Assembly: GCF_000759025.1 (NCBI RefSeq)
Contig: NZ_JPOS01000082.1
Coordinates: 62,001 to 126,000, forward strand
Direction: 5' to 3'
Origin: Phaeodactylibacter xiamenensis
GTDB taxonomy: Bacteria > Bacteroidota > Bacteroidia > Chitinophagales > Saprospiraceae
Length of the DNA: 64,000 nucleotides
The notes beneath the pieces are model-generated. The model was not told where the DNA came from. It ran no database searches and saw only the letters and a program-made list of their open reading frames with translations. Positions 1 to 64,000 of this stretch are shown here, in pieces (the stretch's first letter is position 1; each line of letters begins with the position of its first letter). The translations under genes were made by a program, and so were the position numbers.

Positions 1-339
1 TTGGTGCCCCCAGTTAATAGCTTCCTCCCTGAGGTTATGTTCCAGGGGCTCAAATTTCAGTTGACGCTTAATATGGCTCAAAGCTGTTCGGACTACTATT
101 GTTTTGATCCAGGCCCCAAGCGTAGACTCCCGCCTGAACTTAGGCAATGCCCGAAAGACCTTGATAAAGGCATCCTGTAAAACATCATTGGCGGAATCAA
201 AGTCGTTGGTGATCCGGTATGCGGCCGTATACATGGCTTTACAATACCGCTCGTACAGCTCGCGTTGCGCAAGGCGGTCGTGGGCCAGGCAGCCTTCAAT
301 AAGTTCTGATTCCGTCATACTTTTTGTCACATAAACCAT
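1..339 (-). CDS. ECF RNA polymerase sigma factor, 3' part beyond window
   Basis: The first 113 codons of a sigma-70 family factor run off the left edge. The protein shows region 2: a helix with CLAHDRLAQRELYERY, then the core-binding DSANDVLQDAFIKVFRALPK and the promoter -10 recognition stretch FRRESTLGAWIKTIVVRTAL. ECF factors redirect RNA polymerase to a small regulon, often with an anti-sigma gene next door, which would lie outside this window. The start at 339 follows AAGGAG by 12 bases; a second in-frame ATG at 318 is equally possible. An 8-bp inverted repeat (342-349 with 380-387) lies beside the ribosome site. Domain 4 is not visible. Confidence 0.85.
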   Translation of the reverse strand, partial: MVYVTKSMTESELIEGCLAHDRLAQRELYERYCKAMYTAAYRITNDFDSANDVLQDAFIKVFRALPKFRRESTLGAWIKTIVVRTALSHIKRQLKFEPLEHNLREEAINWGHQ

Positions 340-416
340 GAGCCTGGAGTTCTCCTTTAGTTTTCGGTTACAAAGAGCGCTCCAGGCACAGAACAGGTTG
401 TATAGGAATGAAAAAA

Positions 417-1061
417 TTACTTACCCAGTAATAAGCCGAGTGAAAAAATCAGCCGTTCTGGGCGCTGATCGAAATCGTATCGCTGATCGTTGAAGTACAT
501 GTGGTCACCAAAGCGGGTGAAGTTGCCCTGATAGCGTACATCGAGCATAATATTCCAAATGTCGAGCCCCGCCCCAATCTGATAACCGTAGGTTAGGTCT
601 TCAAAACGCTGTTCATAGTTTTCATAGGCCAGCAAATCAGAGGTGCTATTGATATACACGTGCCCCAATGGCCCGCCACAGAGCCGCAGTGCACCAATGC
701 GATATTGGAGCAGGAGTGGGATGTCAAGATATTGATATTTCTCAGAGAGGACTTTACGGACCGCTCCGGAACTTCTAAGCTCCTCCACTTCATAGTCCAC
801 CCGGTTGGAATTAAAGATGACTTCCGGCTGTATGATCCATTTTTCACCGAGGGGGATTTGCAGGACAAGCCCGCCCTGAATACCAAACTGTGCCTCGTCT
901 ACATCGAGGTTTAGCTCAGGCGACCTGCCTCCTTCGGGGATATTGTTGGGGCTTGAAGGCACGTTGAGGTTGACCAGCCCGGCACGTATACCGATGCGGA
1001 CCTGGGCAGATAAAGTTAGGGCGCATAGTGACAGCAGGGTGATCAAAGTCGGGATTTTCAT
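417..1061 (-). CDS. Outer-membrane beta-barrel protein (PorT-like)
   Basis: A 214-residue exported protein. It begins with a clear signal peptide (MKIPTLITLLSLCALTLSAQ) followed by alternating hydrophobic/polar strands such as RIGIRAGLVNLNV, FGIQGGLVLQIPL, YQIGAGLDIWNIMLDVRYQG and the C-terminal FSLGLLLG, the pattern of the small outer-membrane beta-barrel families common in Bacteroidota. The start was placed at the signal peptide; the open frame continues 30 codons upstream without signal character. It may share control with the upstream-transcribed sigma factor gene, but both are on the minus strand and separated by 77 bases. The substrate or role cannot be told from sequence. Confidence 0.75.
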   Translation of the reverse strand: MKIPTLITLLSLCALTLSAQVRIGIRAGLVNLNVPSSPNNIPEGGRSPELNLDVDEAQFGIQGGLVLQIPLGEKWIIQPEVIFNSNRVDYEVEELRSSGAVRKVLSEKYQYLDIPLLLQYRIGALRLCGGPLGHVYINSTSDLLAYENYEQRFEDLTYGYQIGAGLDIWNIMLDVRYQGNFTRFGDHMYFNDQRYDFDQRPERLIFSLGLLLGK

Positions 1062-1150
1062 ATGCATATGTTTTATGGTTTTCGAATGTTCTTTTCCCAA
1101 AAGTAAACGAAGCGGGTGCTTCGGGGTTCCGTTCGTATTTTTATTAACCA

Positions 1151-1158
1151 CAAATTTA
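1151..1158 (-). promoter_or_regulatory. Candidate -7 promoter element for the beta-barrel gene
   Basis: Read on the minus strand this is TAAATTTG, a perfect match to the Bacteroidota -7 consensus TAnnTTTG. It would start a transcript near 1144, about 83 bases before the barrel gene at 1061. No convincing -33 TTTG was found at the usual distance. Confidence 0.4.
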
Positions 1159-1197
1159 GGCTATAATTGCTGTCTTGGATAAAATCAGATTTTTCCT

Positions 1198-1815
1198 ATG
1201 GAAATCAAACAGACGGCATTTGCCGGAAGCTTCGCAAAAGAATCGCAGTGCCCGCGTGACGGTAAGCCGGAATATGCGTTTATCGGCCGCTCAAACGTAG
1301 GCAAGTCTTCGTTAGTCAATATGATTTGCAAACGGAAGAGCATTGCCCGTATTTCCCGCACGCCGGGCAAAACCCAACTCCTCAATTATTTTTTGGTTGA
1401 CGGGTTATGGTACCTGGTTGATCTGCCGGGGTACGGGTACGCCAAAATTTCCAAGAAAAAGCGGGCGGAGTGGCAGCGAATGATCCGGACGTACCTCAAA
1501 ACCAGGTATACCCTGCAATCGGCCTTTGTGCTTATTGATAGTAATGTGCCCCCTCAGGAGATTGACCTCGACTTTATGAATGAATTGGGAGAGGAGCAGA
1601 TCCCTTTTGCGATCGTATATACTAAAGCAGACCGCCTCAAGCCGCAGGAGCTGGAGGACAACCTGGCGCAAATCCGTAAGGCTATCCTGCAGCACTGGGA
1701 ATCGCTGCCTCCTGAATTCATCACCTCTTCCAACACGGGGCTCGGCCGGGAGGAGCTGCTAGCATACATTGATCAGGTCAATAAGCAGTATTTTGAACAT
1801 CACGAGGACCTGTAG
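1198..1815 (+). CDS. engB: Ribosome biogenesis GTP-binding protein EngB (YihA/YsxC)
   Basis: A 205-residue TrmE-Era-EngA-EngB-Septin class GTPase needed for large ribosomal subunit assembly in other bacteria. The G1 P-loop GRSNVGKS is at residues 30-37, the TPGKT switch I motif near 55-59, the G3 motif DLPGYG at 75-80 and the G4 motif TKAD in the segment FAIVYTKADRL. Length matches the family. It is the first gene of a plus-strand run (engB, acyltransferase, channel, exonuclease) with short gaps or overlaps, so co-transcription is likely. Confidence 0.95.
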   Translation: MEIKQTAFAGSFAKESQCPRDGKPEYAFIGRSNVGKSSLVNMICKRKSIARISRTPGKTQLLNYFLVDGLWYLVDLPGYGYAKISKKKRAEWQRMIRTYLKTRYTLQSAFVLIDSNVPPQEIDLDFMNELGEEQIPFAIVYTKADRLKPQELEDNLAQIRKAILQHWESLPPEFITSSNTGLGREELLAYIDQVNKQYFEHHEDL

Positions 1816-1843
1816 CAACCGGGGAGCCCGAACGTAGAAGCCA

Positions 1844-3550
1844 ATGAAAAAGAAAGAACAGCAAACAGGCTATGAGCATGTGATACCGGATATTGAGGAC
1901 TGGCCAATCTATAAACTGAGCCAGGACCGGCGCAATTTTATTGCGGACATCGATCAGTTCATCACAGACCGCTTTATGCGGCAGCCCACCCCTAAGCTTA
2001 CGGATATCTTATCTAAGACCATTTACCTGGAGCGCATCCGTATGAAAGAGGAGCCCTGGAAAGTGGACCCGCCGAATGAGCGTCAGTTTTGGCGTAAAAT
2101 TCGCAATCAACTTATGGGGCAGTCGCTGGACCGCAGCGAAGAAGAAGCGCGCCGGACCAATGAAGAGTTGCTCCGGAAAATCGTCCACCGGTACTCTGAA
2201 GAAATCGTTGGTACTTTCCAAAAAGGCACTTTCCTCTTTGCCCGGCGGTTTTTGACCTTGTTTTTTACCCGTTTGCTCAACACCGCTGCCAGCCGTAACT
2301 GGCGGCGTTTTTGGGGCAGTAAGCACCGGCTTCAGGACCGGCTTCTGGTCAGGGGGCATGTAGAGACCATCCGGGCCTTGATGAAAAAAGGCACGGTGGT
2401 GATCGTCCCCACTCACTTCAGCAACCTCGATTCTATACTGATTGGGTATGCACTGGACTCCTTTGTTGGGTTGCCCTCCTTTTCCTACGGAGCAGGACTC
2501 AACCTTTATAATACAGGTTATACGGCTTACTTTATGAACCGCCTCGGTGCTTACCGTGTGGACCGGCGTAAGAAAAATCCGATCTATCTGGAAGTACTCA
2601 AAGGCATGTCCAAACTTTCCATTCAGCGAGGGGTCAACAGTCTTTTCTTCCCGGGAGGCACACGCTCACGTTCCGGTGCCCTGGAGACTAAACTGAAGCT
2701 GGGCCTGATGAGCACTGCAGTAGAAGCTCAACGGGCTATCTACGAGGAAGGCCGGCAGGAGAAGGTTTTTATCTGTCCGCTTATTCTGGGCTATCACTTT
2801 GTGTTAGAGGGGCAGTTCCTGATTGATCAGCACCTTAAGCGGATGGGCAAGGAGCGCTACATGCAAAGCCGGGATGAGTTTTACAGCTTCCGCAAGCTCA
2901 CTAAATTTATCTGGCAGTTCTTTTCTCAGGAAAATGATATTACGCTCTCCTTCGGTCAGCCTATGGACGTGCTGGGCAACTACGTAGATGCCGATGGCCA
3001 CAGCTTTGATCAGTATGGTAATGAAATCAACCTGGAAGAGTATTTTTATACCGCTGGCAAGGTCACTAAGAACCTCCAACGGGAATCCGAGTACACCAAG
3101 CGGCTGGGAGAGCGAATTGTAGAGCGCTATTTTAAGGATAATATCGTGCTGAGCAGCCATCTGGTGGCCTTTGCTGCCTTCCAGATTGTGAAAAATAAAA
3201 ACAGCCGCCTCGATCTTTACGGTATCCTGCGCCTGCCGGCAGATGATTATGTCTTTCCAATGGCGACGATGCGGGAAGTGGTGGGGCAGCTACGGCAACG
3301 CCTCATTGATATGGCAGAAGCCGGAGAGGTAAAGCTGTCGGAACAAGTGATGTATGATGTGGATCAGCTCATAAAAGACGGCATCAGCCGATTGGGGACC
3401 TATCACATAGCCAAACCATTGCGCTTCAATAAAAAAGGGCAAATCATTAGTGAAAGTTTCAAGGTGTTGTATTTTTATCACAACCGCCTCACCGGCTACG
3501 GGCTGGAAGAAAAGGTGCAGTGGAAGCAATTTGACCTTGAAATGGTTTAA
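1844..3550 (+). CDS. PlsB-like glycerol-3-phosphate/lysophosphatidate acyltransferase
   Basis: A 568-residue protein of the PlsC/PlsB acyltransferase superfamily, which transfers fatty acyl groups to the glycerol phosphate backbone in membrane lipid synthesis. Block I of the family, H-x4-D, is HFSNLD with His191 and Asp196. Block III, normally PEGTRSR, reads PGGTRSRSG at 270-278, so the usual Glu is Gly. A conserved GAYRVDRR lies at 235-242. The long N- and C-terminal regions resemble the large PlsB-like proteins of Bacteroidota rather than 240-residue PlsC. Acyl acceptor is not certain. It starts 28 bases after engB. Confidence 0.75.
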   Translation: MKKKEQQTGYEHVIPDIEDWPIYKLSQDRRNFIADIDQFITDRFMRQPTPKLTDILSKTIYLERIRMKEEPWKVDPPNERQFWRKIRNQLMGQSLDRSEEEARRTNEELLRKIVHRYSEEIVGTFQKGTFLFARRFLTLFFTRLLNTAASRNWRRFWGSKHRLQDRLLVRGHVETIRALMKKGTVVIVPTHFSNLDSILIGYALDSFVGLPSFSYGAGLNLYNTGYTAYFMNRLGAYRVDRRKKNPIYLEVLKGMSKLSIQRGVNSLFFPGGTRSRSGALETKLKLGLMSTAVEAQRAIYEEGRQEKVFICPLILGYHFVLEGQFLIDQHLKRMGKERYMQSRDEFYSFRKLTKFIWQFFSQENDITLSFGQPMDVLGNYVDADGHSFDQYGNEINLEEYFYTAGKVTKNLQRESEYTKRLGERIVERYFKDNIVLSSHLVAFAAFQIVKNKNSRLDLYGILRLPADDYVFPMATMREVVGQLRQRLIDMAEAGEVKLSEQVMYDVDQLIKDGISRLGTYHIAKPLRFNKKGQIISESFKVLYFYHNRLTGYGLEEKVQWKQFDLEMV

Positions 3551-3555
3551 CCCCT

Positions 3556-4377
3556 ATGATCAAACGATTTTTTCTTTCGGAACGCAATATGATGGCTGCA
3601 ATCCTGGTCAATGCAGTGCTCATCTTTATGCTGTATTTTCCGGGATGGAGGCACAATGAATGGCTGGAGCTGATCGATCATGTCTTCATCCTCTTTTTTC
3701 TTCTGGAAGCAGCCGTTAAGCTTTACACGCTCAAACCGCGCTATTATTTTGCTGACCCCTGGAACCGTTTCGACCTGATCATTGTCCTGGGCAGCCTGCC
3801 TTCTTTGCTAGTGCAGGTCATACCTGTACCCGATACCTCGCTGCTGATCATTTTGCGCTTGTTCCGCCTGATTCGCCTGATTCGTTTTATTCGTTTCGTG
3901 CCGCATTTGAGTAAAGTGATTACCGGTTTGGGGCGGGCGCTGCAGGCCTCGCTCTTTGTTCTGCTGGCTTTATTGTTCCTCAATCTGTTGCTAGCCATAT
4001 TCACCTGCCATTTTTTTGCAGATGTTGCTCCGCAGTATTTTGGAGACCCCCTTATTGCATCTTATTCTATTTTCCAGATGTTTACCGTGGAAGGATGGAA
4101 TGAAATTCCGGCCACGATCGCCCAAAGTCTATCAGAGCGGCAGACTCAGGCAGGGATTTTTAACACGAGTATCCTTATTGGGCTGACCCGGCTCTACTTC
4201 GTGCTGGTGGTGTTGCTGGGCGGTGTTTTTGGCATGTCCCTTGCCAATGCTGTCTTTGTTGATGAAATGACTATGGACAATAATGATGCTCTGGAACGTA
4301 AAGTTGATGACCTGCACAACGAAATAAAGGAACTTAAAGCTCTGCTGCTACGTAACGCACAAAAAGAAAACCCATGA
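3556..4377 (+). CDS. Voltage-gated ion channel, single six-helix domain
   Basis: A 273-residue membrane protein with the layout of bacterial single-domain sodium channels: S1-S3 between residues 15 and 90, an S4 voltage sensor with arginines at every third position (101, 104, 107, 110, 113), S5 at about 130-155, a pore loop, S6 at about 205-235 and a C-terminal coiled coil (DALERKVDDLHNEIKELKALL) that would hold a tetramer together. The selectivity filter reads TVEGWNE at 177-183, compared with TLESW in NaChBac and NavAb; the E-G-W form recalls eukaryotic calcium channel repeats. Ion selectivity is therefore open. It ends by ATGA overlap with the exonuclease gene. Confidence 0.88.
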   Translation: MIKRFFLSERNMMAAILVNAVLIFMLYFPGWRHNEWLELIDHVFILFFLLEAAVKLYTLKPRYYFADPWNRFDLIIVLGSLPSLLVQVIPVPDTSLLIILRLFRLIRLIRFIRFVPHLSKVITGLGRALQASLFVLLALLFLNLLLAIFTCHFFADVAPQYFGDPLIASYSIFQMFTVEGWNEIPATIAQSLSERQTQAGIFNTSILIGLTRLYFVLVVLLGGVFGMSLANAVFVDEMTMDNNDALERKVDDLHNEIKELKALLLRNAQKENP

Positions 4378-4916
4378 ACTTCATCGTTTACGATCTGGAA
4401 GCAACCTGCTGGGAAGGGCGGCCGCCCAATAAAACACAGGAAATCATTGAGATTGGTGCGATATCAATAAATGGTTACGGGGAAGTTACGGGCTCTTTCA
4501 ACAAATTTATCCGGCCGGTGCTCAATCCCAATCTATCCCTTTTTTGCCGGGACCTGACCTCTATCGAACAGGAATATGTCGACCGGTCTAATGAATTCCC
4601 GGAAGTTATTGAGCACTTTCAGGATTGGGCGGAGATTTTTGATGAAGACTACCTGCTCTGTTCCTGGGGTGCTTTTGACCGCAAAATGCTCATACAGGAT
4701 TGCGAGCTGCACGGAATGGAGTGGGAGTGGGCAGAACACCACCTGAATGTGAAAAAGGAATATGCAAGAATGCGCGGGCTGCGCCGCCCGCGTGGGCTTC
4801 GCGCTGCCGTGGAAAAAGAGGGTTTTGAATTCACTGGCACCCACCATCGGGCGATAGACGATGCAGAAAACCTGGCCAAGTTGTTTATCAAATACCTCGA
4901 TGAGTGGCAGTATTAA
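4374..4916 (+). CDS. DEDDh-type 3'-5' exonuclease (KapD/ERI1-like)
   Basis: A 180-residue RNase T/DnaQ-fold exonuclease. Exo I is YDLEAT (Asp7, Glu9), Exo II lies in LLCSWGAFDRKML, and Exo III is GTHHRAIDDAENLAKLF with the H-x4-D pair of the DEDDh class. The single-domain form with the CWEG insertion after Exo I resembles KapD and the ERI1 family, which trim RNA 3' ends or act as inhibitors in sporulation in other phyla. Its start overlaps the channel stop in ATGA (4374-4377), which implies translational coupling. Substrate is not known. Confidence 0.88.
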   Translation: MNFIVYDLEATCWEGRPPNKTQEIIEIGAISINGYGEVTGSFNKFIRPVLNPNLSLFCRDLTSIEQEYVDRSNEFPEVIEHFQDWAEIFDEDYLLCSWGAFDRKMLIQDCELHGMEWEWAEHHLNVKKEYARMRGLRRPRGLRAAVEKEGFEFTGTHHRAIDDAENLAKLFIKYLDEWQY

Positions 4917-4917
4917 G

Positions 4918-4951
4918 AGAACCGGCAATGCGCAGTTCCATCGCCGGTTCT
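4918..4951. terminator. Bidirectional hairpin between convergent genes
   Basis: AGAACCGGC at 4918-4926 pairs perfectly with GCCGGTTCT at 4943-4951, with a G-T pair extending it. It lies two bases after the exonuclease stop and 18 bases from the convergent barrel gene, so it can serve both strands. Confidence 0.65.
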
Positions 4952-4968
4952 TCTATGCTCCATTTAAT

Positions 4969-5697
4969 TTAGAAGCCCATGCCTACGGTAAGCTTGTAAA
5001 AGGAGTCATTGCCTTCCAGTACATCGCTGCCGAAGGCAAACCGTGCCCAGGTGCTGCCGTTAGGGTTAGAGAATTGCAGGTAGGGTCCGACCCACTGATA
5101 GACATCGGATGATTCCTCCACATCAGATCCGCCGGAAAGGATGAGGTGTTCCCAGTGCGCACCAAAAGATAGGAAGTCCAGCGCTTTGTAGCCTGCGTTC
5201 AGCCAGTAGTGCGTGTAGGCCAAGGTGGAACCCTCTTCACGTAGTGGTGCGTAGTAGCCCAGGTAAAACTCTCCTTCCAGGCTCTCTGTACTTAGCCCGA
5301 CGGTTAGGTTAGGCACGATACCATCGCCCATAATGCCAGGGCCGGCTGTGGCACTGGAGAGCAAGTTGCCACCAAGGAAACCTATCTGTGGAGTGATGCT
5401 GATAGACTCAGAAGCTTGAAAGCTTACCCCCATGCCAAATTCTGTCCAGTTGCCCCAGCCTCCACCAGTGCCTCCGGACCAAAGGATGCCATAAAAGGTA
5501 AAGTCCATCTTGTCGCTAACGCTGTAGCCCCCGGAGAAGAAAGGGTAAAACCCAAAGAACTGATCCGAGTTCAGCGTGACGTTCATGCTAAATTTGTTCT
5601 CTTCCTCCTGAGCCTGAGCTTCCTGAGCTGAAAAAACTAATGCCAGGCAGCTGATTGTGGCCAATGCTAAACGCTTGAGGTGGTTAAAATGCTTCAT
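4969..5697 (-). CDS. Exported beta-barrel protein (DUF6733-like)
   Basis: A 242-residue protein with a signal peptide (positively charged N-terminus, hydrophobic core LALATISCLALVF, cleavage near AQAQ) and a body rich in amphipathic strands and aromatic residues (MNVTLNSDQFFGFYPFFSGGY, FTFYGILWSGGTGGGWGNW, FYLGYYAPL), ending in Phe as outer-membrane barrels do. It resembles the DUF6733 family by recollection; no search was run. Its transcript probably carries an unusually long leader of about 235 bases, described separately. Function unknown. Confidence 0.7.
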   Translation of the reverse strand: MKHFNHLKRLALATISCLALVFSAQEAQAQEEENKFSMNVTLNSDQFFGFYPFFSGGYSVSDKMDFTFYGILWSGGTGGGWGNWTEFGMGVSFQASESISITPQIGFLGGNLLSSATAGPGIMGDGIVPNLTVGLSTESLEGEFYLGYYAPLREEGSTLAYTHYWLNAGYKALDFLSFGAHWEHLILSGGSDVEESSDVYQWVGPYLQFSNPNGSTWARFAFGSDVLEGNDSFYKLTVGMGF

Positions 5698-5736
5698 TTT
5701 TAGTGAGATTTGTTGGTTGTGAAATGAGTGTTCAGG

Positions 5737-5862
5737 TTACTGCCTGTGCAGCAACCGGTGCAATGCCCCTTTGGTGAGCCAGTACAATACAATGCCTGGC
5801 TTTACGTCGGGCGCAAAGCGATATGGATAATGCGTAAAATGAGTCTTAATGCCCCGGTGCAT
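5737..5862 (-). CDS. Candidate small protein in the leader of the barrel gene
   Basis: A 41-codon frame starting with ATG at 5862 and ending in TAA at 5737. The peptide contains HYPYRFAPDVKPGIVLYW followed by a basic amphipathic tail LHRLLHRQ, and reads like real protein rather than random sequence. The same frame stays open upstream to about 5946. It lies between the candidate promoter at 5939-5946 and the barrel gene at 5697, which would account for the long leader. Part of its start overlaps a GC-rich hairpin (5852-5877). Only conservation in relatives would settle it. Confidence 0.3.
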   Translation of the reverse strand: MHRGIKTHFTHYPYRFAPDVKPGIVLYWLTKGALHRLLHRQ

Positions 5863-5938
5863 GGCATTTTTGCCGGGGAATAGCTTGGTCAGGGTTGGTC
5901 TATTTGGAAAGGAGGTATCCGCTTGTGTTGGATGGTAC

Positions 5939-5946
5939 CAAAAGTA
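5939..5946 (-). promoter_or_regulatory. Candidate -7 promoter element TACTTTTG
   Basis: On the minus strand this is TACTTTTG, a perfect TAnnTTTG. It would start a transcript near 5932, about 235 bases before the barrel gene. No clear -33 element is visible upstream. Confidence 0.4.
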
Positions 5947-6131
5947 GGGGCAGAAGGGGAGTTATACTACTCTGATTTTTCATAATGTGTTATACCAAAA
6001 GCTTAATTCAGAATTTAAAATTCTGTTAATCAGTTGATAAAATCATTTTTGATGTTATGCCCAAGTTGATTTTATTGCTTTTGGATGTAATTGTGTTGCT
6101 ATCAGGTTTAATCCAGATATGCTCAAAATAT
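5947..6131. other. AT-rich spacer without recognisable genes
   Basis: This part of the 500-base gap between the barrel gene and the DUF1080 gene is clearly more AT-rich than its surroundings and holds short palindromes such as AGAATTTAAAATTCT near 6010. No coding frame or family-level RNA motif was recognised. Confidence 0.4.
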
Positions 6132-6165
6132 GAATAGCCTTGCCCGATTAAAGGGAAGGCTATTC
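6132..6165 (-). terminator. Terminator hairpin after the DUF1080 genes
   Basis: GAATAGCCTT (6132-6141) and AAGGCTATTC (6156-6165) form a perfect 10-bp stem. On the minus strand it is followed by ATATTTTGAG, a weak T-rich tail, 32 bases beyond the stop at 6197. Confidence 0.65.
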
Positions 6166-6196
6166 AGGGTTATTGCTATCAGCATTGGAGCTGGAA

Positions 6197-6784
6197 TTAT
6201 AAGGGTTTCAGCTCCAGGTTTTTCCATTTGACCCGGATGCCGCCACCATCGTGGATTTGAAGGCAAATGCCGCCTTCGCCCGTCCCGATTTTTTCGTCCT
6301 TTATCCTGACCATACGTTTGCCGTTAAGCCAGGTAGTTACCCGGTCGCCTTTGGCTTTGATTTTCATGGTATTCCAGGCATCAGCCATCAGTGCTGCTTC
6401 TCTCCGGGCACTGGGCTTGATCAGCCAGCCTCTGCCGTAGGACTCGTAAATACCTCCGGTATGCTTATTGGGCGGGGCTACTTCCACCTGCCAGCCTTGT
6501 ACTTTCGTGCCATCAACCGTTGAGCGGAAGAAAACGCCGCTGTTGCCGTTCGCCTCCTGCAGGAATTCAAGGGTAAGCACAAAGTCGTCGTAGAATTCAG
6601 TAGTGCAAAGGTAGCCGTACTGTTCATCCGGACCACTCTCAGAAATTAGCAGGCCTTCCTCGACGTACCATTTTTCGGTGCCGTAGGCTTGCCAGCCGTT
6701 AAGGTCTTTTCCGTTAAAAAGCTGCTGCTGTGCGCTAAGGCTGAGCGAAAGCCACATTAGGGCAAATCCAAGTAATACTCTCAT
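6197..6784 (-). CDS. Exported DUF1080 (3-keto-disaccharide hydrolase family) protein
   Basis: A 195-residue protein with a signal peptide (MRVLLGFALMWLSLSLSAQ) and one concanavalin-like DUF1080 domain: LFNGKDLNGWQAYG at the start, the conserved NGNSGVFFRS, TGGIYESYGRG and DAWNTMKIKAKGDRVTTWLNGK, and the ending IHDGGGIRVKWKNLEL. Members of this family (PF06439) are now described as acting on 3-keto-glycosides. Its ATG overlaps the stop of the second DUF1080 gene (ATGA 6781-6784). With the oxidoreductase upstream it likely forms one functional unit in the periplasm. Confidence 0.88.
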   Translation of the reverse strand: MRVLLGFALMWLSLSLSAQQQLFNGKDLNGWQAYGTEKWYVEEGLLISESGPDEQYGYLCTTEFYDDFVLTLEFLQEANGNSGVFFRSTVDGTKVQGWQVEVAPPNKHTGGIYESYGRGWLIKPSARREAALMADAWNTMKIKAKGDRVTTWLNGKRMVRIKDEKIGTGEGGICLQIHDGGGIRVKWKNLELKPL

Positions 6785-7530
6785 AGCGGGCGGATTTTGA
6801 TGTTCTTAAACCAGATTTTGCTGCCGTGGTCCTGCAAGCCGATTAGCCCGGACTTGGCAACGCCATAGTCAGGATAGCCTTTCCACTTGCCGACCTCCTT
6901 GCGCATCTGCCAGTCGGCAGACCAGGGTTCGAAACTGAGCATTTCTGCCCCATTGAGCCAGTAGGTTACTTTCTCCGGGGTGAAGCGGATTCGGCTGCTG
7001 TTCCACTCGCCTGCCGCCTTAACGGGCTTGTCTTTTTTAGGCACATACATACCGTAATCAGCCCCCACGTACTGATTGTCAAGCAGCGCTTGCTCAAATC
7101 CAATATCGTCGAGCAACTGATACTCCGGAGCATTTTCATACATGGCATGGTACTGTTCTCCTTCCAGAATATGGTAGAAAATCCCGCTGTTGCCGGTTTT
7201 TTCGATCTTCCATTCCAGGTAAAGGTCAAAGTTTTCAAAGTTTTGCTTGCCATATACAATATCCCCTCCGGAACCTGTGGTCATAAGCACCCCCTCCTGA
7301 ACGGACCAGGTGGGCGGAAGGCTGTCCTGATTGTAGCCACGCCAGCCCTCAGTGGATTGGCCATCGAAAAGGAGCATCCAGCCTTCTGCTTTTTCGGCTT
7401 CGGTCAGGGTGTTATCAGCGGCGGGCGCTTCAGGCTCCGGAGTTGCGGCTGAGGCTTGTTCCTGTTCAGATGTAGCGCCTCCACATCCCACAATGAGAAG
7501 CGTTAAGGCTAAGAATAATAGGTTCTTCAT
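6781..7530 (-). CDS. DUF1080 (3-keto-disaccharide hydrolase family) lipoprotein
   Basis: A 249-residue lipoprotein: the signal peptide ends in IVGC (lipobox, Cys16), followed by a low-complexity Glu/Ala/Pro linker of about 25 residues and then a DUF1080 domain with LLFDGQSTEGWRGYN, KTGNSGIFYHI, GMYVPKKDKPVKAAGEWNSS and the terminal LQDHGSKIWFKNIKIRPL. It is longer than its neighbour by an insertion around NAPEYQLLDD, which is typical of the DUF1080 subgroup paired with Gfo/Idh oxidoreductases. Expected location is the outer or inner membrane facing the periplasm. Confidence 0.88.
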   Translation of the reverse strand: MKNLLFLALTLLIVGCGGATSEQEQASAATPEPEAPAADNTLTEAEKAEGWMLLFDGQSTEGWRGYNQDSLPPTWSVQEGVLMTTGSGGDIVYGKQNFENFDLYLEWKIEKTGNSGIFYHILEGEQYHAMYENAPEYQLLDDIGFEQALLDNQYVGADYGMYVPKKDKPVKAAGEWNSSRIRFTPEKVTYWLNGAEMLSFEPWSADWQMRKEVGKWKGYPDYGVAKSGLIGLQDHGSKIWFKNIKIRPL

Positions 7531-7579
7531 ACAGTTGATTTTAGTTGATTAGTCGTTTTGAATAGCGATCGATCTGGAT

Positions 7580-8926
7580 TTAAACCACTTTCATATTTAC
7601 TGGGTCCCAGTCAATAAACCGGTTTTCAAAGTAGCTGTCGTTGCACAAAAGTGCCGGTGCACAGGCCCGGAAGCCGAAGATGGGGTCCTCCACGACTTGC
7701 CCGCCTTCGCGTATGGCGCGGAAGAGGTTGCCAAAGTGGTCGTAGTGGGCGCCTTTATAGCCTTTTTCCACCTCGTAGACCATCTTTTGGGGTGGCAGGA
7801 TTTGTTTGCGGTCGCTGCGGGTACCTGTTTCTTTCTCTTTGGCATCCAGGAAGGGATCATCACTGTGAACGGTGCGGTTGCGCTCAACGGTGACATCATT
7901 CCAGCCGATATTCATGGAGCCTTTGCTGCCGTTGATTTTAAGATAGGTAGAGCCGCTTGTGCCATCCACGAAATTACAGCGCAGGGAGAGGTTGAAGCCC
8001 GGGTGCGCTTCGCTGTCAGGGTAGTTGAACATGCCCAGCAGGACATCAGGCACTTCCCGGCCGTCCTTCCAGTACCGCAGTCCGCCCATGGCCGCGATGC
8101 GCTCCGGGCCTAGGGAACTGGTGATGAAATGGAGGCTGGAAAACAGGTGTACAAACAGGTCGCCCGACATGCCCGTGCCGTAATCCCGGTAGTTGCGCCA
8201 GCGGAAAAAGCGCAGAGGGTCAAAGTCACGCTTCGTGGTATTGGAGATGTACGTGGCCCAGTCCACCGTCTTTTCGCTGGCATCCTCAGGCACCGGGTAT
8301 TGCCAGGCACCGGCAGGGGAGTGGCGGGCCCAGAATCCCTCAGCGTAGTTGATGTCTCCTATTACCCCGGCTTCCAGCAGCTCTTTGGCCTTTTCATTGC
8401 CCAGAGAGGACAGGCCCTGACTGCCTACCATAAAGACGGTGCCATAGGCTTTCCAGGCATTAATCAGCTCCTGGCCTTCCCCAACGCTGTGCACCATCGG
8501 TTTTTCACAGTAGACGTGCTTGCCCGCTTTCATCGCATCAATGCTAATGGCTTTGTGCCAGTGGTCGGGCGTGCCGATGATGACCATGTCCACGTCCTTG
8601 CGTTTTAGAATGTCCTTGTAGTTCTTGGTCAGGAAAAGGTCCTGCCCCCAGCGCTCTTTAGCCGCTTCAAGCCGCCCGTCGTAGAGGTCACAGGCCGCAA
8701 CGATGCGTATGCCCTCGTGCTCCAGTGCGGTATTGACATCCACGGTGCCCATACCCCCTGCCCCGATCACAGCGATATTCAGCGTCTGTCCCGGTGCAGG
8801 GCGCGGTTTAGGTTTTAATATTTCATAAGGTACAGGGGCTTCCTGTGCCACCGACCTGGCGGCACCAGCCAGCGCAGCGCCTGCTAAGCCTGCTTTTTTG
8901 ATGAATGATCTGCGGTTTTGGCCCAT
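7580..8926 (-). CDS. Gfo/Idh/MocA oxidoreductase with Tat signal
   Basis: A 448-residue NAD(P)-dependent sugar oxidoreductase. The N-terminus MGQNRRSFIKKAGLAGAA is a twin-arginine signal, so the folded enzyme with its cofactor is exported. The Rossmann motif is VIGAGGMGTVDV, and the family hallmark EKPM follows at KHVYCEKPMVHS. The C-terminal half has the Gfo/Idh alpha-beta domain with HLFSSLHFIT. In gut and marine Bacteroidota such enzymes next to DUF1080 proteins oxidise the C3 hydroxyl of glycosides or reduce the product. It lies 50 bases upstream of the two DUF1080 genes on the same strand. Confidence 0.88.
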   Translation of the reverse strand: MGQNRRSFIKKAGLAGAALAGAARSVAQEAPVPYEILKPKPRPAPGQTLNIAVIGAGGMGTVDVNTALEHEGIRIVAACDLYDGRLEAAKERWGQDLFLTKNYKDILKRKDVDMVIIGTPDHWHKAISIDAMKAGKHVYCEKPMVHSVGEGQELINAWKAYGTVFMVGSQGLSSLGNEKAKELLEAGVIGDINYAEGFWARHSPAGAWQYPVPEDASEKTVDWATYISNTTKRDFDPLRFFRWRNYRDYGTGMSGDLFVHLFSSLHFITSSLGPERIAAMGGLRYWKDGREVPDVLLGMFNYPDSEAHPGFNLSLRCNFVDGTSGSTYLKINGSKGSMNIGWNDVTVERNRTVHSDDPFLDAKEKETGTRSDRKQILPPQKMVYEVEKGYKGAHYDHFGNLFRAIREGGQVVEDPIFGFRACAPALLCNDSYFENRFIDWDPVNMKVV

Positions 8927-9090
8927 AATTTGGTGGTTTCGTTTTGTGGTTTGATGAATTTAGCGCTTTAAATTAGGAAAAGGAGGAAGGAACTCCTACA
9001 ATGAAGCCGTGTTTATGCTGTTAGGAAAGGGAAAAGATGAGCATTTCTTCCCGAATTGTATTATCTTGTTGTGATACCAACTGTTTGTTT

Positions 9091-9750
9091 ATGTCAACTG
9101 TAATTGCTGCTATGCCACTGACCAATGAAGAGCTTTCTAAAACCGATGAACCGTTGCCGCTCCGCTATCCGGCATCGGAAGCAGAATATTGGTCGCTCGC
9201 ACAGGAAGCAGAGTATCGGGCAGACTACTACCGTGGAGAAATCATCGCGTCTATGAGTTATGAATCTGAAAACCATGCAGAGATTATGAATGAACTGATG
9301 TTTCATTTAAAGTCTATCTATCGTGGATCAAACGTCCGCTTTGGCAACAGCAACCGCCCGGTCTGTATCCCAACCTGCGGTAATGCCATTTTCAATCCGG
9401 ACGGCTCCGTCATTCAGCTGCCGGCCTGCTTTTATGAATACCAAAAAGGCATGCGGGCAGATTTGACGCCCATCGTGGTTTTTGAAGTGCTCTCGCCTTC
9501 CACCCGGGTGCGCGACCTGGGCGAGAAGCTGCCTTGTTACAAGCAGATTGAAGGCATTGAGCACATTCTTTACGTTGACGGGGCTACCGTTAAAGTACAC
9601 CACATGCAGCGGCAGGGGGATAATCAGTGGCTGGAAACGGTCTACACGGAAAAAGAAGTACACTTCGAAATCAACGGGAAGCCTATTAAAGTCGGGGATT
9701 TGTATGCCGGCGTTGATTTTGAAAAACCTGAAGATCAGTCTGGTAAATAG
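9091..9750 (+). CDS. Uma2 family putative endonuclease
   Basis: A 219-residue member of the Uma2 family (PD-(D/E)XK fold, formerly DUF820), widespread in cyanobacteria and Bacteroidota with no firm biological role. Visible are the opening ADYYRGEIIASMS, the active-site pieces NPDGSVI (usual PD) and VVFEVLSPSTRVRDLGEKLPCYKQ (E-x-K with the SPST turn), then IEHILYVD. The start was taken at 9091; the frame is open 18 codons further upstream and another ATG is at 9112. Its last 16 bases overlap the remnant of a gene on the other strand. Confidence 0.85.
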   Translation: MSTVIAAMPLTNEELSKTDEPLPLRYPASEAEYWSLAQEAEYRADYYRGEIIASMSYESENHAEIMNELMFHLKSIYRGSNVRFGNSNRPVCIPTCGNAIFNPDGSVIQLPACFYEYQKGMRADLTPIVVFEVLSPSTRVRDLGEKLPCYKQIEGIEHILYVDGATVKVHHMQRQGDNQWLETVYTEKEVHFEINGKPIKVGDLYAGVDFEKPEDQSGK

Positions 9751-9974
9751 CGTGCCGGTATCGGCTGCTCCTCTGTTTCTCCCATCCAATAGACACTGAC
9801 AATCCACCAGCGCTTTTCATCATAAAGCAATTGAATACTGTTAACGCCACGGGCAAAGGGTTCCTTGTCCGCTTTTGAACGGTAAGACTCATAGGTGCTG
9901 AATACAGGTGTGACCGTGCCATATGTTTCGGTGACCCGATGTATTTCTTTTTCGTGGAATCCGTTTTCCTCCAG
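9735..9974 (-). pseudogene. C-terminal remnant of an NTF2/SnoaL-like protein
   Basis: On the minus strand a 79-codon frame reads like the second half of an NTF2-fold protein: GFHEKEIHRVTETYGTV, VFSTYESYRSKADKEPF, GVNSIQLLYDEKRWWIVSVYW and MGETEEQPIP, ending in TGA at 9735. Immediately upstream in the same frame is TAG (9975-9977) and no start codon is available, so the N-terminal half (normally about 90 residues) is gone. The join to the upstream sequence at about 9975 looks like a deletion or rearrangement that placed the remnant beside the trp promoter. The stop overlaps the 3' end of the Uma2 gene. Confidence 0.72.
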
Positions 9975-10035
9975 CTATTTCCCTGAAGTAAATCGTCATA
10001 CTTTTGCAAGGGATTGAAAATATTTTCCATACACA

Positions 10036-10068
10036 TTTGTTTTTCTAAATCAAATGCCGTTATCTTTG
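10036..10068 (+). promoter_or_regulatory. Promoter of the tryptophan operon
   Basis: TTTG at 10036-10039 and TATCTTTG (TAnnTTTG) at 10061-10068, 21 bases apart, match both halves of the Bacteroidota housekeeping promoter. Transcription should begin near 10074, about 12 bases before the leader peptide start at 10086. This is the best promoter seen in the window. Confidence 0.75.
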
Positions 10069-10085
10069 GCGCAAACGCAATCGAA

Positions 10086-10151
10086 ATGAATTCTTTTACA
10101 AGCAATAACTGGTGGTGGTGGCACAATCGTTCGGGAGACCGGGTGAAGTGA
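10086..10151 (+). CDS. trpL: Tryptophan operon leader peptide with four tandem Trp codons
   Basis: A 21-codon frame, ATG 10086 to TGA 10149-10151, encodes MNSFTSNN, then four consecutive Trp codons (TGG at 10110-10121, residues 9-12), then HNRSGDRVK. It begins about 12 bases after the predicted transcription start and lies directly before an attenuator and trpE. A ribosome short of charged Trp-tRNA would stall at residues 9-12 and cover the 5' arm of the hairpin at 10094-10104. The gene name follows the role in other bacteria; there is no sequence homology to E. coli trpL. Confidence 0.85.
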   Translation: MNSFTSNNWWWWHNRSGDRVK

Positions 10152-10230
10152 CACGGCTATGCTTGTAAAACTCAATCAAGATAAAAAGCGGCTTGTCGAT
10201 TCACTCGGCAAGCCGCTTTTCTGTTTCACC
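10094..10230 (+). promoter_or_regulatory. Transcription attenuator of the trp operon
   Basis: Segment 1, TTTTACAAGCA at 10094-10104, lies inside the leader peptide just before the Trp codons and pairs perfectly over 11 bp with segment 2, TGCTTGTAAAA at 10160-10170. Segments 3 and 4 form the terminator at 10184-10220. A possible alternative pairing is GCTTG (10161-10165) with CAAGC (10209-10213) plus GGTGAA (10142-10147) with TTCACC (10225-10230), which would break the terminator when segment 2 is free. The leader stop codon at 10149-10151 places a finishing ribosome over segment 2, so readthrough needs stalling at Trp. The alternative pairing is weak and was not folded by program. Confidence 0.75.
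10184..10226 (+). terminator. Attenuator terminator before trpE
   Basis: AAAAGCGGCTTG (10184-10195) pairs perfectly with CAAGCCGCTTTT (10209-10220); TCG/CGG inside extends the stem to 15 bp with loop ATTCACT. The RNA then continues with TTTTCTGTTT, a usable U-rich tail. trpE starts 22 bases later. Confidence 0.85.
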
Positions 10231-10247
10231 GCATAACGAAATCATTC

Positions 10248-11666
10248 ATGCCAACGCTTACGGACACGACATACAAAATCAAAACCACGGTCAGGCGATA
10301 CCTGGCGGACACGGTTACGCCGGTGACGCTTTACCTCAAGGCGCGTGACCATTTCTCAGAACCGGTGCTGCTTGAGAACAACGACTTCCGCAATAAGGAG
10401 GATTGCTACTCCTTCATGGGGCTGGGCGTGCTGGGCAGCTTTCAGGTGCAGAACTTCCAGGTTACGGAGCGCTGGCCGGACGGCACAACGGAGCAGCATC
10501 AGGTCACTGATACCCTTGCTGTCCCGGCAGCGATGCAGGGTTTTCTCAAGCGCTTCGAGGTGGAACAGGATGCTGCCTACGCCGGCTTTAACGGGCTGAT
10601 TGGCTACACGGCTTTTGATGCGGTGCAGTATTTTGATACCCTGAAGTTTGATGCAGAAAAGCGGCGCTTCGATTTGCCGGATATCCGCTACAATCTTTAC
10701 CAGATCATCATCGCGATCAACCATTTTAAGGATGAGCTGTATGTGCTGGAAAATCTGCCGGAAGGTACGCCCTCCCGTATGGATGAGGTGGACCGGCTGA
10801 TCAAAAGCCAGAAGTTTGCCACCCATCATTTTCAGCGGGTGGGGGAAGAAGAGAGCAACCTCACCGATGAAGAATTTATGGAGCTGGTGCGCATTGGAAA
10901 GCATCACTGCCAGGTCGGGGATGTCTTTCAGATTGTCTTCTCCCGGCAGTTTTCCCAGAAGTATACCGGTGATGATTTTAGCGTGTACCGGGTGCTCCGT
11001 TCTATCAATCCTTCGCCCTACCTTTTCTACGCTGATTTTGGGAGTTACCGGATATTTGGCTCCAGCCCGGAGACACAAATGTCCGTAAACAAAGGCAAGG
11101 CAGTGGTCAATCCCATCGCCGGCACCTACCGACGTACCGGCGATCTGGAAGAAGATACCCGCAATGCCCTGGAACTGCGCGATGACCCTAAGGAAAATGC
11201 CGAGCACATCATGCTGGTCGACCTGGCCCGCAACGATCTGGGGCGCCACGCTACGAATGTCAAGGTGGAATCCCTCAAAGATATTCAGTACTTCAGCCAC
11301 GTGATCCATCTGGTCTCCAAGGTGACCGGTGAGCTGGGGCCGGATACGAACCCGGTTCAAGTCTTTGGCGATACCTTCCCGGCAGGTACGCTTTCCGGTG
11401 CGCCTAAGTACAAAGCCCTTGAGCTAATCAATCAGTACGAAAATCAAAACCGCAGCTTCTACGGCGGTGCCCTGGGGTACATCAACTTTAATGGAGAGAT
11501 GAACAACGCTATCGTCATCCGCTCTTTCCTGAGCAAGGACAATACCTTGTACTACCAGGCCGGCGCGGGCATCGTCGTGGCCAGTCAGGAAGCCAAAGAA
11601 TTACAGGAAGTCAATAACAAACTGGGCGCGCTCACCAAAGCACTGCGCGAAGCCGAAAAACTCTAA
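10248..11666 (+). CDS. trpE: Anthranilate synthase component I
   Basis: A 472-residue chorismate-binding enzyme that, with TrpG, makes anthranilate from chorismate and glutamine, the first committed step to tryptophan. The chorismate-binding core is clear: QIVFSRQF, SINPSPYLFYADFGSYRIFGSSPE, the PIAGTYRRTGD loop, ELRDDPKENAEHIMLVDLARNDLG, FGDTFPAGTLSGAPK and YYQAGAGIVVAS. The N-terminal domain, where Trp feedback inhibition acts, is about 170 residues; the usual LLES inhibitor motif is LLEN at about residues 40-43. It is the first structural gene after the attenuator and is followed three bases later by trpG. Confidence 0.96.
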   Translation: MPTLTDTTYKIKTTVRRYLADTVTPVTLYLKARDHFSEPVLLENNDFRNKEDCYSFMGLGVLGSFQVQNFQVTERWPDGTTEQHQVTDTLAVPAAMQGFLKRFEVEQDAAYAGFNGLIGYTAFDAVQYFDTLKFDAEKRRFDLPDIRYNLYQIIIAINHFKDELYVLENLPEGTPSRMDEVDRLIKSQKFATHHFQRVGEEESNLTDEEFMELVRIGKHHCQVGDVFQIVFSRQFSQKYTGDDFSVYRVLRSINPSPYLFYADFGSYRIFGSSPETQMSVNKGKAVVNPIAGTYRRTGDLEEDTRNALELRDDPKENAEHIMLVDLARNDLGRHATNVKVESLKDIQYFSHVIHLVSKVTGELGPDTNPVQVFGDTFPAGTLSGAPKYKALELINQYENQNRSFYGGALGYINFNGEMNNAIVIRSFLSKDNTLYYQAGAGIVVASQEAKELQEVNNKLGALTKALREAEKL

Positions 11667-11669
11667 AAC

Positions 11670-12266
11670 ATGAACATACTCGTTCTCGATAATTACGATT
11701 CTTTCACCTTCAATCTGGTGCAGTACATTCAGGAACTGCTGGAACAGGAGGTGACCGTGCGCCGCAATGACGCCATTTCCCTCGAAGAAGTGGACGATTT
11801 TGATGCCATCGTGCTTTCTCCCGGCCCGGGCCTGCCCGCTGAAGCCGGAATCATGCCGGAGCTGATTCAACGCTATGCTCCCACCAAGCCTATCCTTGGC
11901 GTTTGCCTCGGGCATCAGGCGATTGGTGAAGCCTTTGGCGCTGATTTGCTGAACCTTGAGGAAGTCTACCACGGCATTGAAACTCCGATTACCCGGGTAG
12001 TGGTCGATGCGCCCCTGTTCCTGGGGCTGCCGGATGAGTTTCAGGCCGGGCGCTACCACAGCTGGGTGGTGAAAAAGGACAGCCTGCCGCCGGAACTTGA
12101 AATAACCGCGGTGGACGACCAGGGTGAAATTATGGCGATGCGCCACCGGGATTACAACGTGCGTGGCATGCAGTTCCACCCGGAGTCCATCATGACACCG
12201 GAGGGCAAACAAATGCTCGCCAATTTCTTCAAGTATTGCGTAACCCCTGAACCGGTAACTGTTTGA
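11670..12266 (+). CDS. trpG: Anthranilate synthase component II (glutamine amidotransferase)
   Basis: A 198-residue class I glutamine amidotransferase that supplies ammonia to TrpE. The catalytic Cys79 sits in GVCLGHQAIGEAFG, and the His-Glu pair in MQFHPESIMTPEG near residues 168-172. The N-terminus MNILVLDNYDSFTFNLVQY and SPGPGLPAEAG (50-60) are standard for TrpG/PabA. PabA function in folate synthesis could be shared, since the proteins are alike. Separate from TrpD here, not fused. Confidence 0.96.
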   Translation: MNILVLDNYDSFTFNLVQYIQELLEQEVTVRRNDAISLEEVDDFDAIVLSPGPGLPAEAGIMPELIQRYAPTKPILGVCLGHQAIGEAFGADLLNLEEVYHGIETPITRVVVDAPLFLGLPDEFQAGRYHSWVVKKDSLPPELEITAVDDQGEIMAMRHRDYNVRGMQFHPESIMTPEGKQMLANFFKYCVTPEPVTV

Positions 12267-12268
12267 TT

Positions 12269-13261
12269 ATGAAAGCAATTCTTAACCGTCTCTTTAACCA
12301 TGAGCGGCTTAGCCGGAAGGAAGCCCGGCAGGTGCTGCTGGATATTTCCCACGCCCGCTACAATCATGTACAGGTGGCCAGTTTTATGACGGTCTTTCAA
12401 ATGCGACCGGTGGCGATTGCGGAGCTGCAGGGGTTCCGGGATGCGCTCCTGGAACTTTGCGTCCCCTTCGAAGTGGAGGGCATGGAAACCATTGATATTG
12501 TCGGTACGGGAGGTGATGGGAAAAACACTTTCAATATCTCCACCACTTCGGCTGTGGTCGTGGCTGGTGCGGGTTATAAGGTGACCAAACATGGCAGCTA
12601 CGGCGTATCTTCTTCCGTAGGGTCTTCCAATGTGTTGCAGGAGCTGGGCTACACCTTTACCAATGACACAGACACGCTGTGCCGTCAGCTTGATCAGGCG
12701 AACATTTGCTTTTTGCATGCCCCGTTATTCCACCCGGCTATGAAGGAAGTCGTACCCGTGCGCAAGCAGTTGGGTATGAAGACCTTCTTCAATATGCTTG
12801 GCCCATTGGTCAATCCGGTGCAGCCTACACATCAGTTGTTTGGGACGTTCGACCTAGAGCTGTCGAGACTGTATCAGTACATTATGCAGGAAACCGGTCG
12901 GCGCTACAGCATCGTTTATGCACTCGATGGGTACGATGAGGTCTCCCTGACCGGCCCTTTCCGGCTGCGCACCAATGAGTCGGACACCATTTTCACCCCG
13001 AAGGATTTACAGGCGCCGCAGTTGCAGCAGCAAGACCTGCACGGAGGCGACACGCCGGAAGAGGCGGCACGTATTTTCCGTTCGGTCCTTGAGGACACCT
13101 GCACTGAAGCTCAAAAAGCTGTCGTTGTAGCCAATGCCGGCCTTGCTATACAGTGCCTGCGCCCGGAGCAAAGCTTGTCCGATTGCATGGTGGAAGCCCG
13201 GGAAAGCATCGAAAGTGGGAAGGCCCGGCGTACCTTAGACCAATTGATTTCCATGAATTAA
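12269..13261 (+). CDS. trpD: Anthranilate phosphoribosyltransferase
   Basis: A 330-residue enzyme that joins anthranilate to phosphoribosyl pyrophosphate. The glycine-rich PRPP site is DIVGTGGDGKNTFNISTTSA, followed by KHGSYGVSSSVGSSNVLQELG (normally KHGNR..SS..GSADVLEALG) and FLHAPLFHPAMKEVVPVRKQLGMKTFFNMLGPLVNP. The ATG at 12269 lies two bases after the trpG stop. Full-length for the family. Confidence 0.95.
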   Translation: MKAILNRLFNHERLSRKEARQVLLDISHARYNHVQVASFMTVFQMRPVAIAELQGFRDALLELCVPFEVEGMETIDIVGTGGDGKNTFNISTTSAVVVAGAGYKVTKHGSYGVSSSVGSSNVLQELGYTFTNDTDTLCRQLDQANICFLHAPLFHPAMKEVVPVRKQLGMKTFFNMLGPLVNPVQPTHQLFGTFDLELSRLYQYIMQETGRRYSIVYALDGYDEVSLTGPFRLRTNESDTIFTPKDLQAPQLQQQDLHGGDTPEEAARIFRSVLEDTCTEAQKAVVVANAGLAIQCLRPEQSLSDCMVEARESIESGKARRTLDQLISMN

Positions 13262-13294
13262 ATCTGGCCTAAACTGGCCAACAAACAAGAAAAT

Positions 13295-14116
13295 ATGAAC
13301 ATCCTCGATAAAATCGTCGCCCACAAAAAGCAGGAGGTCGCTCAGCGCAGGGAACGCTACCCGGTCAAACTGCTGGAGCAAAGCATCTACTTCGATACCC
13401 CGGTGGTCTCCCTGAAGCAGTACCTCCGCCGGCCTGACAAATCGGGCATTATCGCTGAGTTTAAGCGGCGGTCTCCGTCCAAGGGAGATATTAACCCCTA
13501 TGCATCCGTAGAGCGGGTGTCGATTGGGTACATGCAGGCCGGGGCATCGGCGCTTTCCGTGCTCACAGATGGCGAGTTTTTTGGTGGTAAGAATGCCGAC
13601 CTTACGGAAGCCCGGGCATTCAACTTCTGCCCCATCCTTCGTAAAGATTTTATCATTGAGGAGTACCAATTGATTGAAGCCAAGTCGATTGGTGCGGATG
13701 CGGTGCTGCTCATTGCAGAGTGCCTGGAGGCTGGTCAGTTGGCTGCGCTGGCGAAGCAGGCCAAAGCCCTGGGGCTGGAAATCCTGATGGAAGTGCATAG
13801 TGCCGGGCAGTTAGCCAAATATGTGCCCGAGATTGATGCCGTGGGGGTCAACAACCGCGACCTGACCACCTTTAATGTAGATATTGCTACTTCCCTGGAG
13901 CTGATCGGGCAATTACCGGAAGGCGTAGCGCGGGTATCCGAAAGTGGCATCAGCGACCCACAGGTGGTGGCAGAGCTCCGTCATGCGGGGTATGAAGGCT
14001 TTTTGATTGGGGAGCACTTTATGAAGCAGGCAGAGCCTGGCAAGGCCTGCCAGGAATTTGTGAAGCAAGTCAGGCACGTGGAAGCGCTGCTGGACGGTGC
14101 AATTGCTGAAAATTAA
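13295..14116 (+). CDS. trpC: Indole-3-glycerol phosphate synthase
   Basis: A 273-residue TIM-barrel enzyme that closes the indole ring. Family motifs in order: ILDKIVAHKKQEV at the N-terminus, IIAEFKRRSPSKGDI (catalytic Lys), ALSVLTDGEFFGG, CPILRKDFIIEEYQL, GADAVLLIAECL, LEILMEVHS, AVGVNNRDLTTFNVD and VSESGISDP ending in FLIGEHFM. Gap of 33 bases after trpD, the widest within the operon. TrpC and TrpF are separate proteins here, unlike E. coli. Confidence 0.95.
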   Translation: MNILDKIVAHKKQEVAQRRERYPVKLLEQSIYFDTPVVSLKQYLRRPDKSGIIAEFKRRSPSKGDINPYASVERVSIGYMQAGASALSVLTDGEFFGGKNADLTEARAFNFCPILRKDFIIEEYQLIEAKSIGADAVLLIAECLEAGQLAALAKQAKALGLEILMEVHSAGQLAKYVPEIDAVGVNNRDLTTFNVDIATSLELIGQLPEGVARVSESGISDPQVVAELRHAGYEGFLIGEHFMKQAEPGKACQEFVKQVRHVEALLDGAIAEN

Positions 14117-14129
14117 ATACTATACTGGA

Positions 14130-14789
14130 ATGCAAATAAAAGTATGCGGGCTGCGCGAGCCGGAAAATATCCTGGAAGTCGCCCCATTGCCTGTCGATTG
14201 GCTGGGGTTAATTTTCTACGCCAATTCACCAAGAGCAGTAAAGCCTAAACTGGCGCAATGGCTGGAAGAGCAGGCGGAAGCGCTGTCCGGTAAAAAGCGG
14301 GTAGGCGTTTTTGTCAATGCAGAAATCGAGGAGGTGCTCAATGCCGTCCACGATTTTCAGCTCGACCTGGTGCAGCTGCACGGTGAGGAAAGCCCGGAAT
14401 ACTGTCAGCTCATCCGCAACCTCATGGAAACCACTTCCATGCGCAAAGCAAAGCTGATGAAAGCTTTTCAGGTAGGTGATGTTTTCGATTTCAACCGGGT
14501 GTATCCTTACGCTGCCCACTGTGCGTACGTGCTGTTTGACACGAAAGGCAAACACTACGGTGGCAATGGCGAACAGTTCAACTGGGAGCTGCTGCAGCAA
14601 TATCAGGGCGTGACGCCATTCTTCCTTAGCGGGGGCATTGGCCCGGAAGATGCAGCCGAAGTATTGGCTTTCCGCCACCCACAGCTATTTGGCATTGACC
14701 TGAATAGCAAATTTGAAACCGCTCCGGGCGTTAAGGGCCCCGGCTTGCTGAAACCCTTTCTCGAAACTTTGAAAAACAACACCTTATGA
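14130..14789 (+). CDS. trpF: Phosphoribosylanthranilate isomerase
   Basis: A 219-residue TIM-barrel isomerase between TrpD and TrpC in the pathway. The start MQIKVCGLREPENI contains the catalytic Cys in KVCGLR, followed by LGLIFYANSPRAV, KRVGVFVNAE, LDLVQLHGEESPEYC, a catalytic Asp in VLFDTKGKHYGGNGEQFNWELL and FFLSGGIGPEDA. The ATG at 14130 is 13 bases after trpC; the frame is open further upstream into trpC but without family similarity. The stop overlaps trpB by ATGA. Confidence 0.93.
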   Translation: MQIKVCGLREPENILEVAPLPVDWLGLIFYANSPRAVKPKLAQWLEEQAEALSGKKRVGVFVNAEIEEVLNAVHDFQLDLVQLHGEESPEYCQLIRNLMETTSMRKAKLMKAFQVGDVFDFNRVYPYAAHCAYVLFDTKGKHYGGNGEQFNWELLQQYQGVTPFFLSGGIGPEDAAEVLAFRHPQLFGIDLNSKFETAPGVKGPGLLKPFLETLKNNTL

Positions 14790-15982
14790 TTGCAGTGGAT
14801 GAAAGAGGCTACTACGGAGAGTTTGGCGGGGCTTACATACCCGAAATGCTCTATCCGAATATTGAAGAACTCCGGCAGCGGTACCTGGAGATTATGCAGG
14901 AGGAGACTTTCCAAAAGCAGTTCCATCGCTTGCTGCGTGATTATGTTGGACGGCCCTCGCCTTTGTACCTGGCAGAGCGGCTTTCGGAGCATTATAACAC
15001 CAATATTTACCTAAAGCGGGAAGACCTCAACCATACCGGCGCTCACAAAATCAACAACACCATCGGGCAAATCCTGCTGGCTAAGCGGTTGGGCAAAAAG
15101 CGAATTATCGCCGAGACAGGTGCCGGGCAACATGGCGTGGCCACAGCTACTGTCTGCGCCCTTATGGGCATGCCCTGCGTGGTCTACATGGGAGCAGTGG
15201 ACATCAAGCGGCAAGCCCCTAACGTTTCCCGTATGCGTATGCTCGGGGCGGAAGTGCGCCCGGCAGAAAGCGGCAGCCGAACGCTGAAGGATGCTACTAA
15301 CGAAGCCATCCGGGACTGGATCAACAACCCCGTGGATACGCATTACATCATTGGTTCTGCTGTAGGTCCACATCCTTATCCGGATATGGTCGCCCGTTTC
15401 CAATCTGTGATCAGTGAGGAAATGCAGTGGCAACTGGAGGAACACACCGGTCGTGCTAAGCCGGATGCTGTGATTGCCTGCGTTGGCGGTGGGAGCAATG
15501 CCGCTGGCGCCTATTTCCACTACCTGAATGAGCCCGACGTGCGCCTTATCGCGGTGGAAGCCGCTGGGAAAGGGGTGCATTCCGGGGAATCGGCAGCGAC
15601 AAGCATACTGGGAACCAAAGGTATCATTCACGGCAGCCGCACATTGCTTATGCAGACCAAAGACGGACAGATTGTAGAGCCTTATTCTCTTTCCGCGGGG
15701 CTGGATTACCCTGGTATTGGGCCTATGCACGCCCACCTCATTGCCAGCGGACGGGCAGAAGCCATCAGCATTACGGATGAGGAGGCCCTTAAAGCCGCCT
15801 ACTTCCTGTCGAGGAAAGAGGGCATTATCCCGGCATTGGAGACTTCCCATGCGTTTGCCGCGCTGGACGTTATGGAATACAACAGCAGTGATGTCATCGT
15901 CATCTGCCTCTCAGGTCGGGGCGACAAAGATCTGGAGACCTTCATTAATCATTTTGATGACTATCAAAACGGAGCATTATGA
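14786..15982 (+). CDS. trpB: Tryptophan synthase beta chain
   Basis: A 398-residue PLP enzyme that condenses indole with serine, in a complex with TrpA. The PLP lysine is Lys88 in EDLNHTGAHKINN; AETGAGQHGVATAT and the phosphate loop CVGGGSNAAG are typical of TrpB1. FGGAYIPEML at the N-terminus and GRGDKDLET near the C-terminus complete the family. It overlaps trpF upstream and trpA downstream by four bases each, so translation is probably coupled. A second, divergent TrpB-type gene lies at 43454. Confidence 0.97.
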   Translation: MIAVDERGYYGEFGGAYIPEMLYPNIEELRQRYLEIMQEETFQKQFHRLLRDYVGRPSPLYLAERLSEHYNTNIYLKREDLNHTGAHKINNTIGQILLAKRLGKKRIIAETGAGQHGVATATVCALMGMPCVVYMGAVDIKRQAPNVSRMRMLGAEVRPAESGSRTLKDATNEAIRDWINNPVDTHYIIGSAVGPHPYPDMVARFQSVISEEMQWQLEEHTGRAKPDAVIACVGGGSNAAGAYFHYLNEPDVRLIAVEAAGKGVHSGESAATSILGTKGIIHGSRTLLMQTKDGQIVEPYSLSAGLDYPGIGPMHAHLIASGRAEAISITDEEALKAAYFLSRKEGIIPALETSHAFAALDVMEYNSSDVIVICLSGRGDKDLETFINHFDDYQNGAL

Positions 15983-16770
15983 GCCGATTGCAACAATTAT
16001 TTGCACGAAAGCCCAAGGATATTCTAAATGTCTACTTCACTGCCGGCTATCCTGCCCTGCACGACACCGGCAAGGTCATCCGCGCATTGGATGACGCTGG
16101 GGTGGATCTGATTGAGGTGGGCATGCCCTATTCCGACCCGCTGGCAGACGGCCCCACGATACAGGAGAGCGGTCAGCAGGCGATTCAGAATGGCATGACC
16201 CTGCCGCTTTTGTTTGAGCAGATTGCCGAGGTTCGGCAGCATACCGATATTCCGCTGGTGCTGATGGGATATTTTAATCCAGTGATGCAGTACGGGGAGC
16301 AGCGCTTTTTCGACCGTTGTGCAGAGGTGGGCATCGACGGCTTAATCCTACCCGATCTGCCGATTTATGAATACGAAAACTTCTACCAGGAAGGCATCGA
16401 AAAAGCAGGGTTGGACATTAGCTTTCTGATCACCCCACAGACAGGCGACGAGCGCATCCGCCAAATCGATGCACTGAGCACCGGGTTTGTCTACATGGTT
16501 TCCAACTCTGCTATCACAGGAGCGAAATCGGGGATTTCAGAGGAGCAGATCGCCTACTTTGAGCGCATCCGGAGCATGGAGCTGGAAAGCCCGCGCCTGA
16601 TAGGCTTTGGTATTTCCAGCCACGAAACCTTCCAAACGGCTTGTCAGTACGCCAACGGAGCGATCATTGGCAGTGCTTACATCCGGGCGCTTGGGAAAGG
16701 GCAGCCCGTAGACGAAGCCACTCATCAGTTTGTACAACAAATTCTCAAAACACCCATCCCTCAAGACTAA
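15979..16770 (+). CDS. trpA: Tryptophan synthase alpha chain
   Basis: A 263-residue TIM-barrel lyase that releases indole from indole-3-glycerol phosphate and channels it to TrpB. Catalytic Glu is in DLIEVGMPYSDPLADGPTIQ, Asp in GIDGLILPDLPIYE; the phosphate site is GFGISSHE and the product-site loop is MVSNSAITGAKSG, where the usual Y-S-R-x-G-V-TG is altered to M-V-S-N-S-A-ITG. Full-length. The start overlaps trpB (ATGA 15979-15982). Confidence 0.96.
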   Translation: MSRLQQLFARKPKDILNVYFTAGYPALHDTGKVIRALDDAGVDLIEVGMPYSDPLADGPTIQESGQQAIQNGMTLPLLFEQIAEVRQHTDIPLVLMGYFNPVMQYGEQRFFDRCAEVGIDGLILPDLPIYEYENFYQEGIEKAGLDISFLITPQTGDERIRQIDALSTGFVYMVSNSAITGAKSGISEEQIAYFERIRSMELESPRLIGFGISSHETFQTACQYANGAIIGSAYIRALGKGQPVDEATHQFVQQILKTPIPQD

Positions 16771-16773
16771 CCT

Positions 16774-17784
16774 ATGATCATTCAACTCGAACCGAATATT
16801 AAAGCGGATCAACTGCAGCAGCTGGAAGAACGACTTGACGCTATCCGATACAGCACCACACGGGTAACGACGCAGTTTGCAGACTACATCATTGGCGTAG
16901 GCAAGGCTGAATTCGATATCCGCAGCATTGGTACCCTGCCGGGCATACGCGATATCCACCGGGTAAGCGATGCCTACAAGCTCGTGTCCAAAAAGTGGAA
17001 GGTGGAAGACACCGTTATCGACCTTGGCGATGGCATTCAGTTGGGTACGGGTCACTTTGGTATTATGGCGGGCCCTTGCTCGATAGAATCAGAGGAGCAG
17101 ATTGAAAAGACCATCACGCACCTGCAGCAGGAAGGCGTGCGCATTATGCGGGGCGGCGTGTACAAACCCCGTAGTTCGCCTTATTCATTTAGGGGGCTTG
17201 GTATAGACGGGCTGAAAATGTGGTACAAACGCACCCGGGAAGCCGGTATCAAAATCATCACCGAGGTCATGATGGTGGAGCAAATCGAAGCCATGGCAGA
17301 TTACGTCGATGTATTCCAGGTCGGCGCACGCAACTCCCAGAACTTCAACCTATTGGATGCCTTGGGTGAAGTAGATAAGCCGGTACTGCTAAAGCGCGGT
17401 ATTTCCGGTACCATCGATGAATTGTTACAGGCCGCTGAGTACATTTTTTCCAACGGAAACGAACGGGTTATGCTTTGTGAGCGTGGCATCCGCAGCTATG
17501 AAACGGCCTACCGGAACACGATGGATGTCAATGCCATCGCTATGCTTAAGGAAAAGACACATCTTCCGGTCATTGCTGATCCCTCTCACGGTATCGGCCT
17601 GCGCCGTTATGTAGATAAGATTGCGCTGGCTTCCATCATGGCAGGTGCAGATGGCGTCATCATGGAAGTCCACGAACAGCCCGAAAAAGCCTTTTCAGAC
17701 GGGCAGCAGACGCTGAGCTTTCCGGAGGCGGCACGTTTGTACCGGCGTATGCGGCAGGCTTATGAGTTGCGGGAGGCTTTTTAA
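16774..17784 (+). CDS. aroF: 3-deoxy-7-phosphoheptulonate synthase with N-terminal regulatory domain
   Basis: A 336-residue DAHP synthase, the first enzyme of the shikimate pathway, joining phosphoenolpyruvate and erythrose-4-phosphate. Residues 1-65 form a ferredoxin-like regulatory domain (MIIQLEPNIKADQLQQLEER..., IRDIHRVSDAYKLVS) as in Thermotoga, where it mediates aromatic amino acid inhibition. The catalytic barrel shows MAGPCSIES, GGVYKPRSSPYSFRGLG, QVGARNSQNF, VLLKRG, ERGIRSYE and PVIADPSHGIG. Placement three bases after trpA ties pathway entry to Trp control by the same attenuator. Confidence 0.92.
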   Translation: MIIQLEPNIKADQLQQLEERLDAIRYSTTRVTTQFADYIIGVGKAEFDIRSIGTLPGIRDIHRVSDAYKLVSKKWKVEDTVIDLGDGIQLGTGHFGIMAGPCSIESEEQIEKTITHLQQEGVRIMRGGVYKPRSSPYSFRGLGIDGLKMWYKRTREAGIKIITEVMMVEQIEAMADYVDVFQVGARNSQNFNLLDALGEVDKPVLLKRGISGTIDELLQAAEYIFSNGNERVMLCERGIRSYETAYRNTMDVNAIAMLKEKTHLPVIADPSHGIGLRRYVDKIALASIMAGADGVIMEVHEQPEKAFSDGQQTLSFPEAARLYRRMRQAYELREAF

Positions 17785-17834
17785 AGCAAACACCCTCATT
17801 GTCGCTGCATTCTACCGATGAGCATGGGAACTGA

Positions 17835-18137
17835 TACCGACCACTGCTTGTTTATCTCTTTGATAAACTCCCTGACCAAATGGACGCTATTCAAAAAGCA
17901 GTGGGGGATTTACCCTCACCCATAAAATCTGAAGCGATGAGTATTCTAGATGCGTACGAGGCTCGAGGAGAAGCCCGTGGCAAAGCCAAAGGCTACAGCG
18001 AAAAAACTCACCAGACTTGTATTAACATGATCCAGGATGAGTTTGATAATGAAACGATCTGCCGAGTTTTGGAAGTAGAGGGTACTTATGTAGATGAAGT
18101 GCGGGAACAATTAAAAGAAGAAGAACAGAAAAGTTGA
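17835..18137 (+). pseudogene. C-terminal remnant of an Rpn-type nuclease/transposase family protein
   Basis: A 100-codon frame opened by a stop at 17832 reads YRPLLVYLFDKLPDQM, DAIQKAVGDLPSPIKSEAMSIL, then the charged repeat YEARGEARGKAKGY and a helical tail IQDEFDNETICRVLEVEG. This is the layout of the C-terminal part of the Rpn/PD-(D/E)XK transposase-like proteins, whose N-terminal nuclease domain is missing here. An ATG exists at 17880, giving 85 residues if translated. Called a remnant because no nuclease motif remains; a free-standing small protein cannot be excluded. Confidence 0.45.
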
Positions 18138-18302
18138 ATTGCAATTAGTCCTTAATTAGGGCGCTTTGCCCCCAGATCACATCTAATATTTGACAGGTAA
18201 TCCCAGCTATTCCGAATATACATGACGCGAAGCGATTTGGGCATGTTCTGACCGATAGCTTCAGTAGCCCCAAACCTCTTCAGTGTCAGTATAGCTACAG
18301 AT
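18138..18302. other. Spacer with a short conserved-looking minus frame and repeat copy
   Basis: The spacer holds a GGGC...GCCC hairpin near 18160-18173 and, on the minus strand, an open frame without its own good start (LTLKRFGATEAIGQN, SLRVMYIRNSWDYLSNI). The frame ends in TAA at about 18157. I do not recognise a family; it may be a degraded repeat element rather than a gene. Confidence 0.3.
18271..18292 (-). repeat. Left copy of a dispersed 22-bp repeat
   Basis: Read on the minus strand it starts ATACTGACACTGA and ends AGGTTTG. It matches 19 of 22 positions of the plus-strand copy at 19603-19624, so the two face away from each other around the gamma-lyase gene. Confidence 0.5.
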
Positions 18303-19514
18303 TTATCCTCGTTTTTCGATACTTGCCATACCTTTTTCCAGATCAGACCGTATATCTTCAATATTTTCTATTCCAACGGATAGCCGGATCATCCCGTCGG
18401 AAATGCCTGCCGCCTCCCGCTGTTCCACGGGTACTCTCAGGTGAGACATGGTTGCAGGGTGCATGACTAGGGTGTCCACATCGCCCATAGTCGGAGCGAG
18501 GGTGCAAAGTTCCAGCCCTTCAACAAATTGCCGCCCGGCATGGAGCCCTCCTTTCAGTTCAAAGCTCACCACACCACCAAAGTGGCGCATTTGCTGCCCC
18601 GCCAGTTGGTGGTCGGGGTGGTCGGGTAGTCCCGGGTAATTGACGCGGCTAACTTGTGGCTGCTGAGTCAGCCATTCGGCAATCTGGGCGGCATTCTGGC
18701 AGTGGCGTTCCATGCGGAGTTCCAGGGTTTTCATGCCGTTGTTCAGCAGCCAGGCTTCAAAGGGGCTGCCATTGGTGCCGAGGAGTTTCAGGGCAGGGAA
18801 GACCTGTTCCTGCATCGTCTCCTTGTCCTTGCCCACTATGGCACCGGCGGTGGAATTGCCGTGCCCGTTGAGGTACTTGGTCGTGGAATGCACTATGTAG
18901 TCGGCGCCCAGGAGCAGTGGTTGCTGCAGGTAAGGGGTGGCAAAGGTATTGTCGGCTACTGCAATCGCCTGATGACTATGGGCTAATGCGCTAACCGCTT
19001 TGATATCTACACAGCTCAGTGTGGGGTTGGCAGGGGTTTCGAAGTAGACCATCCGGATGGCAGCGTGCTGCTCCAGCGCTTTAGCAACGGTATTCAGGTC
19101 GGAAAGATCTGCCAGGATAACCTCAAAGCCGAGCGGCTGAAGCACTTTCCGGAAAAGCTCATCGGTCCCTCCGTACAGGTTGGGTTGGGTGAGAATGGCA
19201 TCTCCCGGTTGCAGCAAGCCGATACAAAGGGTACTAATAGCCGACATGCCTGAGCTGCAAAAAAGCCCATGTCCTTCCTCCCCGCTACCATGCATTTCCA
19301 GCTGAGCAATTTTTTCCGCTACGGCATCAATGGTTGGATTGCCAAAGCGGCTGTAGAGATGCCCCGCCTGTTCGCCACTGAACACCGCCATGCCTTCCGG
19401 CAAATCGTCAAAAGCAAAGGAGGAAGTAGCATAAATGGGGAGTTGATGAGGGCGGGTGGTCTTCGTGTCCCGGGCAGCACGTACGCATTGTGACCCAAAT
19501 TGTAAGTTTTTCAT
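18303..19514 (-). CDS. PLP-dependent gamma-lyase/cystathionine synthase family enzyme
   Basis: A 403-residue Cys/Met metabolism PLP enzyme. The N-terminus has RPHQLPIYATSSFAFDD and YSRFGNPTID; the phosphate site is FCSSGMSAIS; DNTFATPYLQQPL and the PLP lysine Lys213 in HSTTKYLNGHG are standard. Family members include methionine gamma-lyase, cystathionine gamma-synthase, cystathionine gamma-lyase and O-acetylhomoserine sulfhydrylase, and sequence reading alone does not choose among them; the active-site Cys of methionine gamma-lyase could not be placed with confidence. Monocistronic by position, with palindromic elements in its upstream region. No SAM riboswitch pattern was found in the leader. 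Confidence 0.88.
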   Translation of the reverse strand: MKNLQFGSQCVRAARDTKTTRPHQLPIYATSSFAFDDLPEGMAVFSGEQAGHLYSRFGNPTIDAVAEKIAQLEMHGSGEEGHGLFCSSGMSAISTLCIGLLQPGDAILTQPNLYGGTDELFRKVLQPLGFEVILADLSDLNTVAKALEQHAAIRMVYFETPANPTLSCVDIKAVSALAHSHQAIAVADNTFATPYLQQPLLLGADYIVHSTTKYLNGHGNSTAGAIVGKDKETMQEQVFPALKLLGTNGSPFEAWLLNNGMKTLELRMERHCQNAAQIAEWLTQQPQVSRVNYPGLPDHPDHQLAGQQMRHFGGVVSFELKGGLHAGRQFVEGLELCTLAPTMGDVDTLVMHPATMSHLRVPVEQREAAGISDGMIRLSVGIENIEDIRSDLEKGMASIEKRG

Positions 19515-19560
19515 ACCAGCAAGGTGTTTTGTTTATTTGAAGGAAGGTTATACGCAATAC

Positions 19561-19652
19561 GAAGTGGTTTGCGACATCGGAGCAAGCCACTTCCCAGCGT
19601 AAATACTGACATTGAGTAGGTTTGCTGTGGCAAACCACTTAATCGTCAGTAT
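19561..19652. repeat. Two adjacent long palindromes, one containing the right repeat copy
   Basis: The first palindrome pairs GAAGTGGTTTGC (19561-19572) with GCAAGCCACTTC (19582-19593) with one T-G pair. The second runs from 19603 to 19652: ATACTGAC with GTCAGTAT, ATTGAGT with ACTTAAT (one wobble) and GGTTTGC with GCAAACC around a TGTG loop, about 22 bp with two one-base bulges. Both share the GTGGTTTGC theme. They lie in the 280-base gap between the gamma-lyase and rluD, where no gene was found. Confidence 0.65.
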
Positions 19653-19730
19653 AAACAGTCGCCTCCACGTAAATGTTAAGACCCTGATGAGATTGGCAAG
19701 ATTCATATAATTTGGTGTGTTCATTTTCTG

Positions 19731-19738
19731 TAACTTTG
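19731..19738 (+). promoter_or_regulatory. Candidate -7 promoter element for rluD
   Basis: TAACTTTG matches TAnnTTTG. TTTG at 19711-19714 could be the -33 element, but the 16-base spacing is shorter than usual. Transcription would start near 19745, about 50 bases before rluD. Confidence 0.45.
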
Positions 19739-19795
19739 CCCGCTAAATAAGCGACACCCGACACCATTCCCAAAAAACAGGCCGTAGAAAAAGCG

Positions 19796-20842
19796 ATGGA
19801 AGATAATACTTCAGACGAATATTTTGAGCATAAGGTCATCAAAGCGGATCCGAAGCAGTCCATGATCCGGATTGATAAATTCCTGAATGACAAGCTACAG
19901 CACGTTTCCCGTAGCCGGGTGCAGGATGCCATAAAACTAGGCTCTATCACCGTAAGCGGGAAACAGGTGAAGCCGAACTACAGGATCAAGCCGGGGGATG
20001 AGATTGAAGTCGTTGTCCCTCAGCACTATGCGGAGAAGGCGAGCTTTGTCAAACCGCAAAATATCCCTCTCGACATCCGCTACGAAGACGATGATCTGCT
20101 GATCGTGCACAAACCGGCTGGTATGGTGGTGCACCCCGGTGTAGGCAATCCGGACGGGACGCTGGTGAATGCGCTCGCTTACCACTTCAACTTTGAGGAG
20201 CTTCCGGTACTGGAGGGCAATACCCATCAGCAGGTGGGATTAGTGCACCGGATCGATAAAGACACCTCCGGGCTTTTGGTGGTAGCGAAGACCGATTATG
20301 CGATGACCCACCTGGCAAGGCAATTCTTTGAGCATACCATCGACCGGCGCTATGTAGCTATGGTTTGGGGCGGTTTTGAAGAAGAACAAGGCACCATCCG
20401 TGGGAATGTGGGCCGTCACCCGCGCTTCCGCCAAAAACATACCGTCTTTCCGGAAGGGGAGGGCGGGAAATGGGCGGTGACCCACTACCGGGTACTGGAA
20501 GACCTGTACTACGTTTCTTTGGTGGAATGCAAGCTGGAAACCGGGCGGACGCACCAAATCCGGGTGCATATGAAGCACATTGGGCACCCACTTTTCAATG
20601 ACCTGAAATACGGTGGCGACCAAATCGTGAAGGGCACGGTTTTCAGCAAATACAAATCGTTTGTAGAGAATACCTTTCAGGTATTGCCGCGTCAGGCCCT
20701 GCATGCCAAAAGTCTTGGATTTACCCATCCGGCAACTAAGGAGCGCATGCATTTTGAAAGTGAGCTGCCGGAGGAGTTCGAACAAGCCCTGGAACGCTGG
20801 CGCACCTATCTGCGGGACCGTCAGGCCAAGAAACAGTTGTGA
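19796..20842 (+). CDS. rluD: RluD-family 23S rRNA pseudouridine synthase
   Basis: A 348-residue RluA/RluD-type pseudouridine synthase. Residues 22-75 are an S4 RNA-binding domain (IRIDKFLNDKL, SRSRVQDAIKLGSITVSGK). The catalytic Asp154 is in HRIDKDTSGLLVVAK, and KLETGRTHQIRVHMKHIGHPLFND is the conserved C-terminal motif. RluD-type enzymes modify helix 69 of 23S rRNA; exact target is inferred from the S4-containing layout. It overlaps the next gene in TGATG at 20840. Confidence 0.9.
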   Translation: MEDNTSDEYFEHKVIKADPKQSMIRIDKFLNDKLQHVSRSRVQDAIKLGSITVSGKQVKPNYRIKPGDEIEVVVPQHYAEKASFVKPQNIPLDIRYEDDDLLIVHKPAGMVVHPGVGNPDGTLVNALAYHFNFEELPVLEGNTHQQVGLVHRIDKDTSGLLVVAKTDYAMTHLARQFFEHTIDRRYVAMVWGGFEEEQGTIRGNVGRHPRFRQKHTVFPEGEGGKWAVTHYRVLEDLYYVSLVECKLETGRTHQIRVHMKHIGHPLFNDLKYGGDQIVKGTVFSKYKSFVENTFQVLPRQALHAKSLGFTHPATKERMHFESELPEEFEQALERWRTYLRDRQAKKQL

Positions 20843-21402
20843 TGAACGCTCAGGATTACATAGCACACACCCGGCGCTGGTTGGAACAGATTGTGATTGG
20901 GCTTAATTTCTGCCCGTTTGCCGCAAAACCCTATCGGCTTGGGCAAGTCCGCATTCAGGTGTCGGAAGCAACTACTACTGAGGGCTTGTCGGCAGACCTG
21001 ATTGCGGAGGGAGAATACCTGATCAGCCGCCCGTGGAAGGAAGTGGAGACTACGCTGTTGATACACCCGCACGTACTGAGCAACTTTTTTGACTACAATG
21101 GCTACCTCCGCGAAGTTGAAGCGCTTATTATTGAAGAAAATTGGGAAGGCGTGCTGCAGGTGGCTTCCTTCCATCCGGACTATCAGTTTGGAGGGGAGGC
21201 ACCGGATGCCGTATCCAACTATACGAACCGTTCGCCTTATCCGATGCTACACCTGATCCGGGAGGAACGTTTGGAGGCAGCGCTGGAGCATTACGAAGCC
21301 CCGGAAGACATCCCCAACCGGAATATTGCCCGGCTGGAAGCTATGGGGCGCACCGGCATTTTAGATCTATTGCATCAGATCAAATCAAAAAGCAAGACAT
21401 GA
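20842..21402 (+). CDS. DUF1415 family protein
   Basis: A 186-residue protein with the DUF1415 signature near its start (WLEQIVIGLNFCPFAAKPY) and the later VASFHPDYQFGGEAPDAVSNYTNRSPYPMLHLIRE. No function has been assigned to this family; a conserved Cys and His-Pro-Asp hint at an active or metal site, which is inference. ATG at 20842 overlaps the rluD stop; its own stop overlaps the next gene in ATGA, so the three genes are probably translated together. Confidence 0.85.
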   Translation: MNAQDYIAHTRRWLEQIVIGLNFCPFAAKPYRLGQVRIQVSEATTTEGLSADLIAEGEYLISRPWKEVETTLLIHPHVLSNFFDYNGYLREVEALIIEENWEGVLQVASFHPDYQFGGEAPDAVSNYTNRSPYPMLHLIREERLEAALEHYEAPEDIPNRNIARLEAMGRTGILDLLHQIKSKSKT

Positions 21403-22412
21403 CATTATCCGAGCGCATAGAGGTGTTGGGTCAACTGGGCGATCACCTGCTGGGCAAAGATGAGTACCTGGAAGCGGTTATGAAACGTACCGCTTTTCAC
21501 AATGGCTGGTTTACCGAAGACAGTCAGCAGGAAGCGGTCCGGGAAATAGCGGTACAGATGCTTAACCGAGACCGGCTGCAGGAGTGGCTGTCGCGCTACG
21601 AGCTAACCGTAAAGAGCCCTAAGAAAGTGGGGATAGTCATGGCTGGGAATATCCCGTTGGTTGGATTCCACGACTGGTTGTGCGTATTCGTAGCCGGGCA
21701 TCAGGCGCAGGTGAAGATATCTGAAAAGGACCCTTTTCTTTTTCCGTACCTGATGAAAATACTGGAGCGCCTGGATGTACGGACGCAGTTCTATACAACA
21801 ATCACTGACCGCCTGCAGGGATTTGATGCGGTGATTGCGACGGGGAGCAACAACTCTGCCCGCTACTTTGAGGCGTACTTCTCAAAGTATCCCCATATCA
21901 TTCGCAAAAACCGGAACGGAGTAGCCGTGCTAACCGGAGACGAGACGCCCGCTGAATTGCAGGAGCTGGGAAAAGACATATTTCGGTACTATGGACTAGG
22001 CTGTCGAAATGTGGCTAAATTGTACGTACCGGAAGGGTATGATTTTGACCCTTTACTGGAAGCCTTGCACGAGTACCGGGAAGTGGTGCTCAATACGAAG
22101 TATAAGAACAATTTCGATTACAACTACGCCTTGTTCGTACTCAATAAGATGGAATTTAAAGCCAATGGTTGTATTCTGCTGGTGCAAGATCCGGCCTTGC
22201 AATCCCGCATTGCCTGTCTGCACTATGAGCCCTACAGCTCATTAGGGCAAGTCGTCAAAGAACTGCAGGAACGTGAAAGTGAGGTGCAGTGTACCGTTGC
22301 CAAAAGCGGAGTACTGCCAATACCCGCATTTGATTTTGGCAAGGCACAGGAGCCGGCACTTTGGGATTATCCGGATGGAGAGGATACTTTAGCTTTCCTT
22401 GCCGGGCTGTGA
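21399..22412 (+). CDS. LuxC-family acyl-CoA/acyl-protein reductase
   Basis: A 337-residue protein of the aldehyde dehydrogenase superfamily related to LuxC, which reduces activated fatty acids to aldehydes. KVGIVMAGNIPLVGFHDWL is the nucleotide-binding opening, KISEKDPFL and IATGSNNSARYFEAYF follow, and the catalytic Cys202 is in YYGLGCRNVAKLYVP. No lux genes are nearby, so bioluminescence is not implied; in Bacteroidota such genes are common and of unknown substrate. The start at 21399 was chosen because of the ATGA overlap with DUF1415 and because the family begins there. Confidence 0.82.
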   Translation: MTLSERIEVLGQLGDHLLGKDEYLEAVMKRTAFHNGWFTEDSQQEAVREIAVQMLNRDRLQEWLSRYELTVKSPKKVGIVMAGNIPLVGFHDWLCVFVAGHQAQVKISEKDPFLFPYLMKILERLDVRTQFYTTITDRLQGFDAVIATGSNNSARYFEAYFSKYPHIIRKNRNGVAVLTGDETPAELQELGKDIFRYYGLGCRNVAKLYVPEGYDFDPLLEALHEYREVVLNTKYKNNFDYNYALFVLNKMEFKANGCILLVQDPALQSRIACLHYEPYSSLGQVVKELQERESEVQCTVAKSGVLPIPAFDFGKAQEPALWDYPDGEDTLAFLAGL

Positions 22413-22434
22413 GTAAAAATTGGTTGAATACTGA

Positions 22435-22484
22435 AAATTAAGGCAGAAATGCCTTAATTTGTAAATTGAATTGCAAATTAGGCA
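22435..22484 (+). terminator. Terminator with an alternative third arm
   Basis: AAATTAAGGCA (22435-22445) and TGCCTTAATTT (22450-22460) form a perfect 11-bp stem closed by a GAAA tetraloop, 22 bases after the LuxC-like gene. The second arm can instead pair with CAAATTAGGCA (22474-22484) with one bulged base, so two exclusive structures are possible. Confidence 0.6.
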
Positions 22485-22627
22485 TAAAAAATAGACTTTA
22501 CCGGGTATTGCGGTTGCAAAGCGGTTGACGCTCAGCTTGCTGAGTCTTGTTTAGGAGCTTGTTAAGCCGCGAAGAGAATATTTTTTCTTTACCCGTCCCA
22601 ACACAGAAAACTACATTACCTCACAAT

Positions 22628-22999
22628 ATGAGTAGTTTTGATAAGATCTTTTTAGTAGATGACGATAAGATCTTTCTAATGACCGCAAAATTCAGCCTGA
22701 AACGGGTATTTCCTGAGGCCGATATACAGTCTTTCAGCAATGCTGAGGAGGCAATAAACCGTCTGATACAGGAAAAGCCGGACCTGCTCCTGCTCGATTT
22801 GAATATGCCGGTCATGGACGGCTGGACTTTTCTGGAGCAACTGGAGGAGAAAGGATCAGCGGTGACCTTCCCGATTTACATTGTTTCCTCCTCCATTGAT
22901 CCGTCTGATATTAACCGGGCTAATGAGCATAGCCACGTGATGGGCTTCATTGAGAAGCCGTTGGATGAGCAGAAGGTGAAGGCTTTGATTGAGGGGTAG
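22628..22999 (+). CDS. Single-domain response regulator (CheY-like)
   Basis: A 123-residue receiver domain without output domain. The acidic pocket is Asp11-Asp13 in FLVDDDK, the phosphoacceptor Asp57 in LLLLDLNMPVMDGW, the switch Ser in IVSSS (87-89) and Lys110 in FIEKPLD. Such stand-alone receivers act in phosphorelays or by protein contact. No histidine kinase is next to it. The ATG at 22628 was chosen because the domain begins directly there; the frame is open 27 codons further up. Confidence 0.9.
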   Translation: MSSFDKIFLVDDDKIFLMTAKFSLKRVFPEADIQSFSNAEEAINRLIQEKPDLLLLDLNMPVMDGWTFLEQLEEKGSAVTFPIYIVSSSIDPSDINRANEHSHVMGFIEKPLDEQKVKALIEG

Positions 23000-23045
23000 A
23001 AAAAGGGTTCCCGAAAAAGCTACTTTCACGCTGGATTTGGAATAA

Positions 23046-23085
23046 AAAAAGCGCAACACCGCTGATGAGCAGTGTTGCGCTTTTT
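23046..23085. terminator. Bidirectional terminator
   Basis: AAAAAGCGCAACAC and GTGTTGCGCTTTTT pair around an inner GCT/AGC stem (loop GATG). A-tract on one side and T-tract on the other make it active on both strands, between the receiver gene and the convergent hydrolase gene. Confidence 0.88.
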
Positions 23086-23110
23086 GGTTTAATGCATTAG
23101 TGGTCTCTTC

Positions 23111-24706
23111 TTATCTGAAAATCAGTTTTTGGAAGGAAACCCCATCTTTTAGCCTAAGTTTAAGATAATAAGTACCTGCCGGCAGTGCCTTTCTGTAAAT
23201 CGTGTGCTGATAGTTGTTTACATCGAAATAGGCTTGTACCATTTGACCGTTGGCATTGTACAATTCCATTGTTTTTATGGTGTGCTCCGGAGCAACACTG
23301 ATCAACACTTCAGAAGTTGCAGGATTTGGAGCAGCGAGTACACCGATTTCTGAAGGCTTGATGTGATTAGTGCTTACTTCGAGGCACGGAGATAATTCCA
23401 ATGCTACACAGGCTCTGGGGCCAGCATAGGCCATAATGGTGTCCCAGTAAGTCCGGGCAACTTCAGGCATCGGGGGTTCCATAGCATTCGGGTTGTCTTC
23501 TGCATAGAAATCCCACTGGGCAGACTCCTGAGGGTCAGAGGAAGGGAACGGGAATAATCCGTTCAAACCATCGTTTCGGCTATTGGCTACAGCTGAAAAG
23601 TCTTCTACATTAGGTCCATTGACGTTGTCGAAAATATCGTTGTTACCTAACTCATTCATTCTTGCCTGAATGTCATAAGAACCAGAAACTTCAACTACGG
23701 CAAAGTCGTCAGATGGATCGTCGGGGTCACCCGTTCCTGGCACTCTTAGAACTCCGGTTTCGTATGGAGCAAATGGATCGGTAGGAACATGGAAGGATAT
23801 CCATGGCGGTGTGTTTTCATCTATCCAGCTAATATCACCCAGTGCACCTCCATTATTGACTGCAACGCTAATGTCAGAAGGGATAGGGTCTCCGTTTGCG
23901 TAGGTTACATGGTTTGGAATGCACAATGTGTCTCCGGCAGGCAGAACAGGGTAGCCCGGTGGTACTAATCCTAAAGAGGTACCATCAATATTGCCATTGA
24001 CGGCTTCAATAACCATAGGTACAGTAGGGCTTGGGCCGGGGCCATCAAGGTCAATCAGGAATTTCGGGATAACGATTTCCATATATTCGTCGATAGTAGC
24101 TGTTGCTGCGACAATATATCCGCCTGTACCGACGCCCCAGAGTCCAATTTTATCCGGATCGATTTGATAAGGATTTACATTGCCCTGGTCATCACCGTCT
24201 ACTGCTAATTTTCTCATAAAACGGACAGCAGTACGGGCATCCTGAACCCCACGGTAAGCGGCGTTAATCAGGAAAAACTTACGGAAGTCCTGAGAAGGAT
24301 CGATTGGGTTCCAACCCTTACGGTAATCTACAGCGGCAGCGATGTAACCCCGGGAAGCAAGCCGGTTGCACAGTTCAACAACAGTTGAATCGGTCTTCGT
24401 TCCTCCGGTAAGGTTATTGGCAGGGAAAGGAAGGAAGTTGCCGGTGTGAAACACAAGCATTACCGGGCGGTCACCTGGTGCATCAACAGGCTGATAAATG
24501 TCCATCACCAGCGGGCGCGCAATCGCTTCCGTTGTTTGCTGGGCAATTACAGGCATGATGGTAGCATTAACGCCATATACAATATTGGAGGTCACCTCCA
24601 CATCGAACTGCGCGTCAAGGTACAGGGTTTCGTCCTGTGCCTGAAGGCTTACCGAGGCTAAAACCAAGGCAAGCAAGAAAAACAGCGAGTTAATCTTTTT
24701 TTTCAT
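23111..24706 (-). CDS. Secreted alpha/beta-hydrolase-like protein with type IX sorting domain
   Basis: A 531-residue protein: signal peptide (MKKKINSLFFLLALVLASVS...), a hydrolase fold with LVFHTGNFLPFP, NRLASRGYIAAAVDYRKGW and YRGVQDARTAVRFMRKLAVD, and a C-terminal type IX secretion domain of about 80 residues (APNPATSEVLISV, LYNANGQMV, ALPAGTYYLKLRLKDG, QKLIFR). The nucleophile elbow, usually G-x-S-x-G, reads GVGTG at 191-195, so the serine is replaced by Gly193; catalytic activity is doubtful. About 200 residues of acidic, Pro/Asp-rich insert interrupt the fold. It follows a TonB receptor gene by about 50 bases. An ATG five codons upstream (24721) is an alternative start. Confidence 0.82.
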   Translation of the reverse strand: MKKKINSLFFLLALVLASVSLQAQDETLYLDAQFDVEVTSNIVYGVNATIMPVIAQQTTEAIARPLVMDIYQPVDAPGDRPVMLVFHTGNFLPFPANNLTGGTKTDSTVVELCNRLASRGYIAAAVDYRKGWNPIDPSQDFRKFFLINAAYRGVQDARTAVRFMRKLAVDGDDQGNVNPYQIDPDKIGLWGVGTGGYIVAATATIDEYMEIVIPKFLIDLDGPGPSPTVPMVIEAVNGNIDGTSLGLVPPGYPVLPAGDTLCIPNHVTYANGDPIPSDISVAVNNGGALGDISWIDENTPPWISFHVPTDPFAPYETGVLRVPGTGDPDDPSDDFAVVEVSGSYDIQARMNELGNNDIFDNVNGPNVEDFSAVANSRNDGLNGLFPFPSSDPQESAQWDFYAEDNPNAMEPPMPEVARTYWDTIMAYAGPRACVALELSPCLEVSTNHIKPSEIGVLAAPNPATSEVLISVAPEHTIKTMELYNANGQMVQAYFDVNNYQHTIYRKALPAGTYYLKLRLKDGVSFQKLIFR

Positions 24707-24771
24707 AGTCAAAGATTTCATGTTTGGTTATTGCAAAATTATCTTTATTAATAAGTTGTCCTTTTTTCTTG

Positions 24772-27600
24772 CTATTTCGTGTTTTTCCACTCATAAAGCA
24801 AGGAGATGTATGCCAGGCGCCCGACTCGCGGACCACCATAGGTTTGGAATACTGCATTATTAAGAATATTGGAAGCACCAATCTTCAAAGTGGTATTCAG
24901 GTCATTGAAATTATAGTTGACCTGACCGTCCAGTAATCCGTAAGAAGGGACGAACCCGGTAAACTGTGGGGAACCTTCAAAAAGGAAGCCCTCTACCCAT
25001 TTGTAGTTGATGTTAAAGCCCCAGTTTTTGATTTTCCCCATTCGGATATTCCTCCCTGATAACCCAATATTGTACTTGTGCTCCGGCGTATTGAAGGCTG
25101 GAATGATAGGGTCATCAGAGGCTGAGACAATAGCATTGTAGGAATAATTTCCATTTAGCGAAAAGTAATCCGCGAAATAATAATTCAACCCTACTGAGAA
25201 CCCTTGGGTAGTTACCGTTTCCTGGGCATTTGAGGCAAACCTGAATACCTGTACATCGCTGGGGACAAAGTCCGATGGGGAGTCAAATTGTGCATCAATT
25301 GCGATATTGAAACCAATGAAGTCCGTGTAAATATTGTAATAATAGCCTGCGTCAAGGAATAAATTGTTCCAAAGCGTGGCTCTATAACCGCCTTCAAGCG
25401 TCCGGACACGCTCGGGTCGGATAGGGTCTACGTCATAGTATTCGAGGAGGCTTCTTTGCAGGAAGTTGGAAAGGTAATCCTGAAAGGACTCAAGTGTAAT
25501 CACACTGTCTGCGCCATTGAGGTTGCCAGCGAGTATAGCCGGGCCTACATTCAACGAAAGGAATTGGTCGGTCAGTGTTGGATTCCGCACACCTGAAGAG
25601 AAGCTCACTCTGAGGTAATGATTAGGGCGAGGTTTCCAAACAACTGATGCAGCCGGAGAAAAGACATAGTCGAAGTTTTCATTTTTATCTACCCGGAAGG
25701 TAGCATTTGTCCGCCATCTCCCATCGTCCATTGTCTTATTTATACCAGCATAGGCACCATATTCATAATTGGTAATTCTGATGTCCGCAGAATCATAGAA
25801 GATCGTACCACGTGAATTTGGCGTGTACAACCGGCCGTTCCCACCCACGATTATCTCTGCAAAATCCGTATCAAAGCGTTTCTCGGCATGCAGGTGATAG
25901 AGGGCCGACCTGTCAAAAAAACGGGTACCGCCTTCTTCATTGTTGTACCTTGACCGGATGTCATTAAAGGCTTCATTGAATTCCGGGCTGCCAGGCACAA
26001 ATCTGCCGGGGCGGTTGTTTGCAGGGTCTGGAGCATTGGCAAAATCCTGGGCCATCGCATGAGCCTCATTCATGAACTCCTGGTTGTCCTGAAGCCACTG
26101 TTGAGCTTCCTGAGAATCAAAAATCACCTCTACCTGTCCTGTTTCCGGATCAAATATGATTTGCTCATCGGGGTATCCCATTTCCACCATTTGAGCGGCT
26201 ATCCGGTTGTCTTCCCACCACTTTTTATAGTTGTTGTAATAGGCTCCATCCCGGACGGCCCGGTCCTGTAGCCTTAATGCTGTAAAGTAGGGGTCATAGC
26301 TGTCTCCTGCATCCTGCCGGGACATATATGCACGGATGAAGAAGTTATCTCTCTTTCGGAATTCCACCCTCGGTTGAAAAAATTGAATATTGCGCAGGCT
26401 AAACCTATTGTCCCCCTGGTAAACGGTTGTCCCCCATCCATAGCTCATTCCAAGTACGAGCTCAGGTGATTCCTCCTGTAGCTTAGGATTGGTACGGATA
26501 TACACAGAGCCAAGCGCCTTGAAGTTACGTGTATCATAATCCACTACATCTTCTTCCCGATAGCCGGGCCTATGAACGGTCAATAATCCTGCGGATTCAT
26601 TAAAAGAATTGGTCGTGTTTTGAGTAAAATCACCAAAGAGGTCATATTCATCTCCGTAAGTATTCACCGCATCCCATCCCCCGGGGTTGCCGGTAGGTGT
26701 AGGGGTTCCATCTACAGCTTGGTCGTTATCAGCTACCCAATCATCTGCTTGTAGGTATGATAATGTGAACTTGTAAGCAATATTTTCATTGCCATCCTTG
26801 TCTTTGAAGCTATCTGCCCATCGTACCTCAGTGTTAAGCAGGTTGCGCTCTCCTCCTTTCACTACAGCTGAAAGCCCTTCTGTGTAGAATGGGTTCTTTG
26901 TTTCCATAGAAATTACTCCGTTGAAGGCATTAGGACCGTAAAAAGAAGAGCTGGCACCCTGAATAATATCGACCTTGCGAACATCAAGTTCCGGTGCACC
27001 AAGAAAATTGCCCAGGGAGAAGTTCAGCCCCGGTGCCTGGTTGTCCACACCATCAATAATTTGCAGAGACCTCACCGGGCTCGTACTGTTAAAACCTCTT
27101 GTATTGATTACCTTAAAGCCTAAACTGGCAGCGGTCAGGTCAACCCCTTTTAAGTTACCGAGCCCATCGTAGAAGCTCGTAGCAGCCGTCTCCTTAATCG
27201 CCAGCACATCCATAGACTCCACCGTTAGCGGGGAAGATTTTTGCTTGTCAGAAATACGTTGCCCCCTAACTTCCACTACATCTGTAGTGATTACGGACTC
27301 GCCCAGGAAGATGTCCAGCTCCTCATCAGAAGCCACATCCACTATTTTAGGCTCATACCCGACATAGGATACACTAAGCTTTACCGGCAGGCTATTCTGG
27401 GTCTTCAGTGCGAAAGCACCGTCAAAATCGGTCACGGTACCTTCAGTGGTCCCATCTATCACCACACTTGCCCCGATTAAGGGCTCTTTGGTGTTTTCGT
27501 CAAATACTTTTCCACTGAGGGTGACCTGCGCATGGGAAGCATTGAAAAACAGTAGACTAAGAACAAAATTTAGAAACCAACCTATGCGTACAAATTTCAT
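24772..27600 (-). CDS. TonB-dependent receptor
   Basis: A 942-residue outer-membrane transporter. After the signal peptide (to about ASHA) comes a carboxypeptidase-like regulatory domain (VTLSGKVFDENTKEPLIGASVVIDGT ... YVGYEPKIVDV), then the plug (SFYDGLGNLKGVDLTAASLGFKVINTRGFNSTSPVRSLQIIDGVDNQAPGLN) and a large barrel ending in YISLLYEWK. This is the SusC-like domain order but no SusD partner lies beside it; instead the downstream gene is the type IX secreted hydrolase-like protein. Ligand unknown. The ATG at 27600 starts the signal peptide; another is three codons upstream. Confidence 0.92.
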   Translation of the reverse strand: MKFVRIGWFLNFVLSLLFFNASHAQVTLSGKVFDENTKEPLIGASVVIDGTTEGTVTDFDGAFALKTQNSLPVKLSVSYVGYEPKIVDVASDEELDIFLGESVITTDVVEVRGQRISDKQKSSPLTVESMDVLAIKETAATSFYDGLGNLKGVDLTAASLGFKVINTRGFNSTSPVRSLQIIDGVDNQAPGLNFSLGNFLGAPELDVRKVDIIQGASSSFYGPNAFNGVISMETKNPFYTEGLSAVVKGGERNLLNTEVRWADSFKDKDGNENIAYKFTLSYLQADDWVADNDQAVDGTPTPTGNPGGWDAVNTYGDEYDLFGDFTQNTTNSFNESAGLLTVHRPGYREEDVVDYDTRNFKALGSVYIRTNPKLQEESPELVLGMSYGWGTTVYQGDNRFSLRNIQFFQPRVEFRKRDNFFIRAYMSRQDAGDSYDPYFTALRLQDRAVRDGAYYNNYKKWWEDNRIAAQMVEMGYPDEQIIFDPETGQVEVIFDSQEAQQWLQDNQEFMNEAHAMAQDFANAPDPANNRPGRFVPGSPEFNEAFNDIRSRYNNEEGGTRFFDRSALYHLHAEKRFDTDFAEIIVGGNGRLYTPNSRGTIFYDSADIRITNYEYGAYAGINKTMDDGRWRTNATFRVDKNENFDYVFSPAASVVWKPRPNHYLRVSFSSGVRNPTLTDQFLSLNVGPAILAGNLNGADSVITLESFQDYLSNFLQRSLLEYYDVDPIRPERVRTLEGGYRATLWNNLFLDAGYYYNIYTDFIGFNIAIDAQFDSPSDFVPSDVQVFRFASNAQETVTTQGFSVGLNYYFADYFSLNGNYSYNAIVSASDDPIIPAFNTPEHKYNIGLSGRNIRMGKIKNWGFNINYKWVEGFLFEGSPQFTGFVPSYGLLDGQVNYNFNDLNTTLKIGASNILNNAVFQTYGGPRVGRLAYISLLYEWKNTK

Positions 27601-27791
27601 GTCATCCACCTGTCTGGTTTGGAAAAATTATTCGGCTTTCGGCTGCCAAAATAGGGAATTTTCAATACAATTAACCCAGCCTTAACACAATAAATTTAGG
27701 GTATGGCAAATAATGACATTCCTGTTTTGGGTAAGGAGTTGATAATCAGCTGGCATTAGTATAAAAAGATTTAGCGAATTTTCGCTGAATA

Positions 27792-28529
27792 TTAGATCAT
27801 GTCTGCCCCGATTGACAAAGCAACCCCCAGAATGATTACGCCGAGCTTCCGCCAGGAGACCCGGTGCTGATGGGTGTCATCTGCTTCAAACAAAATTGTT
27901 GTGCTAATATGGAGAAAGGAGCCAATCACGAAGCCCAGCAGATTAGCGATTTGCGCGCCCGAAAGGTTAAAGGTGCCGGCAGCAAGGGCTCCGAGTGGGG
28001 ACATCAGTGCGAAAATGACCAGGCACGTCCACGCGATCCTCTTGTTAAAGCCGGAGCGGATGAGCAGTGCGACCAGCGCAAAGGCGGCCGGGAGTTTGTG
28101 CAGGATGATCCCGATGAGCAATTGCTGCCCGCCCTCCTCATGCTGATGGTGGTGGGCGTGGAAGTCTTCAAAATAGCCTAGTGGCATGCCTTCCAGAAAA
28201 GCGTGAAGGGAGAGGCCAGCCATGACCTGTATCGCAAAACTGGCGGGCTCGTGCTGATGGGCGTGCACATGCCCGTGCTCTATGCCCCGGCTGAATTGCT
28301 CAAGGATCAGTTGGGTGAAAAAACCGGCCAGTACCCAAAAACCGGCATTGTGCCCGCCTTGTTCAAACACGCCGGGCATCAGGTGGAGCACTGTAATACC
28401 CATGATGTAAGCGCCGCTGAAAGACAGGGTGAGCTTCAGCCATTGGTCATTAAAGGTGCTGTACCGGAAGCTTAGCCAGCCTCCGGCAATAACAGTCAAA
28501 AATAAGGCAATGTATTCCGGTAGGCTCAT
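27792..28529 (-). CDS. ZIP family divalent metal transporter
   Basis: A 245-residue membrane protein with about eight helices. Helix 2 has SFSGAYIMGITVLHLMPGVFEQ, and the metal-site helices IV and V are seen as GLSLHAFLEGMPLGYF and LLIGIILHKLPAAFALVALL, the HxxxE and HKxP motifs of ZIP proteins. Two His-rich cytoplasmic or periplasmic loops (HGHVHAHQHE and HAHHHQHEE) point to zinc or iron. The start overlaps the PAP2 stop in ATGA (28526-28529). Last gene of a three-gene operon. Confidence 0.92.
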   Translation of the reverse strand: MSLPEYIALFLTVIAGGWLSFRYSTFNDQWLKLTLSFSGAYIMGITVLHLMPGVFEQGGHNAGFWVLAGFFTQLILEQFSRGIEHGHVHAHQHEPASFAIQVMAGLSLHAFLEGMPLGYFEDFHAHHHQHEEGGQQLLIGIILHKLPAAFALVALLIRSGFNKRIAWTCLVIFALMSPLGALAAGTFNLSGAQIANLLGFVIGSFLHISTTILFEADDTHQHRVSWRKLGVIILGVALSIGADMI

Positions 28530-29116
28530 ATAGTTGCATTTTGAAGGTTTAGCGCAGGGCGGGCATTGAAAGCTTTGCTCAGCCCCCAGCCAATAAGGCT
28601 TCCGATGCAACCGCCAACCACAACATCAAGCGGATAGTGTACACCTACATAGACTTGCCCATAGGCGATGCTGATCGCCCAGAGTATGATCGGCCATCGG
28701 ATCCATTTATAGATACCGCCGAGGGTAAGCGCAATAAACCAGGCGATAGCCAGATGATTGGTGGCGTGTGAGGAGGTGAAACTGTACCCTCCACCGCAGC
28801 CACCTCGCTGTTCCACTTTAAAGGGCAACTCTGTATTGTTGCAGGGACGTAGGCGCTCAAAGGTGGGTTTCATTACCTTACTGCTCACCGTATCCGCCAC
28901 GCCAACCGTTAGCACCACGCCCAGGATAAAAGATAGCCCTCTCAGCCGGAAGCGGTAAATAGCGAAACCGGCCAGAACGACGTATAGCGGAATCCAGGTT
29001 TTCTTGTCCCGCCACCAGGGCATCACTTCATCCAGCACCGGATGGGTCCACACACCATTCAGCAGGTGGAAGAGGGATTCATCCCAATGTAGCAGGTTGG
29101 ATAGTAGAAGTTCCAT
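28526..29116 (-). CDS. PAP2-family membrane phosphatase
   Basis: A 196-residue integral membrane phosphatase of the PAP2 superfamily. The K-x6-RP motif is Lys83 to Pro91 in KPTFERLRP, motif 2 is FTSSHATNH with the catalytic His, and motif 3 is GQVYVGVHYPLDV, where the usual Arg is Gln as in many Bacteroidota members. Substrates in the family include undecaprenyl pyrophosphate, phosphatidic acid and lipid A phosphates. It starts three bases after the methyltransferase stop. Confidence 0.9.
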   Translation of the reverse strand: MELLLSNLLHWDESLFHLLNGVWTHPVLDEVMPWWRDKKTWIPLYVVLAGFAIYRFRLRGLSFILGVVLTVGVADTVSSKVMKPTFERLRPCNNTELPFKVEQRGGCGGGYSFTSSHATNHLAIAWFIALTLGGIYKWIRWPIILWAISIAYGQVYVGVHYPLDVVVGGCIGSLIGWGLSKAFNARPALNLQNATI

Positions 29117-29119
29117 AGT

Positions 29120-29860
29120 TTAGGGATTGATGAGGTTGGCGACCAGAATCAGCCGGGGGCTTTCTATCCAGTTGTAGGGGTGCAGTTGGTAGTCGCCATA
29201 GGTACGCAGGATGTTGAGCCCGGCCAGTTCAAACAGCCGTTCAAAATCAGCCAGTTCAAACAAACGGACGCGCTCTTCAAAGAAATAGTTCCTGTGCCCA
29301 TCGGCAAACCGTATGGTCTTCACCACGTGCTGGTCTTCCTGTCGTTTGTGCAGGTCAAAGGTGATGCCGTTGATTTCCCGGTGCTCAGGGCCGGTCAGGC
29401 GTTGCCGGACGTAGTGGGCATTAAAAAAGTCGAGCACAAAGGTGCCCTTCGGCTTTAAACTGCGCGCTACATTTTGCAGGGTCTGCAGGTCTTCTGCCTC
29501 CTCTTCAAAGTAACCAAAGCTGGTGAAAAAGTTGAAAATATAATCAAAAGCCGCTTCCCGGAAGGGCTCCCGCATATCATGCGTAAAAAAGTGGAGATGG
29601 TCGTGCTCGAACTGACGGGCAAACTCGATGCTTTGCTCAGAGAGGTCCAGGCCCGTTACATCGTACCCCTTACCGGCCAGGTGACGGGAATAGCGACCCT
29701 TGCCGCAAGCCAGGTCAAGCATTTGGCTACCGGACGGCGACTGGAGCGTTTCAAGGAGATGGTCAATAAAGCCTTCTGCTTCGGACTCATCCCGATCCTT
29801 ATATAGGATGTGGTAGTAGGGTGAATCAAACCACTCTGCAAACCATTCTTCCTTGACCAT
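29120..29860 (-). CDS. Class I SAM-dependent methyltransferase
   Basis: A 246-residue methyltransferase. Motif I is MLDLACGKGRYSRHLAGKGYDVTGLDLS, motif II FDYIFNFFTSFGYF and the later KGTFVLDFFNAHYV, with a C-terminal beta-sheet part (FFEERVRLFELADFERLFELAGLNI). It heads a tight operon with a PAP2 phosphatase and a ZIP transporter, which does not reveal the substrate. Confidence 0.88.
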   Translation of the reverse strand: MVKEEWFAEWFDSPYYHILYKDRDESEAEGFIDHLLETLQSPSGSQMLDLACGKGRYSRHLAGKGYDVTGLDLSEQSIEFARQFEHDHLHFFTHDMREPFREAAFDYIFNFFTSFGYFEEEAEDLQTLQNVARSLKPKGTFVLDFFNAHYVRQRLTGPEHREINGITFDLHKRQEDQHVVKTIRFADGHRNYFFEERVRLFELADFERLFELAGLNILRTYGDYQLHPYNWIESPRLILVANLINP

Positions 29861-29939
29861 TTTACCTAAATTAAGTTATCGGGCGCAAAGATAGCCTTCC
29901 TGAAGGGTTTTGCAACGAAGTTGCAAGATATTTGCGGGG

Positions 29940-30779
29940 TCAGAAAGCCCATATTACGCCTAAAGTATTGCCTTGCAGCCCAAAACCAGCCTGTACTTTC
30001 ATCCGGTTTTGGAGCTTTCTATGGAGTTCCGGAATCAGGATGCCAATTCCTGCTCCAATCAAACCACCGGCAAGGACATCAGATGGGAAATGCTTTAGCG
30101 CACGTACCCGAAGCCAGGCAACAGTTGCCGTGGGCAGACTGGCTGCACCAAAAAGAAGCCACCGGCGGCTGCCCCATTCCGGATGATAATCATGTAGCAT
30201 CTTAGCCAAAAAGAAACCTCCCATAGCGGTGGTAGCGACATGGCCCGAATAGAAGGAATTGCGCATGTTGCCCGATTGGCGTTCCTCAAGCGGGACCTCC
30301 TCGTAGAAGACCAGTGGGCGGTACCGGTCTACAAATGTGGGGTCGAGCGGGCTGTAGGTGTAAAGGTTGGATGTCAGTGCAACGGTTTCAAGGTACAACA
30401 GTGCTACATCAAGGTAGTCTTTTTTGACCTTTCCGTCCAGCAATAAAAGAAAGGGCACGCTCGCTGTTCCGTACATTAATGTATCAGAGACCCGGTGAGC
30501 CTGTTCTCGTTTGCCGGGATCCTGCTTCAGGCCCGATCGGTTCAATCGGCTAATGCTGTTTGTCATTAGTTGATTGAACCGATCGGGCTTGGTTAGACGG
30601 GGTTTGTCTTTTACTATTGACAGGCCTTCGAAATTGGTATACGCACCTACCAAAGCAACTCCGCCACTTGCCCACCGATTCACGTGGTATACACCGAGGC
30701 TGTCCCCAGGGTTATGTTGAGCGGAAGTGTTTGAAAACGGAAGGGTTGCACACAGCAGTAAAAGCCAGATCAGCTTCAT
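29940..30779 (-). CDS. PAP2-family phosphatase with signal peptide
   Basis: A 279-residue exported PAP2 protein. The signal peptide ends near NTSAQ. Catalytic motifs: RYRPLVFYEE (motif 1), NSFYSGHVATTAMGGFF with the motif 2 His, and RVRALKHFPSDVLAGGLIGAG, the R-x5-H-x3-D motif 3. The segment around residues 65-90 is encoded by a long inverted repeat (30527-30592) described separately. The start at 30779 gives the better signal peptide; ATG at 30785 is the alternative. Confidence 0.85.
   Translation of the reverse strand: MKLIWLLLLCATLPFSNTSAQHNPGDSLGVYHVNRWASGGVALVGAYTNFEGLSIVKDKPRLTKPDRFNQLMTNSISRLNRSGLKQDPGKREQAHRVSDTLMYGTASVPFLLLLDGKVKKDYLDVALLYLETVALTSNLYTYSPLDPTFVDRYRPLVFYEEVPLEERQSGNMRNSFYSGHVATTAMGGFFLAKMLHDYHPEWGSRRWLLFGAASLPTATVAWLRVRALKHFPSDVLAGGLIGAGIGILIPELHRKLQNRMKVQAGFGLQGNTLGVIWAF
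30527..30592. repeat. Long near-perfect inverted repeat inside a coding region
   Basis: GCCCGATCGGTTCAATC (30531-30547) matches the reverse complement GATTGAACCGATCGGGC (30572-30588) without error; GG/TT then CTAATG (30550-30555) and CATTAG (30564-30569) extend it around the 8-base loop at 30556-30563. On plus-strand RNA the GG/TT positions are G-U pairs, so the stem is 25 bp. It lies fully inside the PAP2 gene. Confidence 0.9.
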
Positions 30780-30834
30780 GAACACTATTCAGTACTCTTA
30801 CCTAAAGGTCGCGAAGCCAGGATTAGTTCGCCGG

Positions 30835-32136
30835 TTAGAAGTGGGTTTCGTAGAACTGAACGACCCGCTCGTCGATAAGGATGTCCTGCATGCGCAGTGG
30901 TGTCTTCAAAACGATGCCTTCCAGGCTCCGGCAGCGGCTGAGCGCCACGTAGGTTTGCCCGTGTTCGAAGGCGCCTCTGCCCAGGTCGATAATGACTTTG
31001 TCAAACGTTTTGCCCTGCGATTTGTGGATCGTAATCGCCCATGCTAAACGCAGAGGGAGCTGGGTAAAATTGCCCAACGTCTCGGTATCGATCCGGCTGG
31101 GGTCTTTATCGCTGGGTTTGTACTTGACTACTTCCCACTCCATGGGCTCTACCTCCAGCTGCGTGGGGGTGCCATCAGCCTGCTCAATTTGCACCGTCAC
31201 AGTCTTCTTGTCCAGCTTAATCACCTTGCCGATAGTGCCGTTGACAAAGCGTTTGTCCGGATCATTTTTGATGAACATCACCTGAGCGCCCAGCTTGAGT
31301 TTCAGGGCAGGGTTAGTAGGGTAGAGGCGGGGATTGAATTGCCCGCTGATGGTGGCCACATAGGTTTTTTCTTCCAGAGGTATCCGGCTGAGTTCTCTTT
31401 GGTTGATGCGGTCTACGGTGGCGTTACGTGCGGAGAGCGTAACGTAGAAATCTTCGGGCTCAAACTGTGGCAGGTGACGGCTGTTGAGATCCTCTAGATC
31501 ATCATAATCCAGCCGGTTAAGGCGCACGGACTCGAGCAAACGGAGGAAATTGCGGTTCTCCTGCCGGTAGACTTTATTGAGTTCCATCATCTCCAGGAAA
31601 AAGGTTGAATCCTGGAAGACCTGAGCGGAGAAGAAATAGGGGGAGTCATACTCCAGCTGAAAGCGCATGGCTTCAATGTCATTCGCTATAACGGGGGGCA
31701 ACTGGAACATATCTCCAAAAAAGACTACCTGCAGCCCGCCAAAGGGAGCAGGTACCTCACGGTTGATGCGCAGAAACCAGTCGATATTATCCAGCATATC
31801 GGCCCTGACCATGGAGATTTCATCAATCACAAGCACTTCAAGACGAGTGTAGAGCCTTCGGTTGCGGCGTTTTTTCAGGTCTTGCCGGCTCAAAGGCTTA
31901 GGCGGAAAGCCAAAAAAGGAGTGGATGGTTTGACCGCCTACATTCAGAGCAGCAATACCGGTAGGCGCGAGCACGGCGGTCTTCTTACGGGTTGTATTGC
32001 GGAAAAGCTGTAGCAGGGTGGACTTGCCGGTACCAGCCCGCCCGGTAATAAAAACGTTGCGCCCCTCATTTTCAATTATATGAAGGGCCGCTTTAAAGTC
32101 GCCGCTAAGTTCCAGTGGTGCCTTTTCGAATGCCAA
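30835..32136 (-). CDS. PIF1-like helicase / AAA ATPase
   Basis: A superfamily 1 helicase of about 433 residues. Walker A is FITGRAGTGKSTLL, motif Ia VLAPTGIAALNVGG with TIHSFFGFP, Walker B VLVIDEISMVR, motif III FFGDMFQLPP, then VYRQ, and near the end WAITIHKSQGKTFDKVIIDLG and TYVALSRCRSLEGI, the PIF1/RecD2 signature. No ATG exists in the N-terminal part. TTG at 32136 was chosen because the family begins just after it; the frame is open to 32238 but that stretch includes a terminator-like hairpin. It may be co-transcribed with the nuclease upstream. Confidence 0.88.
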   Translation of the reverse strand: MAFEKAPLELSGDFKAALHIIENEGRNVFITGRAGTGKSTLLQLFRNTTRKKTAVLAPTGIAALNVGGQTIHSFFGFPPKPLSRQDLKKRRNRRLYTRLEVLVIDEISMVRADMLDNIDWFLRINREVPAPFGGLQVVFFGDMFQLPPVIANDIEAMRFQLEYDSPYFFSAQVFQDSTFFLEMMELNKVYRQENRNFLRLLESVRLNRLDYDDLEDLNSRHLPQFEPEDFYVTLSARNATVDRINQRELSRIPLEEKTYVATISGQFNPRLYPTNPALKLKLGAQVMFIKNDPDKRFVNGTIGKVIKLDKKTVTVQIEQADGTPTQLEVEPMEWEVVKYKPSDKDPSRIDTETLGNFTQLPLRLAWAITIHKSQGKTFDKVIIDLGRGAFEHGQTYVALSRCRSLEGIVLKTPLRMQDILIDERVVQFYETHF

Positions 32137-32193
32137 GTGCCTGCAATTTTTAGCCGCGCCGGACCACCGATGGATAGAGACGTAATAATCTGT

Positions 32194-32213
32194 AAGCTGA
32201 GCCCGCTCAGCTT
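32194..32213 (-). terminator. Short hairpin after the EEP gene
   Basis: AAGCTGAG and CTCAGCTT pair over 8 bp around CCCG. It lies 52 bases past the EEP stop on the minus strand and before the chosen helicase start; there is no clear T-tract, so it may be a weak terminator or a leader structure. Confidence 0.35.
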
Positions 32214-32264
32214 CGAAGGCTATGGGGAATGCCAACAAATGAGCTTACGTCTGATCGCACCAGG

Positions 32265-33305
32265 CTACCCGGCAGGCTTTACCATGAAAATGTAGACCGG
32301 GAAGTGGTCGCTATAGCCCCCAAGGTACTCATTTCCGCCAAAAGTCCTAAACGGATAACCTTTGAAACGGCCGTGTTTTTGCAACATGTAGCGGGGATTG
32401 TGTATTCTGACTTTGTAAAACTGATAGCCTTCCTGCCGCTCATCCAACAATCCATCAGACAGGATCATCTGATCGAATAAACTCCAGGCATCGCGGTAAG
32501 CCAGGGTTCCAATGCCTTTGCGGTACAGCTCATACATGGGGTTGTAAAACTCCCCCTTGCGCACTTTCCTGCGGTTGGTCTTAGCACCGATGACCTCCTT
32601 AACGGAAGGGCTGATGGGGTCATCATTCAGGTCGCCCATGATTATGATTTTTGCCTTAGGGTCTTCGGCGAAGATGGAATCGGCGGCGGTTTTGCAAACC
32701 AACGCAGCTTTTTTCCTGGCAGGCTGACTGGCGGCTTCCCCGCCGCTCCGGCTTGGCCAGTGGTTGACCATAAAATGCATGGGCTCGCCGTCAAAATTGC
32801 CGGAAACAAGGAGGACGTCGCGGGTGTAATCGGGCTCGCCGTCCCGGTAGAGTTCCACAAAGAGGTTCTCATGGCCCTTCAGCTCGAAGTACTTGGGGTT
32901 GTACAAAAGCGCGACATCAATCCCACGCTCATCAGGGGAGTCCTGATGGACAATCTGGTAGTTCCGGTCTTTGATGAGGGGATGCTTCACAAAGTCTTCC
33001 AGCACACTGCGGTTTTCTATTTCCGAAACCCCAAGAATGGCTACCCCGTCCGGTGTTACGTCCGTGCCTAACTCTGCCACGACTTTAGCCAGGTTGTCCA
33101 GTTTAGCCTGATAGCGCTTAGTGTTCCAGACCTTGCTCCCGGTGGGCGTGAATTCGGTATCGCGCACATCCTCGGTATCCAGGGTGTCAAAGAGATTCTC
33201 AAAATTGTAAAAACCTACGGCGGCAATTTTGTAGTTCTGCTGGGCAGTCAGTATTGTAATGGCTGAGCTTAAAAATACAAGGACAAGGGTCAGATGGCGA
33301 ATCAT
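32265..33305 (-). CDS. Exported endonuclease/exonuclease/phosphatase (EEP) family protein
   Basis: A 346-residue exported member of the DNase I-like fold. Signal peptide MIRHLTLVLVFLSSAITILTA, then AVGFYNFENLFDT (metal-site Asn), VAILGVSEIENRSVLEDF (catalytic Glu), FMVNHWPSRSGGEAAS, IIIMGDLNDDPISPSVKEVIG (Asp-x-Asn) and YSDHFPVYIF (catalytic Asp-His). All DNase I-type residues are present. Substrate may be DNA, nucleotides or phosphoesters. It is divergent from a TonB receptor followed by a DUF5689 lipoprotein, a recurrent neighbourhood. The ATG at 33305 starts the signal peptide. Confidence 0.88.
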   Translation of the reverse strand: MIRHLTLVLVFLSSAITILTAQQNYKIAAVGFYNFENLFDTLDTEDVRDTEFTPTGSKVWNTKRYQAKLDNLAKVVAELGTDVTPDGVAILGVSEIENRSVLEDFVKHPLIKDRNYQIVHQDSPDERGIDVALLYNPKYFELKGHENLFVELYRDGEPDYTRDVLLVSGNFDGEPMHFMVNHWPSRSGGEAASQPARKKAALVCKTAADSIFAEDPKAKIIIMGDLNDDPISPSVKEVIGAKTNRRKVRKGEFYNPMYELYRKGIGTLAYRDAWSLFDQMILSDGLLDERQEGYQFYKVRIHNPRYMLQKHGRFKGYPFRTFGGNEYLGGYSDHFPVYIFMVKPAG

Positions 33306-33405
33306 GGCAATTTGGGGTTGGAAATTGTCAGAAAGGTGTTGGAAATTCGTTTTTTGCATAAACCTGTTTTCTCGATTACAAGCTTTCCCAACCGGAAAGC
33401 AGGGG

Positions 33406-33413
33406 CAAATATA
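33406..33413 (-). promoter_or_regulatory. Candidate -7 element for the EEP gene
   Basis: TATATTTG on the minus strand matches TAnnTTTG. A 7-bp hairpin GCTTTCC/GGAAAGC (33382-33400) covers the expected transcription start. Confidence 0.4.
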
Positions 33414-33512
33414 TTAATTCTGATTTTGTAAAAACGAAGACGGAATTGGCCATCGGTATTAAGTTTTGGTTAATTTTTGGCTGGGAGATCTTAAATAAAG
33501 TTATTTTTCTTC

Positions 33513-33520
33513 TACTTTTG
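33513..33520 (+). promoter_or_regulatory. Candidate -7 element for the TonB receptor gene
   Basis: TACTTTTG matches TAnnTTTG, giving a start near 33527 and a leader of about 90 bases before 33619. It faces away from the EEP promoter at 33406-33413. Confidence 0.45.
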
Positions 33521-33618
33521 CACACGCTTTCAGGACCAATGCCCCCTGATTGCTGCACAGCTATCCCAACGACTACACACCCGCTCCATCGTACATTATT
33601 CTGATATAAACCATACTT

Positions 33619-36408
33619 ATGCAACTGAAAAGAACGCTTTTTACCCTCTTAGCGCTTTTGCCTGCGTGGCTGTTACAAGCGCAGGTAGAGGTTCGCGGTA
33701 CTGTCCTGGACAGTGAGACAGGCAGGCCGGTAGCTGCGGTAGTAGTTACCCTTGATGATGGGACCACCGCCGTTTCTGAAGAGAAAGGTGCCTTTGTCTT
33801 TTTCAACGTACCAGAGGGTAAACATGATTTCACCTTCCGAGGTACAGAGGACTACGTTACACAAACCCAAAGCACGGTCGTTAAAGATCAGGGCGATGGT
33901 GTTTTTACGCTTGGAAGGGTAGAGCTCGTGCCCACGCAGCGCGATGAAGGCATCACTAATAAAGAGGACTTCATCCCTACCATTACCCTTTCGGATGGTG
34001 ACCTTGAACAGGAAACGGACAATCAGAATATTTCCGGTGTCCTGGCTGCTTCAAGAGATGTCTTTGTCTCAGCGGCCGCCTTTACTTTCGGCCCTGCACG
34101 TTTCCGGATACGGGGCTACGATTCTGAAAATACTGCTGTATATATCAATGGTGTACCTTTCAACGAACTGGAAAACGGCCGCGCGTTCTGGAGTGCCCTG
34201 GGCGGCTTGAATGACGTAACCCGCAACCGTAATGCAGAGATTGGACTGAGCCCGCTTTCTTATGCCTTTGGTGGCGTAGGCGGGGGTTCTTCCATTGATA
34301 CCCGTGCTTCTTCACAGCGCGAGCAGACCCGCGTGACGATGTCCGCAACCAACCGGGGCTACCGCTGGCGTACCATGCTCACGCACTCTACCGGAATGAT
34401 GGACAATGGCTGGGCTTTTTCCTTCTCCGGGTCTCACCGCTGGGCGCAGGAGGGGTATGAGCCAGGTAGTTTTTACGATGCCTATGCTTACTTTATGGCT
34501 GTTGATAAAAAACTGGGAGACAAGCATCTGCTGAATCTGACCACATTTGGTGCCCCAACGCAGCGTGGCCGGGCCGGAGCAAGTACACCGGAAATGTACG
34601 ATCTGGCAGATAACAACTACTACAACCCCTTCTGGGGCTACCAAAATGGTGAAAAGCGGAACTCCCGCATATCCCGGGTGCATCAGCCGGTGATTATGCT
34701 CCGGCATGACTGGCAGTTGAGTGAAGACGCTACACTGACTACTACGGCATCTTATCAGTTTGGGCGCATCGGTGGTACGGCCCTGAACTGGTTTGAAGCC
34801 CCGGACCCACGCCCCGACTACTACCGTAACCTGCCCAGCTATTACGAGTCTATCGGCCAACCTGAGGCAGCAGCCATTGTAGAAGCAGACCTGCGCACTA
34901 ATGAATCTTCCCGTCAAATCAACTGGGATCAGTTTTATGAGGTCAACCGGACTTCTCAGCTGGCAGATAAGTACCCGGAGTTCCTTGAAGGGCAGCAGGC
35001 GGAAGGCCGCTGGGCACAGTATATGGTGGAAGACCGCCGCTACGACTCCCGGGAGTTTAATTTTTACAGCAATTACAATCATGTGATCAGCGATATCTTC
35101 ACGCTTAGCGGTGGGTTGACTTATCAAACGCAAACCATCGATAACTTTAAGGTGGTGGATGATCTGCTTGGCGCCGATTACTTCGTGGACATCGACGCTT
35201 TTGCGGTGCGCGATTTCCCCGACAATCCGGAGGTGCAGCAGAGTGACCTGAACAATCCCAACCGCATCGTGCGTGAAGGGGACCGTTTCGGGTGGAGCTA
35301 CGATATTGATGTGCGCCGTGCCGATGGATGGCTGCAAGGGCAGTTTACCCTGCCACGCTTCGACGTTTTTGCTGCGGTGAATGCGAATCAAACCACTTTC
35401 TGGCGCACAGGTAAGTACCGTACGGGCCGCTTCCCGGATCAATCCTTTGGTGAATCTGAAAAACAGAATTTCACCAATCTCGGCGTGAAGGGCGGGATTA
35501 CTTACAAAATTGATGGCCGTAACTACCTTTTTGCCAATGGTACGCATATGACTCGTGCTCCATTTGTACGGAATGCCTACGTATCCCCACGTACCCGGGA
35601 TCAGCTGGTACCTGGCCTGGAAAGCGAGACCATTTATGGTGGAGAAATCGGTTACCTGCTGCGTTCGCCGAATGTACAGGGCCGGGCATCGCTTTACTAC
35701 ACACAGTTTAGCAACCGTACCGAGATCATCCGTTTCTACAATGACCTGCAGCGTGCATTTGGCAGTCTTGTAATGACCGGACAGGACCAACTGCATCAGG
35801 GCGCAGAGCTGGCGATTGAGGCAAAGGTCACACCATCTCTTAGCATTCGGGGGGTGGCAGCGCTGGGAGACTATGTTTTTAACAGTAATGCCCAAGGCGA
35901 ATTGTACGGCGACGATCAGGTGACCTTTGATCAGGTCAATAGTGAATTTGAGGTATTCCAAAAAGGCCTCAAAGTACCGGGCCGTCCTCAAAACGCTTAC
36001 ACGCTGGGGCTGAACCTTAGACCGAAAGGCTTCTGGTTTGCCTACCTGAATTTCAACTACTTCGACAACGTGTTTATCGACTTTAGCCCGATCAACCGTT
36101 CACCGGAAGCTGTGATTGGGCTGGAGCCCAGCTCTCTGGAGTATGATCAGATTGTGGCGCAGCGTCAAACTGACGGCCAGTTCACTGTTGACTTCTTCGG
36201 TGGTAAGTCCTTCAAGTTTGGCAGTACCTTCCTGTACATCAATGCGGGGGTCAACAACATCCTGAACAATACCGAATTCATTACAGGTGGTTTTGATCAG
36301 CTGCGCTTTGACTTTGATGCCCGGACTGGCGCTGATTCTGTTTTCCAGCCGCGGTATTATTACCTGTATGGCCGTAACTTCTTTGTCAATATTAGTTTAA
36401 GCCTGTAA
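33619..36408 (+). CDS. TonB-dependent receptor
   Basis: A 929-residue outer-membrane receptor: signal peptide (MQLKRTLFTLLALLPAWLLQA), a carboxypeptidase-like domain (VEVRGTVLDSETGRPVAAVVVTLDDG), a plug (RFRIRGYDSENTAVYING, NRNAEIGLSPLSYAFGGVGGGSSID) and a barrel ending in the aromatic YGRNFFVNISLSL. Ligand cannot be read from sequence. It is followed after 45 bases by a DUF5689 lipoprotein and is divergent from the EEP gene. A 559-codon antisense frame inside it (34312-35991) is a by-product of codon bias. Confidence 0.92.
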   Translation: MQLKRTLFTLLALLPAWLLQAQVEVRGTVLDSETGRPVAAVVVTLDDGTTAVSEEKGAFVFFNVPEGKHDFTFRGTEDYVTQTQSTVVKDQGDGVFTLGRVELVPTQRDEGITNKEDFIPTITLSDGDLEQETDNQNISGVLAASRDVFVSAAAFTFGPARFRIRGYDSENTAVYINGVPFNELENGRAFWSALGGLNDVTRNRNAEIGLSPLSYAFGGVGGGSSIDTRASSQREQTRVTMSATNRGYRWRTMLTHSTGMMDNGWAFSFSGSHRWAQEGYEPGSFYDAYAYFMAVDKKLGDKHLLNLTTFGAPTQRGRAGASTPEMYDLADNNYYNPFWGYQNGEKRNSRISRVHQPVIMLRHDWQLSEDATLTTTASYQFGRIGGTALNWFEAPDPRPDYYRNLPSYYESIGQPEAAAIVEADLRTNESSRQINWDQFYEVNRTSQLADKYPEFLEGQQAEGRWAQYMVEDRRYDSREFNFYSNYNHVISDIFTLSGGLTYQTQTIDNFKVVDDLLGADYFVDIDAFAVRDFPDNPEVQQSDLNNPNRIVREGDRFGWSYDIDVRRADGWLQGQFTLPRFDVFAAVNANQTTFWRTGKYRTGRFPDQSFGESEKQNFTNLGVKGGITYKIDGRNYLFANGTHMTRAPFVRNAYVSPRTRDQLVPGLESETIYGGEIGYLLRSPNVQGRASLYYTQFSNRTEIIRFYNDLQRAFGSLVMTGQDQLHQGAELAIEAKVTPSLSIRGVAALGDYVFNSNAQGELYGDDQVTFDQVNSEFEVFQKGLKVPGRPQNAYTLGLNLRPKGFWFAYLNFNYFDNVFIDFSPINRSPEAVIGLEPSSLEYDQIVAQRQTDGQFTVDFFGGKSFKFGSTFLYINAGVNNILNNTEFITGGFDQLRFDFDARTGADSVFQPRYYYLYGRNFFVNISLSL

Positions 36409-36453
36409 GACAGACCTCAATCATCATTTAAAAGACATAAAAGCGATTATACA

Positions 36454-38481
36454 ATGAAATTTCAGTTTTCAAAGCTGTTCTTTTTCAGCCTGCTGTTTAG
36501 TATGGCTGTGCTTCCATCCTGTGTTGATACCGAATTTGAAGAGCCACCTGTAACCGGTACCGAGCTTGAAGTGACGGGCAACACTTCCATCGCAGACCTT
36601 AAAAGCCTCTACATCCCCGGCCGTCTGACGGTTATCGAAACGGATGTCATTGTGCAGGGTATAGTTGTAGGCAACGATGTGCAGGGCAACTTCTTCCGCT
36701 CCCTGATCATTCAGGACAGTACTGCCGGTATAGAAGTCCTGATCAACCTTACAGATGCCTTCAACCTCTTCCCGCTCGGGCGCGAGGTCGCTATCGACTG
36801 TAAAGGTCTGGTGCTGGGCGAGTTCAACGGTATTGTTCAACTGGGTGGTTACATCATTCAGGAAGGTGGAGGTGAAGAGCTGGGCGACATCATCGACTAC
36901 AATTCGCGCATTTACCGCGGCATGCTGGTCGGTGAGCCGGAGCCTGCTGTCCACACGATTAACTCCCTGGGCGTCAACGATATTTCCACGCTGGTACAGT
37001 TGCAAGATGTGGAATTTGCCTCCTTTGAGCTGGGGCTGACCTACGCCGATGCTTTTGGCCGCAGCACGCTTAACCGTACGCTTCAGGATTGTGATGGCAA
37101 TGAAATTGTCGTTCGTACAAGTGGTTTCGCGGACTTCGCAATTGATACCCTGCCCGATGGCAATGGTACGCTCACCGCTATCTTTAATGTATTTGGAGAT
37201 ACCAAGCAGCTGTTTATTCGTGCCGCTGACCTCGATGTAGACATGGCCGGCACGCGTTGCAATGCCGGCACGGGCGAAGAGGAACTCATGACTATCCGGG
37301 AACTGCGGGATGTATTTGCGGATGGCGGAACAGAAGGCCCCGAAGACCGGAAAATTCGTGGCGTAGTGATTTCTGATAATCAGAATGGCAACTTTGACGG
37401 CCGGGTAGCGGTGGTTCAGGATGGTACGGCAGGCATTACCATTTTCTTCCAGGGCGACCACGGCTTCAGCCTGGGCGAAGAGATCGAAGTGGTGGTTTCC
37501 GGCCAAGAGCTTTCACTTTATAATGACCTGCTGCAGCTAGACTTTATCAATAACGACCTCGCTACTTCCAATGGCATGGGCGACCCGGTGGAACCCCGCG
37601 TAACTACTATCGGAGAGGTGCTGGACAATGCTGAGGCCTGGGAATCTACGCTGGTGCAGATCAATGGCGCAAGCATTTCTGGTAGTGCGACCTTTGCGGG
37701 TGCGACCACGGTAAATGATGGTTCCGGAAGCATGACGATGTTCACCCGTAACTCTGCCACCTTCGCCAGTTCTGCACTGCCGGCGGAGCCTGTGGATATG
37801 ACCGCTATTGTTTCTCAGTTCAACGACCATCAGTTGGTCATCCGGAATCTGGAAGATGTAGGGGGCGAAACCGGTGGTGGCGGCGGTGACCCCGAGCAAA
37901 TCAGCCTGGCAGAGCTCCGCACGCTGTTTGAAAGTGGTGCTGCAGCTGTGCCAGCCAACCGTTTTATCAATGCCGTTGTGATCTCGGATGTGGATGCGAA
38001 TAATACAGACTTCCGGAATATGGTCATTCAGGACGAAACCGGAGGCATAGTTGTCCGCTTTGCTGATCCTCATAGCTTTGCTTTGGGTGAAGAGGTGGAA
38101 ATCAGTGTTGGCGGTGACGAGCTGAGTGAATTTAACGGGCTGCTCCAGATAAATGACGTGGACAACGCCGATGCAACAAGTATGGGCAACGGCACCTTGC
38201 CGGAACCACGTGACGCCACCATTCAGGAGATCCTGGATAATGCGGAAGCCTGGGAGTCCACCTTGGTTAAGGTTTCCGATGTTTCTTACACAGAGGGTGG
38301 TACATTCTCCGGTGCCAAGACGCTGGATGACGGTACAGCTACCATTGCGACCTTCACCCGCAGTCAAGCCACTTTCTCTGGTAGTGCGGTTCCTGATGGT
38401 GCCTTTACCCTTACGGCGATGGTTTCCGAGTTCAACTCACCCCAACTGACCCTTCGCAACCTCAACGATATTCAGCAGTAA
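36454..38481 (+). CDS. DUF5689 repeat lipoprotein
   Basis: A 675-residue lipoprotein with lipobox LPSC (Cys23). It carries three DUF5689-like units: residues about 45-250, 275-470 and 485-675. The last two are close copies (GVVISDNQNGNFDGRVAVVQD / AVVISDVDANNTDFRNMVIQD; FSLGEEIEVVVSGQELSLYNDLLQL / FALGEEVEISVGGDELSEFNGLLQI; ILDNAEAWESTLVKV), separated by a glycine linker near 470. DUF5689 has an OB-fold look (VxGxV...FR.LxxQD), often found with nucleases. Likely surface-exposed partner of the TonB receptor upstream. Confidence 0.85.
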   Translation: MKFQFSKLFFFSLLFSMAVLPSCVDTEFEEPPVTGTELEVTGNTSIADLKSLYIPGRLTVIETDVIVQGIVVGNDVQGNFFRSLIIQDSTAGIEVLINLTDAFNLFPLGREVAIDCKGLVLGEFNGIVQLGGYIIQEGGGEELGDIIDYNSRIYRGMLVGEPEPAVHTINSLGVNDISTLVQLQDVEFASFELGLTYADAFGRSTLNRTLQDCDGNEIVVRTSGFADFAIDTLPDGNGTLTAIFNVFGDTKQLFIRAADLDVDMAGTRCNAGTGEEELMTIRELRDVFADGGTEGPEDRKIRGVVISDNQNGNFDGRVAVVQDGTAGITIFFQGDHGFSLGEEIEVVVSGQELSLYNDLLQLDFINNDLATSNGMGDPVEPRVTTIGEVLDNAEAWESTLVQINGASISGSATFAGATTVNDGSGSMTMFTRNSATFASSALPAEPVDMTAIVSQFNDHQLVIRNLEDVGGETGGGGGDPEQISLAELRTLFESGAAAVPANRFINAVVISDVDANNTDFRNMVIQDETGGIVVRFADPHSFALGEEVEISVGGDELSEFNGLLQINDVDNADATSMGNGTLPEPRDATIQEILDNAEAWESTLVKVSDVSYTEGGTFSGAKTLDDGTATIATFTRSQATFSGSAVPDGAFTLTAMVSEFNSPQLTLRNLNDIQQ

Positions 38482-38517
38482 GCAATCTGTTGAACCATTC
38501 TGACCAAAAAGCCTTAA

Positions 38518-38551
38518 TAAGGGGAGCAGTAACAAAAACCTGCTCCCCTTA
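38518..38551 (+). terminator. Hairpin after the DUF5689 gene
   Basis: TAAGGGGAGCAG (38518-38529) and CTGCTCCCCTTA (38540-38551) form a perfect 12-bp stem with a 10-base loop, 37 bases after the stop. There is no U-tract, but the stem is strong. It lies 13 bases before the trmN6 start. Confidence 0.7.
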
Positions 38552-38564
38552 CTTGAATCCAGCT

Positions 38565-39299
38565 ATGGCAAAGACAGAAAAACAAACCGCTCCGTTTCAG
38601 TTTAAGCAATTCGCTGTACAGCAAGACCGTTGCGCGATGAAAGTAGGCACGGATGGGATCATGCTCGGTGCCTGGGCTAAGGTAGATGCCGCTACTCAGG
38701 CGCTTGATATAGGCACCGGGACCGGCGTCATAGCGCTCATGCTGGCACAGCGTGCCCCGGAAGCTACCATCCATGCGATTGATATTGACGATGTGGCCTG
38801 TGAGCAGGCAGGTGAGAACTTTGCGTCTTCGCCATGGGAAAAGCGCCTGTCTGTGATTCAGGAAGCCATTCAGGACTATGCGCGCACCACCCGCACCACT
38901 TACGACCTTATCGTTTCCAACCCACCGTTCTTTTCCGGCGGCACCTTCGGTATGAAGGAGGAGCGTGCGATTGCCCGGCAAACGGTCCGCATGCCGCACG
39001 GAGATCTGCTCATTGCGGTTAGGCAGCTATTGGCAAAAAACGGGCGGTTTTGCCTGGTGTTGCCTTACCTCGAAGGGCTCCGGTTTCAGGAAAGAGCGGA
39101 GGAATACCACCTGTTCTGCACCAAAGTGACCGAAGTGCGGCCAAAGCCGGATGCAGCGGTCAACCGCTTGCTGATGCAGTTCGAGCAGGAAGACAGGCCT
39201 ACCGAAACCGATCAACTGGCCATCAGGGCAACGGAAGCGGAGGATTCCTACACCCCGGCCTACCGGGCGCTGCTACAAGACTTTTTGCTAAAATTTTAA
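38565..39299 (+). CDS. trmN6: tRNA1(Val) A37 N6-methyltransferase (TrmN6)
   Basis: A 244-residue methyltransferase. The N-terminal FKQFAVQQDRCAMKVGTDGIMLGAWA and motif I ALDIGTGTGVIALMLAQR lead to the catalytic SNPPFFSGG (N6-adenine type NPPF), as in YfiC/TrmN6, which methylates A37 of tRNA1(Val). The start at 38565 follows the hairpin at 38518-38551; the open frame upstream has no family similarity. Confidence 0.9.
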   Translation: MAKTEKQTAPFQFKQFAVQQDRCAMKVGTDGIMLGAWAKVDAATQALDIGTGTGVIALMLAQRAPEATIHAIDIDDVACEQAGENFASSPWEKRLSVIQEAIQDYARTTRTTYDLIVSNPPFFSGGTFGMKEERAIARQTVRMPHGDLLIAVRQLLAKNGRFCLVLPYLEGLRFQERAEEYHLFCTKVTEVRPKPDAAVNRLLMQFEQEDRPTETDQLAIRATEAEDSYTPAYRALLQDFLLKF

Positions 39300-39343
39300 T
39301 ATATAGATAACACTCCATCTATCGCTTATAAGCACATTCTGCC

Positions 39344-39351
39344 TAGTTTTG
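39344..39351 (+). promoter_or_regulatory. Candidate -7 promoter element for ppk1
   Basis: TAGTTTTG matches TAnnTTTG. Transcription would start near 39358, 34 bases before ppk1. No clear -33 element. Confidence 0.45.
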
Positions 39352-39391
39352 CTCCCTTGCTTAACCCTCAATAATTCAATCCGCAGGCAGT

Positions 39392-41443
39392 ATGGCAAAA
39401 ACGGAATTGGTAAAACGCGATATCAGCTGGCTTTCTTTTAATCACCGGGTACTTCAGGAAGCGATGGACAAATCGGTGCCCCTTTACGAACGCATCAAGT
39501 TTTTGGCCATTTACAGCTCCAATCTCGATGAATTTTACCGGGTGCGGGTAGCTTCTCTGCGTAGTTTCAAAGAACTGAAGAAGAAAACCCGGAAGGCTCT
39601 CGACCTGGAGACTAAGCCCAAAAAAGAGCTTAAACAGATCCGCAGGATTGTACAGGAGCAGCAAGAGGTCTTTGGCCGCATCTTCCGTACGGATATCATC
39701 CCGGAGTTGGAAAAAGCAGGTGTGCGCCTGATCAACAACGAAGCCTTCACAGGACCGCAGCAGGAATTTGCCAAACGCTATTTTTTTGAGAAAGTCTACC
39801 CCTGCCTGAACCCCATCATTTTAGAGCCGGAATCCGCATGGCCTTTCCTTGAAAACAAGGGGCTTTACTTTGTGATTGATCTGGAAGGGGAAGGCCGTAC
39901 CGCTATCCTCCAAATGCCTACAGATAATTTGCCCAGGTTTCAGGAGTTGCCCTCAGAAGATGCAGGGATTTACTACCTAACTTTTCTGGACGATATCATT
40001 CGCTATAACCTTCCGGCTTTTCTCGATGAGCCTGTCCTGGGCGCCTACGCCATCAAAGTATCACGGGATGCTGAGCTCTACATCGATGATGAATACTCCG
40101 GCGACCTGGTTGAGAAGATTCGCGAAAGCCTCGATGAGCGAAATATCGGTCTGCCCACACGGTTTCTCTACGACAGCCGCATGCCGGAAGAACTCCTGGG
40201 GCTGCTCAAAGAGCAACTGAAATTAAGCAAGCATGACCTCATCCCCGGCGCCCGCTATCACAATTTCAACGACTTTTTTGGTTTTCCCAATCCAACGGAT
40301 CAGAGCGAGCTGCACGATGAGCCCATGGAGCCCCTGCTGCATGAGGGGCTGGAGCAGGCAGAAGCCCTGTTGCCTTATCTCCGGGAGCAGGACGCTGTGC
40401 TGCACTTTCCCTATCAGAAATACGACTACATCCCAAGGCTGATCCGCGAAGCAGCGCAGGACCCGGATGTGACCACCCTCAAGATTACCCTTTACCGGGT
40501 TGCTTCCCGCTCCGCAGTAGTGGATGGATTGCTGGAAGCCCTCAAAAATGGAAAACAGGTCACCGCTTTTATTGAAGCTAAAGCCCGGTTTGACGAAGCG
40601 GCTAATCTGTACTGGGGCACTGAGCTGGAAAAAGCTGGCGCTACGGTGATTTACAGCTACCCTGGTATCAAAGTGCATACCAAGCTATTGCTGATTATTC
40701 GGCAGGAAGAAGAGGATTTGCGGCATTATGCCTATCTGGGCACCGGCAATTTTAATGAAAAAACGGCCCGGCTGTACTGCGATCACGCCTTGCTTACTGC
40801 TGATCCCCGCCTGGCTAAAGAAGTCGGGCAGGTCTTCGATTTGCTGGAGCGGAAGATCCTTATGCCAAAGTGCAAACATCTGTTGGTTTCTCCGTTCACC
40901 ACGAGGAGCGGTTTTGAGGCTTTGCTCAAGCAGGAGATCAGGCATGCCAAAGGAGGGCGAAAAGCCTACGCCATGCTCAAAATGAACAGCCTGGAAGACC
41001 CCGAAATGATTGAGAAAATCTACGAAGCTTGTAGGGCTGGCGTAAAGGTACAGTTGATTATCCGTGGTATCTGCTGTGCGGTACCTGATTTGGAAGGCGT
41101 GGGCGAAAACCTGGAAATCATCAGCATCGTAGACCGGTTTTTGGAACACGCCCGGGTTTATATTTTTGGAAATGGAGGGGAGGAGCGCCTGTTTCTCGCC
41201 TCAGCTGACTGGATGACCCGCAACCTGGACCGCCGGGTGGAGGTGGTTTTCCCGGTTTATGATAAAAGAATCCGGGAGGAGATCCGGCACATCATCAACC
41301 TGCAACTTGCTGATAATACCAAGGCGCGCATCATTAATGCAGAACAAAATAACCCTTACCATTATCAGGGGGGCACGCCGGTAAGGGCTCAGGTCGCCAC
41401 CTATCAATGGCTGGCCAAGCGGGAGCCCGTAGGTTTACAATAA
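39392..41443 (+). CDS. ppk1: Polyphosphate kinase 1
   Basis: A 683-residue enzyme that reversibly makes polyphosphate from ATP. The N-terminal and head domains show KRDISWLSFNHRVLQEA and FLAIYSSNLDEFYRVRVASL; the catalytic half shows FIEAKARFDEAANLYWGTELEKAGATVIYSYPGIKVHTKLLLI with the autophosphorylated His, AYLGTGNFNEKTARLYCDHALLTADP, and LIIRGICCAVPDLEG. Full-length for the family. Followed by the betaine-lipid genes on the same strand with a gap of 68 bases, so phosphate supply may link them. Confidence 0.95.
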   Translation: MAKTELVKRDISWLSFNHRVLQEAMDKSVPLYERIKFLAIYSSNLDEFYRVRVASLRSFKELKKKTRKALDLETKPKKELKQIRRIVQEQQEVFGRIFRTDIIPELEKAGVRLINNEAFTGPQQEFAKRYFFEKVYPCLNPIILEPESAWPFLENKGLYFVIDLEGEGRTAILQMPTDNLPRFQELPSEDAGIYYLTFLDDIIRYNLPAFLDEPVLGAYAIKVSRDAELYIDDEYSGDLVEKIRESLDERNIGLPTRFLYDSRMPEELLGLLKEQLKLSKHDLIPGARYHNFNDFFGFPNPTDQSELHDEPMEPLLHEGLEQAEALLPYLREQDAVLHFPYQKYDYIPRLIREAAQDPDVTTLKITLYRVASRSAVVDGLLEALKNGKQVTAFIEAKARFDEAANLYWGTELEKAGATVIYSYPGIKVHTKLLLIIRQEEEDLRHYAYLGTGNFNEKTARLYCDHALLTADPRLAKEVGQVFDLLERKILMPKCKHLLVSPFTTRSGFEALLKQEIRHAKGGRKAYAMLKMNSLEDPEMIEKIYEACRAGVKVQLIIRGICCAVPDLEGVGENLEIISIVDRFLEHARVYIFGNGGEERLFLASADWMTRNLDRRVEVVFPVYDKRIREEIRHIINLQLADNTKARIINAEQNNPYHYQGGTPVRAQVATYQWLAKREPVGLQ

Positions 41444-41511
41444 GTTAGCACAAAGATAATTCAGGGCTAACGCTATTCGGGTTGACGCGTACTATTTTCA
41501 CCATAAAAAAA

Positions 41512-42669
41512 GTGACGAAGATCAACCACCTGCGGGATTGGGTATTCCACCGCGTACACAAGAGCAACCTCGTTTACAATACCTGCTGGGAAGACCCCCG
41601 CTGCGACCGCGAACTCATGGCTATTGATGCGGACAGCGAAATTGTGATGATCACAAGTGCCGGTTGCAATGCGCTGGATTACCTGCTGGATGCGCCCAAA
41701 GCGGTGCACTGCATTGACATGAACCCCCGGCAGAACGCCCTGCTTGAACTCAAACGTGCCTTTTTCAGCCACAGCGGCCCTCAAACGTTGTTTCAAGTGT
41801 TTGGCAGGGGCAGCCACGAGGCTTTCCCCGACCTCTACCACCGGCAGCTCCGTTCTGCACTGCCTGCCTATGCACAGGAGTACTGGGATGAGCACCTGAA
41901 TTACTTTTCACCTAAAGGCCTACGGAAATCCTTTTATCATTTTGGCTCCTCGGGCACTTTCGCCTGGCTGGCCGGCAATTACCTAAAGGGGCGCAGGAAA
42001 CTGTTCCGTCAGATCGATCAAATGTTTCACGCCGCTACGCTGGAAGAGCAGAAGGAAATCTACCTGCAGGTAGAAGAGCGTGTCCTGAATAATATGGTAG
42101 AGTGGATGGTCAACCGCCACCTCACCATGTGCCTGGTAGGGGTGCCCCGGTCGCAGCAGGAGCTTTTTGTGAAAAAATATGAGCGGGGCGCTTTGGGCTT
42201 CATTCAGGAGTGCCTGCGCAAAGTCTTCACGGAGTTGCCTTTGCAGGACAACTACTTCTACCGGTTATACATGTACGGCACCTACACAGAGACCTGCGCG
42301 CCCAATTACCTGTTGCCGGAGCACTTTGAGCCCCTTCGTGACCGAATAGACCGGGTGCAGACCAACACCACCACAATCAGTCAGTTCCTGAAGGACAATC
42401 CTGGTGCCTATACCCACTACGTACTCCTTGACCATCAAGACTGGCTGGCTGCCAATGACCGGCCGGCGCTGGAAGAAGAGTGGCGACTGATTCTGGAGAA
42501 CAGCCGGCCCGGCACCAAAATACTGCTGCGCTCAGCGGCTCATGAAGTGGACTTCTTTCCTGATTTTGTGCAGAAAGCGGTTGTTTTCGAGCAGGATTTA
42601 ACGGCTAAAACCCATCAACTTGATCGGGTGGGAACCTATGCAAGTGTCTATCTGGCCGAAGTACAGTAG
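41512..42669 (+). CDS. btaA: BtaA-like SAM:diacylglycerol 3-amino-3-carboxypropyl transferase
   Basis: A DUF3419/BtaA protein of 385 residues. BtaA moves the aminocarboxypropyl group of SAM to diacylglycerol, giving diacylglyceryl homoserine. Signature stretches: VHKSNLVYNTCWEDPRCDRELM, VMITSAGCNALDYLLDAPKAVHCIDMNPRQNALLELK, LYMYGTYTETCAPNYL and HYVLLDHQDWLA. No ATG is available; GTG at 41512 gives the family-like N-terminus MTKINHLRDW, while TTG at 41482 would add ten residues. The methyltransferase that follows completes the pathway. Confidence 0.88.
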   Translation: MTKINHLRDWVFHRVHKSNLVYNTCWEDPRCDRELMAIDADSEIVMITSAGCNALDYLLDAPKAVHCIDMNPRQNALLELKRAFFSHSGPQTLFQVFGRGSHEAFPDLYHRQLRSALPAYAQEYWDEHLNYFSPKGLRKSFYHFGSSGTFAWLAGNYLKGRRKLFRQIDQMFHAATLEEQKEIYLQVEERVLNNMVEWMVNRHLTMCLVGVPRSQQELFVKKYERGALGFIQECLRKVFTELPLQDNYFYRLYMYGTYTETCAPNYLLPEHFEPLRDRIDRVQTNTTTISQFLKDNPGAYTHYVLLDHQDWLAANDRPALEEEWRLILENSRPGTKILLRSAAHEVDFFPDFVQKAVVFEQDLTAKTHQLDRVGTYASVYLAEVQ

Positions 42670-42695
42670 CAACTTACCTAATCTAAAAACCTAAT

Positions 42696-43343
42696 ATGGC
42701 ATCCAAGCACATCACAGCCTCCGTTACAGAACAGAACGAAACCATGCAGCGCTATTACGTGCTGCAATCCAAAATCTACGACCTCACCCGCTGGACCTTC
42801 CTGTTTGGGCGTCGGGCAGTCATCCGGCAGTTGCCCCTTGATCCCGGAAAAGCGCACCGTATCCTGGAAGTGGGCTGCGGCACCGGCTACAACCTTCGGC
42901 TGCTGGCCCGCCGTTTTCCCAAAGCTCACCTGACCGGGCTGGACGTATCCACTCACATGATTGAGAAAGCCACAAAAGCCACTAAGCCGTTTGCGCAGCG
43001 GGTCCAACTGGAGGAGCGCCCCTATGCACTGGGCGACACTCAATACCTGGAGCAATTCGACGCCGTCCTGTTTTCCTATTCCCTAACCATGATTAACCCG
43101 CAATGGGAAGAGCTGATCCGGCAGGCAAAGGCGGATCTTAAACCTGGGGGTATCATAGCGGTGGCGGACTTTTTTGATTCCCGGTTTAGGTGGTTCAAAA
43201 CCCACATGGGTAACAATCATGTCCGGATGGATGGGCACCTGTTACCGCTTTTGGAGCAGGAATTCACGACACTTTCCCATAGTGTGAAGCCAGCCTACGG
43301 CGGCGTATGGGACTACTTCGTACATTTGGGCAGAAAGGTGTGA
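42696..43343 (+). CDS. btaB: BtaB-like SAM methyltransferase
   Basis: A 215-residue class I methyltransferase directly after btaA. Motif I is ILEVGCGTGYNLRLLARRFPKAHLTGLDVS; the start QNETMQRYYVLQSKIYDLTRWTFLFGR and the later FSYSLTMINPQWEELIRQAKADLKPGGIIAVADFF and HVRMDGHLLPLLEQEF match BtaB-type enzymes, which methylate diacylglyceryl homoserine three times to the betaine lipid DGTS. Assignment rests on motif plus gene pairing. Confidence 0.82.
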   Translation: MASKHITASVTEQNETMQRYYVLQSKIYDLTRWTFLFGRRAVIRQLPLDPGKAHRILEVGCGTGYNLRLLARRFPKAHLTGLDVSTHMIEKATKATKPFAQRVQLEERPYALGDTQYLEQFDAVLFSYSLTMINPQWEELIRQAKADLKPGGIIAVADFFDSRFRWFKTHMGNNHVRMDGHLLPLLEQEFTTLSHSVKPAYGGVWDYFVHLGRKV

Positions 43344-43410
43344 GTTTGTATCCTGCTTTTGTAAAATTGCCGATTTTTGTTTGGTATTGGAGTAGAAAAA
43401 GTTGGTGAAT

Positions 43411-43452
43411 ATGCTAATTTGGTGGGCATTACTGCAACCAAATTCAAATTAG
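43411..43452 (+). CDS. Leader peptide with tandem Trp codons before trpB2
   Basis: A 13-codon frame, ATG 43411 to TAG 43450-43452, encodes [13 protein letters not shown] with Trp at residues 4 and 5 (TGG-TGG at 43420-43425). Its stop lies one base before the trpB2 ATG at 43454. Two adjacent Trp codons in thirteen, directly before a tryptophan synthase gene, are unlikely by chance. A weak promoter candidate upstream is TTTG at 43345-43348 with GATTTTTG at 43372-43379, 23 bases apart. Confidence 0.7.
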
Positions 43453-43455
43453 CAT
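43411..43455 (+). promoter_or_regulatory. Start-codon hairpin and alternative hairpin in the trpB2 leader
   Basis: ATGCTAATTTG (43411-43421) pairs perfectly with CAAATTAGCAT (43445-43455); the second arm includes the first two bases of the trpB2 start codon. A competing stem pairs AATTTGGT (43417-43424) with ACCAAATT (43437-43444) and leaves the start free. A ribosome held at the Trp codons would cover the 5' arm of the first stem. No U-tract follows, so control of translation rather than termination is expected. Confidence 0.7.
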
Positions 43456-44818
43456 GAACACACGAAAAATCTTATTGTCGGAAAATGAGATTCCGGAAGC
43501 CTGGTACAATATTGTGCACGATATGCCCAACAAGCCGCTGCCTCCGCTGCACCCCGGCACTAAGGAGCCCATCGGCCCGGATGCCCTTGCACCTCTTTTT
43601 CCAATGGGCCTTATCCAACAAGAAGTAACCCAGGAAAAATGGGTGGAAATACCGGAAGAAGTCCGCGAGGTTTATAAAATCTGGCGTCCTACGCCTATGT
43701 TCCGGGCCATAGGGTTGGAAAAAGCCCTGGATACGCCAGCCAAAATTTACTACAAATACGAAGGTGTGAGCCCTTCCGGTTCTCACAAGCCCAATACAGC
43801 GGTTGCGCAGGCATACTACAACAAACAGGAAGGCGTTAAGCGCATCACGACTGAAACCGGTGCCGGTCAGTGGGGCAGTGCGCTGAGTTTTGCCTGTCAG
43901 CACTTCGGCATAGAATGCGAGGTGTACATGGTGAAGATCAGCTATAAGCAGAAGCCCTACCGCAAGATGATGATGAACACCTGGGGCGCCAACGTCCACC
44001 CTTCGCCCACTGACCTGACCGAAGCGGGGCGTCAGGTGCTGGCCAAAAACCCTGACTCACCAGGGAGTCTGGGTATTGCTATCTCGGAAGCCGTGGAACG
44101 GGCCGCCTCCGACGAGCATACGAAATACGCCCTGGGCAGCGTCCTCAATCACGTCCTCATGCATCAAACGGTCATTGGGCTGGAAGCCGTCAAGCAGATG
44201 GAGAAAGCCGGTGATCAGCCGGATATTGTGGTGGCGCCCTTTGGTGGAGGCTCCAACTTTGCCGGCATCAGCTTCCCTTTCCTGCGGCTTAATCTGGAAG
44301 AAGGCCAAAATATCCGGTGCATTGCCAGCGAGCCCTCCTCCTGCCCAAAGCTTACCCGCGGTGTGTTCCGTTATGACTTCGGCGATATGGTCGGAATGAC
44401 ACCGCTGCTGCCGATGTATACCCTTGGGCACAACTTCGTCCCGGCACCGATTCATGCCGGAGGGCTGCGCTACCATGGTGCGGGCGTTGTAGTGAGTCAG
44501 CTGCTAAGGGATCAACTCATTGAAGCCCGCGCACACGATCAGTTGGAGTGCTTCGAAGCAGGCGTGCTTTTCGCCAAAACAGAAGGCATCATTCCTGCAC
44601 CTGAGACCAACCACGCTATTGCCACCGCCATTCAGGAAGCCAAGCGCTGCAAAGAGGAAGGCAAGAGCGAGACTATATTGATTCACCTCTGCGGGCACGG
44701 CAACTTTGACTTGGCTGCTTACGAAAATTACCTGAGCGGCAATCTGGTCAGGCACGAAATCACCGAAGAGGAGATACAGGCAGCACTGGCAGAGCTGGAT
44801 ACGCCGACGATTGATTAA
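43454..44818 (+). CDS. trpB2: TrpB2-type tryptophan synthase beta-like enzyme
   Basis: A 454-residue PLP enzyme of the TrpB2 group, longer than TrpB1 by an N-terminal extension. The PLP lysine is Lys112 in [35 protein letters not shown] and the phosphate loop FGGGSNFAG are present, and [15 protein letters not shown] is typical of TrpB2. Some TrpB2 enzymes make Trp from indole without TrpA, others deaminate serine or act on O-phosphoserine. A normal trpB lies at 14786, so this is a second copy; its Trp-codon leader argues for a role tied to tryptophan. Followed by a terminator. Confidence 0.9.
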
Positions 44819-44843
44819 TTCTTTTGAGCCTAACGGTAACATG

Positions 44844-44893
44844 AGCGGCACTGGTGATCCTTTTGGCATTACCGGTGCCGCTTTATTTTATTT
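44844..44893 (+). terminator. Rho-independent terminator of trpB2
   Basis: AGCGGCACTGGTGAT (44844-44858) and ATTACCGGTGCCGCT (44868-44882) form a 15-bp stem with two G-U pairs, followed by TTATTTTATTT. Confidence 0.85.
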
Positions 44894-45177
44894 GGATTTC
44901 GTAATACGCTCCTTGGGCTGCCTTGGGAAAGGTGGGCGAAAGCGTGGTGAGTCAGATTGGATTTTGGTAGGTTTAACAATCAGTAAATCAGTAATTTAGA
45001 CACCTTGTTTGGGTTTGATGGCTGACCGTTGTAAAGCAGTAAGAAGTTGGCTTTACTACTGTAAAATGCCCGCTAAAAGGCGGCGGGGATAACAGCGCCG
45101 GGTGTTGAAATTCCGTTATTTCGTTTCCCCTGCATCATGCAGTACATTTCAGAAAGCTTAAAAAACAACAAAATAAC
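44894..45177. other. Spacer before ilvC
   Basis: This 284-base stretch holds a 7-bp hairpin GTAAAGC/GCTTTAC near 45035-45060 and a GC-rich segment near 45070-45105. I looked for a leader peptide rich in Leu, Ile or Val codons and found none. A candidate promoter could not be set. Confidence 0.4.
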
Positions 45178-46239
45178 ATGGCAAAGCTAAATTTTGGTGG
45201 CGTAGAGGAAAACGTAGTCACCCGTGAGGAATTCCCGCTGGAAAAGGCGCGGGAAATTATGAAAGACGAAACCATTGCCGTTATCGGCTACGGGGTACAG
45301 GGCCCGGGGCAGGCACTTAACCTCAAGGACAACGGTTTTAATGTGATTGTCGGTCAGCGTCAGAATTCCAAGACCTGGGACAAGGCCGTGGATGATGGCT
45401 GGGAGCCGGGTGTTACACTTTTTCCGATTGAGGAAGCCGTAGAGCGCGGTACGGTCATTCAATACCTGCTGAGCGATGCTGCACAGATCTCCGTATGGCC
45501 TAAGATTAAACCGCTGTTGACGAAAGGCAAAGCGTTGTATTTTTCTCATGGCTTTGGCATTACCTACAAGGAGCGTACGGGAATTATCCCACCGGAGGAT
45601 GTGGATGTGATCCTGGTGGCACCCAAAGGTTCCGGTACAAGCCTTCGCCGCTTATTCGTAGCTGGCAAAGGGCTGAATTCCAGCTACGCTATTTTCCAGG
45701 ATGCGACCGGTCGGGCTAAGGATCGGGTGATTGCGCTGGGTATTGGCGTAGGTTCGGGTTACCTGTTCGAAACGACTTTCAAGCAAGAGGTGTACAGTGA
45801 CCTGACCGGTGAGCGGGGTTCTTTGATGGGCGCCATTCAGGGCTTGTTCGCTGCGCAGTACGATTGCCTGCGCCGTCATGGGCATAGCCCGTCCGAAGCT
45901 TTCAACGAAACTGTGGAGGAGTTGACACAGAGCCTGATGCCGCTCGTAGCGGAAAATGGTATGGACTGGATGTATGCGAATTGCTCGACTACGGCACAGC
46001 GGGGTGCGTTGGACTGGTGGAAGAAGTTCCGGGATGCGGTAGCGCCGGTCTTTGATGAATTATACGATAGCGTAGCAAAGGGCGAAGAGGCACAGCGGTC
46101 CATTGATTCCAATAGTCAGTCCGATTACCGGGAAAAACTGGATGCGGAACTCAAGGAGTTGCATGATAGTGAGATGTGGAGAGCGGGCCGTACGGTGCGG
46201 GGGCTTCGGCCGGAGAATCAGGGGGAGAAGGTTGGGTAG
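45178..46239 (+). CDS. ilvC: Ketol-acid reductoisomerase
   Basis: A 353-residue class I enzyme of valine, leucine and isoleucine synthesis, catalysing isomerisation and NADPH-dependent reduction of acetolactate. The Rossmann motif is VIGYGVQGPGQALNLKDNG with the cofactor loop GQRQNSKTW, followed by YFSHGFGITY, VDVILVAPKGSGTSLRRLF and the metal-binding KQEVYSDLTGERGSLMGAIQGLF and SEAFNETVEELTQSL. C-terminal RTVRGLRPE closes the domain. The stop lies at the edge of a minisatellite, so the gene end appears intact. ilvB/ilvN/ilvD are not in the window. Confidence 0.95.
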   Translation: MAKLNFGGVEENVVTREEFPLEKAREIMKDETIAVIGYGVQGPGQALNLKDNGFNVIVGQRQNSKTWDKAVDDGWEPGVTLFPIEEAVERGTVIQYLLSDAAQISVWPKIKPLLTKGKALYFSHGFGITYKERTGIIPPEDVDVILVAPKGSGTSLRRLFVAGKGLNSSYAIFQDATGRAKDRVIALGIGVGSGYLFETTFKQEVYSDLTGERGSLMGAIQGLFAAQYDCLRRHGHSPSEAFNETVEELTQSLMPLVAENGMDWMYANCSTTAQRGALDWWKKFRDAVAPVFDELYDSVAKGEEAQRSIDSNSQSDYREKLDAELKELHDSEMWRAGRTVRGLRPENQGEKVG

Positions 46240-46411
46240 TCTGGCAGTCTTGTAGTCGGCAGTCTGGCAGTGGGGAGTCTGGCAGTGGGGAGTCTGGCAG
46301 TGGGGAGTCTGGCAGTCGGCAGTCTGGCAGTCGGCAGTCTTGCAGTCGGCAGTCGGCAGTCGGCAGTCTTGCAGTCGGCAGTCTTGTAGTCTAGCAGTGG
46401 GCAGTCTTGTA
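46237..46411. repeat. Minisatellite of CAGTCTGG/CAGTCGG units
   Basis: About 175 bases made of 7- and 8-base units (CAGTCTGG, CAGTCTTG, CAGTCGG, CAGTGGGGAGT), including three tandem 15-base units AGTCTGGCAGTGGGG, and ending in a run of eight G. It starts exactly at the ilvC stop. Such arrays change length by slippage, so the copy number may vary between isolates. Confidence 0.9.
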
Positions 46412-46451
46412 GGGGGGGGATTTGTTTAACTTGTCTTAAAATGGATTTAGG

Positions 46452-46829
46452 ATGGAGAAGAGGTTTAATTTGAGGTATACGGAGCTGCTGGCTTACAAGA
46501 AGGCATTTGAGCTGGCGGTTGATATCTTTGAAGTTTCTAAGTCCTTTCCTAAGGAGGAGCGGTACTCGTTGACGGATCAGATCCGGCGGGCTTCGCGCTC
46601 GGTGTGTGCGAATATTGCGGAGGGGTACAGGAAGCGGCGTTATCCTAAGCATTTTATTAGCAAGTTATCTGATTCGGATGCGGAGAATGCGGAGGTGCAG
46701 GTTTGGACGCAATTTGCCTACCGGTTCGGTTATATTCCTGTGGGGCAGCATGATACGTGGTTGGAAAACTCCGTTGAGGTGGGCTCTTTGCTGGGGTATA
46801 TGATGGACAATCCGGATAAGTTCAAGTGA
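46452..46829 (+). CDS. Four-helix-bundle protein (23S rRNA IVS / Avd-like family)
   Basis: A 125-residue protein of the family first seen as a reading frame in 23S rRNA intervening sequences and related to the Avd protein of diversity-generating retroelements. Signature: LLAYKKAFELAVDIFEVSKSFPKEERYSLTDQIRRASRSVCANIAEGYRKR, then an acidic helix (SDSDAENAEVQVWTQFA). It is not in an rRNA gene here and no reverse transcriptase is near. It sits between ilvC and ilvA behind a minisatellite, a pattern suggesting insertion into an ilv operon. Function unknown. Confidence 0.88.
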   Translation: MEKRFNLRYTELLAYKKAFELAVDIFEVSKSFPKEERYSLTDQIRRASRSVCANIAEGYRKRRYPKHFISKLSDSDAENAEVQVWTQFAYRFGYIPVGQHDTWLENSVEVGSLLGYMMDNPDKFK

Positions 46830-46891
46830 AGGCCATCTCCGCTTTTAATAGACTATTGAGGTATAGCAAACTATCGGAAAAAAGTAATCCC

Positions 46892-48160
46892 ATGTCAACA
46901 TCCACAACGACAACTGTCCTGCCTTCCGTAGAGGCGATCTACAAAGCGAAGATGCGCCTGCGAGGGGTGGCGGAGCCTACGCCACTGACGTACAATTACC
47001 ACATGTCGGAGCATTACGGTTGCCGTTTGTACTTCAAGCGGGAGGACATGCAGGTGGTACGTTCCTACAAAATCCGGGGTGCCTACAACAAAATGGCGAC
47101 GGTGCCCAAGGATAAGTTGGCGAACGGTGTGGTCTGTGCCAGTGCGGGCAATCATGCGCAGGGGTTTGCGCTCGCCTGCCAGAAAATGCAGGTGAAGGGT
47201 AAGGTTTACATGCCCAGCGTGACGCCCCGGCAGAAGATCAAAAAGGTCAATCTGTTTGGCAAAGAATGGGTGGAAGTGGTATTGACCGGGGATACTTTTG
47301 ATGATGCCTACCACGAAGCGGTCCGGGATGCAGAGGAAAATGGCAAGGAGTTCATCCATCCTTTTAACGATCCACGGACTATTGAAGGGCAGGGGACTGT
47401 AGGGCTTGAAATCCTGGAAGACTGCAATGAAAGCCTGGATTACGTCTTTTGCGCTATTGGTGGAGGCGGATTGGTGTCAGGTCTTGGCAGTTACTTTCAT
47501 CAGCTAAGCCCGAATACTAAAATCATCGGTGTGGAACCGGCAGGCGCCCCGGCCATGTACGAATCGCTTAAAGCTGGTGAGCCGGTCACCCTGGAGCATA
47601 TCGATAGTTTTGTGGATGGCGCCGCCGTGCGCAGGGTGGGGGACCTGACTTTCAAAATCGCCCAGCAGGTGGTGGACGATATGGTGCTGGTACCGGAAGG
47701 GAAAGTTTGCAGCACTATCTTGCAGCTGTACAACGAAGAAGGCATCGTAGTCGAGCCCGCTGGCGCCCTTACCGTGGCAGCACTGGATTTTTATAAAGAG
47801 CAGATCAAGGGCAAGAACGTGGTCTGCATCCTGAGCGGAAGCAATAACGACATCACCCGCACCGAGGAAATTAAGGAACGCTCCCTGCTTTACGAAGGGT
47901 TAAAGCACTACTTCATCATCCGCTTCCCGCAGCGGGCAGGTGCTTTGCGGGATTTTCTCAACAACGTCCTCGGCCCCAACGACGACATCACCCACTTTGA
48001 GTATACCAAAAAGCACAACCGGGATTCCGGGCCTGCGCTGGTGGGCATACAGCTGCAGCAGTGGGAAGACTACAACCGCTTGCTGGAGCGTATGCAAGCC
48101 TCTAAAATTGACTACCAAACATTGAATGACAGTAAGATGCTGTTTGATTTATTGGTGTAG
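46892..48160 (+). CDS. ilvA: Threonine ammonia-lyase (biosynthetic)
   Basis: A 422-residue PLP enzyme making 2-oxobutanoate from threonine, first step to isoleucine. The PLP lysine is in VVRSYKIRGAYNKM; ASAGNHAQGFALAC and the glycine loop AIGGGGLVSGLGSYF follow. Residues about 335-422 form one ACT-like regulatory domain (YFIIRFPQRAGALRDFLNNVLG, ITHFEYTKKHNRDSGPALVGIQL), the short form rather than the two-domain E. coli type. The ATG at 46892 was chosen over GTG at 46826, which overlaps the previous stop but adds no family sequence. Confidence 0.94.
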   Translation: MSTSTTTTVLPSVEAIYKAKMRLRGVAEPTPLTYNYHMSEHYGCRLYFKREDMQVVRSYKIRGAYNKMATVPKDKLANGVVCASAGNHAQGFALACQKMQVKGKVYMPSVTPRQKIKKVNLFGKEWVEVVLTGDTFDDAYHEAVRDAEENGKEFIHPFNDPRTIEGQGTVGLEILEDCNESLDYVFCAIGGGGLVSGLGSYFHQLSPNTKIIGVEPAGAPAMYESLKAGEPVTLEHIDSFVDGAAVRRVGDLTFKIAQQVVDDMVLVPEGKVCSTILQLYNEEGIVVEPAGALTVAALDFYKEQIKGKNVVCILSGSNNDITRTEEIKERSLLYEGLKHYFIIRFPQRAGALRDFLNNVLGPNDDITHFEYTKKHNRDSGPALVGIQLQQWEDYNRLLERMQASKIDYQTLNDSKMLFDLLV

Positions 48161-48162
48161 GT

Positions 48163-48576
48163 TCAAATTTCAGTTTCCCCCATCTTTAAGATCTCGCGAA
48201 ACTCCGCCTCCGCCACCGGCATGACCGACAACCTGCCAATACGCACAAGTGGCATTTCCTGCAGCTTCGGGTTGGCTTTGATGGCTTTTAGGGAAACAGG
48301 TTGAACTAAGGGCCGCACTGCTCTTAAGTCCACCGCACTCCAATCGCCTTTTTCAGCTGTAGGGTCAGGATAGGCCTCGCGTACCACTTTGCAGATACCC
48401 GCCACTTCAAGCCCTTTCCGGCTGTGGTAAAAAAGGACAAGGTCGCCCTCTCTCATGCTACGCAGGTGATTGCGGGCGGCATAATTGCGTACGCCATCCC
48501 AGCGCCCCGTACCTTCCGCCTGTAGGTCAGAGAAGCCATATTCATCCGGTTCTGATTTGACAAGCCAGTAATTCAT
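48163..48576 (-). CDS. EVE domain protein
   Basis: A 137-residue single EVE domain (PUA-like fold, modified-base reader), like human THYN1. Signature: YWLVKSEPDEYGFSDL, GRWDGVRNYAARNHLRSMREGDLVLFYHSRKGLEVAGICKVV, DPTAEKGDWSAVDLRAV. It may bind modified cytosines or other bases; no restriction genes are beside it. Its start overlaps the PgeF stop in ATGA (48573-48576). Confidence 0.92.
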   Translation of the reverse strand: MNYWLVKSEPDEYGFSDLQAEGTGRWDGVRNYAARNHLRSMREGDLVLFYHSRKGLEVAGICKVVREAYPDPTAEKGDWSAVDLRAVRPLVQPVSLKAIKANPKLQEMPLVRIGRLSVMPVAEAEFREILKMGETEI

Positions 48577-49319
48577 GACGGTTTGTTTTGGATACCAATG
48601 ACGGCCAACATGCGCCCGGTAGTGCCCTCGTTGCGCCGGTGTGAAAAGTAATGATCATTATCCGCCCAGGTACAGAAGGGCGACACTTCGATTTGAGTTT
48701 CGGGAATGCCCGCCCCCAGCAACTGGGTCAGATTGGCGCCCTTGAGGTCAGCCATCCATTTGCCGGGCTTAGCACCGGGCTTCAGGTGCGCCTCGGGCAA
48801 GCGGCTTGCGACCCGCTCGTCCACCTCGTAGTGGGGCTGGGTGATGCAGGTGCCGATATAGGCCAGGCAGTCTGCGGGATTTGTTTCAAACTCCTCCTGC
48901 ATTCGGTTTAGGGTATGGGTGACAATCTGCGCGGCTGTGCCCTGCCATCCGGCGTGAATGGCGGCTACAGCCTGTTGTTTAGGATCGAAGACCAGGACCG
49001 GAGTGCAATCCGCAATCGTCACTCCAATAAGCAGACCTGGTTCTTTGGTGACAATGGCGTCATAACCATGATGGGCACCCGGTGCAGTTGCCACCAAAAC
49101 CTCCCTGCCGTGCACCTGATAACTGCAGCAGAATGCACCATCTGGCCAGCCCAGCGCCCTGAAGAACCGCTGCCGGTTTTGCCCGATGTGCTCCGGAGCA
49201 TCTTCGGTATTGATGCCCAGATTGAGGCTGTGGTAAGGCGCCGGGCTCACCCCGCCACTGCGCTGACTTTCGGCAGCTACTACGGGGTGAGGCGCAAAGA
49301 TTTTGGGCTGATGCATCAT
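48573..49319 (-). CDS. pgeF: Peptidoglycan editing factor PgeF (YfiH, laccase-domain family)
   Basis: A 248-residue purine nucleoside phosphorylase LACC1/YfiH family protein. It shows FCCSYQVHGREVLVA, GVTIADCTPVLVFDPKQQAVAAIHAGWQGTAAQIV with the conserved His/Cys zinc ligands, YIGTCITQPHYEVDE and CTWADNDHYFSHRRNEGTTGRMLAVIGI. The E. coli member prevents L-serine misincorporation in peptidoglycan; family members also act on nucleosides. Two ATG codons are adjacent (49319, 49316). It lies 14 bases after lon. Confidence 0.9.
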   Translation of the reverse strand: MMHQPKIFAPHPVVAAESQRSGGVSPAPYHSLNLGINTEDAPEHIGQNRQRFFRALGWPDGAFCCSYQVHGREVLVATAPGAHHGYDAIVTKEPGLLIGVTIADCTPVLVFDPKQQAVAAIHAGWQGTAAQIVTHTLNRMQEEFETNPADCLAYIGTCITQPHYEVDERVASRLPEAHLKPGAKPGKWMADLKGANLTQLLGAGIPETQIEVSPFCTWADNDHYFSHRRNEGTTGRMLAVIGIQNKPS

Positions 49320-49333
49320 GCCGCCAAGTTAAT

Positions 49334-51769
49334 CTAAACTTTCCAGAAGTCATCATCCGGATAGGCTGCGGCGAGCACATCATCAAAGTAATCGGCGTAG
49401 TGGACATTGATGCCCGCTTTGATGTGGTCTTGCAACTCCTCAAAGTCCCGGCGGTTGTCTTCCGGCAGGATCAGGTTGGTAATGCCTACCCGGCGGGCCG
49501 CAATGGTCTTTTCCTTTACGCCACCGATCGGCAGTACTTTTCCGGTAAGGGTCAGTTCGCCCGTCATGGCAATATCGTCACGGATCGCTTTGCCGGTAGC
49601 CAGCGCAAATAGGGACAGCGCCATGGTAATACCTGCGGAAGGGCCATCCTTCGGCGTTGCGCCGGCAGGAACATGCAGGTGCACCTGATGCTTGTCGTAG
49701 TAGTTTTTGATATCCTCGGCTTCAAAGGCTGCCAGTCGGGAACGGACGTAGGTATGAGCTATCGAAGCGGATTCCTTCATTACATCCCCTAACTGACCAG
49801 TTTGTTTAAAGCTGCCATTTTGCCCCGGTATGCCGTTGGCTTCGATGTACAGCGTGGCACCGCCCAGTGAGGTATAGGCCAACCCGAGCGCTACACCTGG
49901 AATAGACTTATTGTAAAGCCGCTCTGATTTGAAGATGGGCTTGCCGAGAAATTCCTCGATATCGTCCTTATCTACGGTAAAGTCGATGGTCTCCTCTTCT
50001 GCCAGTTTCAGAGTCGCTTTTCGGATGATCTTTCGGATTTGCTTTTCCAGGTTCCGCACGCCGGCTTCCCGGGCGTATTTCTCTACGATGACCCGGAGGG
50101 CGTCTTCTGTGATGTCGATTTCGTCAGGTTCGAAGCCATGTTCTTTCAGTTGCTTGGGCAACAGATAGCGCCGTGCAATTTGCACCTTCTCATCAGAAAT
50201 GTATCCCGCCAGGCGGATAACCTCCATACGGTCGAGCAATGGACCGGGAATGGTGTCCAGCTGGTTGGCAGTAGTGATGAAGAGGACGTTGGACAGGTCA
50301 TAAGGCAGGTCCAGGTAGTGGTCCATGAAGCTGTTGTTCTGCTCAGGGTCCAGGACTTCCAGCAGAGCCGAAGCCGGGTCGCCCCGGAAGCTGCTGCCAA
50401 TTTTGTCGATCTCATCTAGCATGATAACCGGATTGGAGGTGCCCGCCCGCTTCAGCGCCTGAATGAGCTTGCCCGGCATCGCCCCGATGTAGGTCCGGCG
50501 GTGCCCCTTGATTTCCGCCTCATCGCGCATCCCGCCTACGGAGAAGCGGAAAAATTCCCGGTTCAGGGCGTGCGCAACGGACTTGCCAATAGAGGTCTTC
50601 CCCACACCCGGAGGGCCGACCAGGCAAACGATGGAGCCGCTTACCGCGCCCCGTTTGATCACGGTGCTGAGGAACTCCAGGATGCGGTCTTTCACTTCTT
50701 CCAGCCCGTAGTGCTCGTCATTCAGTATCGCGCGTGCGGCTTTGATATCTGAATTATCTTCGGAATGAATGCCCCAGGGCAGGCTGCCGATGGTTTCCAG
50801 GTAAGTCCGGGTGACGTTAAATTCCGGAGACTGAATGTTGAGGGTCCGGAGTTTGTTGAGCTCATCGTCTACGGTCTTCTGCACTTCCTCCGGCAGGTCC
50901 TTGCCTTCAAAAAGTTTTTCCAGCTTCTCGATTTCCGATTCGCCTTCCTCCTTCTCCATGCCGAGCTCTTTTTTGATGGCTTTCAGTTGCTCGCGCAGGA
51001 AGAATTCCTTCTGCTGTTTGTTGACCTTTTCCTCAATCTGCTGATTGATGCGTTTCTGGATTTTGGCAATTTCCAGTTCTTCCTTGATGAGCTTGAGCAG
51101 GGTTTGAGCGCGCTCGTGGAGGTCGTAGGTTTCAAGCAAATCCTGCAGGACTTCGGCATCGGAAGACAAGAGGTTGCTGATGACGTCCATGGTCAGGCCC
51201 GGCGCATCGTAATTGAGCTGGGAGACCACCATGTTGACCTGTTCCTGAAACAGGGGGTTGAGTTGGAGCAGGGCTTTGATCTCCCCGCTGATCGCCATCA
51301 TGTAAGCTTTGAGGTCCTGATCGGGCTTTTCTTCGGGCTCATTGTGGTATTGCACCTCCCAACGCAGAGCGGGCTTCACGAGCACCACCCGCTTTTTGTG
51401 GAAACGGGACACGCCCCGGCCCAGAATCTGGGCAACGCCGGGAGCCGCTTCATTGACTCTGAGGACCTGGAAGAGGGTACCATGTTCGTAGAATTCAGAT
51501 TCGGTATAATCCTCAGTATTGTATTCCTGAGCCAGGACTAAGCCGAGGTAACCATCTTGTTCTTCTACTGCTTTTTTGATGGCCTCTACCATTTCTTTAC
51601 CCTTGAAAGTCAGGGGCATGGCCAGCCCCGGAAAAATGGGGCGCTGCTGAAGCGGCAGGATGGTCAGGTTTTGCGGAAGCACATTTTCAACCCGCTGTAG
51701 TTGCTGGTCTGCACTTTCTGATTGTACCTCTTCTATGATTTCTTCGTCTGTAATGATATCGTTGCTCAT
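49334..51769 (-). CDS. lon: ATP-dependent protease Lon
   Basis: An 811-residue Lon protease. The N-terminal substrate domain begins NLTILPLQQRPIFPGLAMPLTF, a coiled coil follows (IAKIQKRINQQIEEKVNKQQKEFFLREQLKAIKKELG), Walker A is LVGPPGVGKTSIGKSVAHAL, Walker B VIMLDEIDKIG, and the serine-lysine active site is in PKDGPSAGITMALSLFA with the Lys in LPIGGVKEKTIAARR. Degrades misfolded and regulatory proteins. First gene of a lon-pgeF-EVE run. No heat-shock promoter could be assigned. Confidence 0.96.
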   Translation of the reverse strand: MSNDIITDEEIIEEVQSESADQQLQRVENVLPQNLTILPLQQRPIFPGLAMPLTFKGKEMVEAIKKAVEEQDGYLGLVLAQEYNTEDYTESEFYEHGTLFQVLRVNEAAPGVAQILGRGVSRFHKKRVVLVKPALRWEVQYHNEPEEKPDQDLKAYMMAISGEIKALLQLNPLFQEQVNMVVSQLNYDAPGLTMDVISNLLSSDAEVLQDLLETYDLHERAQTLLKLIKEELEIAKIQKRINQQIEEKVNKQQKEFFLREQLKAIKKELGMEKEEGESEIEKLEKLFEGKDLPEEVQKTVDDELNKLRTLNIQSPEFNVTRTYLETIGSLPWGIHSEDNSDIKAARAILNDEHYGLEEVKDRILEFLSTVIKRGAVSGSIVCLVGPPGVGKTSIGKSVAHALNREFFRFSVGGMRDEAEIKGHRRTYIGAMPGKLIQALKRAGTSNPVIMLDEIDKIGSSFRGDPASALLEVLDPEQNNSFMDHYLDLPYDLSNVLFITTANQLDTIPGPLLDRMEVIRLAGYISDEKVQIARRYLLPKQLKEHGFEPDEIDITEDALRVIVEKYAREAGVRNLEKQIRKIIRKATLKLAEEETIDFTVDKDDIEEFLGKPIFKSERLYNKSIPGVALGLAYTSLGGATLYIEANGIPGQNGSFKQTGQLGDVMKESASIAHTYVRSRLAAFEAEDIKNYYDKHQVHLHVPAGATPKDGPSAGITMALSLFALATGKAIRDDIAMTGELTLTGKVLPIGGVKEKTIAARRVGITNLILPEDNRRDFEELQDHIKAGINVHYADYFDDVLAAAYPDDDFWKV

Positions 51770-52081
51770 TGGGTGGTATTGGTTTAGGTCAAATGCTTAG
51801 CAGCCTTCTTTTGAGGCGGAGGCGGCATAGTAAGTGCGCTCAATGGGCGTGCCATTTTAGTAACAACAGACGAAGTGGCAGATAGGCGCGGTGCTTACTG
51901 ACAAAGTGGCTTGTTGCTTCTGCTTTAATCATGACTTTCGGTGACAGATGGTGAGGAGAATCAAAAAACATGTAATATGTAAGCTGGAAAACATAACCTT
52001 CTAAATGCTCATGCGTACATTTAGAGGATGGGGTGTCCTTAAAGCACACGATGCAACACAAAGACAAAAGAATTGAATTCA
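51770..52081. other. Divergent spacer between lon and the SGNH gene
   Basis: About 310 bases with divergent genes on both sides, so promoters for both must lie here, but no good TAnnTTTG match was found on either strand. An 80-codon minus frame (51840-52082) shows no protein-like features. Confidence 0.4.
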
Positions 52082-52828
52082 ATGGAGAGAATATATTTTG
52101 GAGTACTGATTACAGTGATGTTTTTTTTAGGGGCTTGCAGCTCGGATACCGATATCACATCTGACGGAAAGAAACATTCTGGGGGTGAAAATACATCCGG
52201 TATCGACACCCTGTACTACCTGGCTTTGGGCGATAGTTATACGATAGGAGCATCGGTGGAGCCTCAGGGGCGGTTCCCGGTACAGCTTACGGCCCGTCTG
52301 AATGCAGTGCATCAGGACTCCGTTTTCATCAAGAGCCCGGACATCATCGCCAAGAGCGGATGGACCTCATCAGATTTGCTGGATGCGGCAGAGCATGCAC
52401 AATCGCTCAACCGGCCTTATGATCTCATTACCCTGCTCATAGGCGTCAATAATCAGTATCAGCGCCTTCCCTTTGTGACTTTTGAACGTGACCTGGAGGA
52501 CTTGTTGCACTTTGCAATCGAGGCAGCGGCCGGCGATACGAGTCGTTTAGTGCTGGTTTCAGTACCTGATTATGCTTATACGCCCTTTGGGCAGAACTTT
52601 GGTGAGCCTGCACAGATTTCCTCCGAAATTGACAAGTATAATGGTTATCTGGAACAGCAAGCTCAGCTCTACGGCATACCCTTTATTAATGTCACTCCGA
52701 TGTCCCGTGAAGGGCTGCAAAACCCAGACCTGCTGGCAGAGGACGGGCTGCACCCTTCCGCCAAAATGTACACGGGGTGGGTAAATCTGATGTTCCGGGA
52801 TGTGGAAAAAGCATTATCGCTTCAATAG
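52082..52828 (+). CDS. SGNH/GDSL hydrolase lipoprotein
   Basis: A 248-residue lipoprotein with lipobox LGAC (Cys18). SGNH block I is YLALGDSYTIGASV with the catalytic Ser, block III is LLIGVNNQYQ (Asn), and block V is EDGLHPSAKMY with the Asp-x-x-His pair. All catalytic residues are present. Family members are esterases acting on acylated sugars, lipids or peptidoglycan. Its last 15 bases overlap the 3' end of the convergent flippase gene. Confidence 0.9.
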   Translation: MERIYFGVLITVMFFLGACSSDTDITSDGKKHSGGENTSGIDTLYYLALGDSYTIGASVEPQGRFPVQLTARLNAVHQDSVFIKSPDIIAKSGWTSSDLLDAAEHAQSLNRPYDLITLLIGVNNQYQRLPFVTFERDLEDLLHFAIEAAAGDTSRLVLVSVPDYAYTPFGQNFGEPAQISSEIDKYNGYLEQQAQLYGIPFINVTPMSREGLQNPDLLAEDGLHPSAKMYTGWVNLMFRDVEKALSLQ

Positions 52829-54310
52829 CGCGCGTACTTTGCCGGCGTATTCCCAAAAGAAGTCCGAAATATCCGGCGTGAGCCTTAGTCCGATAATCGC
52901 TGTGCAGTAGAGCAGGGTGGCAATGCCCGAGCGCAGGACAAGGTCTGCCAGGAAATGCCATTCCCAAACCGGAATAAGATAGTCTACCCCCAGGCAGGCC
53001 ATGCCGACCCCGGCCAGCCCCAGCATCCGCCAGGAGAAAGGGTGCATCTGATAATGCCGGTAGATGAAAGACTGAATAAAGACATTGATCAGTACGATCG
53101 TCAGGGCGGTAGCCAACGCTGCACCGGTGATGCCCAGCCAGTTGATGAAGAGATAGTTTGTGATGATGGTCAGCATAGCGGTGGCGCCTTTGAACAGGAG
53201 GTCGTACCGGAAAAGCGGGGAATAGTTGAGCAACAATCCGTTATAGCCATTCGCTGCGTGTGCCAGTTGGCCCAGCCCCAGAAAGACAGCCACCATTTTA
53301 CCCGTTTCAAAGCCTTCTCCGAGTATAGTGGCAATGTGATCCAGATTGATCAGAATGCCCACATAAATTAGGATACCCACTGCCAGATTGCTGAGTGCCA
53401 GGCGGCTGTACAAATCCTGAATCTCGTCAAAATCCTCCCGTTTCCAGGCATCCGCCAGCAGGGGAGAAGCGATCTTAGCCAGCCCCTGATGCGGGATAAT
53501 GATCACCTGTGCGAAAAACATATATACTGTGTAGATGCCCGCAGCTGCGTAATTGAGCAATGCAGGAATCATGAGGATGTCGATCTTGGTGGTGATTTTG
53601 CTGCCCAGGCTTGCAAAAACCGAGTAAAAGCTATAACTAGCGATCTCTTTAAAAACAGGCTTCCGGAATACCGGCCACCCACTGCGCAGGTGCAGTTCGC
53701 CAATGTACCAGGTAAAGCCCAGCATGCCTGCAATACTTGCTACAAACCGGCAAACATAAAGGACGATAAAGGCAGACAAGCTGATATACCCGAAGCCATA
53801 CGCCAGTATAAACCCCAGTGCCAGTATTCTGGCGAAGACATCGCGGAAAAAGGTCGGCACTCTTGGCCGCAGCAAAGCAGCCAGGTAATTTTCGAGCAAC
53901 TCCAGGTACGCTACCATCGCAAGGGCTACGAAGAGCAGGTTGTAGTAGTCATCTACAAAAGTCTGTCCTTCGTCGGTAGTATAAATCTGTAGCAGAAAGT
54001 CTTTGGCAAGAAAAAGCACTAACCCGGTGACCAATAACCCGAGGGTGCGGAGTAGAAAGAGAAAAGACAGGTAGCCGCTGTGCTGCTCGTCTTTATTTTT
54101 GAAATATGGGAAAAAGCGGATGATCGTGGCATTGCTCCCGAAACTCGCCAGCAGTGTAAACAGCATGGCCAGTTCCATCAGCCAGTTGGTAAAGCCCAGC
54201 ACCTCCTCGCCCACCATACGTGGGTAGAGGATGTTATTGGCAAAACCAATCAGCAAGCCGATATACATAAACAGGCCGGAGCCAATTCCCTGACGCTTAA
54301 TGCTTCCCAT
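52814..54310 (-). CDS. Polysaccharide flippase (Wzx/MATE-like)
   Basis: A 498-residue membrane protein with about 14 helices of the oligosaccharide flippase group: SGLFMYIGLLIGFANNILYPRMVG at the start, FGSNATIIRFFPYFKN, FYSVFASLGSKITTKIDILMIPALL and GANGYN-like AHAANGYNGLLLNYSPLF. It would move lipid-linked glycan units across the inner membrane. It is transcribed towards the SGNH gene and divergent from the sulfotransferase-like gene, which begins 23 bases away. Confidence 0.88.
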   Translation of the reverse strand: MGSIKRQGIGSGLFMYIGLLIGFANNILYPRMVGEEVLGFTNWLMELAMLFTLLASFGSNATIIRFFPYFKNKDEQHSGYLSFLFLLRTLGLLVTGLVLFLAKDFLLQIYTTDEGQTFVDDYYNLLFVALAMVAYLELLENYLAALLRPRVPTFFRDVFARILALGFILAYGFGYISLSAFIVLYVCRFVASIAGMLGFTWYIGELHLRSGWPVFRKPVFKEIASYSFYSVFASLGSKITTKIDILMIPALLNYAAAGIYTVYMFFAQVIIIPHQGLAKIASPLLADAWKREDFDEIQDLYSRLALSNLAVGILIYVGILINLDHIATILGEGFETGKMVAVFLGLGQLAHAANGYNGLLLNYSPLFRYDLLFKGATAMLTIITNYLFINWLGITGAALATALTIVLINVFIQSFIYRHYQMHPFSWRMLGLAGVGMACLGVDYLIPVWEWHFLADLVLRSGIATLLYCTAIIGLRLTPDISDFFWEYAGKVRALLKR

Positions 54311-54333
54311 GCAGCAAAACTATTGTAACTGAG

Positions 54334-54912
54334 ATGAACGTCTTTATACTGTGTACCGGAAGGAGTGGGTCTATGACATTCATCAGAGCCTGCCAGCACA
54401 TCACCAACTACACAGCGGGCCACGAAACCCGGTCGACCCTCCTGGGCGAAGCCCGCGTGGCCTACCCGGATCAGCACATTGAGGCTGACAACCGCCTGAG
54501 CTGGATGCTCGGCAAGTTAGGTAAAAAATATGGCAAGGATGCGTTTTATGTGCACCTCAAGCGGGATGTGGAGGCTACGGCGGCGAGCTTTAACCGGAGA
54601 TGGGGCAGAGCCCGGAGCATTATCGACGCTTACACAGAGGGTATACTCATGCGCCCCAGGGAACGTGGGCTGGAGTTTTGTGCAGATTACGTAGACACAG
54701 TACATCAGAACGTGGGTTATTTTCTGAGGGATAAGCCCAACCGTATTCAGGTTGACCTGGAAGAGGCCAAAACAGGGTTCCGGAGGTTTTGGAATGCTAT
54801 CGGAGCAGAGGGAGACCTGGAGGCCGCACTTGCAGAATGGGATATCCGAAATAATCCATCCGTTTCTCCAAGTATGGTCGACCGGGTGCGTTCCTTTCTC
54901 CGCCAAATATGA
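54334..54912 (+). CDS. Sulfotransferase-like protein
   Basis: A 192-residue protein with the 5'-phosphosulfate loop of sulfotransferases at the N-terminus (FILCTGRSGSMTFIRACQ) and the 3'-phosphate region in FYVHLKRDVEATAASFNRRWG. It is shorter than typical 250-300-residue members and could modify a surface glycan made by the neighbouring genes. The next gene starts 12 bases later. Substrate unknown. Confidence 0.72.
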   Translation: MNVFILCTGRSGSMTFIRACQHITNYTAGHETRSTLLGEARVAYPDQHIEADNRLSWMLGKLGKKYGKDAFYVHLKRDVEATAASFNRRWGRARSIIDAYTEGILMRPRERGLEFCADYVDTVHQNVGYFLRDKPNRIQVDLEEAKTGFRRFWNAIGAEGDLEAALAEWDIRNNPSVSPSMVDRVRSFLRQI

Positions 54913-54924
54913 TAACTTCGCCCT

Positions 54925-55737
54925 ATGAATAAGCAAAAAATCTACACGACCTTTTCCTTTTTCAAAGGGGCAGCGGCGTTGAGTGCGCTCTGCGTATTGG
55001 CGCTGCTTTTAATGGAATCCCTGGGGTATCCTGGCTTTCTTCTGCCAGGGCTTGCACTGATTAGCCTGGGGTTTGTTGTTCTTGGCTTTCGAATTGTTCA
55101 GCTGATTTACAAACTTCAGCTCGACCGTGTGCATGATACCAATCAGGTGGAAAGCATGCAATGGATTTACCAGCAGTTTCAGCCTAAAGTGGCTTTTCCT
55201 CCTATGAGGGTGATTGCGGGGTCGCCGGATTTCTTCAAGGTCATTGTAGAACACTGCATTCAGTTACAACCTAAAGTTATCGTTGAAGCAGGCTCCGGTG
55301 TCTCTTCCGTTGTTATTTCAGAATGGCTAAGATCAGTGAATAGTGAAGCCAGGCATTATGCTCTGGACCATCTGGAAAAATACGCCAGAGAGACTGCCCG
55401 AAAAGTGGAAAACCTCAATAGCGAAGTCCTTTTTGCTCCGCTCAAGAGCTATTCGTTGAATGGCTCCGACTGGAAATGGTACGATATTTCGGGTCTGGCA
55501 AACGTTGAGGATATCGATTTGCTAATTATCGATGGACCGCCGGAAGATATTCAAAAAGAAGCACGTTTCCCGGCCTTGCCGTTGTTGTTGGAAAAGCTCA
55601 GCGATAAAGCGGTCATTATTTTGGATGATACCAACCGGCCGGATGAACAAGCGACCATCCAAAAATGGAAAGCAGCTTACGGCCTTAAAGAGCAGTATCT
55701 CTATACAGAAAAAGGCACAACGATTTTGTACCGCTAA
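54925..55737 (+). CDS. Membrane-anchored class I methyltransferase-like protein
   Basis: A 270-residue protein with two N-terminal membrane helices (about residues 13-30 and 35-58) followed by a soluble Rossmann domain: KVIVEAGSGVSSVVISEWL as motif I, HYALDHLEKYARET as the acidic strand end, and DIDLLIIDGPPED and KAVIILDDTNRPDE, the pattern of O-methyltransferase-like proteins. Substrate unknown; probably co-transcribed with the sulfotransferase-like gene. Its stop abuts the convergent glycosyltransferase. Confidence 0.75.
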   Translation: MNKQKIYTTFSFFKGAAALSALCVLALLLMESLGYPGFLLPGLALISLGFVVLGFRIVQLIYKLQLDRVHDTNQVESMQWIYQQFQPKVAFPPMRVIAGSPDFFKVIVEHCIQLQPKVIVEAGSGVSSVVISEWLRSVNSEARHYALDHLEKYARETARKVENLNSEVLFAPLKSYSLNGSDWKWYDISGLANVEDIDLLIIDGPPEDIQKEARFPALPLLLEKLSDKAVIILDDTNRPDEQATIQKWKAAYGLKEQYLYTEKGTTILYR

Positions 55738-56601
55738 TTACTGCCGGCCGCTTAGCTTAGCCCGCATCCTGTCCTTCCTAAACTGCCGGATAAACCGCCC
55801 CTCCTCTTCAGTCACGATAAATTCGTCCTGTTTTAGGAAGGATTGCAGCCAGCCCCAGAGCACAGCCAGCCCGGTAATGCCATACGGCTTGTTCAGATAG
55901 CCGGCTTTGATGGCGCTGATAAGAGTGATGAAAAATCCGTAGCGCAGCCGGTACATGCCATTGCCAACCTTAACACGGATTTTGACGGAACCGGTCTCCG
56001 CCCCCAGTACCCGGTAGTGCCTGACTTGTAGCTCCGGGTCGACCTGAATGCCCCAGCCGTGGAAACGGGCCAGTAGTTCATCAGCGGTGTCCCAGCCGAT
56101 AGAGGCCCGCAGCCCGCCAATTTGCTCAAAGCACGCCCGCCGGTAGGACTTGAAGGCGCCTTTGACATGATCAACATCCGAAAAATTCTCGTACACCCAT
56201 TCTCCATTTTCTTCTATGGCAATGGTGCCGCCGGCGATGCCCAGTTTAGGGTCAGCCTGAAACAGGGAAGCCATGCGCTCGAAATAGTGGGTGGGCAGGG
56301 TAAGGTCGGCGTCCAGCTTGACCAGGAAGTCATAGTGATCCTGAATTTGCTGATAGCCAAGGTAGAAAGCACGTACGACTTTAGAGCCCGCCGCCCGCTG
56401 TTCTTTTTTATCGTTATTGACCAGCTGAATCCAGGGGTAGGTTTGCTGATAGCCCTCCACGATTTCGCGGGTATGGTCTGTAGAGCCATCATTGATGATG
56501 ACCAGGCGCTGTGGGATCAGCGTCTGCGCTGCAATGGACTCAATGGCGCGCCCAATGAAGCCCTCCTCGTTGTAGGCCGGCATGACGATGACATACTTCA
56601 T
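55738..56601 (-). CDS. Family 2 glycosyltransferase
   Basis: A 287-residue GT-A transferase. Nucleotide-sugar site: VIMPAYNEEGFIGRAIESIAAQTLIPQRLVIINDGSTD; metal site in FLVKLDADLTLPTHYFE; acceptor part IGGLRASIGWDTADELLARFHGWGIQV. A hydrophobic stretch near 225-255 may touch the membrane. Last gene of a minus-strand run from gpsA. Confidence 0.9.
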   Translation of the reverse strand: MKYVIVMPAYNEEGFIGRAIESIAAQTLIPQRLVIINDGSTDHTREIVEGYQQTYPWIQLVNNDKKEQRAAGSKVVRAFYLGYQQIQDHYDFLVKLDADLTLPTHYFERMASLFQADPKLGIAGGTIAIEENGEWVYENFSDVDHVKGAFKSYRRACFEQIGGLRASIGWDTADELLARFHGWGIQVDPELQVRHYRVLGAETGSVKIRVKVGNGMYRLRYGFFITLISAIKAGYLNKPYGITGLAVLWGWLQSFLKQDEFIVTEEEGRFIRQFRKDRMRAKLSGRQ

Positions 56602-56606
56602 ACTGC

Positions 56607-57377
56607 TTAGTCTTCCCGGAAGAACAATCCATCAATCGTATTCACCCGGCCCGTGGTGAGGTCTACGCCTTCTATGTGGAAACTGTAGGGTTGGAATCCA
56701 TGGTGCCGCGCGAGATTCATGATGTCATAAAACTGGAACTCGGTATTATCGTAGATCGCGTAGAGTGGAATTTCAATTTTCAACCCTTTTGCCCTGGCCA
56801 GCGTCTCCGTCCCGCCGTCCAGTACTTGCTTTTCAAAGCCCTGTGTATCAATCTTGAAGAGGATGCTGGCGTGGTCCAGGTCTTTGATATATCTCGGGAG
56901 GATGGTATCGATTTGAAACACCGGAACTTCTTCCTGCCGGACAATCCTCGACTTCTGATTGTGGGAAACGTAGGAATCCTTGATCGGCAAAGCCGAGCTG
57001 AAGACGGTATCATCCGAGACATTCATGGTGATGGTGCCGTCCTCAGCTCCGATAGCACAGCGCTCCGCAACCGTCCAGTTGGGGTAGGGGGCAGAGCGTT
57101 TTTCCAGCTCTTCCCGGGCGGCGGCTACCGGCTCGAAGGAGACGACCTTGCCCGAAAACCCAAAATCGTAAAGCGACTCCGCAAATTGCCCGGTGTTCGC
57201 ACCGATATCCACCACGTGGGTGATGCCCATGTGCTTGCAAAGCATAGCGGTCCGCATCTCTTCGCTGGCGGAAGGGGTGAAACGCTTGAGCTTGAGGTAG
57301 AGCCCCGATTGTTTACCCACGAAGCGCTTGGTGCGTTCCAGGGCCTTGGACTGCAAAATTTGCTGGAGCAGATTCAT
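56607..57377 (-). CDS. FkbM family methyltransferase
   Basis: A 256-residue methyltransferase with the FkbM domain: VVDIGANTGQFAESLYDFGFSGKVVSFEPVAAAREEL as motif I, NVSDDTVFSSALPI, and LFKIDTQGFEKQVLDGG. These enzymes O-methylate sugars or polyketides; beside two glycosyltransferases and a flippase, a glycan target is likely. Five bases separate it from the GT2 gene. Confidence 0.9.
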   Translation of the reverse strand: MNLLQQILQSKALERTKRFVGKQSGLYLKLKRFTPSASEEMRTAMLCKHMGITHVVDIGANTGQFAESLYDFGFSGKVVSFEPVAAAREELEKRSAPYPNWTVAERCAIGAEDGTITMNVSDDTVFSSALPIKDSYVSHNQKSRIVRQEEVPVFQIDTILPRYIKDLDHASILFKIDTQGFEKQVLDGGTETLARAKGLKIEIPLYAIYDNTEFQFYDIMNLARHHGFQPYSFHIEGVDLTTGRVNTIDGLFFRED

Positions 57378-57408
57378 TGGTATGGTTTTGCGCTGTAATA
57401 TGGAATGA

Positions 57409-57849
57409 TTAAGCCTCCTCGTGGATGACTATGGCCTCAATCTTATCGCCCTGACGAATATCGTCGATCACATCCAGGCCTTCCACCACTTTGCCGAAGC
57501 AGGTGTGATTGCCGTCCAGGTGAGCGGTGTTGTCGCGGCTGTGGCAAATGAAGAACTGAGAACCTCCGGTGTTCCGTCCGGCGTGCGCCATAGACAGTAC
57601 GCCACGGTCGTGGTACTGATTGCCGCCATCAAGCTCACAATCGATGGTATAACCGGGGCCGCCACGGCCATCGCCATTCGGGCATCCGCCCTGAACGACG
57701 AAGTTGGGGATGACGCGGTGGAAAGTCAGGCCATCGTAGTAGCCGTCCTTGGATAGCTTCACAAAGTTAGCAACGGTATTCGGGGCATCCTCGTCGTAGA
57801 ATTCGACTTTCATGGTGCCCTTTTCGGTCTTGATTTCTGCTTTGGTCAC
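57409..57849 (-). CDS. Cyclophilin-type peptidyl-prolyl isomerase
   Basis: A 146-residue cytoplasmic cyclophilin without signal peptide. FHRVIPNFVVQGGCPNGDGRGGPGYTIDCE and GVLSMAHAGRNTGGSQFFICHSRDNTAHLDGNHTCFGKVVEGLDVID contain the active-site Arg, Phe-x-x-Gln and the HLDG loop (usual W is N-H-T here). Housekeeping protein folding gene inside a glycan-type operon. Confidence 0.94.
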   Translation of the reverse strand: MTKAEIKTEKGTMKVEFYDEDAPNTVANFVKLSKDGYYDGLTFHRVIPNFVVQGGCPNGDGRGGPGYTIDCELDGGNQYHDRGVLSMAHAGRNTGGSQFFICHSRDNTAHLDGNHTCFGKVVEGLDVIDDIRQGDKIEAIVIHEEA

Positions 57850-57891
57850 GGTAATTGTTTTTGATGGCTGGCAAAGGTAAGGCTTTTCAAA

Positions 57892-58995
57892 TTAACCGCT
57901 AACAGACTGCACAATATTCCCCCAGTAATAGGTTTCGTAAAATGTTGTTGGAGTGGGGACCCGTCCTTCGCGAAAGCATTGCAGCAGCGTTTCCGCAAAT
58001 GCCGGGTAGTCTTCATCGGCTACCCGCCTGAGCTTGGGCCCGCAGGCTTGCGGGCGTACACCAAGCGCGCCGGTGTAGCTGGAAACTACGGTAGTGCCCA
58101 ACGCAATCGCTTCCACCAGTTTAGTCTTCACTCCACCACCGGAATTGACCGGGTTCACCATCAGGTCAGCTGCCTGAACGTAGGCTTCGATATCCTCCAC
58201 ATAGCCCAGGTATTCGACATTTTGGTAAGCCCTTAATTTGTCGTACTGCGCTGGCAGCCCGCCTCCACAGATCAGGAAGCGGTAAGGAAAATCTGCCATT
58301 TGCCGAAAGGCCGGCTCAATATGCTCAATGATGCGCACCACAGCTTCTAAATTAGGCTGATAAGTCTGTGGCCCGAAAAAAATAATGAGGCATTCCTCCT
58401 CACCGTAGCCGTGCTTTTGCCGGATACTTGCCCGGGCCCGTTGCCGCTCCGGTTGGCAGGGATGAGGCGTGCCGTAGGGCAAGACACTGCACTTTTCGGG
58501 CAAAAGCCCAAAGGCCTGCTGCCCTGGCCCAACTTCATCCGGAGAAATGAAATAAAGGTGATGCGCCAGGCGGAAAGCGAGCCATTCCACAGCAAAGACC
58601 AACGGCCACCACGCCTTGCCCATGCTCCGGAACCGCTGGTACTCCAAATTTTGAATGTAGATGGAAAGTTTAACCTCCTGCCTATTGCACGGCCAGTATA
58701 GCAACAAGGCAATGAAAGGCTGAAAGGCGATGCAGTGGCCCACACCATTTTCTTTAAAATACCGGCTAATACGCATGGCGCCTCCCGGTAGCACATAGCG
58801 GGCGACACCACTGCTTAGCAAGCCTTTCAGTTGGAATGGCGCGGCATCATCGGTATTATCAGGTGTTGAAATGGCAGTGAGCCGGGTACGCTCCGCCAGG
58901 AACCGGCACAGCCCGAATGCCGCTTTGTGCCCGCCGTTATGGGGCGGCACAAAGCGGTAAGGGACGACCACCGCGACGTGGCTATCCTTCGGCAT
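57892..58995 (-). CDS. Family 4 glycosyltransferase
   Basis: A 367-residue GT-B transferase. The N-terminal domain begins VAVVVPYRFVPPHNGGHKAAFGL; the C-terminal nucleotide domain has CLIIFFGPQTYQPNLEAVVRIIEHI, YLGYVEDIEAYVQAADLMVNPVNSGGGVKTKLVEAIALGTTVVSS, the GT4 signature with the Glu pair. Its ATG shares one base with the stop of YfhO (58995). Confidence 0.88.
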   Translation of the reverse strand: MPKDSHVAVVVPYRFVPPHNGGHKAAFGLCRFLAERTRLTAISTPDNTDDAAPFQLKGLLSSGVARYVLPGGAMRISRYFKENGVGHCIAFQPFIALLLYWPCNRQEVKLSIYIQNLEYQRFRSMGKAWWPLVFAVEWLAFRLAHHLYFISPDEVGPGQQAFGLLPEKCSVLPYGTPHPCQPERQRARASIRQKHGYGEEECLIIFFGPQTYQPNLEAVVRIIEHIEPAFRQMADFPYRFLICGGGLPAQYDKLRAYQNVEYLGYVEDIEAYVQAADLMVNPVNSGGGVKTKLVEAIALGTTVVSSYTGALGVRPQACGPKLRRVADEDYPAFAETLLQCFREGRVPTPTTFYETYYWGNIVQSVSG

Positions 58996-61490
58996 TATTT
59001 TTTCTTCTTTTTGCGTTGGGTACTGGTGGCTGTTGGTTTTGTCTGTTTTGTACCTGGCTGCTGTGGCGCAGGGTTGGCTGGTGGATTCTGATAGAACTGA
59101 TAGCCGGAGTACCCCACATAACCAATGAGCCCCAAAAGGATCAGGCTGCTGAAAATACGGGAAACCATAACGCCCCGGTCAAAGGAAGCGGGTGAAAATT
59201 CAAAGGTGATTTCATGCTGCCCGGCGGGGATTTTAAGCCCTCTCAGGATGTAGTTCACCCGGATGTGCTCTACCGGCTGCCCGTCAATGTACGCCTGCCA
59301 GCCTTTGTCGGGGCCGTACCAGACTTCAGAGAAGACAGCAAACTGATCGCCTTGTACGGTCGCTTCATAAGTTAGTTTGTTAGGCGCATAGCTGGTTAGC
59401 TTGATCTGTCCTGCACCGGATGGCGACAGCCCGGCAATATATTCCTGGAAATCCTGGTGCACGACTGCCGTAGTTGCGGGGTCAAAATCAGTGAGCGCAT
59501 CAATCTCGGCATTGGCAGAATTTACCGTTTGGAAATTGCTGATCAGCCAGGCATTACCCAGGGCGTTCGGATTTTGCTGCACTTGTTCCTGCCCGGGCTG
59601 GCCAATGATAAAGTATTTGGTATTCAGCATATCCAGCACTTTCTGGTTGCCCTGACTGAGGTGACGGTCTATCAGGTCCTGTGCTCTTTGCAGCTTTGCA
59701 GCATGGTAGCCACCAATGGTTTTGTGGTAGTAAGAAGCCTTGGAACTGTTGAATGTGTTGATCGAGGCATCGTAAACCCGGTAGTGCGGGTCGGTATCCT
59801 GCAGGATTTGCTCATCCACGGGGCGGGGTGCAAGGCCGGCAAAGTATTGCCGCTCGGTTACGAATAGGTCTTCATCTACATAGCGCCGGCCCACCGTCCA
59901 ATGGTCGAAAGTGATGAGTACACCGAGCCCAAGCAGCAGGATATTGAGCTTCACTTTTTCCTGCAAATAAGCCCAAAGCAATCCACCACTGAGCAATACC
60001 AGGATAAGGGTGCGGAAAGCATCCCCCTGCATCAGCGACTGCCGGTCTGCACGGACAGCACCTAGGTCAAATCCACTTTGCTCCAGCCGGGCATCCCCCG
60101 CGCTGTTGAAATCGAAAAAAGAAGGGCCAAGCAAGGCAAAGAACAGGGCAATGGCTGCGGCTATCCCTCCGCCGATCTTGAGGCTGCGCATGGCATCCTC
60201 TTTGGTTACCTTTTGGTTGATGATCTTGTGCAGCGTCAGGAAGCCCAGTACAGGCACCAAAAATGCCGTGACACTCAAAATGGAGTTAGGCGTTCTGAAC
60301 TTGTTGTACAGGGGGAAGTAATCGAAAAACAACCGGTTGAAGCCCTCCAGGTTATTACCCATCGACAACAGCATCGTCAGGAGGGTACCCAGGCCAATCC
60401 ACCATTTCACCGGGCCTTTGACCAGGAAGAGCCCCATAAGGAAGAGGAAAAACACAATACTGCCAAAGTAAATCGGGCCACTCGTGAAGGGCAGGTCACC
60501 CCAGTAGAGCGGCGCCTTAAAATTGGCAGGCAGGCGCGCGCCTTTGCGTCTCAAATCCTGGGCGATTGCAGAATCATCCCCAATGGCTTCCTGTGATCCA
60601 CCACCGGCTACTCCCGGGATGTAGGAGGCAAATAAATCAATGGCCCCGTTGCTCCACTGCATGGCATAGTCCCAGGCCAGGCCTTCTGTTTCACTGCTGG
60701 AAGAAGCGTCACCGGTTGTTTCCAGAATCGGCTCCCCGCGCATGGTATCCTTGGAGTATTCGTAGGTAATCCACAAGTTGGAAGCCGCAGCTCCAAGTGC
60801 AAGGAGTCCGCCCGCAATCAGGACACCTGCTGCTTTTGCAAAATGAGGCATGCGGTTGCGCCTGATATTGTAGACCAGCTCCGCCACACCGAAAATGAGC
60901 AGGGTAAGGGCGAAGTAATACGTCATCTGCACGTGGTTAGCCATGATGTTCAGGCCCAGCCCTGTAGCAAACAGAATGCCTCCCAGCAGGTAGCGTTTTC
61001 GGAAAGCCATGAGCAGCCCCACCGTCACGATGGGGAGGTAAGAAATAGACTTGACCTTGGTCTCGTGGCCCGCCTCGAAGAGGATGAGGTTGTTGGTGGT
61101 CAGGCCAAAGGCAATGGCACCGATCACCGCCAGCCAGGGGTTAGCGCCCAATACAACCATGAGCAGGTAAAAGCCGGCCATAGCCAGAAAGAACCGGCCA
61201 ATCGGCGGCTTCATGCCCAGGGTTCCTATGTTGTCGAGGACTTTCAGGGAATTGCCTTCGCTCACGGTATTGATCTGATAGGTGGGCATGCCTCCGAACA
61301 TGGCGTTGGTCCACAGGGAGGTCTCACCGGTTTGTTCCTTGTATTCCCGGACTTCCTGCGACATGCCCCGGTACTGAATGATATCACCCTGCTGCGGCAT
61401 TTTACCTTCCAGCTGCGGAAAAAAGAATGCGGCACAAAGGGCGAAGAAAATGCCCAAGGCAATAAGGTGAGGAATGGCTTTCTGTAACAT
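58995..61490 (-). CDS. YfhO family membrane protein
   Basis: An 831-residue protein with about twelve or more membrane helices and a soluble C-terminal domain (about 560-780), matching YfhO. In Gram-positive bacteria YfhO-type proteins add sugars to lipoteichoic acid; related Bacteroidota proteins are thought to be GT-C-like transferases. It shows the early MPQQGDIIQYRGMSQEVREYKEQTG lumenal loop, FGGMPTYQINT, and ends in a basic tail with lysines. Part of the gpsA-to-GT2 operon. Confidence 0.85.
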   Translation of the reverse strand: MLQKAIPHLIALGIFFALCAAFFFPQLEGKMPQQGDIIQYRGMSQEVREYKEQTGETSLWTNAMFGGMPTYQINTVSEGNSLKVLDNIGTLGMKPPIGRFFLAMAGFYLLMVVLGANPWLAVIGAIAFGLTTNNLILFEAGHETKVKSISYLPIVTVGLLMAFRKRYLLGGILFATGLGLNIMANHVQMTYYFALTLLIFGVAELVYNIRRNRMPHFAKAAGVLIAGGLLALGAAASNLWITYEYSKDTMRGEPILETTGDASSSSETEGLAWDYAMQWSNGAIDLFASYIPGVAGGGSQEAIGDDSAIAQDLRRKGARLPANFKAPLYWGDLPFTSGPIYFGSIVFFLFLMGLFLVKGPVKWWIGLGTLLTMLLSMGNNLEGFNRLFFDYFPLYNKFRTPNSILSVTAFLVPVLGFLTLHKIINQKVTKEDAMRSLKIGGGIAAAIALFFALLGPSFFDFNSAGDARLEQSGFDLGAVRADRQSLMQGDAFRTLILVLLSGGLLWAYLQEKVKLNILLLGLGVLITFDHWTVGRRYVDEDLFVTERQYFAGLAPRPVDEQILQDTDPHYRVYDASINTFNSSKASYYHKTIGGYHAAKLQRAQDLIDRHLSQGNQKVLDMLNTKYFIIGQPGQEQVQQNPNALGNAWLISNFQTVNSANAEIDALTDFDPATTAVVHQDFQEYIAGLSPSGAGQIKLTSYAPNKLTYEATVQGDQFAVFSEVWYGPDKGWQAYIDGQPVEHIRVNYILRGLKIPAGQHEITFEFSPASFDRGVMVSRIFSSLILLGLIGYVGYSGYQFYQNPPANPAPQQPGTKQTKPTATSTQRKKKKK

Positions 61491-61507
61491 AATGGTTGTT
61501 GTTCTGG

Positions 61508-62560
61508 TCAGATGAAGTCTACGTCCACATCATAAGGATACGTAATCAGGAAGTGGATCGCGCGGTCTATGTCAAAGTTTTCGAATACAATTTTGTAAAG
61601 CATATCGGTGATGGGCACCCTGAGCTTATAATGCCGGGCCAGTTTTCGGGCGATTTGAAGGGTGCGTACGCCTTCTGCGAGTTCCGGCATGGTCGCCTCT
61701 ATGTCTTCGATGGCCTCGCCCTGCCCGAGGCGGTAGCCGAAGGTGAAATTCCGGCTGTCTTTACTTGTAGCCGTAGCCACCAGATCGCCTATGCCAGCCG
61801 TGCCAAAAAAGGCACTGCTTTGGCTACCCATAGCGTTGCCAAAGTACACCATTTCGGTGAGGCCTCTGGTGATGAGCATAGCCTGGATATTTTTGCCCAG
61901 CCCTTTGCCTTTCAGCACCCCGGAGCCAATAGCTATGATATTCTTCAAAGCACCCGCCAGTTCAGCACCAAGCAGATCGTAGGTGCCAAACACATGAAAA
62001 TGCTCGCTGCTAAGCACCTGCTTGCCTATGCTGATCACTTCGTCGTAGGCACTGCCAATCACGGTTGCTGTTGGCTGGCCTTCCATGATTTCGCTGGCGA
62101 GGTTGGGCCCCGACAGACAGCCTACCCGCCGGACCACACTTTCCTGCAAGATCACTTCACTCATGGTGCTTACATCGCTGCGCGATACAGGCTTACCATC
62201 ATCAGTGTCCTGAAAAAGCTGCTCAGGAGCATCAAATCCTTTGGTGCCATGGATCAGGATATGATAAGGGCGCAGATGAGGCCCCAGGCTGTGCATCATT
62301 TTACGGAAGCTGTTGGAGGGGACGACCGGAAAGAGCAGGGTGCAGGACTGGGCCAGCTCCTGCAGGTCATTAGTGGCGCGCACCCTTGGTGACAAGTCTA
62401 CGTCAAGATGTCGGTGCGTTTCATTAATTTGCTGCACAAGCGGTGCCTGCCGGCTGTACAGCAGCACGTCCACATTATACGCCAGGAGATTGGCAATTGC
62501 GGTGCCAAAGCTGCCTGCTCCAATAATTCCTACAGGTTGTTCTACTGCGATTGATGGCAT
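61508..62560 (-). CDS. gpsA: Glycerol-3-phosphate dehydrogenase [NAD(P)+]
   Basis: A 350-residue dehydrogenase that supplies sn-glycerol-3-phosphate for phospholipids. Rossmann motif VGIIGAGSFGTAIANLLAYN; FPVVPSNSFRKMM, the conserved Lys in HGTKGF, LSGPNLASEIMEGQPTA, ELAGALKNIIAIGSGVLKG with the catalytic Lys, TAGIGDLVATATSKDSRNFTFGYRLGQG. The start at 62560 (MPSIAVEQ) was preferred to 62593. First gene of the minus-strand operon. Confidence 0.94.
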   Translation of the reverse strand: MPSIAVEQPVGIIGAGSFGTAIANLLAYNVDVLLYSRQAPLVQQINETHRHLDVDLSPRVRATNDLQELAQSCTLLFPVVPSNSFRKMMHSLGPHLRPYHILIHGTKGFDAPEQLFQDTDDGKPVSRSDVSTMSEVILQESVVRRVGCLSGPNLASEIMEGQPTATVIGSAYDEVISIGKQVLSSEHFHVFGTYDLLGAELAGALKNIIAIGSGVLKGKGLGKNIQAMLITRGLTEMVYFGNAMGSQSSAFFGTAGIGDLVATATSKDSRNFTFGYRLGQGEAIEDIEATMPELAEGVRTLQIARKLARHYKLRVPITDMLYKIVFENFDIDRAIHFLITYPYDVDVDFI

Positions 62561-62674
62561 GAAGCGCTGCTCTGATTTGGCGTAAATGTACACTTTTTTT
62601 CAAAGCTTATCGGAAGCTTGCCCGAGTTGGTCGACAGATTAAAACATTCCCGGTAAAATCCCGTTTTGTTGCAT

Positions 62675-63706
62675 ATGATAAATGGATGGATTCCTACTTT
62701 GTTGCTGATCGGCAGTTTGGTTTATTCGCACGATACCGGAAAACCTGCCGCACCTGTTCAACCGGCAGATGGCCCCAGAGGACAAAACTACTTACACGCT
62801 GAGGTAACCTTTTCTGACCATGCCCGCCGTTCTGATGGTTTTTGGTTGTTCGAGCCCGCCGCGCCTATACCGGAAAACGCCCCGGTAGTGGTGTTTCATC
62901 ATGGTTATGGGGCAATCAATCCTATGATTTACGGGGCATGGATCCGGCACATCGTCCGGCAGGGCAATATTGTCATTTATCCACGATATCAAAAAAATCT
63001 GTTATTTCCCGGCTCAAAGCACTTCGTGCCAAATGCTGCAAAAGGTATTCGATCGGCATTGAAGCTGCTGTCTGAAGAAGCAGGCCGGGTGCGCCCGGAT
63101 ACCAATGCTTTTTTCATCGCGGGGCATAGTTACGGTGGCGCGATTTCTGCTCATATTGCTGCCCGCTACGCTGAACTGGGCCTTCCGCACCCCAAAGGCG
63201 TGTTACTGTGTGCCCCCGGTACCGGCCCCTTAAACGGAGGGCTGCTGGAATCTTATGAGGGCATTTCGCCTCAAACCCGGTTGGGGATCATCGTGAGTGT
63301 CAATGACTATGTAGTCGGGGAAGAACTTGGCCGTACGGTTTATCAAACGGCAACCCAAACGCCTTACCGTTTTCTGATGCGGCAGTTCCCGGATACCCAC
63401 GGCACTCCGGAACTTACAGCCGGGCATAATGAATGCTATGCTATGGACCCTGAGTTCGACGGAGGTGTTGAGAATCTTTCCCTTAAGCGCGCCCGCCGGG
63501 TCGCACAGGAAAATGCTGCCGATTACTATGCCTACTGGAAAATGCTCGATGCCATGATGGCTTGCGAGCTGCGCGGGGAGCACTGCGAACTGGCAAAAGG
63601 CTGTGGGCCTAAGGCGGCTTTCATGGGGCAGTGGAGCGACGGCCATCCCGTACAGCCTTTGGAAGTATGGGTGCCGGAAGATACGGTGGCACAATACACG
63701 GACTAA
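62675..63706 (+). CDS. Exported alpha/beta hydrolase
   Basis: A 343-residue protein with an N-terminal hydrophobic signal (INGWIPTLLLIGSLVY). The oxyanion segment is VVVFHHGYGAINPMIYG, the nucleophile elbow FIAGHSYGGAISAH has the Ser of GxSxG, and a candidate acid and His are in SVNDYVVGEE and FPDTHGTPEL. It resembles lipases and cutinase-like esterases of the chlorophyllase type. ATG at 62675; an upstream TTG gives three more residues. Confidence 0.8.
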   Translation: MINGWIPTLLLIGSLVYSHDTGKPAAPVQPADGPRGQNYLHAEVTFSDHARRSDGFWLFEPAAPIPENAPVVVFHHGYGAINPMIYGAWIRHIVRQGNIVIYPRYQKNLLFPGSKHFVPNAAKGIRSALKLLSEEAGRVRPDTNAFFIAGHSYGGAISAHIAARYAELGLPHPKGVLLCAPGTGPLNGGLLESYEGISPQTRLGIIVSVNDYVVGEELGRTVYQTATQTPYRFLMRQFPDTHGTPELTAGHNECYAMDPEFDGGVENLSLKRARRVAQENAADYYAYWKMLDAMMACELRGEHCELAKGCGPKAAFMGQWSDGHPVQPLEVWVPEDTVAQYTD

Positions 63707-63751
63707 TCTGTAAAAAACCTATATTAGCCGCCGAACTAAGCCTGTAGCACT

Positions 63752-64000
63752 ATGTCAAACTTCGGAGGAATGGACTTGGGTACTTATCAGCCAAAGGGCA
63801 AGAACTACCTCTACATCGTGGGCATCGATCAGTATACGGATATGCCTAAGCTGTACAACGCCCGCATGGATGCTGAAAAAATCAAGGTGGTGCTGGAGGA
63901 GAAATATCAGTTTGATGCTGGCCTCACCCACTGTCATTTCGATGAGGCGGCAACTCACTCCAACATCACTCAGCACCTTCGGGGCCTGGTGGATGTGGTA
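63752..64000 (+). CDS. Caspase-family (peptidase C14) protein, start only
   Basis: The first 83 codons of a gene that runs off the right edge. The peptide has the p20 opening of metacaspase-like proteins: NYLYIVGIDQYTDMPKLYNARMDAEKIKVVLEEKYQF, then DEAATHSNITQHLRGLVDVV. The catalytic His and Cys would lie further on, outside the window. In bacteria such domains occur in stress and antiphage systems and in large repeat proteins; which applies here cannot be seen. Confidence 0.78.
   Translation, partial: MSNFGGMDLGTYQPKGKNYLYIVGIDQYTDMPKLYNARMDAEKIKVVLEEKYQFDAGLTHCHFDEAATHSNITQHLRGLVDVV

Follow-up and report, generated by a model that had tools for sequence, protein, structure and literature searches.

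The window analysed here, a stretch of 64,000 nucleotides from Phaeodactylibacter xiamenensis, carries on its forward strand the gene trpB2 (43454-44818), which encodes a TrpB-like PLP enzyme of 454 amino acids. The product scores 643.3 bits against TIGR01415 (cut-off 518.85) and 734.8 bits against NF009057 (cut-off 366), both of which we take to be models of TrpB2. It contains the GSHK, TETGAGQ and GGGSN motifs, which have catalytic meaning, and its best solved relatives are the tryptophan synthase beta chain 1 and 2 entries 6hul, 4qys and 6hte. Most relatives align at the same ATG and a minority start a few codons away; a misplaced trpB2 start was rejected because of this agreement.

Behind the gene lies a terminator-like hairpin with a T-rich tail (44844-44893, forward strand; the segment 44830-44895 folds at -31.7 kcal/mol, z -7.13), so that trpB2 is probably a one-gene unit whose transcript ends there. 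On the upstream side is a weak candidate -7 promoter box, GATTTTTG (43372-43379, forward strand), which is the same in the three genomes compared below and agrees with five of the six specified bases of TAnnTTTG, the -7 consensus given in the available text of two papers (PMC7366714; PMC9723704). A transcript from this box would begin at about 43385, upstream of the leader described below. Alignment did not show the box to be clearly conserved in P. luteus, and a sigma-70 promoter scan found none, as expected for Bacteroidota. Head to tail before trpB2, at 39392-43343, are polyphosphate kinase 1, a DUF3419 protein and a methyltransferase; the latter two resemble the BtaA/BtaB betaine-lipid genes, and the three are possibly a phosphate-limitation group. 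Further along, between ilvC and the next gene, a minus-strand frame (46218-46652) consists mostly of a repeated PTARL unit, and beside it is a small frame (46452-46829) that we take to resemble a four-helix-bundle protein.

Leader frame and start-codon hairpin

Directly before trpB2, and on the same strand, is a frame of 13 codons plus TAG (43411-43452), identical in the genomes G000, G004 and G002, with two adjacent Trp codons (WW) at codons 4 and 5 (43420-43425). Its stop codon (43450-43452) is separated by one base from the trpB2 start at 43454, which gives the junction TAGCATG. The 11 bases covering leader codons 1-4 (43411-43421, ATGCTAATTTG) are the exact reverse complement of 43445-43455, a segment that includes the stop of the leader as well as the A and T of the trpB2 ATG, and the two arms are separated by 23 bases. 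In the predicted fold, these arms belong to an extended hairpin (43402-43465) in which the leader's own ATG also lies within the stem, so that a single hairpin buries both starts. Furthermore, 43416-43423 can form eight pairs with 43437-43444 in a competing stem that encloses an inner stem (43426-43428/43433-43435) and, when used, leaves 43445-43455 free. The first-pass annotation had described the 13-codon frame with its adjacent Trp codons ending one base before trpB2, the perfect 11-base complementarity across the ATG, the competing hairpin that frees the start and the absence of a terminator, and we can confirm each of these points, together with the coordinates of the leader, the arms and trpB2.

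The terminator scan listed no terminator-like site between the leader and trpB2, and transcriptional attenuation at trpB2 was rejected because the one-base gap leaves no space for a terminator. The locus has the cognate-codon-rich leader before a pathway gene that is typical of trp-type attenuators, and lacks their terminator and antiterminator. A T-box or riboswitch was also rejected, since an Rfam search of the window gave no match at the gathering score to these or to any other family.

Predicted folding and modelled ribosome positions

The 56 bases from 43405 to 43460 fold at -17.2 kcal/mol (z -3.45) and the longer segment 43402-43474 at -21.0 kcal/mol (z -4.23), and in neither case was any of 200 shuffles as stable; a wider segment of 100 bases is less exceptional (z -2.17, with 4 of 200 shuffles as stable). 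In the free RNA the leader ATG and the trpB2 ATG are both paired, with unpaired probabilities of 0.00-0.20. The competing stem together with its inner stem is worth -9.7 kcal/mol against -10.3 kcal/mol for the bare 11-base stem, and in context the start-closing fold beats the competing fold (-22.5 against -19.5). When growing transcripts were folded, the start-closing stem was predicted to be absent up to 43450 and present at 43455.

A ribosome was modelled by masking the bases from -15 to +16 of the P site, which is an assumed footprint. Placed on codon 4 or 5, it leaves structure of only -0.3 kcal/mol near the trpB2 start, and the unpaired probability within the trpB2 ATG becomes 0.95 for the A and about 0.4 for the U and the G. 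If the P site is instead on codon 8, the ATG stays shut by the outer stem, and a modelled ribosome that has reached the end of the leader covers the trpB2 start itself. Placing the ribosome on the first codon of the leader has nearly the same opening effect on the trpB2 ATG as placing it on the Trp codons, and any specificity for Trp must therefore lie in where ribosomes wait and not in the fold. The locus resembles leader-peptide translational attenuators in three respects: a short upstream frame ends near the regulated start, that start is predicted to be hidden in a structure containing leader sequence, and a ribosome held at the sensing codons is predicted to free it.

The stretch before trpB2 has A at -3, -6, -12 and -13. 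According to the available text of a study of Flavobacterium johnsoniae, initiation in that organism is favoured by A at these positions and by weak folding around the start codon, and AUG is scarcer than expected in the vicinity of starts (PMC6847099); this scarcity makes the retained upstream AUG of the present leader unusual.

Chance controls

When the 110 intergenic bases before trpB2 were shuffled 20,000 times with dinucleotides preserved, a perfect arm of at least 11 bases on the ATG arose 8 times and a WW leader 129 times, and the two never occurred together (0 of 20,000). A second control covered 1,197,232 bases of the same genome with 765 gene-like frames and 1,113 candidate ATG starts; here there were three WW leaders, two perfect arms of at least 11 bases and one start with both, the trpB2 locus being included in each of these counts. 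In both tests the features had been picked after seeing the locus, and neither made use of the fact that trpB2 is a tryptophan gene. The combination of leader and start-codon arm is far beyond chance in the two controls. The other start codon with a long arm (L216, at 11278 of contig C35 in G000) belongs to an 837-base gene and lies in a 12-base perfect inverted repeat that begins ATGAAGTTTAAA, with no WW leader listed.

Conservation and spread

The DNA of the leader and hairpin is present in three of the six genomes of the genus (G000, G004 and G002). Full-length trpB2 is found in four of the six, and the fourth, G005, shares its upstream sequence with the P. luteus record. In an alignment of the three genomes, none of the 52 columns of 43402-43453 is variable, compared with 12 of 58 in the neighbouring 43344-43401, and trpB2 itself varies at 157 of 455 third codon positions. 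At the neighbouring rate, the chance of zero change in 52 columns is approximately 6e-6. This figure bears on the view that the structure is a neutral accident, namely a recent inverted duplication near the start that was inherited by three sister genomes and has no function. That the element is young and restricted to one lineage would agree with such an origin, but the lack of change beside a variable neighbour argues against it, as does the expectation that a useless hairpin burying a start would be harmful, and we regard an accident of this kind as very improbable.

The two longest invariant runs in the 5,197 columns of the locus are 45139-45215, with 77 columns around the ilvC start, and, in second place, 43402-43474, whose 5' end coincides with that of the extended hairpin. 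By reading, no obvious leader peptide was seen in the ilvC start region (45139-45215). When 41 genes with at least 80 bases upstream were compared with G004, 52 identical bases before the start were found in two, trpB2 and trpE; compared with G002, such identity was found in 4 of 36 genes on contig C11, trpE among them, and in one of five on contig C55, which is trpB2. Because the ilvC run is longer and 4 of the 36 genes on C11 are equally identical, invariance by itself is no proof. As regards covariation between codons and pairing, the block is identical in the three genomes and offers zero variable columns.

It is also possible to see here a structural or DNA element in which the peptide plays no role, the hairpin setting a low or temperature-dependent level of translation, or the palindrome serving as a protein-binding site, with the Trp codons incidental. 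The conserved object coincides with the extended hairpin, and the 12-base perfect arm on the ATG of another control-set gene, which has no WW leader listed, also speaks for this view. However, WW leaders were rare in the shuffles and occurred at only two other of the 1,113 starts, which makes one at a Trp gene unlikely. Arms that stand 23 bases apart are unusual for a dimeric operator, so the 11-base arms seen here are atypical of one, and the palindrome core occurs only once in the genome. Overall, we consider a purely structural element quite unlikely. A mobile or repeated element was rejected: the core has that single occurrence, no plasmid match was found at E 0.01, and viral contigs gave no exact match.

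In a count of upstream regions, 107 trpB2 loci gave 98 distinct ones after removal of seven duplicates and two with fewer than 120 bases upstream. To these, 24 further loci at class level added 21 new regions (22 were scanned, two at contig edges being left out, and one was a duplicate); the resulting 119 do not include L030, which is only a fragment of trpB2 at the edge of a contig. Three of the 119 regions have a WW leader that ends near the start. At least two Trp codons anywhere in a short frame occur in five, and the remaining two of these (L056 and L149) have long frames with separate Trp codons, which we judge to be chance. The first-pass annotation had named relatives that keep trpB2 without the Trp codons and the pairing as evidence that would tell against its proposal, and outside the close clade such relatives are the rule: 116 of the 119 regions, P. 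luteus included, have no WW leader, and, with pairing scanned in part of the regions, a search of 257 loci for the exact core of the hairpin gave none beyond the three genomes. P. luteus keeps the gene order DUF3419 - methyltransferase - trpB2 - ilvC - ilvA without the leader, from which it appears that the element was gained or lost in place. On the sequences compared, the element is lineage-specific.

The trp operon leader

A classical trp-operon leader, MNSFTSNNWWWWHNRSGDRVK (10086-10151, forward strand), with four consecutive Trp codons, precedes trpE (10248) in the same window, and a terminator-like hairpin lies between the two (10184-10226, forward strand; 10180-10230 has z -6.63). Matches to trpE came from 20 of 39 genomes, and the two fragments in G001 were left out of the scan of trpE loci for leader frames. 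A WW-containing short frame is present upstream in 18 of the 19 trpE loci scanned, its own included (17 of 18 relatives), one of them with a TTG start; yet even with so common a leader the window has no Rfam family match at the gathering score. Before trpS of the same genome there are only frames with one Trp codon near the start, and none with WW.

For Flavobacterium psychrophilum, the available text of a report infers that amino-acid operons are preceded by attenuators of the leader-peptide kind (PMC9723704). Together with this precedent, the WW leaders of trpE make the reading of Trp codons look like a native device of these bacteria, and the novelty at trpB2 looks to be its output.

Discussion

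We think it rather likely that the leader and hairpin form a cis-acting translational attenuator that couples the translation of trpB2 to the charging of Trp-tRNA. In such an attenuator, a ribosome would load on the leader of the nascent RNA; loading would have to be co-transcriptional since the leader's own start becomes buried, and could be so because the predicted hairpin closes only at about 43455. When charged Trp-tRNA is short, the ribosome would stop on codon 4 or 5, with its P site 37 or 34 bases upstream of the P site for the trpB2 ATG, a spacing that, judging by footprint sizes, should leave room for a second initiating subunit. The stalled ribosome would cover the 5' arm and expose a nearly unstructured stretch with the A residues listed above, on which free 30S subunits could start trpB2 repeatedly. 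With Trp in good supply, the ribosome would reach the stop codon, cover the trpB2 start and depart, and the hairpin would close. The net effect would be more trpB2 product when Trp is short, and the trp operon of these cells would read this signal too, by its four-Trp leader and a transcription terminator. Induction by shortage is supported by analogy with Bacillus subtilis, where the available accounts state that complete translation of RtpLP, with three Trp codons, prevents the translation of RtpA (PMC2311275).

The proposal that a stall on the Trp codons opens the trpB2 start was made in the first-pass annotation, and it stands in part. The leader and start hairpin exist, are beyond chance and are identical in three genomes with diverged flanks; a modelled stall on codon 4 or 5 opens most of the trpB2 start; and a Trp-codon leader is present elsewhere in the window. 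On the other side, the feature is missing outside the close clade, and the direction of control (on at Trp starvation, or off via lost reinitiation) is one that we infer. Several further observations count against an attenuator: the genomes that carry the element are only three and closely related, its two Trp codons are fewer than the four of the trp-operon leader, the promoter box is weak, and the modelled stall leaves two bases of the ATG, U and G, only partly unpaired, with a fold that alone is not Trp-specific.

As for the sign of any control, the leader stop lies so close to the ATG, with a single base between them, that reinitiation is favoured, and the response would then be reversed. 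With obligate translational coupling of this kind, the hairpin would block direct initiation, trpB2 would be translated mainly by ribosomes that restart after the leader, and a Trp stall would lower trpB2 expression, or the effect would be a constant boost. The spacing in TAGCATG and the placing of both starts in one stem suit this view, and the available text of a genomic study proposes that a leader frame close to the start of a gene increases its expression through reinitiation and that a stall lowers it (PMC4833913). However, the same text gives a peak of 11-14 bp for the distance from leader to gene in Bacteroidetes, compared with 2 here by the same definition. Furthermore, adjacent Trp codons before a Trp gene would be a coincidence or a perverse signal under coupling, and the modelled stalled state leaves the trpB2 start mostly open. 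Reinitiation is the main rival of the attenuator and opposite to it in sign, and the present data fit both; we hold coupling to be unlikely.

On the best reading, the attenuator proposed for trpB2 is closest mechanistically to rtpLP-rtpA of B. subtilis, for which Chen and Yanofsky (2003, 2004) are cited as the original papers, and to ermC. The anti-TRAP leader peptide system rtpLP-rtpA resembles trpB2, in the available text on it, in its short Trp-codon frame before the gene, its translational output, the stalling of ribosomes on uncharged tRNA-Trp and its target in Trp biosynthesis (PMC2311275; PMC11255114). However, rtpA, whose product is a regulator rather than an enzyme, has a T-box as a further control (PMC11255114), whereas the trpB2 start is closed by a hairpin made with leader codons, has its leader's stop one base away, and is expected to lack a Shine-Dalgarno sequence. 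In the antibiotic-induced attenuators of the ermC type, a leader ribosome stall likewise opens a hairpin that hides a downstream start, as the accessible part of the source describes (PMC2965389), but ermC responds to a ribosome-bound drug instead of a particular amino acid, and for trpB2 the signal would be Trp-tRNA at Trp codons.

Two other systems are similar in part. The classical trp attenuators, of the E. coli type and including the trpE leader of this window, also have a Trp-rich leader peptide before a Trp gene, but trpB2 has no terminator or antiterminator between leader and gene, and its hairpin covers the start codon. In the LEU element before leuA of Actinobacteria, a run of leucine codons in the leader pairs with the start region (the Shine-Dalgarno box) of a biosynthetic gene; unlike the trpB2 hairpin, it is thought to be bound by a protein, and the accessible text cites mutations of the leucine codons that had no effect on regulation (PMC1262725).

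The first-pass annotation stated that no leader-peptide control of trpB2 had been described. Among the literature matches listed, by their titles and the beginnings of their abstracts and mostly in non-subscription papers, we found no description of it, but the statement has to be softened: a paper of 2005, in the part available (PMC1262725), describes a candidate attenuator upstream of 'trpB2A' in Corynebacterium diphtheriae, with 'trpB2A' matched here by gene name alone. Translational attenuators and Trp-codon leaders are both already known, and their combination on trpB2 is a new variant. We see roughly even chances for the full picture, in which one cell has two sensors of Trp-tRNA that differ in output, the trp operon using four Trp codons and a terminator, and trpB2 two Trp codons and a double start-codon hairpin without a Shine-Dalgarno sequence; the second would have arisen in one branch of Phaeodactylibacter, would be the first amino-acid-specific translational attenuator on the gene of a biosynthetic enzyme in Bacteroidota, as far as the literature was searched, and would place TrpB2 in the response to Trp shortage.

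In summary, the role of a stand-alone TrpB2 beside a complete trp operon is unsettled: in the available text of one study, a serine-deaminase activity was predicted, the members tested showed it only poorly, and gene neighbourhoods gave no clue (PMC1854888). If the proposed attenuator is real, a Trp-codon switch on trpB2 would tell what the cell uses TrpB2 for. It would also be a case of translational attenuation specific to one amino acid in a phylum whose ribosomes begin translation without Shine-Dalgarno pairing, where structure at the start site is a natural control point and where initiation, as far as the available text of that work goes, depends on upstream A residues and low structure (PMC6847099). 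Furthermore, it would be an example of such a switch arising in place between sister species.
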